A stretch of 36,813 nt of DNA from Defluviitaleaceae bacterium (GTDB taxonomy: Bacteria > Bacillota > Clostridia > Lachnospirales > WQUN01). The notes below the pieces were generated by a model. The model saw nothing but the letters and a program-made list of their open reading frames with translations. It did no database searches and was not told the origin of the DNA. Where the stretch lies: the NCBI GenBank assembly GCA_009785615.1, contig WQVX01000010.1:1-36813 (forward strand), given 5' to 3'. This document shows, one piece after another, positions 1-36,813 of this stretch (position 1 is the first letter of the stretch; each line of letters opens with the position of its first letter). Position numbers and translations under genes: made by a program.

Positions 1-558
1 TAGACACAAGTTAAGCTTGCCAATGCACAAGGCTAGTTTACTACAAGTTTACCTGTTTTTCAATAGACATATGATAGACATTTTATTGTCTGCCTTAAAA
101 ATGTCTATGGTAAATTTGTTGTACTGCTGTGCCTTGTGGGTAAGTTTAATTTCTGTGTGTGGATGATAGCGACGTGGATACGGTCGTTGCCATCCACACT
201 TTTTTGTTCTTCCTACTAAATAATCTTTTCGTCTTGAGCCTGCTGAGTAATGAGTGGAAGCAGTAAAGTATTTATAGTTTTTAAGCACGGTATACAGCAA
301 TACGGTAATATAGCACACAGCATCAAATGAAACGGTTGTGTGATCCCCCAAAACGCATAGCCTTTCATAAGAAGCAAAAACCTTTCTCAAAAAATGCAAG
401 AACAAGAAAAATGCAAGAAAAATTTCCTTCTCCGCTTGGATGCTTGCCCAAACATACGAGTGGAGCTTAGGCACTAAAACTAACATTAATATCAAACAGC
501 AGGCTCAAGGCTGAAAGGGTTCAACCGGTTACTAAATAATAGAAAAGATGATATTAAT
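1..558. other. left edge, no convincing gene
   Basis: This stretch has no gene I can support. A minus-strand open frame of about 148 codons (49-495) begins with TTG, has no ribosome binding site and resembles no family I know. A 12-base element, cagcaggctcaa at 497-508, recurs inverted at 234-245 and in a variant form at 1010-1020. Short repeats of this sort are typical of degenerate intergenic DNA. The stretch may hold the tail of a decayed gene. Confidence 0.4.
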
Positions 559-1002
559 ATGAAATTGCCCGGGACGTTAGAAAAAACAGATAAAGCCCTT
601 GGATTGTTTTGTGCCTTAGTTATAATATTCCAGGGTTTATTTTTATTTTTCTTGTTATTAGAGACATTTAATGGTGATCTTAGACTTGCTGTGCCGGAAG
701 TTATGTTTTTGATTTTAAATATATTTTTTTTCATTTTTGGCCTGTCAGCTTTATTTCAAAAAGGACCTTTTGTCAGGCTATATTATTACAATCCTTTTCA
801 CAAAAATTTTACTTTGCATCCGGATTATGATTTTAAAGTTTATACTCTTGTGCTATTTTTGCTTGCATTCTCTACCCTGTTAATCTTATCTGAACATATT
901 TTCGATCGCCTTCAAACAGGACGTATCGGGAATTGGCTTTATTGGATCACTTACATAGGATTTGCGATTTTTTTAATCAAATCTCGTTTAAATATTAAAT
1001 AG
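559..1002 (+). CDS. small multi-pass membrane protein, unknown function
   Basis: This 147-residue protein is mostly hydrophobic. About four membrane segments can be seen, roughly at residues 14-36, 44-65, 92-111 and 124-142, joined by short polar loops. I recognise no family. The start is the ATG at 559, preceded by only a weak purine stretch (gaaaagatga), so the start is tentative. The gene stands alone, upstream of tig and with its own intergenic space on both sides. It is flanked by two copies of a roughly 20-base repeat (498-517 and 1010-1030). It could be a lineage-specific membrane protein; no role can be assigned from sequence or context. Confidence 0.55.
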   Translation: MKLPGTLEKTDKALGLFCALVIIFQGLFLFFLLLETFNGDLRLAVPEVMFLILNIFFFIFGLSALFQKGPFVRLYYYNPFHKNFTLHPDYDFKVYTLVLFLLAFSTLLILSEHIFDRLQTGRIGNWLYWITYIGFAIFLIKSRLNIK

Positions 1003-1271
1003 AATGCAAAGCAGGTTCAATGGCTGAAAGCTTAAAACACCTGCATTTTTGGCGTAGCAGAAGCGTTCATCATACTCGCTTTTTTACATCACAAAACAAA
1101 GAATAAACGAATATACAAACAGCAAATAACATAAAAATGTTCATTTGGTATTAAGCGTAATTTTTTTGCAGATGGGGCATAGTACTATATTTCGGACAAA
1201 AATTAAAAAAAATCAGTAATAAATAATAATAAATCGCAATATTCCCTATAGCAATACCCTTTTTCCTGTGG

Positions 1272-1277
1272 TATACT
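1272..1277 (+). promoter_or_regulatory. probable extended -10 promoter of tig
   Basis: TATACT at 1272-1277 is preceded by TG at the extended -10 position (TGGTATACT). No good -35 is present 17 bases upstream (TAGCAA), as is common for extended -10 promoters. It lies about 60 bases upstream of the tig start, in the only sizeable gap (1003-1337) before the tig-clpP-clpX block. The rest of that gap is AT-rich and shows nothing else I can name. Confidence 0.5.
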
Positions 1278-1337
1278 GCGGAAGAAGTATTGGCAACCGT
1301 TCATACTAATATAACTAACCAAGGAGGCATCAGCCTA

Positions 1338-2639
1338 ATGAGTTCGACTGTTAGTAGTACTGTAGAACAATTAGAAAAAAATAAGGTTAAGCTGACCATA
1401 CAGATTAGTCCTGAAGATTTCAAGAAAGGTCTACAATATGCGTACAACCGCAACAAAAATAGTATTAGCATACAAGGTTTCAGAAAAGGCAAAGCACCGC
1501 GTAAGGTTATAGAACAATACTATGGTAATGAGATTTTTCACGAAGATGCAATTAATCATGTATTGCCGGATGCTTACGAAGCTGCTGTTGAAGAGCATAA
1601 TATAGAGCCTGTTTACCGTCCGAAAATAGAGGTTCAATCTATGAGCGAGCAAGACGGCGCAGTTTTTGTGGCAGAGGTTTATGTTAAACCGGAAGTTTTG
1701 GTAGATGAATACTACGGCCTTACTTATCCAATAATGGAAACAGAGCCAACAGAAGAAGATATTGATAATCGTTTAAAATCTGAACAAGAAAAAAATGCCC
1801 GTACTGTAAGCGTTGATCGTTTGTCAGAAATGGGGGATATCCTCAGCATTAACTTTACAGGCTATGTAGATGACGAACCCTTTGAGGGCGGCCATGCTGA
1901 AGATTATGAAATAACCTTGGGTTCCAAAACTTTTATTGATACCTTTGAAGATCAGCTTGTTGGTCATGCAGTAGGGGATGACGTGGATGTTAACGTAACT
2001 TTCCCGGAGGCATATGGTAAAGAAGAGTTATCCGGTAAGCCTGCCTTATTTAAGGTAGAAATACTGGAAATTATGGCAAAAGAATTGCCGGAGGTAAATG
2101 ACGAATTTGCCCAAGATGTATCAGAATTTGAAACTTTACAGGAGTTTAAGGACGATATCAAGAATAAAATCCGTGAAGAAAAAGAGCAACATGCACTATC
2201 TTCAAAACGTGGAAGCATCCTTCAGCAATTAGTAGAAAAAGCTGAAATGGATATCCCGGAAGATATGTATACCGCCAGAATTGAAGAAATGGTGGAAGAA
2301 ATGCGCTATAGCCTTATGCAACGTGGTCTCCGTTTAGAACAGTACTTAGGTTTTTCAGGAATGACCTTAGAAGGCTTGAAAAAGAATTACGAGCAGCCTG
2401 CTAAAGAAGATGTAGAGGCTCGCCTCGTATTAGAAGCTGTTTCCAAAAAAGAACAGTTAGAGACTAACGACGAAGAATTTAAGGAACATCTTGAAAAAAT
2501 TCTTCCCGCATCTCAGTCTATAGATAATATTATTGAAAATATGAGCGAAAGCCGCAAAAAAGAAGTAACTCAAGATATATTAAACCAAAAAGCTTTAGAC
2601 TTTGTATTAGATAAAGCTGTTGCCATGGAAGCTATATAG
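1338..2639 (+). CDS. tig: trigger factor (ribosome-associated chaperone, PPIase)
   Basis: Trigger factor docks at the ribosomal exit tunnel and shields nascent chains. The ribosome-binding signature GFRKGKAPRKVIEQYYG lies in the N-terminal domain. An FKBP-type prolyl isomerase domain follows in the middle (from about residue 145, beginning GDILSINFTGYVDDEPF). A long helical C-terminal domain with many E and K residues forms the chaperone arms. I chose the ATG at 1338 because AAGGAGG (1321-1327) sits 10 bases upstream; a longer in-frame reading from 1290 would put that ribosome binding site inside the gene. This gives 433 residues, the usual family length. It is followed by clpP after 21 bases, the standard Bacillota arrangement. 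Confidence 0.97.
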   Translation: MSSTVSSTVEQLEKNKVKLTIQISPEDFKKGLQYAYNRNKNSISIQGFRKGKAPRKVIEQYYGNEIFHEDAINHVLPDAYEAAVEEHNIEPVYRPKIEVQSMSEQDGAVFVAEVYVKPEVLVDEYYGLTYPIMETEPTEEDIDNRLKSEQEKNARTVSVDRLSEMGDILSINFTGYVDDEPFEGGHAEDYEITLGSKTFIDTFEDQLVGHAVGDDVDVNVTFPEAYGKEELSGKPALFKVEILEIMAKELPEVNDEFAQDVSEFETLQEFKDDIKNKIREEKEQHALSSKRGSILQQLVEKAEMDIPEDMYTARIEEMVEEMRYSLMQRGLRLEQYLGFSGMTLEGLKKNYEQPAKEDVEARLVLEAVSKKEQLETNDEEFKEHLEKILPASQSIDNIIENMSESRKKEVTQDILNQKALDFVLDKAVAMEAI

Positions 2640-2660
2640 AAGCGACACAGGAGGAATAAT

Positions 2661-3254
2661 ATGCCATTAGTGCCATATGTAATAGAACAAACCAACCGTG
2701 GGGAACGATCCTACGATATATACTCTCGCTTGCTTAAAGACAGAATCATCTTTATGGGTGATGAAGTTAATGATGTTACTGCTAATCTGATAGTGGCTCA
2801 GTTACTGTTTTTAGATGCAGAAGATCCGGACAAGGATATTAACTTATATATTAACAGCCCCGGTGGAAGTATTTCGGCCGGGTTAGCTGTTATTGATACC
2901 ATGAACCATGTAAAAAGTGATGTTTCTACTATTTGTGTGGGCTTGGCAGCAAGTATGGGTGCTCATATGCTTGCTAACGGTGCAAAAGGTAAAAGATTTG
3001 CATTGCCCAATGCAGAAGTTATGATCCATCAGCCCTCCGGAGGATTTAGAGGGCAGGCTACAGATATACAAATTCATGCAGAGCATATTTTAAAAACAAA
3101 AAAGAAAATGAATGAGATGCTTGCAGCAAATACCGGCAAGCCTGTAGATGTGGTTGCCTTAGATCAAGAACGTGATAATTATATGTCTGCCTACGAAGCC
3201 CTTGAATATGGTATTATTGACAAGGTAATTTCTCGTAAACAGGAGTTAAAGTGA
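2661..3254 (+). CDS. clpP: ATP-dependent Clp protease proteolytic subunit
   Basis: ClpP is the serine peptidase that forms the tetradecameric barrel of ClpXP/ClpCP. The catalytic triad is visible: Ser98 in GLAASMGA, His123 in MIHQPSGG and Asp172 in the QERD segment. The length of 197 residues is normal for the mature bacterial enzyme, with almost no propeptide. The start has a perfect AGGAGG 7 bases upstream. It lies between tig and clpX, so the ATPase partner is encoded 33 bases downstream. Because ssrA follows clpX, the tag-adding RNA and the protease that destroys tagged proteins are neighbours here. Confidence 0.98.
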
Positions 3255-3287
3255 AAATAACAACATTTAGCTGGGAGGCGGCATTAA

Positions 3288-4583
3288 ATGCCATCTAAAA
3301 TGGAAAAGATATTAAGATGTTCATTTTGTGGTAAATATCAAGATCAGGTTCGTAAAATTATTGCAGGTGCTAATGTTTATATATGTGATGAATGTGTAGA
3401 TTTGTGTGTAGACATTCTTGAAGATGATCCTGATATCTTGGATCATCTTCAAGAAAATGATTTTAAATTGCCAAAACCTAAAGAAATCCATACTTTTTTG
3501 GATGAATATGTAATAGGCCAAGACAGAGCTAAGGTAGCATTGTCTGTAGCTGTATACAATCATTATAAACGTATCGCCTCTGTTGAAGCCGAAGAAGATA
3601 TTGAAATTCAAAAAAGTAATATTTTATTGGTTGGCCCTACAGGTACAGGCAAGACACTTTTGGCACAAACATTGGCTCGTTATTTACAAGTACCTTTTGC
3701 TATTGGAGATGCTACCAGTCTTACAGAGGCCGGTTATGTTGGCGAAGATGTAGAGAACATTCTTCTAAAACTGATTCAAGCAGCAGACTATGATATAGAA
3801 CGGGCTGAACGTGGTATTATATATGTAGATGAAATTGACAAAATAGCACGCAAGTCTGATAATCCATCCATTACCAGAGATGTAAGCGGCGAAGGAGTTC
3901 AGCAGGCTTTGCTTAAAATTTTGGAAGGCACTGTTGCTTCTGTACCACCACAAGGTGGGCGTAAACACCCGCATCAAGATTTTATTCAAATAGACACGTC
4001 TAATATTCTGTTTATCTGCGGTGGAGCCTTCAATGGTATTGAGCAGGTAGTAGAGCGTAGGCTTAACAAAAAAGTAATCGGTTTTGGCGCAGATGTTAAA
4101 ACAAAAAAAGAGAAGTTAACCAACGATCTTATGGCAGAGCTTCAAACACAAGATTTGCATAAATTTGGGTTAATACCTGAAATTATAGGTCGTTTGCCGG
4201 TACTGGTAACTTTGTCCAACTTGAATGAAGATGCTTTAATGGCTATCTTGACCCAACCTAAAAACGCACTTATAAAGCAGTATGAATACTTGCTGGAGTT
4301 AGATCACGTCCATCTGGAATTTAAAGAGGAAGCACTTAGGGCAGTAGCCCAACTTGCTATAGAGCGTGAAACAGGTGCAAGGGGCTTACGAGCCATAGTT
4401 GAGGGCATAATGACTCAAATTATGTATGATGTTCCATCAGATAATACAGTAGAAAGATGTATTATTACCCGCGATGCTGTAGAAAATAAAAATCCGCCGG
4501 AGTTTGTTTTTAACGAAAACAGACAACCTATAGTAAAAAAAGCAAAACGACGCAGAACTCGTAACCGGGCACCTGCGGGTTGA
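3288..4583 (+). CDS. clpX: ClpX, AAA+ unfoldase of the ClpXP protease
   Basis: ClpX recognises substrates, including tmRNA-tagged proteins, and threads them into ClpP. The N-terminal zinc-binding domain has Cys11, Cys14, Cys33 and Cys36. Walker A is GPTGTGKT (residues 116-123) and the Walker B/DEID segment is at about 178-184. The pore loop GYVGEDVE lies at 149-156, and the C-terminal sensor-2 region has [10 protein letters not shown]. The length of 431 residues is typical. GGGAGG sits about 12 bases before the ATG. It is the last protein gene before the tmRNA and is complete. Confidence 0.98.
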
Positions 4584-4606
4584 GTAGTAGTATAAAAAAA
4601 TTTAAA

Positions 4607-4641
4607 AATGCATCCTGCTAAAATTTATATGCAGATGCATT
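4607..4641 (+). other. hairpin between clpX and ssrA
   Basis: AATGCATC and TGC pair with GCA and GATGCATT across an AT-rich 12-base loop, with one bulged C, making about 11 base pairs. The hairpin ends 4 bases before the mature 5' end of tmRNA. There is no U-tract, so it is a poor intrinsic terminator. It could be a processing signal for the tmRNA precursor or a weak transcript end for clpX. I see no strong ssrA promoter between clpX and the tmRNA; TAAAAT at 4619-4624, inside the loop, is the best -10 candidate. Confidence 0.4.
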
Positions 4642-4645
4642 ACAA

Positions 4646-4991
4646 GGGGACGTAATGGTTTCGACGGGGATTTAGAAAATAGGAATAGCCATCCGTAGAC
4701 GGTGACTGCGTTAACAAAACCGAACCTTAAAAAAGAAACGACAATAATAATTTAGCTTTCGCGGCTTAATGCCGTCGTCGGCTCTGGTTCACTCGTAGGC
4801 TAGAAACCCGGCGTCGATTATACGAGGCACTTTTTCGATAGCCCGCTTAGCTTCGGAAAAAGATTTTAAGCTACCAAAGCTACAAGCGTGTTGGTTTGCA
4901 CGTAGCTAAGGGAATGTCTAATAACCAACTATGATGGTAGAAGTTTTTATCGAAGGATCTTCGGACGCGAGTTCGACTCTCGCCGTCTCCA
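4646..4991 (+). ncRNA. ssrA: tmRNA (transfer-messenger RNA), chromosomal copy
   Basis: tmRNA rescues stalled ribosomes and adds a degradation tag. The 5' end GGGGACG pairs with CGTCTCC at 4984-4990, giving the seven-pair acceptor stem, and A4991 is the discriminator. CCA is not encoded and must be added. The 5' signature GGUUUCGACGGGGA and the T arm GCGAG-TTCGACT-CTCGC are both present. The tag reading frame ends at TAA 4767-4769 and reads DNNNLAFAA, probably with a preceding Asn from AAC 4737-4739; the exact resume codon is uncertain. The hydrophobic LAFAA end fits ClpXP recognition. The 3' end is also the left boundary of the accessory island. Confidence 0.96.
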
Positions 4992-5020
4992 TAAACGGAA
5001 TCCACGACACAAAGATTGTG
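4983..5020 (+). repeat. left copy of 38-bp direct repeat (attL-like), ssrA 3' end
   Basis: The last 9 bases of ssrA and the following 29 bases recur at 9435-9472 with four mismatches. The first 26 bases differ at one position only. This is the pattern left when an element inserts at the 3' end of an RNA gene and restores it. The shared 13-base core (CCGTCTCCATAAA, 4983-4995) also occurs, with other flanks, at 10820 and 14014, and with one change at 15053. Confidence 0.7.
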
Positions 5021-5024
5021 GAAG

Positions 5025-5050
5025 AAAGCCTGTATATTCAGGCTTTTTTG
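5025..5050 (+). terminator. intrinsic terminator after ssrA
   Basis: AAAGCCTG and CAGGCTTT form an 8-bp stem over a 6-base loop, followed directly by a run of six T. It lies 34 bases past the tmRNA 3' end and is a convincing rho-independent terminator for the chromosomal tmRNA. Confidence 0.85.
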
Positions 5051-5196
5051 TTGTCTTGAATTTTCTTGGACGAGAGTTTTAGGGTGGTTTTTGAGCGAAA
5101 TTTTTTTGGAATGGGAAACGATATGGAAAACGGTTGTGGATTCTGAAAATGGTGGTTTCGTGTTATTTTTCATGGCAAATTTGGGTAAAAAATCAA

Positions 5197-5259
5197 CGTG
5201 GTTTCTGAATGTGGTGATTGGCGTGTTCTGAGCAAACTCCACCATGTTCAGTAACCACG
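5197..5259 (+). repeat. imperfect palindrome, first copy of island repeat
   Basis: The left arm cgtggtttctgaatgtggtg (5197-5216) pairs with a right arm at 5237-5259 that ends gttcagtaaccacg. The match is nearly complete over about 20 positions. The same architecture, outer arms CGTGGTTACTG/CAGTAACCACG and inner GGTGG/CCACC, recurs at 9336-9398, 10721-10783, 13913-13977 and, decayed, at 14953-15017. Here it is followed by a gene relic rather than by the ssrA-derived core. Confidence 0.65.
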
Positions 5260-5279
5260 GATTAGAGCAAAATATAGAC

Positions 5280-5733
5280 CGCAAGCGTTCTTCGGGACAT
5301 AGAAAAAACCAGCAGACGGATATTGACCTCAAATGCGTGTATATGTGCTATTTACAGCTTGCCTTGTATGGTATTCCAGCAACAGTTGTGCATGGGAACA
5401 GCTTGACACTTGAAGAATGGTCGCGTTGGCATACCCCCTGTCTATGTTCTTGACGGCTGGGGCTGGAAAATGCGCCGCACCATTACGCAATCTGAAAAGG
5501 CAGTTGAGGATATGCAGGCTATTCCCGAGGTGTATACGGCTGATGATACACAGGCCATTGAAGAAAATCAAGCAGTTGTTGAAGCGTATGAATCCAATGA
5601 GGCACAGACAATCGAAGAAATTCCAACCAGTGAGGAAATTCAGCCCAACGTGAGACTTCCTACGCATAAGGAAGCTGTTGAAACCTTTGAGCAGTTGGAT
5701 TTATTCTCAATATTAAATGACGAAGGGAAGTGA
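5280..5733 (+). pseudogene. frameshifted C-terminal relic of a conjugative-element protein
   Basis: Two frames join into one recognisable protein tail. The first contains MCYLQLALYGIPATVVHGNS and LTLEEWSRW (to about 5433). The second continues PPVYVLDGWGWK and runs to the TGA at 5731-5733, ending EQLDLFSILNDEGK. From memory, text of this kind ends large methylase or DUF-type proteins of clostridial Tn1549-like conjugative elements; the exact family is uncertain. The frame switches at a run of five C (5434-5438). No start or N-terminal part is present, so this is a truncated and frameshifted remnant. Its place just inside the island suggests that the first module descends from a larger conjugative element. 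Confidence 0.55.
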
Positions 5734-5737
5734 GAAC

Positions 5738-5824
5738 ATGATTTGGTTCTTAGCTGGCTTTGCAGTATGTATCGGTACGTTAGTGGTCTTGGAAAATTCC
5801 ATGAGGAAAAGGAGCGAGGAGTAA
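5738..5824 (+). CDS. 28-residue single-span membrane peptide
   Basis: This tiny open frame starts at ATG 5738, 4 bases after the stop of the preceding relic, with GAAGGGAAGTGAG upstream as ribosome binding site. The peptide is MIWFLAGFAVCIGTLVVLE followed by a basic and acidic tail, so one membrane span of about 18 residues. Its position after the relic and its length resemble the very short membrane proteins (DUF3789 type) of clostridial conjugative elements. That similarity is from memory and weak. It may be a leftover of the parent element. Confidence 0.4.
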   Translation: MIWFLAGFAVCIGTLVVLENSMRKRSEE

Positions 5825-5965
5825 TTGATTACGTTTTTGACAGTGGCGGCGGTTGTGTCTGCCAAGTTTGCCATTGATGCATTTACGAGCGGAAGCCTGT
5901 TAGGGGATACTCTCTATGTAGCAAGTAGGAACTGCAAAGTTACTCGGTATAGGGTAAAAAAGTAA
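5825..5965 (+). CDS. 46-residue hypothetical protein
   Basis: It starts with TTG at 5825, immediately after the TAA of the 28-residue gene. GGAGCGAGGAG upstream serves as ribosome binding site, which suggests translational coupling. The N-terminal third is hydrophobic (MITFLTVAAVVSAKFAIDAF) and the end is basic (RYRVKK). I do not recognise a family. It is likely another small gene of the parent element, or a decayed fragment. The strong hairpin at 5983-6023 ends the group. Confidence 0.35.
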   Translation: MITFLTVAAVVSAKFAIDAFTSGSLLGDTLYVASRNCKVTRYRVKK

Positions 5966-5982
5966 AGCGGGACAACATCAAT

Positions 5983-6042
5983 ATCCGGCGGCATTCAGGG
6001 GGGATTTCCTCTTGCCGCCGGATTGTTGCACATATTTTTTTT
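5983..6042 (+). terminator. strong hairpin followed by T-run
   Basis: ATCCGGCGGCA (5983-5993) pairs perfectly with TGCCGCCGGAT (6013-6023), 11 base pairs over a 19-base loop. A run of eight T follows about 10 bases later. The gap between stem and T-run makes it an imperfect intrinsic terminator, but it cleanly separates the relic genes from the repressor promoter. Confidence 0.55.
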
Positions 6043-6055
6043 GGTTTTAGAATAA

Positions 6056-6091
6056 TGTTGACTTGACATTCAAGTCAACATCTGCTATACT
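6056..6091 (+). promoter_or_regulatory. promoter with overlapping palindromic operator for the XRE repressor
   Basis: TTGACA (6063-6068), a 17-base spacer and TATACT (6086-6091) make a near-consensus sigma-A promoter. It is overlaid by a perfect palindrome, TGTTGACTTGA-cat-TCAAGTCAACA (6056-6080), covering the -35 box. The gene it drives encodes a helix-turn-helix protein, so autorepression is the simplest reading (inference). A shortened version, TGTTGA-8 bases-TCAACA, lies at 7105-7124. Confidence 0.8.
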
Positions 6092-6112
6092 GTTTTCATG
6101 GAGGGTTGCATC

Positions 6113-6445
6113 ATGAACGATTTTGGGCTGGAGATAAAGACGTTGAGGAAGGCGCGGCGCATTACGCAACGTGATTTGGCGGAAAAGGCAGGGGTGTATT
6201 TTACTTATATAAGCAAAATGGAAAATGGTCAGTTGAAAAATTTCCCTTCCGTAGATACAATAATCAAAATTGCAGATATATTGAATACTGATGCGGATAA
6301 TCTTATCCTTCTTGCAAAAAAAGTGCCGGAGACTTTTCGAGAAACTATTGTTGATGATGAATTGGCAGTTGCGTTGTTAAGGAAAATGCCGTCAATGACA
6401 CCGGAAAAAAAGGAAAAATTGAGGGATTTGATTAGTGATGACTAA
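6113..6445 (+). CDS. XRE-family helix-turn-helix repressor
   Basis: This 110-residue DNA-binding protein has an N-terminal HTH (about residues 6-60). It includes LRKARRITQRDLAEKAG and YISKMENGQ, the classic lambda-Cro type core with a Q/R-rich first helix and a recognition helix before the ENG turn. I chose ATG 6113 because GGAGGG (6100-6105) precedes it by 7 bases; an ATG at 6098 would sit at the predicted transcript start. Its 3' end overlaps the metalloprotease gene by 8 bases. This pairing matches the ImmR/ImmA modules of integrative elements, where the protease cleaves the repressor to allow induction. Confidence 0.9.
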   Translation: MNDFGLEIKTLRKARRITQRDLAEKAGVYFTYISKMENGQLKNFPSVDTIIKIADILNTDADNLILLAKKVPETFRETIVDDELAVALLRKMPSMTPEKKEKLRDLISDD

Positions 6446-7085
6446 GAAATATATTTCATATGGCGAAATGAATAGGATTACGGAATCTGTTTTAGCGGGG
6501 GCAAATATTCCTACTGTTTGGCAAGGTTTCGTAAACAAAGTGGATATTGATGCCTTGATTGAGTTTGACTATGACCTTGAAATCGCATGGAAGGATATAG
6601 ATTACCTTGCTCCCGGCGAGACGGTATTCGCCGCTATCACTCCAAAGCATAAGCGAATCTACATGAATGAAACTAAAAAGACCCTGTTTATGGAAAAAAT
6701 GGGGACAATGAATTTTTCAAAAGCACATGAATTGGGTCATTGGATTTTGCATATAACGGAACAAAATGCCTATGAACAGCTTACATTTGAAGAACATGAG
6801 ACGTTTTTTTGCCGTAGTGCTTTAAAAAAACCGCTCCAAGAAATACAGGCTGATATGTTTGCGGCGTGTTTGTTGATGCCGAAAGACATTATAGCTGGCG
6901 TTATAAATGAGCTAAAACAACGTGGTCAAGTTACTTTTCCCGATTTGTACAGATTGTCAGGGGAATTTGAGGTTAGCATATCGGCTCTTACAATCCGAGT
7001 GCAGGAGCTCAAACTGCTTTGTATTGCAGATAAAATGATTTACCACAGTGAAGCTGAGGCTATGGGGCAGTTATCGTTATTATAA
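6438..7085 (+). CDS. ImmA/IrrE-family zinc metallopeptidase
   Basis: This 215-residue member of the ImmA/IrrE (COG2856) family has the zinc motif HELGH at residues 97-101, inside FSKAHELGHWILH. A downstream glutamate ligand candidate lies in QEIQAD (E135), followed by MFAACLLMP, a family hallmark. Such proteases cut the partner XRE repressor on a signal such as DNA damage or quorum peptide, inducing the element. The start ATG 6438 lies inside the end of the repressor gene, so the two are translationally coupled. No transfer or integrase genes remain around it, so in this island it may control only the local cargo. Confidence 0.88.
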   Translation: MTKKYISYGEMNRITESVLAGANIPTVWQGFVNKVDIDALIEFDYDLEIAWKDIDYLAPGETVFAAITPKHKRIYMNETKKTLFMEKMGTMNFSKAHELGHWILHITEQNAYEQLTFEEHETFFCRSALKKPLQEIQADMFAACLLMPKDIIAGVINELKQRGQVTFPDLYRLSGEFEVSISALTIRVQELKLLCIADKMIYHSEAEAMGQLSLL

Positions 7086-7104
7086 AATATTTTTTTATTT
7101 ATTA

Positions 7105-7124
7105 TGTTGAGTTGAATGTCAACA
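7105..7124. promoter_or_regulatory. operator-like inverted repeat
   Basis: TGTTGA and TCAACA flank eight bases. The outer arms match those of the perfect operator at 6056-6080, but the inner part has decayed or is shortened. It sits between the ImmA-like gene and the DUF4417 gene. No clear -10 box follows, so it may be a second, weaker repressor site or a relic. Confidence 0.35.
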
Positions 7125-7190
7125 CAATGCGGGGTGGAATATTTGAGGAAGAATCAGTAAAGCAAAGCGTCAAGACAGGATTTTAAACTG

Positions 7191-7778
7191 TTGCGTAATG
7201 ATTTCAAGACGGCAGGCAGGTGGAATATGCCTATTATCAAAAAGAGCGAGGTCAATGTTACCGACTTACAACTTGTTGGGTCTGACAAAATCCGTATTAA
7301 TGATAAAAGCATTAACATCATGAAGGCGGTGCATTTCTTTGTGGAGGATAACAAGATGGAGTGGTATTACAATAACCCAGAAAAATTTCTCCCTCGTTTA
7401 GCGCAGTATACACACATACTCACGCCAGATTATAGCCTGTACACCGATATGCCAATGGCTATACAAGCGTATAATACATTTAAGAACAGATGGTGCGGAG
7501 CTTATTGGCAAGAATATGGCTTATCAATAATTCCGACTGTAAGCTGGAGTACGGATGAAAGTTTTGAATTTTGTTTTGATGGGCTTGAAGATGGAACAGT
7601 AGTAGCAATATCAACATTGGGTGGCTTGAAAGAGAAAAATAACTTTTTAAGAGGATATTTTGAAATGACAAAGAGAATTAATCCAAAACAGGTACTATGC
7701 TTCGGAAAAGCGTTCCCGGAAATGGGTGACGAGGTTATTGTTGTGCCTTATTTGGAAACAACGGGGAGGGTAAGCTAA
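7191..7778 (+). CDS. DUF4417 protein
   Basis: This protein is of the DUF4417 type found in phages and integrative elements; its molecular function is not established. Family-like blocks are LLRNDFKTAGRW near the start, VHFFVEDNKMEWYY, LTPDYSLYTDMP, KNRWCGAYWQEYGLSIIPT and SFEFCFDG followed by VVAISTLGG. Two starts are possible. TTG 7191 keeps the conserved N-terminal segment but has a poor ribosome binding site. ATG 7227 has AGGTGG upstream but loses that segment. Conserved-looking codons also run upstream of 7191 back to a stop, so the 5' end may be truncated. Its stop shares one base with the next start (taATG). Confidence 0.75.
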   Translation: MRNDFKTAGRWNMPIIKKSEVNVTDLQLVGSDKIRINDKSINIMKAVHFFVEDNKMEWYYNNPEKFLPRLAQYTHILTPDYSLYTDMPMAIQAYNTFKNRWCGAYWQEYGLSIIPTVSWSTDESFEFCFDGLEDGTVVAISTLGGLKEKNNFLRGYFEMTKRINPKQVLCFGKAFPEMGDEVIVVPYLETTGRVS

Positions 7779-8149
7779 TGGGTGGTCGTGGTAAAAGTTC
7801 GGGGTTAGGTGTGCGACAATTAACCCTTGATGATGGACAAAGACAGCATATGATTTCTGAAATTGTTAAAGACGCATCGCAACAAAGAACAATTATGGAA
7901 AATAGAGGTTTTGGACAGGCCGGACGTTCTTCGTCTCCGAGCTTGTTCAAGAAGTGTGCTTGCTGTGGAGAGTATACCCTTGCAGCAGGTACAGAATATG
8001 AGATATGTCATATTTGTGGATGGATTGATGACCCGTATCAAAATAGACATCCAAAAAGTGAGCAAGGTAAAAACTCTATATCACTTGTTGAAGCGCGAAA
8101 ATTTCATCAAGAATCAATATCTGTCAAGTCAGCGATAAGTGCAAATTAA
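7778..8149 (+). CDS. MGGRG-tailed protein with CPCC-type zinc domain
   Basis: The protein has 123 residues. It begins MGGRGKSSGLG, a glycine-rich N-terminus often seen in phage and element proteins. It ends in a Cys-rich CPCC-type domain: CACCGEYTL, about 15 residues, then CHICGWIDD and a LVEARKFH tail. The usual CPCC is CACC here. Four cysteines in two CxxC pairs suggest zinc binding. CPCC domains are common in small standalone proteins near polymorphic toxin and mobile loci; their function is unknown. GGGAGGG precedes the ATG and the start overlaps the DUF4417 stop by one base, so the two genes form an operon. Confidence 0.65.
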   Translation: MGGRGKSSGLGVRQLTLDDGQRQHMISEIVKDASQQRTIMENRGFGQAGRSSSPSLFKKCACCGEYTLAAGTEYEICHICGWIDDPYQNRHPKSEQGKNSISLVEARKFHQESISVKSAISAN

Positions 8150-8191
8150 ACTGAATCCCGAAATTGGGTTCGATTTTAATTTGTTTTCCCC

Positions 8192-8220
8192 TTGTAAATG
8201 TCGCTAAAATGGGGTATAAT
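8192..8220 (+). promoter_or_regulatory. sigma-A promoter of the second tmRNA
   Basis: TTGTAA (8192-8197), exactly 17 bases, then TATAAT (8215-8220). The predicted start falls near 8227, some 18 bases before the mature tmRNA 5' end at 8245. The promoter shows that the second tmRNA is an independent transcription unit rather than a broken duplicate. Confidence 0.8.
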
Positions 8221-8244
8221 CTTACCAGCGTAATAAAATCGTTC

Positions 8245-8610
8245 GGGGACGTAATGGTTTCGACGGGGGTTTTGAAAATAGGGATAGCCATCCACAGCGG
8301 TAACTGTGAAAAACTGCCAACCTTAAAAAAGAAACGACAATAATAATTACGCATTTGCGGCTTAATTAAAGCCGTGGTCGGCTCGGGGAGTCCTGCATAC
8401 CCGAATCCCGGCCTCGATATGTGGGGAACTTTTCCGCCCGTAGCTTTGAAGCGGTAAAAGATTAAAAAGCTACCGAAGCCTTTCGCGTGTCGGTTCGCGT
8501 AAGGAATAGGGAACACGTTGGGTAACGCCCGACACCAAATAAACCAACTATGATGGTAGAAGTCTTTATCTATGAGCTTTCGGACTCGGGTTCAACTCCC
8601 GACGTCTCCA
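8245..8610 (+). ncRNA. ssrA: second, complete tmRNA gene inside the island
   Basis: This is a full tmRNA of 366 bases, 20 longer than the chromosomal copy. GGGGACG at 8245 pairs with CGTCTCC at 8603-8609. The T arm is TCGGG-TTCAACT-CCCGA, and the 5' core GTAATGGTTTCGACGGGG is identical to the chromosomal copy. The tag frame ends at TAA 8363-8365 and reads DNNNYAFAA, differing from the chromosomal DNNNLAFAA by Leu to Tyr. The two genes diverge strongly in loops and pseudoknots but keep the acceptor pairing, so this is a functional-looking paralog or transferred copy, not a recent duplication. The 3' flank (atccaattc) does not match the island core repeats. I see no terminator after it. Confidence 0.93.
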
Positions 8611-8647
8611 TCCAATTCTTGCCATTTTAGAGGATGGACAAAAAAAT

Positions 8648-8911
8648 ATGGATTTTGGTCAGTGGAAGAAGGGAAGTGATTTTGTGCCTAAACCTCTTGA
8701 AGTCGGATATACTGATGATATACCCCAAATATTTGCTAGAGGTGTAGTCATGGAAAAACCAACCTATAAACCGCTTGACTTGGGAAAAATTAAGGACAAG
8801 AAAAGTGTTTTGATTTCTACAGAAGAAGCGTTGAAAGACGTTACCCCTATTGAATGGGATGCAGATGTTTTGAATGGAAATAAGCAAGTGATACTCGTTG
8901 AGAAAAAATAA
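8648..8911 (+). CDS. small hypothetical protein, possible antitoxin partner
   Basis: The protein has 87 residues if ATG 8648 is used, or 76 if GTG 8684 is used, which has GAAGGGAAGTG just upstream and gives MPKPLEVGYTDDIPQIF. It is acidic and polar, with no membrane segment and no family I recognise. Its middle (KPTYKPLDLGKIKDKKSVLIS) and EALKDVTPIEW could be an unstructured binding tail. It ends 19 bases before the next gene, and both follow the second tmRNA with no terminator between. The two-gene layout, small first partner then a roughly 130-residue second one, is that of a toxin-antitoxin pair, but this is only contextual. Confidence 0.55.
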   Translation: MDFGQWKKGSDFVPKPLEVGYTDDIPQIFARGVVMEKPTYKPLDLGKIKDKKSVLISTEEALKDVTPIEWDADVLNGNKQVILVEKK

Positions 8912-8930
8912 CTGCTTGCAGGAGTAACTT

Positions 8931-9329
8931 ATGTGTACCATTGGGGATATAATATTGATTAAATCATATCAACATAAGGGGCGTGCTTTGTCGAAGCACT
9001 CCTTTGTTGTGTTGAGCGTTGAGTCCGGCAAGATAGAAGGGCTTGACTATGATTTTGTCTGTAATGTCCTTTCTTCCTTTAAGAACGAGCAACAAAGAGC
9101 CAAAAAGTTAGGTTTTCTGGGCAATTTTGAAATAACCCATGTAGATAGTTCCATCGTACAAGGCAACACAAGAGACGGCTATGCGAAAGCCGAACAATTA
9201 TACTATTTCAATCGAGACAAAACAGATTATACCATTATCGGGAAACTCCATGAAGATGTGTTTAATCGTCTCGTTGAATTTATAGAAAACTTGGATGTGC
9301 CGTTGGAACACATCACGGATAATTTGTAA
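8931..9329 (+). CDS. PemK/MazF-like fold candidate, unknown function
   Basis: The protein has 132 residues, with start ATG 8931 preceded by CAGGAG. The N-terminal stretch GDIILIKSYQHKGRALSKHS followed by FVVLSVESG resembles the opening beta strands of MazF/PemK or ToxN-like RNases (GDIvlv, then a basic loop, then VLS). The rest, including QQRAKKLGFLGNF and the C-terminal helix VFNRLVEFIENL, does not match a family I can name. With the small upstream gene it could be a toxin-antitoxin pair. Without a structural comparison this remains a guess. It ends 7 bases before the palindrome at 9336, so it is the last gene of the first module. Confidence 0.5.
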   Translation: MCTIGDIILIKSYQHKGRALSKHSFVVLSVESGKIEGLDYDFVCNVLSSFKNEQQRAKKLGFLGNFEITHVDSSIVQGNTRDGYAKAEQLYYFNRDKTDYTIIGKLHEDVFNRLVEFIENLDVPLEHITDNL

Positions 9330-9335
9330 TATAGT

Positions 9336-9472
9336 CGTGGATTTAGAATGTGGTGGTTGTACTTTTTTTGACCAACACCACCACAAACAGTAACCACGTA
9401 CAAAAATAATGTCGTGGATACCGATATAGGCGTTCCGTCTCCATAAACGAAATCCACGACGCAAATGTTGTG
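9336..9472 (+). repeat. island repeat 2: palindrome plus ssrA-derived core (attR-like)
   Basis: The unit begins with an imperfect palindrome (9336-9398: CGTGGATT and TGTGGTGG against CCACCACA and AACCACG). Then comes gtcgtggataccgatatagg (9411-9430) and the core CCGTCTCCATAAA at 9435-9447. The right flank, through 9472, matches the ssrA flank 4996-5020. This makes it the natural right boundary of the first module (about 4.45 kb). The upstream part is shared with the units at 10721 and 14953. Confidence 0.7.
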
Positions 9473-9520
9473 TCGTGGATTTAGGCAGGGCTGGTTTGTC
9501 TCCGCAATCGAAATTCTCGA
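9471..9520 (+). repeat. island repeat 2b: degenerate second core
   Basis: Another half-site follows at once. TGTCGTGGATTTAGGCAGGG resembles the left flank of the 14014 core (gtcgtggattcagacaaggg). GTCTCC at 9498-9503 is followed by gcaatcgaaattctcga, a decayed version of the ssrA right flank. The two cores are 63 bases apart with nothing between them, as expected for tandem attachment sites or for a module that was lost. Confidence 0.5.
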
Positions 9521-9643
9521 TATAAAATTTAAATTACGGATATTGATTTGGAAAGTTTTCCAAGCCTAGACAATAAAATTTTGTATTTGCATTTTTATCA
9601 TTCGATTTTCATTATTCATGTTAAATTTGAGGGGGTGTATCAG

Positions 9644-10636
9644 TTGAATTTTCCAACTCAAAGTCACAGTCAAAAAATGGGACGCGCTGGTGAGTCTCGT
9701 TGGGCTGACTTTGTGGTAAATTCGTTAGGTTGCATCTATCACAAGATAGATGGCTCTGACGATTTTGGATTGGATGGTCACATAGAACTTGTTGATGATG
9801 GTTTAGTTACAGGAAAACTCGTAGCCATGCAAGTGAAACATGGTGACTCTTATTTTTCTCATAAAACTTCATTAGGTTATAAGTATATTGCAAAGGATAA
9901 ATACTTGAATTACTACCTGAATGCCCCATCTGCCGTATTCATCGTGATTATGAGTGGGGATTTTTCCGAGATGCTATGGGTGAAATTTGACATACAGAAT
10001 ATATTTCCATATGGAAAAAATTCGTGGTGGATAGAGATTCCGAATACAAATAACTTACTATCAAATTTTAAACAGCATTTGTTTTCTGTTGCAGGACGTG
10101 CTTTCGATTATTCCGAAACAATTAACTATTTTAAAACTTTGAATTTGAGTCTCAACAAGGCAGACAATCTTACTATTGGTATCAGCAAAAAAGAAGTAGA
10201 TACCTTAGATTTTACAGGGGTTCTATCAACGTTTTCGCACATTTCTAAAAATGTAGCATTTAGAAATAAGTTCAGGTCGTCTTGTTCAGTTTGTTTTCCG
10301 CAGTACACTGATGACCCAAGAGAACTCTATCAAATTCCCGAGGTTGTTTGTTGGATTAGGCAAACCATAGAATTAGACATTCCATGGTTTTACTTTTTAA
10401 GTATGGATAGTCATTCTGGTATAAAAATAATACTCCTTTCCTGTGTAATTGTTGAATCACAAAAAAAAATAGACAACTCCATGCACGTACAAATAGACAA
10501 TGAATCGTTATCGGAATTTTTAATTACTGCTTTTCTCAACCTCAATACATTTACAGAAAAATATGGGGTAAATTTAGAAATAAATAAAGAGCTGTCAAAG
10601 AAAATTGCGAAATTTTTAGTTTATGGATTGAGTTAA
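9644..10636 (+). CDS. DUF4365 (PD-(D/E)XK-like) protein
   Basis: This 330-residue protein has an N-terminal DUF4365-type nuclease-like domain. GRAGESRWADF carries Glu17, GSDDFGLDGHIEL carries Asp44, and KLVAMQVKHGDSY carries the Q63-x-K65 pair that replaces the usual E-x-K of the PD-(D/E)XK fold. The C-terminal 200 residues are unassigned. I chose TTG 9644 because GAGGGGGTG lies 6 bases upstream; upstream in-frame codons give no sensible protein. DUF4365 proteins are frequent single genes in defence islands, but their target is not established. It is the only gene of its module, between cores at 9498 and 10820. No dedicated promoter is obvious. Confidence 0.75.
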   Translation: MNFPTQSHSQKMGRAGESRWADFVVNSLGCIYHKIDGSDDFGLDGHIELVDDGLVTGKLVAMQVKHGDSYFSHKTSLGYKYIAKDKYLNYYLNAPSAVFIVIMSGDFSEMLWVKFDIQNIFPYGKNSWWIEIPNTNNLLSNFKQHLFSVAGRAFDYSETINYFKTLNLSLNKADNLTIGISKKEVDTLDFTGVLSTFSHISKNVAFRNKFRSSCSVCFPQYTDDPRELYQIPEVVCWIRQTIELDIPWFYFLSMDSHSGIKIILLSCVIVESQKKIDNSMHVQIDNESLSEFLITAFLNLNTFTEKYGVNLEINKELSKKIAKFLVYGLS

Positions 10637-10720
10637 ATATTTGCGGTATTGAGTAGCCACAGCCCATAGTGACAATCCTTTTGTGAAAGAAATTGCACGG
10701 GCGTGGAAATCGATTTTGCC

Positions 10721-10933
10721 CGTGGTTACTGAACACGGTGGTTGCAACTTTTTCTATCGACACCACCACAAACAATAACCACGTACAAAATTTAAGTCGT
10801 GGATACCGATATAGGCATTCCGTCTCCATAAAAGGCTTCCTCGACGGAAAGGTTGAAGGGGCGTGTTTATTGGGTTTCCGGCAATTCAAAAATAGCCCTG
10901 TGATTATATGAAAATTTTTGCAGGGCTATCTTT
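10721..10933 (+). repeat. island repeat 3: palindrome, core and terminator-like tail
   Basis: The palindrome is CGTGGTTACTGAAC...CAATAACCACG (10721-10783). It is followed by gtcgtggataccgatatagg and the core CCGTCTCCATAAA (10820-10832). A different right flank follows: aggcttcctcgacggaaagg, a G-rich stretch and tttccggcaattcaaaa. It ends in a hairpin, AAAATAGCCCTG (10889-10900) with CAGGGCTATCTTT (10921-10933). The same right flank follows the cores at 14014 and 15053. An open frame beginning at 10908 starts inside the hairpin loop, so I do not call it a gene. The interval 10637-10720 is noncoding. Confidence 0.7.
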
Positions 10934-11101
10934 GAAAGACTATATTGATATCAATGAAAATCATCAATGCACACTTAACGAATACCGCAAATACAGGGTT
11001 TGCTTGAGTGTAGGAAACATTGATTTTACAGGTTTCTCTGAAAATCAATGCAAGTTCCGACTATCACCTACGAAATTGCAGGAGAGTAAGATGAGCAAAA
11101 T

Positions 11102-11382
11102 TTGGAACGGTATATGTTGCTATCACCTTCGGCAAACAGAGCAAAGTCGTGGACATGTGAGCATTGTGAAAATTGGGAGCAAAAAGACATTGTATTTTGT
11201 CTAAAATGTTTTTGTGGGCGCACCCGGAGAATTATGAACATATTGCAGGTGAACAGCAACGGGTTATTGTTGTTATGTTTACCGGGGATGAAATTGAGGA
11301 TTATAATCGTCTAATCGAAATGGCAGGTAAAGAAAATGCACAGCAAGCAATTAAGGATATTATTCATGATAGCTTGACATAG
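11102..11382 (+). pseudogene. frameshifted zinc-ribbon gene relic
   Basis: Two frames read through into one plausible protein. The first, RYMLLSPSANRAKSWTCEHC then ENWEQKDIVFCLKCF, runs to about 11210. The second, WAHPENYEHIAGEQQRVIVV and on to IHDSLT, ends at the stop at 11380-11382. The switch lies at the tttttg run around 11209-11214. CEHC and CLKC would make a four-cysteine zinc site. I recall similar CxxC/WAxPExYxHIA arrangements at the ends of clostridial accessory proteins but cannot name the family. No good start is present, so the N-terminal part is missing as well. It sits between repeat 3 and the gene at 11451. Confidence 0.5.
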
Positions 11383-11450
11383 TTTCTTGCGTTTTTGTGA
11401 GATATAGCGAAATACAATTGGTGACGCATCTGTAACTTGGAGGGAAATTG

Positions 11451-12701
11451 ATGAAAGAAATGTATAATTCAAGACCAATAATTAGCAATATCGCAAAGAA
11501 TGAACTTGTCAAATCACTGAGTCATCATGGTATATCTTGTAAATTTAGTTTTTCTGAAAATGAATTAGCGGATTTTATTGATGATTTATTGACTAATAAG
11601 AAAATCAACAAAAGTACTATAGACAAAATTTACTATGAATTGATTTACTTTGGACAACATAAGTGTTGTTATTTAAGTGAGTTTGAAGAATTTAACGACG
11701 AATCATTACAATATGGAAAGGCCGTGTTGGAAAAAAATTTCGGCATAACAAAACCATTTGTTGATTTTATGTTGGCACTTTCAAGAGGGGAAAAGATTGT
11801 TGCACTCGAATATTGCTATGACGAAAAATCTTTAGATGCTATAAAATTTGTTTTCAGAAAAGAAATTAAAACTACTATTGAAAACGAAATTAAGGTCAGA
11901 TATGCGTTTATACCTATCATAATTCAAATCCCACAAAAAAGAGTTATAGTTATGGTAAACCCTAAAAGAGATGGAGCAAAAGAAAAGGAACATGTATTTT
12001 CTCATATCGCAAAGGAATATCTTGATAGAATAAAATCTATTTTCAATTTGAAATGGGTAGAAATACGAAATAAGTATGCCCAGTATAATCATTGTATTAC
12101 TTTGAATTTCACAAACGAAATATGTCATTTAGCAATGGGTAGACCAAATGAATTAGTTGAGGAGAATCTGAAGGAGACTATAGAGTTGTCCTCAAAGACC
12201 ATTGAAAATTTTCTTGAAACTTATAAGGACATTACTTGCTTGAGTGAGAAGCGTCAACAATCAAGTCTATTAAATATTTACGAAAGCATACAGTCTGTCA
12301 TTGAAAATGCTGTAATTTCAAACTATATCGTAGAAAATGGTAAAGGGATAAGTGTAAACTCTAAAATTGGATATATGTCCTACATAAAGTTTCATGACAG
12401 AACAAACAGTCTTATGAGAATGCGCGGCGAATACTATAAACCAATTACAGATTCGGAAACATTTCTTTCTTTGCGTAATGACTTGAAAAAGTACCGTGAA
12501 ATATCGGCAATAAGGATAAAGTGGTTGGTAGAGGGTATGAAATTTGATGTTAAATATGAACTTGAAAATATGACCACTTTAGTGCTTCGCTTTTATCATG
12601 AATTTTGTGAGGGTGATTACAACAATGCTATCCAAGAATATGAAAAATTTGGACAAGACGCTGTTGCAGAAGTTTGTACAATGGATAAAGTGGAAGCCTG
12701 A
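11451..12701 (+). CDS. unknown protein upstream of the phosphorylase-domain gene
   Basis: This is a 416-residue soluble protein with start ATG 11451; GGAGGG lies 7 bases upstream. It is rich in Lys, Glu and Ile and predicted mostly helical. Short features are YAFIPIIIQIPQKRVIVMVN (a likely beta hairpin region), HVFSHIAKEYLDRIKSIF and EYEKFGQDAVAEV near the end. I recognise no domain. It ends at TGA 12699-12701, while the next open frame already runs in another register from 12598. Reading through with a +1 slip at GCC-TGA-A would give one chain of about 800 residues ending in the phosphorylase domain. The N-terminal part may be the sensor or scaffold of that unit (inference). Confidence 0.7.
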   Translation: MKEMYNSRPIISNIAKNELVKSLSHHGISCKFSFSENELADFIDDLLTNKKINKSTIDKIYYELIYFGQHKCCYLSEFEEFNDESLQYGKAVLEKNFGITKPFVDFMLALSRGEKIVALEYCYDEKSLDAIKFVFRKEIKTTIENEIKVRYAFIPIIIQIPQKRVIVMVNPKRDGAKEKEHVFSHIAKEYLDRIKSIFNLKWVEIRNKYAQYNHCITLNFTNEICHLAMGRPNELVEENLKETIELSSKTIENFLETYKDITCLSEKRQQSSLLNIYESIQSVIENAVISNYIVENGKGISVNSKIGYMSYIKFHDRTNSLMRMRGEYYKPITDSETFLSLRNDLKKYREISAIRIKWLVEGMKFDVKYELENMTTLVLRFYHEFCEGDYNNAIQEYEKFGQDAVAEVCTMDKVEA

Positions 12702-13875
12702 AGAAGAATTGATTGCACTAACGCCAATAACATTTGCAAATGACGCAAAAATAGCCATTGAAGCGTCAAATAAGTTTTTTAAGGAACTCTGTGAGATTAG
12801 TCTTGCGAAACCTAAGCCAAGAATGAAATGTAACAATTGTGGTGATATAATCACATTTGACGGTAAAGATAGTGATATTTATATTTGTGAAATATGTGAT
12901 GACGAAATAAGTATGGATTATCAAGATTTAGATAATGTCGTTTATTCTGTGGATAAGAAGGACTTTAAGAACGCTAGTTTTTCTACACAGACTGAAATAT
13001 TAAAAACTTTCAGATCAGAAAAAAACAGTACTGATAAAACAGAATGCTTGACCATGCCGGAGAATACAGATGTGATTGAGGTGAACCATGTGAAAATTGC
13101 AATAATAACCGCCTTGGAAAAAGAGCTGAATCCTTTACTTAGTTTAATTATTGATGGTGAATCAAGGGGAAATGGTGTATATACATATCACGAGGGGTTT
13201 CTTTTTAATGGTGATAATAGGATTTCTGTAGTTGCAGCACATTGTCATAGCATGGGAATGGTTGCCACGACTGGATTAACAATGGATATTATTCATAAAT
13301 ATAAACCAGAATATCTCGCTATGATTGGCATGGCAGCGTCTTTAAAAGCGCGAAGTCATCATGGATACGGTGATATTTTAATACCTTCAAGCATACTGGA
13401 CTATGGAAGCGGGAAGATTGTCGAAGATAACGGAAGCGGTAAAAGTTTTCTTTTTGAACCCTATATGTTGGATTTAGATGCGGGTTTGATGAATAAACTC
13501 ACAAATTTTAAACGCACTCAAGATGTTCACAGGGATATAAAAGATTTATTTGGTAAAGTCGCAACTACTCCTAATACAGAGTTAAAATTGGATATAGGAG
13601 TAATGGCTTCAGGTAGTGCAGTTGTTGCAAGTAAAGGTTTTTCTGATGAAATGATAACACCGCAACATAGAAAAATAATAGGAATCGACATGGAAGTATA
13701 CGGCATGTTTCATGCCTGCAGGTACAATGATACAGAATGTAAGCCAAAGTGCTTTGCAATGAAATCGGTGGTAGATTATGCTGATAATGAAAAATCTGAT
13801 AAATTTCATGATTATGCCTGTTTTGTTAGCGCGAATGCTATTCAGCGATTTGCTTTAAACTATTTATGTGAATGA
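12598..13875 (+). CDS. zinc-ribbon plus nucleoside phosphorylase-superfamily protein
   Basis: The open frame ends in a PNP/UDP/MTA-nucleosidase fold: KIAIITALEKELNPLL, MIGMAASLKARSHHGYGDI, MASGSAVVASKGF, GIDMEVYGMFHAC, then KSVVDYADNEKSDKFHDYAC. Such domains cleave nucleosides or NAD-like substrates, and close relatives act as effectors in anti-phage systems. Before it lies a zinc ribbon (MKCNNCGDI, about 18 residues, CEICDDE). The true start is uncertain. The first 104 bases overlap the upstream gene and have no ribosome binding site. GTG 13090, with GAGGTG 6 bases before it, would give a standalone phosphorylase of 262 residues beginning MKIAIITALEKEL. Either a fusion by frameshift or an internal start is possible. 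Confidence 0.75.
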   Translation: MNFVRVITTMLSKNMKNLDKTLLQKFVQWIKWKPEEELIALTPITFANDAKIAIEASNKFFKELCEISLAKPKPRMKCNNCGDIITFDGKDSDIYICEICDDEISMDYQDLDNVVYSVDKKDFKNASFSTQTEILKTFRSEKNSTDKTECLTMPENTDVIEVNHVKIAIITALEKELNPLLSLIIDGESRGNGVYTYHEGFLFNGDNRISVVAAHCHSMGMVATTGLTMDIIHKYKPEYLAMIGMAASLKARSHHGYGDILIPSSILDYGSGKIVEDNGSGKSFLFEPYMLDLDAGLMNKLTNFKRTQDVHRDIKDLFGKVATTPNTELKLDIGVMASGSAVVASKGFSDEMITPQHRKIIGIDMEVYGMFHACRYNDTECKPKCFAMKSVVDYADNEKSDKFHDYACFVSANAIQRFALNYLCE

Positions 13876-13912
13876 CTTGCTTTATACTATATGAAGTGGT
13901 ACAGTGGGTAAA

Positions 13913-14125
13913 ATTGTGGATTCTGAATATGGTGGTTAAGCCTTTTTAGTCCAACACCACCATAAACAGTAACCACGAACAAAAGTGGTGTCGTGGATTC
14001 AGACAAGGGCACCCCGTCTCCATAAAAGGCTTCCTCGACGGAAAGGTTGAGGGGGCATGTTTATTGGGTTTCCGGCAATTTAAAAATAGCCCTGCATTAC
14101 GAAAAAATTTTGCAAGGCTATTTTT
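13913..14125 (+). repeat. island repeat 4: palindrome, core and terminator-like tail
   Basis: The palindrome spans 13913-13977 (gtggattctgaatatggtgg against caccaccataaacagtaacc). The left flank gtcgtggattcagacaaggg differs from that of repeats 2, 3 and 5. The core CCGTCTCCATAAA is at 14014-14026. The right flank aggcttcctcgacggaaagg matches repeat 3. The tail hairpin is AAAAATAGCC-c-TGCA (14082-14096) with TGCA-a-GGCTATTTTT (14111-14125), ending in five T, so it can act as a terminator. The rest of the 13876-14246 gap holds nothing else I recognise. Confidence 0.7.
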
Positions 14126-14246
14126 GGAAGTACGAATGCTGGGTTTATCAGAAATTTTGTATCGTGAGTGAACTGGTGGTATCTAAGAAAAGTGTGTGAA
14201 CGGTATCTGTAAGATGACCTTTCATTAGTTATAGAATGAAAAAGGA

Positions 14247-14528
14247 ATGAATAAAGTGACAGCATTAAAAAAACAAGCATTTGAACTGCTCCAAGATGTT
14301 CCGGAAGATAAAATGAATTATGTTATACTAATATTAAAAGGGTTGAATGGACTATTAAATAACCAACCCAATTTCAATACGGGGTCGATTACTGAATTAA
14401 ACACGTCTGACGATGCACTTAAAGCGTGGGAAGGTTTTAGACAATATAAAGGAATCATTCCTTGCACGATAGATGAAAAAGCAGAATTATCGAAAGCTAG
14501 GGATGAAAAGTATGCGCGTTCTAATTGA
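14247..14528 (+). CDS. antitoxin of a PIN-toxin pair (VapB-like position)
   Basis: The protein has 93 residues, or 90 if GTG 14256 is used; AAAGGA is too close to ATG 14247 but 9 bases from that GTG. The N-terminal helix TALKKQAFELLQDVPEDKMN followed by ILILKGLNGLL looks like the helical antitoxin type found before PIN toxins in Clostridia. The C-terminal half contains DDALKAWEGFRQYKG, a probable toxin-binding tail. It overlaps the toxin gene by 17 bases, giving coupled translation. These pairs usually autoregulate and act as addiction modules. They are the only protein genes of this module. Confidence 0.75.
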   Translation: MNKVTALKKQAFELLQDVPEDKMNYVILILKGLNGLLNNQPNFNTGSITELNTSDDALKAWEGFRQYKGIIPCTIDEKAELSKARDEKYARSN

Positions 14529-14931
14529 TACTAACGTAATAATGGATTTTATCGTGGAACGAGGGTCTTTTACAAGTGACGCAGAAAAAGTTATTGGTTT
14601 GTGTATAGAAAAACGAATCCCTTGCTGTATTACTGCTCATACTGTACCTAACTTGTTTTATATTCTCCGAAAACACCTATCTATTGAAGAGAGACGAGAT
14701 GTTCTATTGAAAATTTGTAAAATGTTCACAGTAGTTGGCATTGATTCAAATAAATTAGAATCCGCACTGCAAGATTCTAATTTTGAAGATTTTGAGGATT
14801 GCTTACAGGTTCAATGTGCCAAGGATTTTCCGGCAGATTTTATTGTCACAAGAAATGTGAAAGATTTTGCTAATTCGTCTGTATCAGTTTTGGAACCTGT
14901 GAAACTGATAGCAAAATTATCAGAACTATAG
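14512..14931 (+). CDS. PIN-domain toxin (VapC-like RNase)
   Basis: This 139-residue PIN-domain protein starts at ATG 14512 (AGGGAT upstream). The acidic residues typical of the nuclease site are visible: Asp6 in VLIDTNV, Asp93 and Asp96 in FEDFEDCLQ, and Asp109 in ADFIVTRNVKDF. The family cleaves RNA, usually tRNA or rRNA, when freed from its antitoxin. The ITAHTVPNLFYILR segment is the usual central helix. The length is normal. The paired antitoxin immediately upstream and overlapping supports a working type II toxin-antitoxin module. Confidence 0.88.
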   Translation: MRVLIDTNVIMDFIVERGSFTSDAEKVIGLCIEKRIPCCITAHTVPNLFYILRKHLSIEERRDVLLKICKMFTVVGIDSNKLESALQDSNFEDFEDCLQVQCAKDFPADFIVTRNVKDFANSSVSVLEPVKLIAKLSEL

Positions 14932-14952
14932 TGCTAAAATACAAGCTTTACG

Positions 14953-15166
14953 CCGTGGTTACTGACAATGGCGATTACAACTATGTACTCCTACACCACC
15001 TATATCGATATCCACGAATAAAAATAGAGTCGTGGATACCGATATAGGCACCCCATCTCCATAAAAGGTTTCCTCTACAGAAAGGTTGAGGGGGGGTGTG
15101 TTTGCTGGGGTTCCGGCAATTCAAAAATATCCCTGCATTACGAAAAAATTTTGTAGGGATATTTTT
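14953..15166 (+). repeat. island repeat 5: decayed palindrome, variant core, terminator-like tail
   Basis: The outer arm cgtggttactga (14954-14965) now faces a weaker partner near gatatccacg. The left flank gtcgtggataccgatatagg is intact. The core reads CCATCTCCATAAA (15053-15065), with A for G at its third base. The right flank aggtttcctctacagaaagg has several changes. The tail hairpin AAAAATATCCCTGCA (15123-15137) and TGTAGGGATATTTTT (15152-15166) is well kept. This is the most diverged and probably the oldest copy, and it is the last core in the island. Confidence 0.65.
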
Positions 15167-15277
15167 AGAAGAAGGAATGCTGGATTTATCAGGAAAATTA
15201 TGTTGGAGGTTAGTAGTATCAGCCGAACCGAATAGTAATCGCGATTTTTTTGAATTTGTTAGAGTAGGAGTATTGAG

Positions 15278-16021
15278 ATGCTTTCAATGATAGATACTGC
15301 TTTCAAAATGTATTCAGATACTTCTGATAAAAAAGATCCGGATACCTATAGCCGCACTCTATGCGACTACCATCTTTTGCTGTGGAGTAAACCGTTACCA
15401 AACGGTGTGATGTTTAAACTTACCATGAAGCAGAAGGCACCCTATTATCTGTATCACAGTTCGGATTTAGGTGATTTTCGTTTAGCAAGCGACAACATCA
15501 TCCACACATATTCGAGGTGGAAAAGGAAGTCAATGGTTGAAATTATAAATCAAATTCCAAAGAATGATATTGATATTTTCTTTGATCTTGCAAGTACAAT
15601 AGGCGGTTATGTAATTTTTCCTGCGAACCGGATTGATCGCAAACCAACAATCAACGGAATAAGAGGAATTGATTCGCAGATATATGATCGGTTTGATTTG
15701 ACCCTTGAATGTATCCGACGTTGGTATAATGGCAAAGAAAGTCCTTTATCTACACACTTAGACAGGTATAGCAGTTTTTTTCTATTGTTCAAAGATTTCC
15801 GAGGTTATTTGGAATATTTTCTGCTTGATGATCTTGTTGATACTGATTCAGGCAATGTGCGTTTTTGGCTACCGTTTTCGGATTTTGGTAAAACATCTCC
15901 ACTACCTGCCAACGTAGACGAATACAAAATTTATATGAAAAATGTATTAAAATTCACAAAGTCTCGCAATTTGAGAATTACTGAATGGGCGAAGTTAAAT
16001 TTTGACCAACGGATTAATTGA
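15278..16021 (+). CDS. DUF6994-like protein
   Basis: This soluble protein of 247 residues opens MLSMIDTAFKMYSDT and continues DPDTYSRTLCDYHLLLWSKP and NGVMFKLT, which I associate with the DUF6994 family. That assignment is from memory and moderate. Other blocks are SRWKRKSMVEIINQIP, a GGYVIFPANRID segment and RFWLPFSDFG. No catalytic motif is obvious. TAGGAG lies 9 bases before the ATG. It is the first gene after the last core repeat and may be a further cargo gene or ordinary accessory DNA. Proteins of this type are often single genes near mobile elements. Confidence 0.6.
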   Translation: MLSMIDTAFKMYSDTSDKKDPDTYSRTLCDYHLLLWSKPLPNGVMFKLTMKQKAPYYLYHSSDLGDFRLASDNIIHTYSRWKRKSMVEIINQIPKNDIDIFFDLASTIGGYVIFPANRIDRKPTINGIRGIDSQIYDRFDLTLECIRRWYNGKESPLSTHLDRYSSFFLLFKDFRGYLEYFLLDDLVDTDSGNVRFWLPFSDFGKTSPLPANVDEYKIYMKNVLKFTKSRNLRITEWAKLNFDQRIN

Positions 16022-16074
16022 TATTATACTGGTTACATATCAACTTTTTAATAAGTAAATAAAGAGGTGAGTTT

Positions 16075-16170
16075 ATGAAATTTGACCTTACTGTAGCAGT
16101 TGTCAAAGAAGGTGACCGGTATGTGGCAAGTTGTTTGGAAAAAATAATTACCTTCTCTATTGAATCATAA
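16075..16170 (+). pseudogene. truncated HicB-like gene
   Basis: The frame starts well, with GAGGTG before ATG 16075. MKFDLTVAVVKEGDRYVASC is the standard first strand-turn-strand of HicB antitoxins. After SCLE it runs into KIITFSIES and a stop at 16168-16170, so only 31 codons remain. The C-terminal two thirds are absent, replaced by the start of the next relic. It is a clear fragment, unlikely to function. Confidence 0.65.
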
Positions 16171-16191
16171 ATTTTAGAAAGGTTGAACAAA

Positions 16192-16418
16192 ATGAAATGC
16201 ACCGTTAAACTGGTGTGGGACGATGAAGCCCAAGTATGGATTGCAGATTCCAATGATGTTCCCGGTCTTTTTTGGAATCAGAATCTTTTGACGAACTTAT
16301 TGAAAAAGTAAGAATTGCTGCCCCGGAGTTGCTGCATCTTAATTGCAAATATGAAGAGCCTGTTTATCTTATTTTTGAAGCTGTTCGCATTGCGTCCGGT
16401 TTTGCTCTGGTTTTGTAA
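16192..16418 (+). pseudogene. frameshifted DUF1902 gene
   Basis: MKCTVKLVWDDEAQVWIADS and NDVPGL are the first half of a DUF1902 protein. Frame is lost at a run of six T (16268-16273). The second half, LESESFDELIEKVRIAAPEL and on to SGFALVL, is intact in another frame up to TAA 16416-16418. DUF1902 proteins resemble HicB antitoxins. One or two inserted or missing bases explain the break, so it is either a recent loss or a base-calling error. Confidence 0.75.
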
Positions 16419-16486
16419 TGAAAGACTATAAGAGTTGGCACTAAATATATAATTATTTTGAAGGATTACAAAAGTGAGGGGTGCTT

Positions 16487-17245
16487 ATGGGGAAATGGAA
16501 TATATCTGCGATTGTAATTTTTATCCTTGCAGTTATAATCTTGCTACTAATAGGTGGAATTATTAATCTATCCGGTGGAAGTTTTGAACTTCCTCGCTTT
16601 CTTGGTACAAATATTTTCTTTGTTATTGCGACTTCTTTAACTGTTAGCCTTGTTTTCTTTGTTTTCAGCAAAATGATGTTTTCTCAAAATGGTTCAACCT
16701 CTGAAAATGGAATAATTAAGTCTAGGGGATTTCGTAATGTCGAGCGTTTAATACAGAAATCCAGCAGAAGTGGAAAGGTTAAGTTAATACAAGCATGTGC
16801 TTACAATACGAATACTTATTGCAATTCTATTAAGCTTGCTTTGCGTAACAATGAAATCAAAGTGGAAAAAATGGAAATTTTAGTGTATAAAGGAGAAAAG
16901 TATGATAGAAGTGTTTTAGTAGCTAATATCAATCAATGGTATCAACTGAAAAAAGAGGGTGCGATTGAAAATTTTTCTTTTGAATTTTATGATTTTGAGC
17001 CATCAATTTATTGTTCATTGTATTGCGAAAAATTTCTTCATTGGGGAATCTTCAAGAGAAAAAAAGCTGAAATAAGTCCATTTGATGTAAGTACAGACTA
17101 CGCTGTTTTTGGATATGATGAAGTTGAAGATAGTTTAATATCTGAAATGCAAGAATTTTTTAATGATATTTGGGTAAACCACTCGTCTGAAGATGTTTCT
17201 TTTATCGAAGGATGTTTAAGTAAAGAAGATAGGCATTTGATATAG
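16487..17245 (+). CDS. two-helix membrane protein with cytosolic domain, possibly PLD-like
   Basis: The protein has 252 residues, with ATG 16487 behind GTGAGGGG. Two membrane helices lie at about residues 6-26 and 42-63, with the rest cytosolic. The soluble part runs RLIQKSSRSGKVKLIQACAY, a region with NEIKVEKMEILVYKGEKYD, then ENFSFEFYDFEPSIY and LHWGIFKRKKAEISPFDVST. The order of strands and the late DYAVFGYDE segment remind me of phospholipase D-like nucleases. There is no HKD motif, so activity is doubtful. The layout, two spans plus an effector-like domain, is common in membrane-acting defence effectors, but no partner sensor is next to it. Confidence 0.6.
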   Translation: MGKWNISAIVIFILAVIILLLIGGIINLSGGSFELPRFLGTNIFFVIATSLTVSLVFFVFSKMMFSQNGSTSENGIIKSRGFRNVERLIQKSSRSGKVKLIQACAYNTNTYCNSIKLALRNNEIKVEKMEILVYKGEKYDRSVLVANINQWYQLKKEGAIENFSFEFYDFEPSIYCSLYCEKFLHWGIFKRKKAEISPFDVSTDYAVFGYDEVEDSLISEMQEFFNDIWVNHSSEDVSFIEGCLSKEDRHLI

Positions 17246-17296
17246 TGAATTGCATATAATACTTTCACATGGCTTATAATTTTGGAGGTATAAAAA

Positions 17297-17500
17297 ATGC
17301 ACTACTCAATATTAATTCAATATGATGTTACTGACAAAATATATGTAGCTTCTGTGCCGGAATTAAAAGGTTGTATGGCTCATGGTCATACAAGGGAAGA
17401 AGCCATGAGAGAGATACAGGAAGCCGGACAGTTACAGTTAGACGTAATGCAGGGCAAAGAAATGTTAGCTCCCGCACCCATGATATTAAATAGCAAATAA
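17297..17500 (+). CDS. HicB-family antitoxin-like protein
   Basis: This 67-residue HicB-type domain protein contains MHYSILIQYDVTDKIYVASV, the PELKGCMAHGHTREEAMREI stretch and a helical end. These are the hallmarks of the partial RNase H-like HicB fold: a strand ending in (V/L)P-L-GC, then GxTxEEA. GGAGG lies 8 bases before the ATG. No HicA toxin gene is adjacent, and no ribbon-helix-helix tail is present, so it is a solo copy. It may neutralise a distant toxin or have another role. Confidence 0.82.
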   Translation: MHYSILIQYDVTDKIYVASVPELKGCMAHGHTREEAMREIQEAGQLQLDVMQGKEMLAPAPMILNSK

Positions 17501-17540
17501 AGTCTGTAACTATAATAATGGTTGCGGACTTTTATGTTTT
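17501..17540 (+). terminator. probable terminator after the HicB-like gene
   Basis: AGTCTGTAAC (17501-17510) pairs with GTTGCGGACT (17521-17530) over a 10-base loop, ten pairs including two G-U. TTTATGTTTT follows. It separates the accessory region from the molybdoenzyme operon, whose own promoter I cannot place with confidence. Confidence 0.5.
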
Positions 17541-17554
17541 GAAAGGATTTTCAC

Positions 17555-20167
17555 ATGCCAAAATTTTTAGACAAAATAAAAAACAAAAATATTGATCGGC
17601 AAAGGTTTATTAAAATCGCCGCCTCTATTTCCGCAATAACTACATCAGAAACAGAAAACACTTTAAAAAATGTGGAAGAAGATACTCATTCAGATATTGA
17701 TTTAAATACTGAAAACGGAAAATGGATTCCTGCCGACTGCTGGCATAATTGCGGCGGCCGTTGCGCACTTTCTGCATATGTAGTTGACGGTATTCCCCTT
17801 CGAGTGAAAACAGATGATACAAGAATTGACACGCCGGATAATCCGCAGCAACGGGCTTGTGTTAGAGGACGGTCACAAAAGTATCATGTTTTGAATTCTG
17901 ACCGCTTAAAATATCCCATGAAGCGTAAAAACTGGTCGCCAAAAGGCGGTGGAAACAAAGAATTGCGTGGTTGTGACGAATGGGAGCGTATTTCTTGGGA
18001 TGAGGCTATTTCTTATATAGTGGACGAATTAAACCATGCAAAAACAAACTATGGCAACGCTTCAATAATAGGTGCCGGAAGCGCGTTTTTAAATTCGGAT
18101 GAATGGGGAGGCTTTACAACGATTAGTGATACTTCATCTTGGGGAAGTTTTGCTTATGTTGGTGCTATGGTAGGTATCCCGGGTAATGGTTTTGGCGGCT
18201 CCAATTGCCGGATGGATTTACGCAGAAGCGAAACCATAATATTGATTGGCTGTAATCCGGCCTGGAGTGCCCTTGGCAATCCAACTTACAATTTTTATCA
18301 AGCAAAACAGGCAGGGGCAAGCTTTATATATGTAGGGCCAACCTTCAATTATAGTGCAGACACATTTGGGGCAAGATGGATCAGGGTTCGCCCGGCACAG
18401 GATATTACTTTACTGCTTGCAGTGGCCTATACCATGATTATTGAAGATGATCCTGTTAACAATCCGATTATTGATTGGGATTTTTTGAACCGTTGCACAT
18501 ACGGATTTGATGCGGAACACATGCCCCCGGATGCTGAATTAGGCGAAAACTTCAAAGATTATATACTGGGCAAATACGACGGACAGCCAAAAACTCCTGA
18601 ATGGGCAACAGAAATATGTGGTACACCTATAGAAGATATTCACTTTTTGGCAAGAGAGTTACGCAAAAGCAAGAAAGTTGCTTTATTATGGGGATGTGCT
18701 CCGGCGCGTAGTAATGATGTTGAGGATTTTCCGCAAATAGTTATAACTTTAGGAGCAATGGGCGGACACCTTGGTAAACCAGGACATGCAACCGGAGGAG
18801 CTGTTCATAATGGAAGCGGAAATGGAGGGTCAAGCACTGTTCGCCTTGCCGGTGGTGGTGACATAGGGGTTCCCGGAAGGCCGTCTATATGGTTGCCGGA
18901 GCTAAACGCCGCCCGGGAATGCATTGCAGCTCCCGAAGTTTGGGATGCAATTATCACGGGTAGATATAAGCGTGCAGATACTTTTAGACATCTTGGAATA
19001 GAATCTATCGAAGAACGAGATATTGACATACGTGTTATCTGGCATGGGGGTAATCATAATCTCCTTAATAATGTAGTTGGTGCGGCTAAAGGGATTGAAG
19101 CTCACAGGAAAGTTGATTTTGTTATGACTCGAGCACTTTTTTTTAACGCTTGTGCTCAATATTCTGATATTGTGTTGCCCCTTACCTCCGCGTGGGAACG
19201 TCCGGGAGCCATACGTACCGGCAATCGTGATGCAGTGTTCTATCCTCAACAGATCATGGAGCGCGTTTATGAATGCAAAAGTGACTATGAAATTGATGAA
19301 ATGATTGCTCATGCTCTTGGAATGAAAACAGCGTCAGAGCTTTATCCCATGAATGAAGGAATGCAACTGTTTAACGCCGTAGCAAGATGCACCGTCAGAA
19401 ACGATACAAACACAGGAACCGAACCTCTCGTTACCATTACTGCAAGTGATATTCAAGAGTGGCGCAATAAATATGATAAACATTGTGATATAAAAATAAG
19501 CCCACAAAAGGGGCGAATCACTCTCGAAGAATTTTCAAAAGCAGGAGTTTTTCAATTGGAACGTCACGAAAATGATAATTTCTATCATATTCATTACCAA
19601 GAGTTTCGCGAAGATCCTAAAGCTAACCCCTTAACAACAGCAACGGGAAAGATTGAAATTTACTCACAAACTAAAGCAGATGTGCTTAATGCTATGGGAC
19701 GCAGTGTAATAAAGCCTTATCCCACATATAGGCCGGCTTTGCACGGCTATGAAGATTCTTTTTCAGATTGGAAAAATAGAGTAAAAGGCTTATATCCTTA
19801 TCAAATGACCACGCCGCACTATCAAAAAAGGGCGCATACAGTTTTTGATAATGTACTGGCAATGCAAAAGGCATTCGCTTCTCCGTGCTATTTAAATCCA
19901 CAGGATGCCGCAGAAAAAGGAATTGCAGACGGCGATATTGTATTAATTTACAACGAATATGCTAAAACTCTGCGTCCTGCGTGTTTATCAGAACGGCTTA
20001 TGCCCGGAACCATCGAAATTTCTCATGGAGGCTGGACGGCAGTTGATCCAAATACAGGCATTGATCATGGAGGGTCAGCTAATTATATTTCTGCTCCGAT
20101 TGCTACAGGCATGGGGATTTCAGGGTACAACACCCAGCTTGTTAATTTTAAAAAGCTGGATTCATAG
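17555..20167 (+). CDS. dmsA: DMSO reductase-family molybdopterin oxidoreductase, catalytic subunit
   Basis: This is an 870-residue bis-MGD enzyme of the DmsA/YnfE type. The N-terminal [4Fe-4S] ligands are Cys62, Cys66, Cys70 (CWHNCGGRC) and Cys102 (ACVRGRSQKY). Ser194 in SDTSS aligns with the DmsA molybdenum-ligand serine. Further family blocks are RLKYPMKR, WERISWDEA, a GCNP loop and the late SHGGWTAVDP. The N-terminus has DRQRFIK (Arg15, Arg17) where a Tat signal would have twin arginines, followed by a weak hydrophobic stretch. Export is therefore doubtful, and it may work in the cytoplasm or be exported with its partner. AAAGGA precedes the ATG. The substrate cannot be told from sequence; DMSO, TMAO and other S- or N-oxides are possible. 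Confidence 0.85.
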   Translation: MPKFLDKIKNKNIDRQRFIKIAASISAITTSETENTLKNVEEDTHSDIDLNTENGKWIPADCWHNCGGRCALSAYVVDGIPLRVKTDDTRIDTPDNPQQRACVRGRSQKYHVLNSDRLKYPMKRKNWSPKGGGNKELRGCDEWERISWDEAISYIVDELNHAKTNYGNASIIGAGSAFLNSDEWGGFTTISDTSSWGSFAYVGAMVGIPGNGFGGSNCRMDLRRSETIILIGCNPAWSALGNPTYNFYQAKQAGASFIYVGPTFNYSADTFGARWIRVRPAQDITLLLAVAYTMIIEDDPVNNPIIDWDFLNRCTYGFDAEHMPPDAELGENFKDYILGKYDGQPKTPEWATEICGTPIEDIHFLARELRKSKKVALLWGCAPARSNDVEDFPQIVITLGAMGGHLGKPGHATGGAVHNGSGNGGSSTVRLAGGGDIGVPGRPSIWLPELNAARECIAAPEVWDAIITGRYKRADTFRHLGIESIEERDIDIRVIWHGGNHNLLNNVVGAAKGIEAHRKVDFVMTRALFFNACAQYSDIVLPLTSAWERPGAIRTGNRDAVFYPQQIMERVYECKSDYEIDEMIAHALGMKTASELYPMNEGMQLFNAVARCTVRNDTNTGTEPLVTITASDIQEWRNKYDKHCDIKISPQKGRITLEEFSKAGVFQLERHENDNFYHIHYQEFREDPKANPLTTATGKIEIYSQTKADVLNAMGRSVIKPYPTYRPALHGYEDSFSDWKNRVKGLYPYQMTTPHYQKRAHTVFDNVLAMQKAFASPCYLNPQDAAEKGIADGDIVLIYNEYAKTLRPACLSERLMPGTIEISHGGWTAVDPNTGIDHGGSANYISAPIATGMGISGYNTQLVNFKKLDS

Positions 20168-20211
20168 CTTCTTAAAGAATGTAATTTTCAACATAGAGAG
20201 CGGGTAAATAA

Positions 20212-20805
20212 ATGGCTTTAGGATTTTACTTTGATTCCGGTATGTGCATTGGATGTCAAACTTGCCTTATGGCTTGCAAAGATTTACATTTGGGCACGGC
20301 ACACAGAAAAGTGCGAGCTTTTGAAGTTGGTACCTATCCAAATGCAGACGGTTTTAGATACACCTATTCATGCTATCATTGCAAAAATGCAACATGTATA
20401 GAATCCTGCTCGGTAGGGGCTATATCTCGTGCAGACGATGGTACCGTGCAGCTTGATTCAGATATTTGCATTGGCTGTAAGCGTTGTATGGCCAACTGCC
20501 CATTAGAAGCAATTCATCCGGCAGTTAGTTCAAATAACAAGCAAGCAATGGGAAAATGCAATAGTTGTAAGCCTCTGAGGGAAGCGGGCAAAAATCCGGC
20601 TTGCGTGGATGCTTGCCTTATGCGTTGCCTGGATTTTGGTGACATGGACAATCTTATTGAAAAATATGGACTTGGACTTGTATCAGAAATATCAGAAATA
20701 CCTGCACTATCTACATCAACTTCTGCAAGTGCTAACCGGCCCAATATATTGGTTAAAATCAAATCATGTGCATTAAGATCAGATTTTAGAGAGGTGGAAA
20801 TATAG
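20212..20805 (+). CDS. dmsB: four-cluster ferredoxin subunit (DmsB-type)
   Basis: This 197-residue electron-transfer subunit has sixteen ordered cysteines for four [4Fe-4S] clusters: C12/15/18/22, C54/57/62/66, C86/89/92/96 and C116/119/131/135. The motifs are CIGCQTCLMAC, CYHCKNATCIESC, CIGCKRCMANCP and CNSCK...CVDAC. It passes electrons to the catalytic subunit. It lies 44 bases after dmsA. The C-terminal 50 residues after FGDMDNLIEKYG are Ser/Ala-rich and not family-typical. No DmsC-like membrane anchor gene follows, so the route of electrons from the membrane is not encoded here. The ribosome binding site is weak. Confidence 0.88.
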   Translation: MALGFYFDSGMCIGCQTCLMACKDLHLGTAHRKVRAFEVGTYPNADGFRYTYSCYHCKNATCIESCSVGAISRADDGTVQLDSDICIGCKRCMANCPLEAIHPAVSSNNKQAMGKCNSCKPLREAGKNPACVDACLMRCLDFGDMDNLIEKYGLGLVSEISEIPALSTSTSASANRPNILVKIKSCALRSDFREVEI

Positions 20806-20806
20806 A

Positions 20807-21487
20807 TTGTATGATAATGAAATTGCCATAATATTAGCGGGGCGCAGTTACATTTATAAAATACTAAAGCAAGTTTTTGGGCATGAACCAAATTTGCAGC
20901 TATTGAAAACCATAACAGGAAAATTTACAGAAGAAGTAATGGAAATATTCCTGAAAGAGGATCAGTTAATATCCTACAATGAACTATTTGCCCAAATAAA
21001 ACAGGCAATTATAGATAATGAAGATTTACTCGAACGTATAAAGAGCGAGTATGTATATCTGATGCTGGGACCGAACAAATTACCTGCCCCTCCTTGGGAA
21101 TCAGTATATATAAATAAGGAGCGGGTAATTTTTCAACAATCCACACTAAAGGTACGTCAAGCATACTTAGAATATCAACTTTTGCCGGCAGAATATCCGC
21201 ACGTAGCAGATGATCATATTGCAATTGAGCTGGATTTTATGTTTCGATTAGGGCAATTATGTCAAGAAAGCTTTGAAAAAGAGGATATGCAGCGTCTTAA
21301 AAAACTGTTATCTGATCAAAAAAATTTCTTGGGAAATCACTTGCTTGTTTGGATTAATGATTTTTCAATCGAAATAAAAGAATCGCAAACACATTATTTT
21401 TACCCCCAAATGGCATCATTAACAGCAGACATATTACATTCAGATCACGATGTTATTAAAGAATTATTATCTTTGATTAACGTATGA
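20807..21487 (+). CDS. TorD/DmsD-family molybdoenzyme chaperone
   Basis: This 226-residue all-helical protein is of the TorD/NarJ family, which holds the apoenzyme until the molybdenum cofactor is inserted and, for exported enzymes, proofreads the Tat signal. Diagnostic stretches are YVYLMLGPNKLPAPPWESVY and YPHVADDHIAIELDFMFRLG. The start is a TTG at 20807 with AGGTGG upstream. It follows dmsB by one base and overlaps mobA-mobB by four (ATGA), so the group is one operon. Its presence argues that the catalytic subunit is assembled as a normal cofactor-loaded enzyme despite the atypical leader. Confidence 0.85.
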   Translation: MYDNEIAIILAGRSYIYKILKQVFGHEPNLQLLKTITGKFTEEVMEIFLKEDQLISYNELFAQIKQAIIDNEDLLERIKSEYVYLMLGPNKLPAPPWESVYINKERVIFQQSTLKVRQAYLEYQLLPAEYPHVADDHIAIELDFMFRLGQLCQESFEKEDMQRLKKLLSDQKNFLGNHLLVWINDFSIEIKESQTHYFYPQMASLTADILHSDHDVIKELLSLINV

Positions 21488-22566
21488 AGCTAAGCGCGGT
21501 AATCTTGGCAGGGGGCAAAAGTCAACGTATGGAGGGGCACAACAAATCCTTTTTGGTATACGAAAATCAAACATTTATCAATAGGATATTAGATCAATTA
21601 AAAATTCTTGACCGGACTTTGATTGACGAGATATTGATTTCTGTAGGGACATCAAAACAAGAATATGAACATCTGACATATACACTAGTAGAAGATGAAA
21701 TGAAAAATTGCGGACCGTTAGGAGGCATATATGCCGGTTTAAAATACTGCCAAAATGAGCATTTATTTGTATGTGCAACTGATATGCCAAAGCTTCAAAG
21801 CGAATTAATTGAATTCATGGCTGAGTTTGTAAGCTCAGATTATGATTGTTTCGTTTTTAAATCGGTTATTAATTTTCAGGAGAGGGTTCAACCGCTATGT
21901 GCCATTTATAAAAAATCGCTGGTGCCTTTAATTGAAAAATTGATTGGCGAGGGTAAATATAGTCTGCATGAGCTATGTGCCGGTGCAAGGACAAAGTATA
22001 TTCCTATGAAATATAGTCGCTTTGATGAATCGGTTTTAGTTAACATAAACTTTCCTTCTGATTTTAGTGAACTCACTCGTAAAAAACCAATCATTTTTGC
22101 TGTAAGCGGCGTAAAAAACAGTGGCAAAACAACTCTGATCACAAAATTAATAGCCTCTTTAAAAATTGAAGGATATCGCATAGGTGTTATCAAACATGAC
22201 GGACACGAATTTGAAATTGATATACATAACACTGACACGTATCTCTTTAGGCAAGCCGGAAGCGATACCACTTTAATTTATTCGCAAACTAAATTAGCAT
22301 TAATTAAAACTTTTGCCAATGAAGATAGCAATTTAAATTTACAACAGTTGATTAATTATTTCGACAACTGCGACATTGTAATTGTTGAAGGGCTAAAACA
22401 TTCAAATTTACCCAAGATAGAGGTTGTTTTGGAAAATCCAATATGTAATGAAGAATATGTTATGGTAATTGCCACGGATAGCAGCTTTATCCATGAGCAT
22501 ATACCAACATTTAGCCGTGAAGATATTCCTCAGATTATTGCTATTCTCAAAAAATATTTATGGTGA
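21484..22566 (+). CDS. mobAB: MobA-MobB fusion, molybdenum cofactor guanylylation
   Basis: Two cofactor genes are fused in 360 residues. Residues 1-195 are MobA, which adds GMP to molybdopterin. It has the nucleotide site LAGGKSQRMEGHNKSF, GPLGGIYAGL and the metal-site CATDMPKL. Residues 203-360 are MobB, a GTP-binding partner, with P-loop SGVKNSGKTTLITKL (Lys215) and GVIKHDGHEFEID. The product, MGD, is the cofactor form used by the DMSO-reductase family, so the fusion serves the enzyme encoded upstream. The start overlaps the chaperone stop (ATGA). It is the last gene of the operon, followed by a palindrome that may end the transcript. Confidence 0.92.
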   Translation: MKLSAVILAGGKSQRMEGHNKSFLVYENQTFINRILDQLKILDRTLIDEILISVGTSKQEYEHLTYTLVEDEMKNCGPLGGIYAGLKYCQNEHLFVCATDMPKLQSELIEFMAEFVSSDYDCFVFKSVINFQERVQPLCAIYKKSLVPLIEKLIGEGKYSLHELCAGARTKYIPMKYSRFDESVLVNINFPSDFSELTRKKPIIFAVSGVKNSGKTTLITKLIASLKIEGYRIGVIKHDGHEFEIDIHNTDTYLFRQAGSDTTLIYSQTKLALIKTFANEDSNLNLQQLINYFDNCDIVIVEGLKHSNLPKIEVVLENPICNEEYVMVIATDSSFIHEHIPTFSREDIPQIIAILKKYLW

Positions 22567-22575
22567 GATGACATT

Positions 22576-22605
22576 TTCAAATATTACAAAATTGTAATAT
22601 TTGAA
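22576..22605. repeat. perfect AT-rich palindrome
   Basis: TTCAAATATTACAA and TTGTAATATTTGAA face each other around two A: 14-base arms with no mismatch. It starts 10 bases after the mobAB stop. As RNA it would be a hairpin with no U-tract directly behind it, although ATTTTTT comes 10 bases on. As DNA it could be an operator for a dimeric repressor of the following gene, whose -10 box starts 37 bases downstream. Confidence 0.7.
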
Positions 22606-22641
22606 TCGTACCTAATATTTTTTCCTATGATTTTTTCATGG

Positions 22642-22647
22642 TATAAT
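22642..22647 (+). promoter_or_regulatory. extended -10 promoter of the thioesterase gene
   Basis: TATAAT preceded by TG at the extended position (TGGTATAAT), with a poor -35 region (TTTTTC). The transcript would have a leader of about 65 bases before the ATG at 22717. Confidence 0.6.
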
Positions 22648-22716
22648 AGCAGTGGAATTTTTCTGCTTAATTAGTGAACTACCTTACGAAAATTAAAAAG
22701 TTAGGATGTGTGATAT

Positions 22717-23085
22717 ATGATTGGAAAAACTGCAACAGCTACCACTACAGTAAAAGACACAAACACTGCTAAAGCTGTGGGCAGCGGTAATCTTGATGTT
22801 TTCAGCACCCCCATGATGATAGCTCTTATGGAAGAAGCAGCGTGCAATGTCTTAGCAAATAGCTTAGAACCGGGGCAATCTTCTGTAGGTACTCAAATTA
22901 GCATAGATCATACTGCTGCAAGTCCTTTAAATTCAAATATTACTGCTACTGCAACAATCACAGGCATAGAAGGCCGAAAAGTGACCTTTGACATATCTGC
23001 TAAAGATGACAAAAGCGAAATCGGTAAAGGCACACACACGCGCTTTATTGTAGATGCCGAGCGATTTATGGCAAAGTTAAAATAA
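22717..23085 (+). CDS. FlK-like hot-dog thioesterase
   Basis: This 122-residue hot-dog protein is related to fluoroacetyl-CoA thioesterase FlK. Thr31 (STPMM), Glu39 (ALMEEAA) and His65 (SIDHTAASPL) have exactly the spacing of the FlK catalytic Thr42-Glu50-His76. Members without the fluoroacetate context are widespread in Bacillota, and the substrate is unknown; a small acyl-CoA is likely. GGATGTG precedes the start. The stop overlaps the ABC-F start by one base (taATG). Confidence 0.85.
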   Translation: MIGKTATATTTVKDTNTAKAVGSGNLDVFSTPMMIALMEEAACNVLANSLEPGQSSVGTQISIDHTAASPLNSNITATATITGIEGRKVTFDISAKDDKSEIGKGTHTRFIVDAERFMAKLK

Positions 23086-24977
23086 TGCTGATAACTTGTA
23101 ATAACCTGCAAAAATCCTTTGGAACGGAAGAAATTTTGCACAGTGTTTCTTTCATTCTGGAAGATAAAGAAAAAGCTGCAATCGTAGGTGTAAATGGCGC
23201 AGGTAAGACATCAGTATTTCGATTGTTAACAAAAGAGTGGGTACCTGACGGAGGCGAAATCATTTTTGCCACAGGTATAAAAATTGGACACTTGCCACAG
23301 ATAACAACTATAACCAGCCCCTTAACTTTATACGAGGAGCTGGACACAGTATTTGAACCCCTTCGAGTGCTTGAAGCAACTATACGTAAATTGGAATCAG
23401 ACATGGCTAACCAAAAAGGAGATGTGCTTGAGGCTACAATGAGCAAGTACAGCCGCCTTATGTCAGAGTTTGAAGAAAAACGAGGTTATGAAGCTACAAG
23501 CCGCCTAAAAGGGGTTCTTAAAGGGCTGGGATTTACAGAAAGTCAGTGGCAACAACCAATTATGTCACTGTCCGGTGGGCAGCAAACCCGTGCAGCTTTA
23601 GGTAAGCTGTTGCTTTCTGCCCCGGATGTACTACTTTTAGATGAGCCGACTAACCACTTGGACATCAGTAGTATTGCTTGGCTGGAAGAATATCTTCGCG
23701 AATATAAAAATGGTGTTCTTTTAATTTCTCATGACAGATACTTTCTGGATCGGGTAACTACAAAGACCATCGAGATTGAAAATAAAAAAGCTACAGTGTA
23801 CAACGGTAGTTATAGTTTTTATGCCAAGCACAAAGCTATCAACCGCGAAACTGCCTTGCGTCATTATCTTAATCAACAAAAAGATATAAAACGCCAAGAA
23901 AAAATTATCCAAGCCTACCGCGCCCGCTTAACTGAAAAGAACTATATCCGTGCAAAAAGCCGTGAAAAGTTGCTGGATAAAATGGAAAAAGTAGATAAGC
24001 CGGAATCCTTGCCGGAACAAATGCGTTTAATGCTTACCCCTAAAATTGAAACAGGGTACGATGTTTTGGACGTAAGCAATCTCTCTATGGCATTTGGTGA
24101 AAAATTGCTGTTTAAGAATGCAAGCTTTTCACTAAAAAAAGGTGATAAAGCCGCTCTGATAGGGCCTAACGGTATCGGTAAATCGACTCTGTTTAAAATT
24201 ATAATGGGGCAATATGCCCCCCCAACCGGTGACATTAGGGAAGGGGTTCATTTGCGGATAGGCTACTATGACCAAGCAGGTCAAAACCTGTCAGAAGAAA
24301 AGAATGTATTCCAGGAATTAGCAGATACTTACCCTCGCCTAACTCAAACTGAAATACGCAATGTGCTTGCTGCCTTTTTATTCACCGGAGATGATGTTTT
24401 TAAACTAATATCTCAATTAAGTGGAGGCGAGCGCGGAAGGGTGTCTTTAGCTAAAATTATGCTTGGTGGTGCAAATGTACTTGTGTTGGATGAACCTACC
24501 AACCATTTAGATATCTTTTCAAAAGAAATTTTGGAAAAGGCATTAAGTGACTTTCCGGGCACAGTATTGTTTATTTCTCATGACAGATATTTTATTAACA
24601 GCACTGCTACCAAAATATTAGACCTATCCATTGATGGTATAGTAGAGTATCTAGGGAATTATGACTACTACTTAGATAAAAAAGCTCAGGTTGCTGCTCC
24701 CTCCCCCTCTTCTGTTATTGCAACCTCTGCTACTGATACTTCAAATAAAAATGACTGGCAAGCAAAAAAACAGGCGGAATCTGCTGCCCGTAAACTAGAA
24801 AATAAAAAGAAGCGGCTGGAACAGTCTATTCAAGAATTAGAAAATAAAATTGCTGCTTGCGATGCACAATTAGCGTTAGACGAAATTGGCCGTGATGCAG
24901 AAAAAGTAACAGCTATCTTTACTGAAAAAACAGTGTTTGAAGAAGAATTGCTAAAATTGTATGACGAATATATGTAA
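23085..24977 (+). CDS. ABC-F family ATPase
   Basis: This protein has 630 residues with two ABC domains and no membrane spans. The first domain has Walker A GVNGAGKTS (35-43), LSGGQQTR and LLDEPTNHLD. The second has GPNGIGKST, LSGGERGR and VLDEPTNHLD. Between them lies the helical linker (P-site interaction motif) with ARLTEKNYIRAKSREKLLDK. A C-terminal coiled coil (AKKQAESAARKLENKKKRLE and on) is typical of the Uup/YdiF-type branch. ABC-F proteins act on ribosomes, either as translation factors or by protecting against antibiotics. The sequence alone does not choose between these. Confidence 0.92.
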   Translation: MLITCNNLQKSFGTEEILHSVSFILEDKEKAAIVGVNGAGKTSVFRLLTKEWVPDGGEIIFATGIKIGHLPQITTITSPLTLYEELDTVFEPLRVLEATIRKLESDMANQKGDVLEATMSKYSRLMSEFEEKRGYEATSRLKGVLKGLGFTESQWQQPIMSLSGGQQTRAALGKLLLSAPDVLLLDEPTNHLDISSIAWLEEYLREYKNGVLLISHDRYFLDRVTTKTIEIENKKATVYNGSYSFYAKHKAINRETALRHYLNQQKDIKRQEKIIQAYRARLTEKNYIRAKSREKLLDKMEKVDKPESLPEQMRLMLTPKIETGYDVLDVSNLSMAFGEKLLFKNASFSLKKGDKAALIGPNGIGKSTLFKIIMGQYAPPTGDIREGVHLRIGYYDQAGQNLSEEKNVFQELADTYPRLTQTEIRNVLAAFLFTGDDVFKLISQLSGGERGRVSLAKIMLGGANVLVLDEPTNHLDIFSKEILEKALSDFPGTVLFISHDRYFINSTATKILDLSIDGIVEYLGNYDYYLDKKAQVAAPSPSSVIATSATDTSNKNDWQAKKQAESAARKLENKKKRLEQSIQELENKIAACDAQLALDEIGRDAEKVTAIFTEKTVFEEELLKLYDEYM

Positions 24978-24998
24978 AATAAGGGAGCCATTGAAATT

Positions 24999-25946
24999 AT
25001 GATCACCAATACTGAACAGGCGGTACTTTGCCTAAAACGAGTGCTTTATAATGTAGAAAAAATCATTGTGGGCAAACGTCATGCTATAGAACTGGTTTTG
25101 ACCACTCTAGCTTGCCGAGGCCATGCCCTAATTGAAGATGTGCCCGGTGTAGGCAAAACAAGCTTAGTTTCAGCCTTGGCTCGATCGGTCGATGGTTCCT
25201 TTAAACGCATACAATTTACCCCGGACATTATGCCTTCAGACATAACCGGGTTCTCTGCATTTAACCCACGTACCGGCGATTTTGAATATCGCCCCGGGGC
25301 TGTTATGAGTCAATTTATTTTGGCTGACGAAATCAACCGAACTTCACCCAAAACACAGTCCAGTCTCTTAGAGGTAATGGAAGAAAATCAAGTCACTGTA
25401 GATGGAAACAGCTATCCAATGCCGGAACCATTTATCGTATTAGCTACCCAAAACCCGGTAGAGTATCTGGGTACATATCCACTCCCGGAAGCTCAACTGG
25501 ATCGTTTTTTTATGAAGATATCTTTAGGCTATCCAACTGCTTCCGAAGAGGGTCGTATGCTGGAGCGTTTCAAAGAAGGCTCTGTTATGGAAAAACTGGA
25601 AGCTGCTGCCCAAGGGGAAGATATTATTGCGATTCAGTCATTAGTTGAAAAGGTGTTTGTTAGCGCAGACATCAACGCTTTTATAGTAGGCTTAACTCGA
25701 TTTACCCGAGAACATAATGATGTTGTTTTGGGCGCAAGCCCACGTGCCAGCTTATGCTTATATAAAGCATCCCAAGCATGGGCTTTGTACAATAGTCGCG
25801 ACTTTGTTACACCTGACGATGTTATTGCAATGGCTCCCCATGTACTGGAGCATCGTATCATCCTAAAGCAAGAAGCAAAATTGAAAAAAAAGACAGCTCT
25901 TAATATAGTTAATGACGCACTAAACACTGTGCGTCCGGCCTTGTGA
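24999..25946 (+). CDS. MoxR-family AAA+ ATPase
   Basis: The protein has 315 residues with Walker A GVGKTS at 50-55 (within EDVPGVGKTSLV), Walker B LADE ending at Glu111 and the LATQNPVEYLGTYPLPEAQ sensor region of the MoxR subfamily. MoxR ATPases act as chaperones, usually for proteins encoded beside them. Here the DUF58 gene overlaps by four bases (GTGA) and a transglutaminase gene follows, the most common MoxR neighbourhood. AAGGGAG lies 11 bases before the ATG. Confidence 0.93.
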   Translation: MITNTEQAVLCLKRVLYNVEKIIVGKRHAIELVLTTLACRGHALIEDVPGVGKTSLVSALARSVDGSFKRIQFTPDIMPSDITGFSAFNPRTGDFEYRPGAVMSQFILADEINRTSPKTQSSLLEVMEENQVTVDGNSYPMPEPFIVLATQNPVEYLGTYPLPEAQLDRFFMKISLGYPTASEEGRMLERFKEGSVMEKLEAAAQGEDIIAIQSLVEKVFVSADINAFIVGLTRFTREHNDVVLGASPRASLCLYKASQAWALYNSRDFVTPDDVIAMAPHVLEHRIILKQEAKLKKKTALNIVNDALNTVRPAL

Positions 25947-27100
25947 AACGTAACAGGCTTTTATATGGCGGCTTGTTTTTAGGTGTTGCACTCTCCGCTT
26001 TACTATATGGCGATGCATTAATGTTCATGACATTATATGCCCTTGTAATCATGCCTTTAATTTCGTTACTGTTTGCATTTGCTACTCTTTACGGATTACG
26101 TATGAAGCAGCAAACGGCTGAAACAACAGTTGTTAAAGGCGAGGCCGGCCGTTATGTGGTTACTGTACACAACAGTATCTATATAGGCTTAGGGTCAATA
26201 CAATGTTCATTTAAAGAAGGAAACTTTGCAATTGAAACGGAAGCAACTGATCGGTATATAGAAATACAACCTTTTATGAAACCTCAGCAGATACACTTTA
26301 ATTTTACCGTTAAGTATTGGGGAATATGGCAAATGGGGTTAGACAGTATAGAAATGAATGATTTTTTAGGCTTATTTCGCTTGCGAAGAAAAATATCTCA
26401 AAAATTTGAGATAGTCGCATATCCACGTATAACAGAGCTTGAACATATGCAACTGGCAGTGCATTTGCTTTCTAAAGCACCTGCCAACCTGGTTTCAGCC
26501 CAAGAAGATTATACAGACATTACAGATGTACGCCCTTATGAGCCTTCCGACCCCATCAAGAAAGTTCACTGGAAGCTGACAGCCAAAAGAGGGGAATGGA
26601 TTGTAAAAAATTATCAATCCTCATCTTTAAATAGTATGGCTATTTTGGTGGATTCTAAAAAGCAGACCATATATCACGAGGACAGAATTAAGCTTGAAGA
26701 TACTATGATAGAACATGCTGTAGCAGTATTACGCTATTGCTTGCGTCAGCAAATGCCTGTAGATTTGCTTTTTGGTAATCATGTACGGGAGACAGGGCGG
26801 CATATCGGCGATTTTGACCCAATATATAATGTATTAGCTAATTTGTCCTTTACGGAAGAAGATTTTTCTGTACATGACGCTCTTGTTAAATATTTGAATG
26901 AAACCAGCCGCAATGTCAATATGGTTATTCTTACGTCTAAGTTAGATATGCCATTGTACGAGCAAATTCTTAACGCTGTTAGATTTGGCCACTATATAGC
27001 AGTAATGTATTTTGAGCCTAAAAAAATGACAAGAAGCAGTGTATCCGGTGCTGTTTTTGAAAGATTACAAAGCAGTGGATTAAATTGTGTAAAGATGTAA
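25943..27100 (+). CDS. DUF58 protein
   Basis: The protein has 385 residues. Two membrane helices lie within the first 55 residues, then a beta-rich domain. The DUF58 signature follows, DYTDITDVRPYEPSDPIKKV then HWKLTAKRGEWIVKNYQ, and a von Willebrand A-like end (AILVDSKK). DUF58 proteins are partners of MoxR in envelope functions, and their biochemical role is not settled. It begins with GTG overlapping the moxR stop. The transglutaminase gene comes 60 bases later, so the three probably form one operon. Confidence 0.92.
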   Translation: MKRNRLLYGGLFLGVALSALLYGDALMFMTLYALVIMPLISLLFAFATLYGLRMKQQTAETTVVKGEAGRYVVTVHNSIYIGLGSIQCSFKEGNFAIETEATDRYIEIQPFMKPQQIHFNFTVKYWGIWQMGLDSIEMNDFLGLFRLRRKISQKFEIVAYPRITELEHMQLAVHLLSKAPANLVSAQEDYTDITDVRPYEPSDPIKKVHWKLTAKRGEWIVKNYQSSSLNSMAILVDSKKQTIYHEDRIKLEDTMIEHAVAVLRYCLRQQMPVDLLFGNHVRETGRHIGDFDPIYNVLANLSFTEEDFSVHDALVKYLNETSRNVNMVILTSKLDMPLYEQILNAVRFGHYIAVMYFEPKKMTRSSVSGAVFERLQSSGLNCVKM

Positions 27101-27160
27101 TAGAACTCTTGAGAAGTTGAACAGTTACGCAAGAGGTCTAATATAAGGGGCTGAAAGTGA

Positions 27161-29860
27161 ATGTCATCTAAGCGCAGAATAGAGGACTATGCGTTATATT
27201 TGGTAATAGGAAGTATTTATGCATTTGGGATAAATTTATCTATTTTAACCACTACTATTTTAGTTGTACCTTTGTGGCAATTATTTATGGTTGGGGTAGG
27301 ATTGCTTATCCTTTTTATGGTGATGTTTTGGAACAAATATACCATATTGGGTTCCATTGCTGTCATACTTATATGTGCGCTGGTGATGTTTTGGAGGCGT
27401 GAAAGCGATACCATGATTGAATTATGGTATTTTGGTAACGAGCTAATTATGGCGGCACGAGGATATATGGGTTTCAGGATAGAATTTATTTGGCCAATGG
27501 TACTGGCAATTTGTTTTCTTACTGCATTATTTATTGTAGTATGTCTTTATGTTAACTTCCACTTTTACATGCTTTCAAGTTTTGGGGCGGCCATATTTAT
27601 TGTTTGCTGGATTATGGACTATCCTCAATCTTTGCTAGGATTTATATTGTACTTATTTTGCTTTTGTGTATTTTTAATACGAAAGCTTCATGGGCAAAAT
27701 AAATATAAAACAAGGGCAGCTTTGATTGCCGCACCCTTTTGCGCTTTAGTTGTTTGGTCAGTAACTGCTATGCCTGTACCGGCATCTACTCTTGATAGTA
27801 ATGCAGTTAACCGCTTTTTGAGCGATCCATGGGAGGCGATAGGAGATTTCTTTTTTGTAGCTTTTAATCCCAGATATTTTTCATTCCAAACAACAGGATT
27901 TGCAGGACAAGGGGGGCGTCTTGGCGGGCCGGTTACACCTAATCATCGTGTAGTAATGGCAGTAGAATCCCCGCGGCGTACATATTTGTCCGGTGCAACC
28001 CATAATGTATATACGGGCTACGTCTGGACAACCGATACCCCGGAATTTGTTCCGCCAAATGGACTTATACATCCTTCATATATAGAATTTTTTGAGACAG
28101 CTCATGCCTTATTTAGAGGGGCATCCCGGATGGAGTTTGGCCCTGAGCCTCCCGATTTTCGTTTTTTTACATACTTACCTTTAAGTTATGTGGATATTTT
28201 TGTAGGTAATAACAGAACAGCCAGCTTATTCCGTCCCATGAGAGAGAGGGGAGTACGTTTTGATGATCCCTCTATTGATGAAACGTTGTTGGTTAATGCT
28301 TCCGGAGATCGAAGGCTAACAGAGCTAATTCCTCGCAATTCTGCGTATCGTTATAATTTTTTAGATTTAGACTATCGGCAGGAACACATCCAATCTATTT
28401 TGAGGCATTCCCGAAGGGGCATCTATCGTGAACGATTGGAAAATCCGCAACCACTAACTTTTAGCTTATATTTGTATCGTGATGAAATACCTTTTGGCGA
28501 AGTATTGTTAGACAGAAGATTGCCTTTATATAATACATACCACGTTATAGTTACTCTTGCTCCTGAGGGCATAAATCACGATCTTATCATTGGGCCATAT
28601 GTTCTTCACAGAAGCAATTTGACTACTTATAATTCGCATCCTGAGAATTTAATAGCTTTCGATCAAATGGTTAATTCATTTGATTCATTAGAAAGCGAAA
28701 TGGAGTTGTTTAACCGTTTTAATACTGATTCTGCAAGAACTTTGCTAAATTTAAAGACAGGCTTAAAGTCTGATGAATTACTTGCAGATTACGCAGATTT
28801 TGTATATGCCAATTATTTATCGTTGCCGGATACATTGCCCCAACGAGTAATAGACCTTGCTAAAGATATCACAAGATATTACTATACAGATTATGATAGA
28901 ATACGGGCGTTGCAAGAGTATCTTATTCAGTTTCCATATACCTTGTCTCCAAGCAGGGTTCCGCGTGACAGAGACTTTGTAGATTATTTTTTATTTGACG
29001 GGCAAGAAGGATATTGTGTATATTATGCATCAGCAATGGTTGTGATGTCACGAGCTATAGGCATACCGGCTCGATACGCAGAAGGCTTCCTTTTGCCGGC
29101 GCATAGGGATACAGAAACAGGACTGTTTACAGTCACTAACAGGAATGCCCATGCATGGGCAGAGGTTTACTTTGAAGGGTTTGGTTGGCTTATTGTAGAA
29201 ACAACTGCCCCCTACCTATATGCTATGTATGAACGCCCGTTTTCTGCCATGTCAAATATTTTTGCCGGGGATTTTATGGCAGATGATTGGTGGTATTATG
29301 AGATGTGGCAAATGGGTTTATGGGATAGTTATGATGGCGATTGGGAGCGTTTAACAGGAGTATCCGTGCTTACTACAGGTTTAAATGAGGCATATAATGA
29401 ACAAGCTGTTACAGTAAACGTAAATTGGTGGCAAATATTATTAATTGTGGTTATAGTAATACCCAGTGTATTAGTTTTATATTTTACAGCACATACTATT
29501 ATGCGCCTGTTGCGCCGTCTCAAGGTAAATGCAATGAGTCCCGATGACAAGACTATTTACTACTACAGAGAAATTCTCAAAATAACAGAATATTGGAATT
29601 ATCCAATTTTGGAGGAAGAGACAACTTTTGTATATGGTCAGCGATTGCGATATCGATTTACTTTTGTAAATGAGTCCGTGTATTTAAGAGACTTAAACGA
29701 TATTTATTATCGCGCACGGTACGGGTCAGAACCTTTAACAGATGAAGAAGCAAAATTAATGAAAGATTGTTATTATGAACTGGTAGATTATGCAAGGACA
29801 GTGCGGCCCGGATTAAATTATATGTATATGCGCTATGTAAAAACTGTAATTGCATTGTAA
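27161..29860 (+). CDS. membrane transglutaminase-like protein
   Basis: This large protein (899 residues) has about six N-terminal membrane helices, an extracytoplasmic region, a transglutaminase-like core, one more helix at about 750-775 and a cytoplasmic DUF4129-like tail. The core has Cys619 (GQEGYCVYYASAMV) and His664 (NRNAHAWAEVYF). The third catalytic position, 16 residues after His, is Glu680 (LIVETTAPY), where Asp is usual. Members of this TgpA-like family occur with MoxR and DUF58 and are thought to act on the cell envelope. The substrate is unknown. The start ATG 27161 has AAGGGGCTGAAAG upstream. Confidence 0.9.
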   Translation: MSSKRRIEDYALYLVIGSIYAFGINLSILTTTILVVPLWQLFMVGVGLLILFMVMFWNKYTILGSIAVILICALVMFWRRESDTMIELWYFGNELIMAARGYMGFRIEFIWPMVLAICFLTALFIVVCLYVNFHFYMLSSFGAAIFIVCWIMDYPQSLLGFILYLFCFCVFLIRKLHGQNKYKTRAALIAAPFCALVVWSVTAMPVPASTLDSNAVNRFLSDPWEAIGDFFFVAFNPRYFSFQTTGFAGQGGRLGGPVTPNHRVVMAVESPRRTYLSGATHNVYTGYVWTTDTPEFVPPNGLIHPSYIEFFETAHALFRGASRMEFGPEPPDFRFFTYLPLSYVDIFVGNNRTASLFRPMRERGVRFDDPSIDETLLVNASGDRRLTELIPRNSAYRYNFLDLDYRQEHIQSILRHSRRGIYRERLENPQPLTFSLYLYRDEIPFGEVLLDRRLPLYNTYHVIVTLAPEGINHDLIIGPYVLHRSNLTTYNSHPENLIAFDQMVNSFDSLESEMELFNRFNTDSARTLLNLKTGLKSDELLADYADFVYANYLSLPDTLPQRVIDLAKDITRYYYTDYDRIRALQEYLIQFPYTLSPSRVPRDRDFVDYFLFDGQEGYCVYYASAMVVMSRAIGIPARYAEGFLLPAHRDTETGLFTVTNRNAHAWAEVYFEGFGWLIVETTAPYLYAMYERPFSAMSNIFAGDFMADDWWYYEMWQMGLWDSYDGDWERLTGVSVLTTGLNEAYNEQAVTVNVNWWQILLIVVIVIPSVLVLYFTAHTIMRLLRRLKVNAMSPDDKTIYYYREILKITEYWNYPILEEETTFVYGQRLRYRFTFVNESVYLRDLNDIYYRARYGSEPLTDEEAKLMKDCYYELVDYARTVRPGLNYMYMRYVKTVIAL

Positions 29861-29902
29861 CTTCTACTTTACATCATTAGGAAATGAGGAAAGGGTAATA
29901 TT

Positions 29903-30991
29903 ATGTTAAAAATGTTGATTAATGTACTGTCATTTATTTTAGGAACTGCTTTTAATGCATTGATCTTTGTTGGATTTATTTGGGTAATATTTACTTTTAC
30001 AGATCAAGCATTTGCATTTGGACAAGAATTTTCCTATGGAATGACACGAGAAGGCTCTACTTATCAAGTTGAATTTATACTGGAAGAAGATACTCCTGTA
30101 GCTGAAGTGGCTCAAATGTTAGAGGACAAGGGTATAATATCTAATGCATTGATGTATCGTTTTGAACTTATGCTTTTGGGAGCACCTGAATATTATCGCG
30201 CAGGTACTTATGTTTTAAGCGAGAGTTTAAGTACAACACAGATAAATGCCAGGTTACAGTCTCGCCCACAAGTACTTAGGACAGAGGATCGCATAACCAT
30301 TCGTGAAGGCTGGACACAAAGAGACATAGCCTTATATTTAGAAGATCGCGGCTTTTTTACCGCAGAAGAATTTATGTATGCAGCAAATCATCACGATTTT
30401 GGTTTTGCTTTCCTTGAAGATTTACCTGACAGACCAAGTAGGCTTGAAGGATATTTGTTCCCGGACACCTATTTTATTTATGATGACTCTACACCGGTGC
30501 AGGTTATTACAAGGATGCTTCAACGGTTTAACCAAGTTTTCAATTATGACTATCGTGTGCGTGCCAGGGAATTGGGTCTTACAATGGATGAAGTAGTAAA
30601 CATTGCTGCCATGATTGAACGTGAAGTGCGTTATCCCCCGGATCGTCCAAAAGTATCTCGTGTTATTTCTAACCGTTTGAATATAGGTATGCCACTCCAA
30701 ATAGATGCTACAGTTGCTTACGCACTGGATAGGCATTTAGATAGAACAACAAATGAGCATACGCGGATAGCATCACCATTTAACACCTATTACGTAAATG
30801 GCTTGCCTTGGGGGCCTATATCTAACCCGGGAGCGGCTTCTATTAATGCAGCATTATTTCCGGCAGATGGTAACTGGACATTTTATGTGTTGATTGATGG
30901 AGATACCGGGCGGCATTATTTCACAAATAACTTTGACAGGCACCGCTATATGGCAATAAATCATATGCCTAGACCTTGGCTTGGAGAGTAA
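29903..30991 (+). CDS. mltG: endolytic murein transglycosylase MltG
   Basis: MltG cuts nascent glycan strands and limits their length. The 362-residue protein has one N-terminal membrane helix (about 10-35), a LysM-like segment and the YceG catalytic domain. Glu239 in AAMIEREV matches the catalytic glutamate of E. coli MltG. EGYLFPDTYFI and the substrate-site RLNIGMPLQIDATVAYAL are family hallmarks. GAGGAAAGGG precedes the ATG. Its stop overlaps the U32 gene start (taATG), as in many Bacillota, where mltG and U32 peptidase genes are close neighbours. Confidence 0.95.
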   Translation: MLKMLINVLSFILGTAFNALIFVGFIWVIFTFTDQAFAFGQEFSYGMTREGSTYQVEFILEEDTPVAEVAQMLEDKGIISNALMYRFELMLLGAPEYYRAGTYVLSESLSTTQINARLQSRPQVLRTEDRITIREGWTQRDIALYLEDRGFFTAEEFMYAANHHDFGFAFLEDLPDRPSRLEGYLFPDTYFIYDDSTPVQVITRMLQRFNQVFNYDYRVRARELGLTMDEVVNIAAMIEREVRYPPDRPKVSRVISNRLNIGMPLQIDATVAYALDRHLDRTTNEHTRIASPFNTYYVNGLPWGPISNPGAASINAALFPADGNWTFYVLIDGDTGRHYFTNNFDRHRYMAINHMPRPWLGE

Positions 30992-32268
30992 TGGACACAA
31001 AAGAATTAGAACTGCTTGCCCCCGCAGGTGATTTTGAAAAATTGCGCATAGCTGTAGCCTATGGTGCCAATGCACTATATTTAAGCGGGACTTCCTTTGG
31101 TTTAAGAGCCAAGGCTAAAAATTTTGATAGTAATGAATTATCAGAAGCTATTGCCTACGCTCATCAGTATGGAGTTAAGGTTTATGTAACCACCAACATC
31201 TTTGCTCATAACGAAGATATAGAAAAAATGACCGGGCACTTTGAGTCTTTAGCCTCCATGGGCGCAGATGCTTTTATTATAAGTGACCCGGGAGTATTAA
31301 TGCAGGCTCGTAAAGAAGTTCCTGATGTAGAAATTCATATTAGTACCCAAGCTAATACAACAAACTATGCAAGTGCCATGTTTTGGCATGAAATGGGTGC
31401 AAGCCGTATAATCTTGGCTCGTGAGTTATCTTTAGATGAAATTGCAGAAATACGCGCAAAGTGTCCAAAAGAATTAAAGCTTGAAGCATTTGTACACGGT
31501 GCAATGTGTATGTCATATTCGGGACGTTGTTTGCTAAGCCGATATATGTCTACAGGCGATGGAGTTAGGGATGCAAACTTGGGCGCATGTACTCATCCAT
31601 GTCGATATTCTTATCGTTTGTGGGCGGAAGAAGTTTCGCGTCCCGGTCATTTTATGCCGATAGAAGAAAATGAGCGCGGAACAGACATTTTTGGTGCAGA
31701 AGATTTATGTATGGTTGATAATATCCCTGCTTTAGTAGCAGCAGGGATTGAAAGCTTCAAGATAGAAGGTCGTATGAAAACGGCCTTCTATGTGGGTCTT
31801 ACAACGAGAACTTATCGCCAAGCGTTAGATTCCTTTTTAAATGATGAAGATGAGTACAACAAGAGTATCCCGGATTATTTAGATAAACTGAAAATGGCCA
31901 GCCATCGTCCATTTTCTTCCGGATTCTATTTTGGCAAAGATTCACTAAATAATCGAAAATTTATAGAAGCATCTTATAGCCGTACCCATGATTTTGTTGG
32001 CGTTGTAAAGAGTTATGATCCTAAAACAAAAAGTGCGTTAATAGAACAAAGGAATGTATTTGAAGTAGGGGATATATTGACTTTTATAGAGCCAAGCCAT
32101 ACAATACAGCCTGACTTTAGCCAACAAATTACTAAAATGCAAGATGAAAATGGGATAAACATTGAACGTGCGCCACATGCTAAACAGAAAATAGTAATAC
32201 CGGTTGATAAACCGGTAGAGCATATGGCAATGATTTGCAGAGAGACAGAAAAAGAGGTGCAATTATAA
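30991..32268 (+). CDS. U32-family peptidase (tRNA-hydroxylation type)
   Basis: This 425-residue protein belongs to the peptidase U32 family. The signature is EAFVHGAMCMSYSGRCLLS, with further conserved Cys residues in GACTHPCRY. The N-terminus ELELLAPAGDFEKLRIAVAY is typical. Members such as TrhP make 5-hydroxyuridine in tRNA, and others modify rRNA, so a role in RNA hydroxylation is likely; actual protease activity is doubtful. I chose ATG 30991 because TTGGAGAG lies just upstream and the start overlaps the mltG stop; a longer reading from 30976 lacks a binding site. Confidence 0.92.
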   Translation: MDTKELELLAPAGDFEKLRIAVAYGANALYLSGTSFGLRAKAKNFDSNELSEAIAYAHQYGVKVYVTTNIFAHNEDIEKMTGHFESLASMGADAFIISDPGVLMQARKEVPDVEIHISTQANTTNYASAMFWHEMGASRIILARELSLDEIAEIRAKCPKELKLEAFVHGAMCMSYSGRCLLSRYMSTGDGVRDANLGACTHPCRYSYRLWAEEVSRPGHFMPIEENERGTDIFGAEDLCMVDNIPALVAAGIESFKIEGRMKTAFYVGLTTRTYRQALDSFLNDEDEYNKSIPDYLDKLKMASHRPFSSGFYFGKDSLNNRKFIEASYSRTHDFVGVVKSYDPKTKSALIEQRNVFEVGDILTFIEPSHTIQPDFSQQITKMQDENGINIERAPHAKQKIVIPVDKPVEHMAMICRETEKEVQL

Positions 32269-32903
32269 CAGATTCTATTATTAAGTTTTCGTTTGTAGCT
32301 TTATGCTTCATTATAGCCTTGGGGTCAAATCGAATTTGCTATTCCAAGAAAGATTGGGGCTATTTAGTATCGGCCATGGGATTTACTCTTGTGTCCGATT
32401 TTTTTTTGGTACTAGTCCATAATTATAGGGCCGGAGTATTCACCTTTTGCTTTGTCCATATAATTTATATCTTTAGGGTAAGCGACAACAAAGTAAAAAG
32501 CGTATTTAAAATTTTTACTACTATTTTTTCCGGGATATTAGTATTTGTTTTTTTTAACTTGTTCCCTTTTTTACCACAGCTAGACATTCTTGTTATCTTT
32601 GCAATGGTATATGCATATCTGTTTGTTCAAAATCTTGCTACACATATTAGGTATTACCGTCGTGATGATGCAAATGCTCTTCCTTTGATTAATCGCAGGC
32701 TAATGCTAATTGGGCTAATATTATTTGCTCTTTGTGATGTCCATGTATTGCTATTTAATTTGCCTCAGCATATACCATATTTTCCACAGGCACTTGCAGA
32801 TTGGGGGCTAACCTGGATATGGGTGTTTTATGCACCATCGCAGTTACTTCTTAGTATTAGTGCTGTGAAGTTTCACTCACCAAACTTTTTGAAAAAAGTT
32901 TGA
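32235..32903 (+). CDS. YhhN/TMEM86-like membrane protein
   Basis: This protein has up to 222 residues and is almost entirely hydrophobic, with seven or eight membrane spans. The segment FTLVSDFFLVLVHNYRAGVF and FVHIIYIFRV match the conserved aspartate and histidine region of the YhhN family, whose animal members are lysoplasmalogenases. Bacterial function is unproven. The start is uncertain: TTG 32235 has no clear binding site and overlaps the U32 gene by 34 bases. AGAGGTG at 32253-32259 would fit a non-ATG codon near 32265. A strong bidirectional terminator follows. Confidence 0.65.
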   Translation: MQRDRKRGAIITDSIIKFSFVALCFIIALGSNRICYSKKDWGYLVSAMGFTLVSDFFLVLVHNYRAGVFTFCFVHIIYIFRVSDNKVKSVFKIFTTIFSGILVFVFFNLFPFLPQLDILVIFAMVYAYLFVQNLATHIRYYRRDDANALPLINRRLMLIGLILFALCDVHVLLFNLPQHIPYFPQALADWGLTWIWVFYAPSQLLLSISAVKFHSPNFLKKV

Positions 32904-32914
32904 TTACAATTACC

Positions 32915-32959
32915 AAAAAAATAAGCCGTACCTTCCGAATTGGGCGGCTTATTTTTTTA
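32915..32959. terminator. bidirectional terminator between convergent genes
   Basis: AAAAAAATAAGCCG (from 32915) pairs with CGGCTTATTTTTTT (from 32945). The A-run and T-run on either side let it work in both directions. It sits between the plus-strand YhhN-like gene and the minus-strand MOSC-MogA gene. A smaller hairpin, CAAACTTTTT-ga-AAAAAGTTTG (32881-32902), precedes it and contains the end of the YhhN-like gene. Confidence 0.85.
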
Positions 32960-32969
32960 TTGTGTTCTA

Positions 32970-33920
32970 CTAGTCATCATTGGTCGCACATTCTTGCACA
33001 TTATTGCGTAAAATTTCAATACCATGTTCCAAATGAGGAAGCACAAATTCTAAGCTTTCGCGTACTGCTTTGGGGCTGCCCGGCAAATTAACGATCAAAG
33101 TGCGTTTTCGTATGACGGAGGCTCCACGGCTTAGCATAGCCCTTTTTGTAATGGACATTGAATGCGAACGTATGGCTTCGGCAATTCCGGGTGCAATACG
33201 TTCGCCAACGGCTAGGGTTGCTTCCGGGGTTACATCTCTATGAGAAAAGCCTGTTCCGCCTGTGGTAATAATTAAATCTACTTGCCGCCTGTCTGCCAAA
33301 TGTATCAATGTCTCTTCTATTTTGCTTTGTTCATCCGGCAATAATATTTGATCTATTACAGTATAGCCGGAGTTTTTCAGCATTTTTGCAATAAGAGAGC
33401 CGCTTTCGTCCTCTCTTTCACCTTTGGATGCTTTATCACTAAGTACTAAAATTGCCGCTTGCCACTGCTTGGTAATGTTTTCTATAAGAATCACTACACT
33501 TCCTACGGATATGAATCCATCTTGAACTACACGGGCAAACATCCCTTCACGAGGCATAATGCAGTCGCCCATTTTATGATAAATTTGACAATGTGTATTA
33601 CATTCTTTGCCTATCTGAGTTATTTCTAATATGCAATCCCCACATTTCAACTGCGAACCAATTGGTAAGAGGCGAAAATCTATCCCTTCAATGACCAGGT
33701 TTTCTCCAAAATCTCCAAAGGATACCCCTGCGCCTAACTCGTTAAATTTTTGTATTTTGTCATGAGATAAAATGCTGACTTGTCTATGCCAGTTTCCACC
33801 ATGGGCATCTCCTAAAATTCCCCACGAGGTTTCAAATTTGGCACTTTCAACTTCTTTTTTTTGTACTCCGCGAACATCGCTTACGCATATCGCTTTTATA
33901 ATTCCCGATATTTCAGACAT
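32970..33920 (-). CDS. MOSC domain fused to MogA/MoaB-type molybdopterin adenylyltransferase
   Basis: The protein has 316 residues. Residues 1-146 are a MOSC domain, with the conserved cysteine region IGKECNTHC (Cys107, Cys111) and SFGDFGENLVIEG. Residues 153-316 are a MogA/MoaB domain: AAILVLSDKASKGEREDESG, IITTGGTGFSHRDVTPEA and NLPGSPKAVRESLEF. MogA activates molybdopterin with AMP before molybdenum insertion; MOSC proteins bind or transfer the cofactor or sulfur. The fusion combines two cofactor steps in one chain and likely feeds the molybdoenzyme encoded at 17555. AGGAG lies 5 bases before the ATG on the minus strand. It is convergent with the YhhN-like gene and has a structured leader. 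Confidence 0.92.
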   Translation of the reverse strand: MSEISGIIKAICVSDVRGVQKKEVESAKFETSWGILGDAHGGNWHRQVSILSHDKIQKFNELGAGVSFGDFGENLVIEGIDFRLLPIGSQLKCGDCILEITQIGKECNTHCQIYHKMGDCIMPREGMFARVVQDGFISVGSVVILIENITKQWQAAILVLSDKASKGEREDESGSLIAKMLKNSGYTVIDQILLPDEQSKIEETLIHLADRRQVDLIITTGGTGFSHRDVTPEATLAVGERIAPGIAEAIRSHSMSITKRAMLSRGASVIRKRTLIVNLPGSPKAVRESLEFVLPHLEHGIEILRNNVQECATNDD

Positions 33921-33947
33921 TTTAGGCTCCTAGACTATCCACAAGGG

Positions 33948-34029
33948 ATTAAAACCTTGGGGCCGGCCCCAAACCCCTGCAAACTTTAAAATGAAGCGGG
34001 ATTTATGGCGTAATACCAAGGTTTTTAAT
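33948..34029 (-). promoter_or_regulatory. structured leader RNA upstream of the MOSC-MogA gene
   Basis: In the minus-strand transcript, ATTAAAAACCTTGG at the 5' side (34029-34016) can pair with CCAAGGTTTTAAT (33960-33948), enclosing about 55 bases. The palindrome TTGGGGCCGGCCCCAA (33972-33957) uses part of the same 3' arm and is followed by GGTTTTAA. The two foldings exclude each other, as in an attenuator or riboswitch. Position before a molybdenum-cofactor gene makes a cofactor-sensing element plausible, but I cannot match it to the known Moco motif. Confidence 0.4.
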
Positions 34030-34040
34030 TTGATGAGATA

Positions 34041-34046
34041 ATTATA
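34041..34046 (-). promoter_or_regulatory. -10 box of the MOSC-MogA gene
   Basis: TATAAT on the minus strand. The expected transcript start (about 34034) lies just before the 5' arm of the leader stem at 34029. No good -35 hexamer is seen at the right distance. Confidence 0.55.
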
Positions 34047-34094
34047 ACATATCTAAAATCATGGGTCATAGTGCTTACAGTTGAGAAAGTATGA

Positions 34095-34124
34095 TTTACT
34101 AATTGCAATATAATCTGCTATAAT
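34095..34124 (+). promoter_or_regulatory. probable promoter of the STAND ATPase gene
   Basis: TTTACT (34095-34100), 18 bases and TATAAT (34119-34124), in a divergent intergenic region. The leader would be about 48 bases to the ATG at 34179. Confidence 0.5.
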
Positions 34125-34178
34125 ATGGGCAAATATTACAATAAAATTGGTTTCGTAAAATAGCGGGGGTATGTAGCT

Positions 34179-35900
34179 ATGGACAGACAGCAATTGAATG
34201 ACATAATTAATGGAATATTATCTGAAACTGACATATTTAGCGGTTTTGGCGTAACTATAATCGTTGCAATTCTATCATTTGCGGGATTTCTTATTAAAAG
34301 AATATTTTTTAGCAAGGGTAAAAAAGAAACAACTACTCCTGAAACTCCCTTTCCTTTTCCACGCTATTTAACTCCGGGGGCACCGGCACTAGGTAAAGAG
34401 TTCATCCATCGGGAGGATATAATTAAAGAGCTACACAAAGCAATCAAGCAAAACCGCAAGCTTGCGCTTATTAACGGGCTTGGTGGCATTGGTAAAACCA
34501 CTGTGGCTAAAGCGTTATATCACAAAGTCAAAGATGAGTTTAAACATATAGCATGGGTGGAGTTTCAGCATAACATAGAGGTAAGCCTACTTACTTCATT
34601 TAGGATTTATGAAGATGTTGAAGATAACGCTATCAGATACAGAAATATAAAAAATTTCCTACTGGATGCTACGCAAGACACCATCATTTTTATTGATAAC
34701 GTATCTAACGATGATGGACTTGACTTTATTAAACGACTTCAAGCAAATGTGATATTAACATCAAGATTAGATGATATAGGCAGTTTTGAGATATTCCCAA
34801 TAGATATTTTATCAGAAAAGCAATGTATTAATATTTTTTACAAATACTACAAATATGATGAAGCAAGAAAACAAAAAGAGTACGTCCGCGAGATTGTAAA
34901 CCTTGTAAGATGTCATACACTTTCCATAGAGTTGCTGGCACGTGCAGCAAACACACCCAACTATCCATTGGAAAAGTACGTAGCAGATTTAAAAGCAAAA
35001 GGGATAGTGTACCCAGAGCTGGAAGTAGAAACTGACCATACGGATGTTTCTCAGACTATAGCTGAACACTTAAAGGGATTGTTTGAGCTTGTTTTAGTAA
35101 GCGAAAAGCAAAAATGGATATTGCTAAATTTCGCGCTTATGCCAAGTATTGAGATACCTGCCGAGGTAAAACATTGGCTTGCTTGTGATGTTAATGATAT
35201 AAACAGGCTGACAAAACTGGGCTGGCTATCCGCATCAGCAACAGGTTATGAAATGCATCCGATAGTAAAAGAAGCTGTACTGCTTCAATATAAAGATGAA
35301 GGCATACAATATGAAGATGTTGAAACGATTGTATGGTATATGATGAGCAAGGCGTACATAAAAGATACAGATATATATACGGATGTGCGTGTGCGCCTTA
35401 ATATTGCTGAGTCCGTAATGGGGCATATTTGCAATATTGAAAAGGAAGAAATTGCTCTACTGCTTAATGAAATTGCTCTACTGCTTAATAACATTACATT
35501 GGTGTATAATAATCAGGAAGATTACCTAAAGGCTATGGAATGGTTTCAGAAGGCTTTGAAAATCTATGAAAAGGTGTTGGGCGTAGAGCATCCATCCACC
35601 GCCACTACCTATAATAACATTGCATTGGTGTATAATAATCAGGAAGATTACCCAAAGGCTATGGAATGGTTTCAGAAGGCTTTGAAAATCTATGAAAAGA
35701 TGTTGGGCGTAGAACATCCATCCACCGCCACTACCTATAATAACATTGGTTTGGTGTATGATAATCTGGGAGATTACCCAAAGGCTTTGGAATGGAATCA
35801 CAAGGCTTTGATTATCCATGAAAAGATATTAGGCCCAGAGCATCCAGACACCATCATAACCAAGAAAAATATTGCAGCAGTAAAAGATTTACTAAAGTAA
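34179..35900 (+). CDS. membrane-anchored STAND (NB-ARC) ATPase with TPR repeats
   Basis: The protein has 573 residues. A single membrane helix lies at about 21-42, then a Pro-rich linker and an NB-ARC/STAND NTPase: Walker A GLGGIGKT (100-107), Walker B IIFIDN (169-174), sensor VILTSR (191-196) and a winged-helix MHPIVKEA motif. A 42-residue TPR tract follows (three units from about 437). STAND proteins are signal-triggered switches; in bacteria many detect phage proteins through repeat domains and then fire an effector. Here no separate effector domain is seen, and the N-terminal membrane helix may itself be the output. GGGGGT precedes the ATG. The next gene is an Rpn-type nuclease. Confidence 0.88.
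   Translation: MDRQQLNDIINGILSETDIFSGFGVTIIVAILSFAGFLIKRIFFSKGKKETTTPETPFPFPRYLTPGAPALGKEFIHREDIIKELHKAIKQNRKLALINGLGGIGKTTVAKALYHKVKDEFKHIAWVEFQHNIEVSLLTSFRIYEDVEDNAIRYRNIKNFLLDATQDTIIFIDNVSNDDGLDFIKRLQANVILTSRLDDIGSFEIFPIDILSEKQCINIFYKYYKYDEARKQKEYVREIVNLVRCHTLSIELLARAANTPNYPLEKYVADLKAKGIVYPELEVETDHTDVSQTIAEHLKGLFELVLVSEKQKWILLNFALMPSIEIPAEVKHWLACDVNDINRLTKLGWLSASATGYEMHPIVKEAVLLQYKDEGIQYEDVETIVWYMMSKAYIKDTDIYTDVRVRLNIAESVMGHICNIEKEEIALLLNEIALLLNNITLVYNNQEDYLKAMEWFQKALKIYEKVLGVEHPSTATTYNNIALVYNNQEDYPKAMEWFQKALKIYEKMLGVEHPSTATTYNNIGLVYDNLGDYPKALEWNHKALIIHEKILGPEHPDTIITKKNIAAVKDLLK
35448..35864 (+). repeat. tandem DNA repeats inside the STAND gene
   Basis: A 21-base unit (gaaattgctctactgcttaa plus t) is repeated exactly at 35448-35468 and 35469-35489. 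Three 126-base TPR units start at 35487, 35613 and 35739; the first two differ at only 4 of 126 bases and the third is clearly more diverged. All unit lengths are multiples of three, so copy number can change without losing frame. Confidence 0.9.
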
Positions 35901-35984
35901 CAATTGCTTAATCTCAATAAAATGTATAAAATGTAATACAAAAAGAAAGATAATTTCTTATGATAAGGCTAACGGAGGGGTGAC

Positions 35985-36813
35985 ATGCCTATGAATAACG
36001 AAACAAAAACCTTAAAAATCGACTACTCCCTGTTAATGGACTTGCGCATTGATTACGCCTTCAAAATTTTATTTACAAAGGGCGAAACACGTTTGCTAAT
36101 ATCGTTGTTAAACGCCATTTTTGCAAACAAGAAAATTTGTCGTGTGATAAAATCTTTGAAGATTGTAAATCCATTTTTAGACAAAGAATCCGGCGATGAT
36201 AAACTGTCTATACTAGACATAAGGGCTGAATTGGAGGATGGAACAACTGTCCTCATAGAGATGCATCTTTATGGATTTGGCGAATTCAAGGCAAAAACCA
36301 TCCGCTCATGGGCAAGGGCGTTTGGTGAGGATTTGGAAGTTGGAGGAAGCTATGCCGACCAACCGCCCACTATAGCCATAGCTTTTACCGACGGTGCTGT
36401 AAAGCCTGTGGAAGAAAACGAAACCTCAAAGAAAGATAAGATCCATAGACTTTGTAAAATTATGGATTGTGAAGATTATACTGTATTCACAAACGCTATG
36501 GAATTACATTATATCGACATGAAAGCATTTGCGAAGGCAGTAAATGAAGCCAACAGCATAAGTATTGACGATACACAAGAAACAATGTTTGCAAAATGGC
36601 TATCTGTAATCACTCAAAAAGAAATCAACAATAAGGCTATTATCGAAAACGCTTGCAGCGAGGAGGAAATTTTTATGGCAGTATCAGCACTATCAAGGCA
36701 GAGCGAGGATAAGATTATACGGCAAGCATATCAGCGTAGGCAAGATGAGATTTTTTACTTTAATAAGAGCATGGCAGAGCGTGATGAGTACAAGCAAAGA
36801 GCTGAGCAAGAAA
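35985..36813 (+). CDS. Rpn-family PD-(D/E)XK nuclease / transposase-like protein, 3' end cut by window
   Basis: At least 276 residues are present; no stop occurs before the window ends. The N-terminal part is the Rpn/YhgA-like nuclease domain: RIDYAFKILFTKGE, LISLLNAIFANK, KLSILDIRAELEDG (the catalytic Asp) and TTVLIEMHLYGF. In the last, the usual E-x-Q appears as E-M-H. A helical, charged tail follows (RQAYQRRQDEIFYFNKSMAE). Rpn proteins promote recombination or act as abortive nucleases, and they are frequent in multiple copies in gut Clostridia. GGAGGGG precedes two possible ATGs, 35985 and 35991. Confidence 0.85.
   Translation, partial: MPMNNETKTLKIDYSLLMDLRIDYAFKILFTKGETRLLISLLNAIFANKKICRVIKSLKIVNPFLDKESGDDKLSILDIRAELEDGTTVLIEMHLYGFGEFKAKTIRSWARAFGEDLEVGGSYADQPPTIAIAFTDGAVKPVEENETSKKDKIHRLCKIMDCEDYTVFTNAMELHYIDMKAFAKAVNEANSISIDDTQETMFAKWLSVITQKEINNKAIIENACSEEEIFMAVSALSRQSEDKIIRQAYQRRQDEIFYFNKSMAERDEYKQRAEQE

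Follow-up and report, generated by a model that had tools for sequence, protein, structure and literature searches.

Complete tmRNAs acquired horizontally in addition to the native one, with tags that differ from it, have already been published and are rare. Four mycobacteria carry such extra full-length tmRNAs, whose tags are unlike the native tags, two of them derived from phage and two from another genus (PMC9569102). An update of the tmRNA Website lists ssrA genes of phages as well as second or third alleles of ssrA, the additional genes being on chromosomes, plasmids or phages (PMC4131195), and tmRNAs are also present in huge phages (PMC7162821). The gene considered here, tmRNA B, resembles the mycobacterial genes in being a horizontally acquired second full tmRNA with a different tag. 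It differs in that the hosts are unrelated, and the part of the mycobacterial account available does not describe its tmRNAs as lying inside an ssrA-targeted array; likewise, the available portion of the Website update records additional ssrA genes, as here, but does not mention any within a cassette array linked to ssrA. A whole tmRNA in such a setting is less usual. The setting itself has a counterpart in Dehalococcoides, where tandem islands at ssrA are separated by short repeated copies of the 3' end of ssrA and some are without an integration module (PMC3146451). The present array shares the tandem arrangement behind ssrA, the ssrA-end repeats and the lack of an integration module, but the Dehalococcoides islands have a serine recombinase and reductive dehalogenase genes, and the part of that account available makes no mention of a second full tmRNA. 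The elements described here span 1.0-4.5 kb.

The window, by which is meant the whole stretch of DNA analysed (36,813 nucleotides), belongs to a draft genome of 240 contigs (G000). ARAGORN and the Rfam model RF00023 agree on two full tmRNAs in it, and an Rfam search of the whole genome gave no third full copy. The two genes, and the promoter-like site in front of the second, are as follows.

4646..4991, forward strand: native chromosomal ssrA (tmRNA A), tag DNNNLAFAA, identified by ARAGORN and Rfam, downstream of tig-clpP-clpX.
8192..8220, forward strand: promoter-like site TTGTAA-17-TATAAT of B, which aligns to the promoters of ssrA in G022 and G019.
8245..8610, forward strand: tmRNA B, the second complete gene; its tag is DNNNYAFAA, and it has the acceptor GGGGACG/CGTCTCC with G3-U70, a T arm and pseudoknots, as identified by ARAGORN, Rfam and a check of its helices.

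The ORFs that precede A, recognised by eye, we take to be trigger factor, clpP and clpX. The covariance model gives A 173.6 bits (E 3e-69) and B 150.7 bits (E 2e-59), and with model positions 1-374 covered, against a gathering score of 47, the match of B is full-length, as is that of A. The original prediction of a second complete tmRNA, made from the letters alone, is thus upheld far beyond chance by the comparison of scores that it had proposed, and its coordinates, tags and promoter spacing were correct. It had also stated that B differs widely from the chromosomal copy, and the identity between the two is indeed 72%. Duplication of A by the assembly was considered as a source of B and ruled out, the identity being merely 72%.

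Structurally, B retains 79 of the 79 pairs of a consensus structure predicted from 14 relatives with B left out; A retains 68 of 71 pairs of the same structure. Compared with the native ssrA of G022, a relative discussed below, B has ten changes at paired positions, by which four pairs are altered on both sides and none is broken, whereas random placement breaks 7.8 on average; compared with that of G019 there are 13 such changes, six two-sided pairs and none broken, where 10.0 broken pairs would be expected. The tRNA-like domain keeps its acceptor GGGGACG/CGTCTCC with A73 and G3-U70, and a T stem TCGGG/CCCGA with the loop TTCAACT. The tag frame is open, encoding DNNNYAFAA followed by TAA in the loop of a complete hairpin, and both it and the sequence upstream of it resemble those of relatives. 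All helices of PK1-PK3 can be drawn; PK4 has an outer helix with one mismatch and an uncertain inner pairing, as it does in the relatives. Free-energy folding gave z-scores of -1.4 for B and -0.7 for A, a measure that is uninformative for pseudoknotted RNA. On these modelled helices B is a structurally intact tmRNA: the acceptor pairing, T arm and open tag frame claimed for it are present, and with every predicted pair kept, the structural defect that would have told against it was not found, PK4 being less certain than the other pseudoknots. Its partner SmpB is encoded by one gene in the genome (G000:C39:20122-20547). B looks like an ordinary tmRNA and not a re-engineered one. The compensatory changes could all predate capture of the gene, selection before and after that event being inseparable, and are for that reason no proof of present use.

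In a comparison with 29 native tmRNAs from the family, the identity of B to the native ssrA of G019 and to that of G022 is 92%; both belong to one genus, g12. A maximum-likelihood tree, a route to the donor lineage that the original prediction had suggested, joins B to G022 with bootstrap 99 and to G022 and G019 together with 95, and places it inside g12 with 98; A stands elsewhere, beside G028 of genus g13. The resemblance extends beyond the gene: 8184-8611 aligns at 88% with the ssrA of G022 and its promoter, while 8650-9430 and 11378-13912 align at 89% and 91%, respectively, with cassettes downstream of that ssrA, where the two are adjacent and lie about 1.1 kb behind it. Since the match spans the promoter region and the downstream cassettes, g12 shares the setting as well as the tmRNA. 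Of the family tmRNAs sampled, only A, B and G022 have the acceptor GGGGACG/CGTCTCC, which is the form agreeing with the array core. These comparisons indicate that B is not a variant of A and that its donor was a relative of a different genus within the family (g12, near G022). A phage or plasmid origin was also considered for B and for its left flank, and phages, plasmids and viral contigs gave no useful match; for 4994-8150, no substantial match was obtained in the family, phages or plasmids. G022 is a Defluviitaleaceae MAG, and its array repeat was found in WQVV01000059, from the Defluviitaleaceae MAG of isolate Emb289P1bin48; to judge from the isolate name, MAGs such as this one come from a study of higher-termite guts (PMC7024585).

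Cores of the ssrA 3' end, of the type CCGTCTCCATAAA, occur at 4983, 9435, 10820, 14014 and 15053; all but the first lie within 179-nt repeats that are at least 68% alike. Between the cores lie four tandem elements of about 4.5, 1.4, 3.2 and 1.0 kb, and direct repeats of the ssrA 3' end are present at both borders of the island. B sits in the first element, bounded by the cores at 4983 and 9435, so that its description as carried by an island has been borne out. The features of the array are these.

4983..5020, forward strand: attL, consisting of the ssrA 3' end core CCGTCTCCATAAA and the right arm of the first element (repeat comparison).
4994..9446, forward strand: first tandem ssrA-linked element, without integrase, containing B and bounded by the cores at 4983 and 9435.
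6098..7085, forward strand: pair of Xre/CapH-like repressor and ImmA/IrrE (CapP-like) protease (protein annotation).
7191..8149, forward strand: DUF4417 protein and Cys-rich CPCC protein (protein annotation).
8648..9329, forward strand: two small ORFs (87 and 132 aa), with no family match above the cut-off; DNA 89% identical to a cassette downstream of G022 ssrA.
9337..9515, forward strand: array repeat with left arm, ssrA-end core at 9435 and right arm (repeat comparison).
9548..10636, forward strand: cargo of the second element, a DUF4365 nuclease-like protein (protein annotation).
10722..10900, forward strand: array repeat, core at 10820 (repeat comparison).
11448..13875, forward strand: cargo of the third element, a 417-aa protein and a PNP_UDP_1 protein (PADLOC PDC-M60C); 91% to a G022 cassette, and annotation.
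13916..14094, forward strand: array repeat, core at 14014 (repeat comparison).
14247..14931, forward strand: cargo of the fourth element, an ORF that is antitoxin-like by position and a PIN_3 toxin-like protein (ORF list and annotation).
14955..15133, forward strand: last array repeat, core at 15053 (repeat comparison).

Its annotation suggests that the cargo consists of genes for defence and toxin-antitoxin systems, PDC-M60C appearing to be an effector of the phosphorylase type. No integrase was found among the array proteins scanned or in this contig; 15 tyrosine recombinase matches lie elsewhere in the genome, and at the 12 such loci checked no convincing array repeat adjoined them. The lack of an integrase in the array fits integrase-less, accreted islands only. 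Between 9337 and 15133, the four 179-nt repeats have inverted-repeat arms and delimit integrase-less cassettes of 1.0-3.2 kb that are reshuffled in G022, where two of the array's cassettes are arranged differently. In G021 the array repeat stands immediately at ssrA. G019 and G026 gave no match to the array repeat and have other sequence after ssrA; the genes downstream in the window were not located there. Two further observations were made in the same genome: three consecutive tyrosine recombinase genes occur at G000:C210:795-3266, and at 35486-35863, within the ORF 34179-35900, a 126-nt sequence is directly repeated three times in tandem (97% and 79%).

Such a mosaic could in principle be a chimera of assembly, in which an array of some other species in the same metagenome became attached to the flank bearing A, and a misjoin is conceivable within the last approximately 30 bases of the ssrA of A, which are identical to those of G022. 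B, though, stands in unique sequence, its flanks (at sampled points in 8150-8244 and 8600-8650) having no exact repeat longer than 11 bases elsewhere in the window, which makes a repeat-driven misjoin at B inside the window unlikely; moreover, the right arms of attL (4983) and of the repeat at 9435 are of one type, which a true element would be expected to show. An artefact of this kind is regarded as improbable.

The reading that we prefer, with a probability of roughly 0.75, is that B is a chromosomal ssrA captured together with its promoter from a g12 relative and carried as cargo of an ssrA-integrated element, and that it is transcribed and works normally, most likely redundantly with A. 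The donor ssrA and its promoter would have travelled in a small element, which became integrated at the native ssrA 3' end. Upstream of the donor gene an att-like site, acting with the att site downstream of the first cassette, may have given an excised circle containing the whole gene, which would then have integrated at the native ssrA. The right end would lie at the att core, the element ending at 9446, and the left end at the promoter or a little upstream of it (about 8170-8184); remains of a second att-like site may be represented by the arm-like repeats at 5134-5260. The route is conjectural, since the junction between B and the cassette (8612-8648) has no recognisable element arm and 4994-8150 has no matched source. 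Once in place, B would be transcribed from its own promoter, charged with alanine, bound by the host SmpB and engaged in normal trans-translation, and its tag would be handled by the host proteases like the native one.

The promoter bears on whether B is used at all. Taken alone, TTGTAA-17-TATAAT does not exceed the chance expectation, which is 1.7 sites of this kind in 900 bases, but in alignment an equivalent site precedes the native ssrA of G022 and of G019, and the 17-base-spaced promoter that B had been said to possess is in this way supported. The -10 box of B, TATAAT, is better than the TACACT and TATACT of those relatives. A terminator-like hairpin follows A at 5022-5049; a scan downstream of B found none, so B may be read through into the genes for the 87- and 132-aa proteins, and the transcript may then be trimmed. 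This difference from A, the miscellaneous assortment of cassettes that makes up the array, and the chance that the compensated changes are older than the capture would all suit a silent passenger, recently captured, perhaps unexpressed and without a role, which is intact because decay has lacked time. The good -10 box and the integrity of the tag frame and of every tested helix speak against such a passenger, which we hold to be a serious possibility, though one that falls short of even odds. As it differs from the preferred reading only on whether B is used, the confidences placed in the two overlap. B is probably expressed and redundant with A.

The tags of A and B, DNNNLAFAA and DNNNYAFAA, differ at one residue, L against Y, and it had been proposed that the altered tag may route stalled proteins to a different fate. 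This proposal found no support: the Y tag is native to G019, G022, G027 and G029, three of the four being in the donor genus, and the ending AFAA is common to both tags. ClpXP recognises the C-terminal residues of the tag. Given this recognition and the AFAA with which both tags end, a changed fate of the tagged proteins is unlikely, and we consider the single substitution a most improbable basis for one.

It could also be supposed that B is kept under selection for its benefit to the element, for example through the rescue of ribosomes that toxin or defence cargo has stalled, or as a backup for ssrA at insertions. Its neighbours include PIN-toxin-like, CapH/CapP-like and PNP effector-like genes, and an unrelated prophage at ssrA in G115 likewise carries its own tmRNA; A remains intact, however, the close relatives of B are ordinary chromosomal ssrA genes, and G022 and G021 have array elements without a second tmRNA. 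A role of this sort is thought unlikely. The narrower suggestion that the extra gene guards against disruption of ssrA met with no favouring evidence, A being intact with its 3' end restored by the element as usual. The premise that elements inserting in ssrA carry only its 3' end stands as a general rule and has exceptions, of which the G115 prophage is one.

Of 355 genomes in the order that have a strong tmRNA match, seven have two tmRNAs, the genome of the window among them. In four genomes of g54 (G115, G257, G077 and G274; loci L084-L089 and L091) the second tmRNA is compact and divergent, with the tag DKQYSAVA or DKQYLSVA, and the three that were checked lie among phage genes. In G115 (L088:6158-11506) a prophage with a tyrosine integrase stands directly behind the host ssrA and has a full tmRNA of its own, and is in this respect like the island of B; its tmRNA is compact and very divergent (DKQYSAVA), among phage genes by the integrase, and in this it is unlike B. 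The prophage-like tmRNAs of g54 adjoin anti-repressor and recombination genes and have tags that do not end in AA, the hosts using DKDNFAFAA; they are possibly a more unusual finding than B. It is a doubtful proposition, on the strength of the array and the g54 prophage, that ssrA-targeted elements of the order repeatedly gain whole tmRNAs because a private tmRNA helps the element, for example in sustaining translation while the element's toxins or defence effectors are active. A divergent second tmRNA of 90.9 bits was noted in G342 (L083/L090), with the tag ANRKVAIAA beside the host tag AEDNLAYAA. The two copies in G141 are about 90% identical, on short contigs of a bin with about 4% contamination, and are possibly a strain mixture. 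ARAGORN gave odd tags (among them DNTHLRLN and AKPYKESTTII) for some native tmRNAs of the family (L026, L040, L038, L031 and L025, in G026, G024, G023, G017 and G035), which are probably mis-set frames.

The arrangement means that a complete ssrA, beyond its 3' end alone, can travel between genera with elements targeted to ssrA, and B beside A is a natural experiment that can tell whether a tmRNA of foreign origin and its tag work next to the native pair. It also reveals, at the ssrA of gut bacteria, a tandem array of very small defence-like cassettes that are shared and reshuffled.
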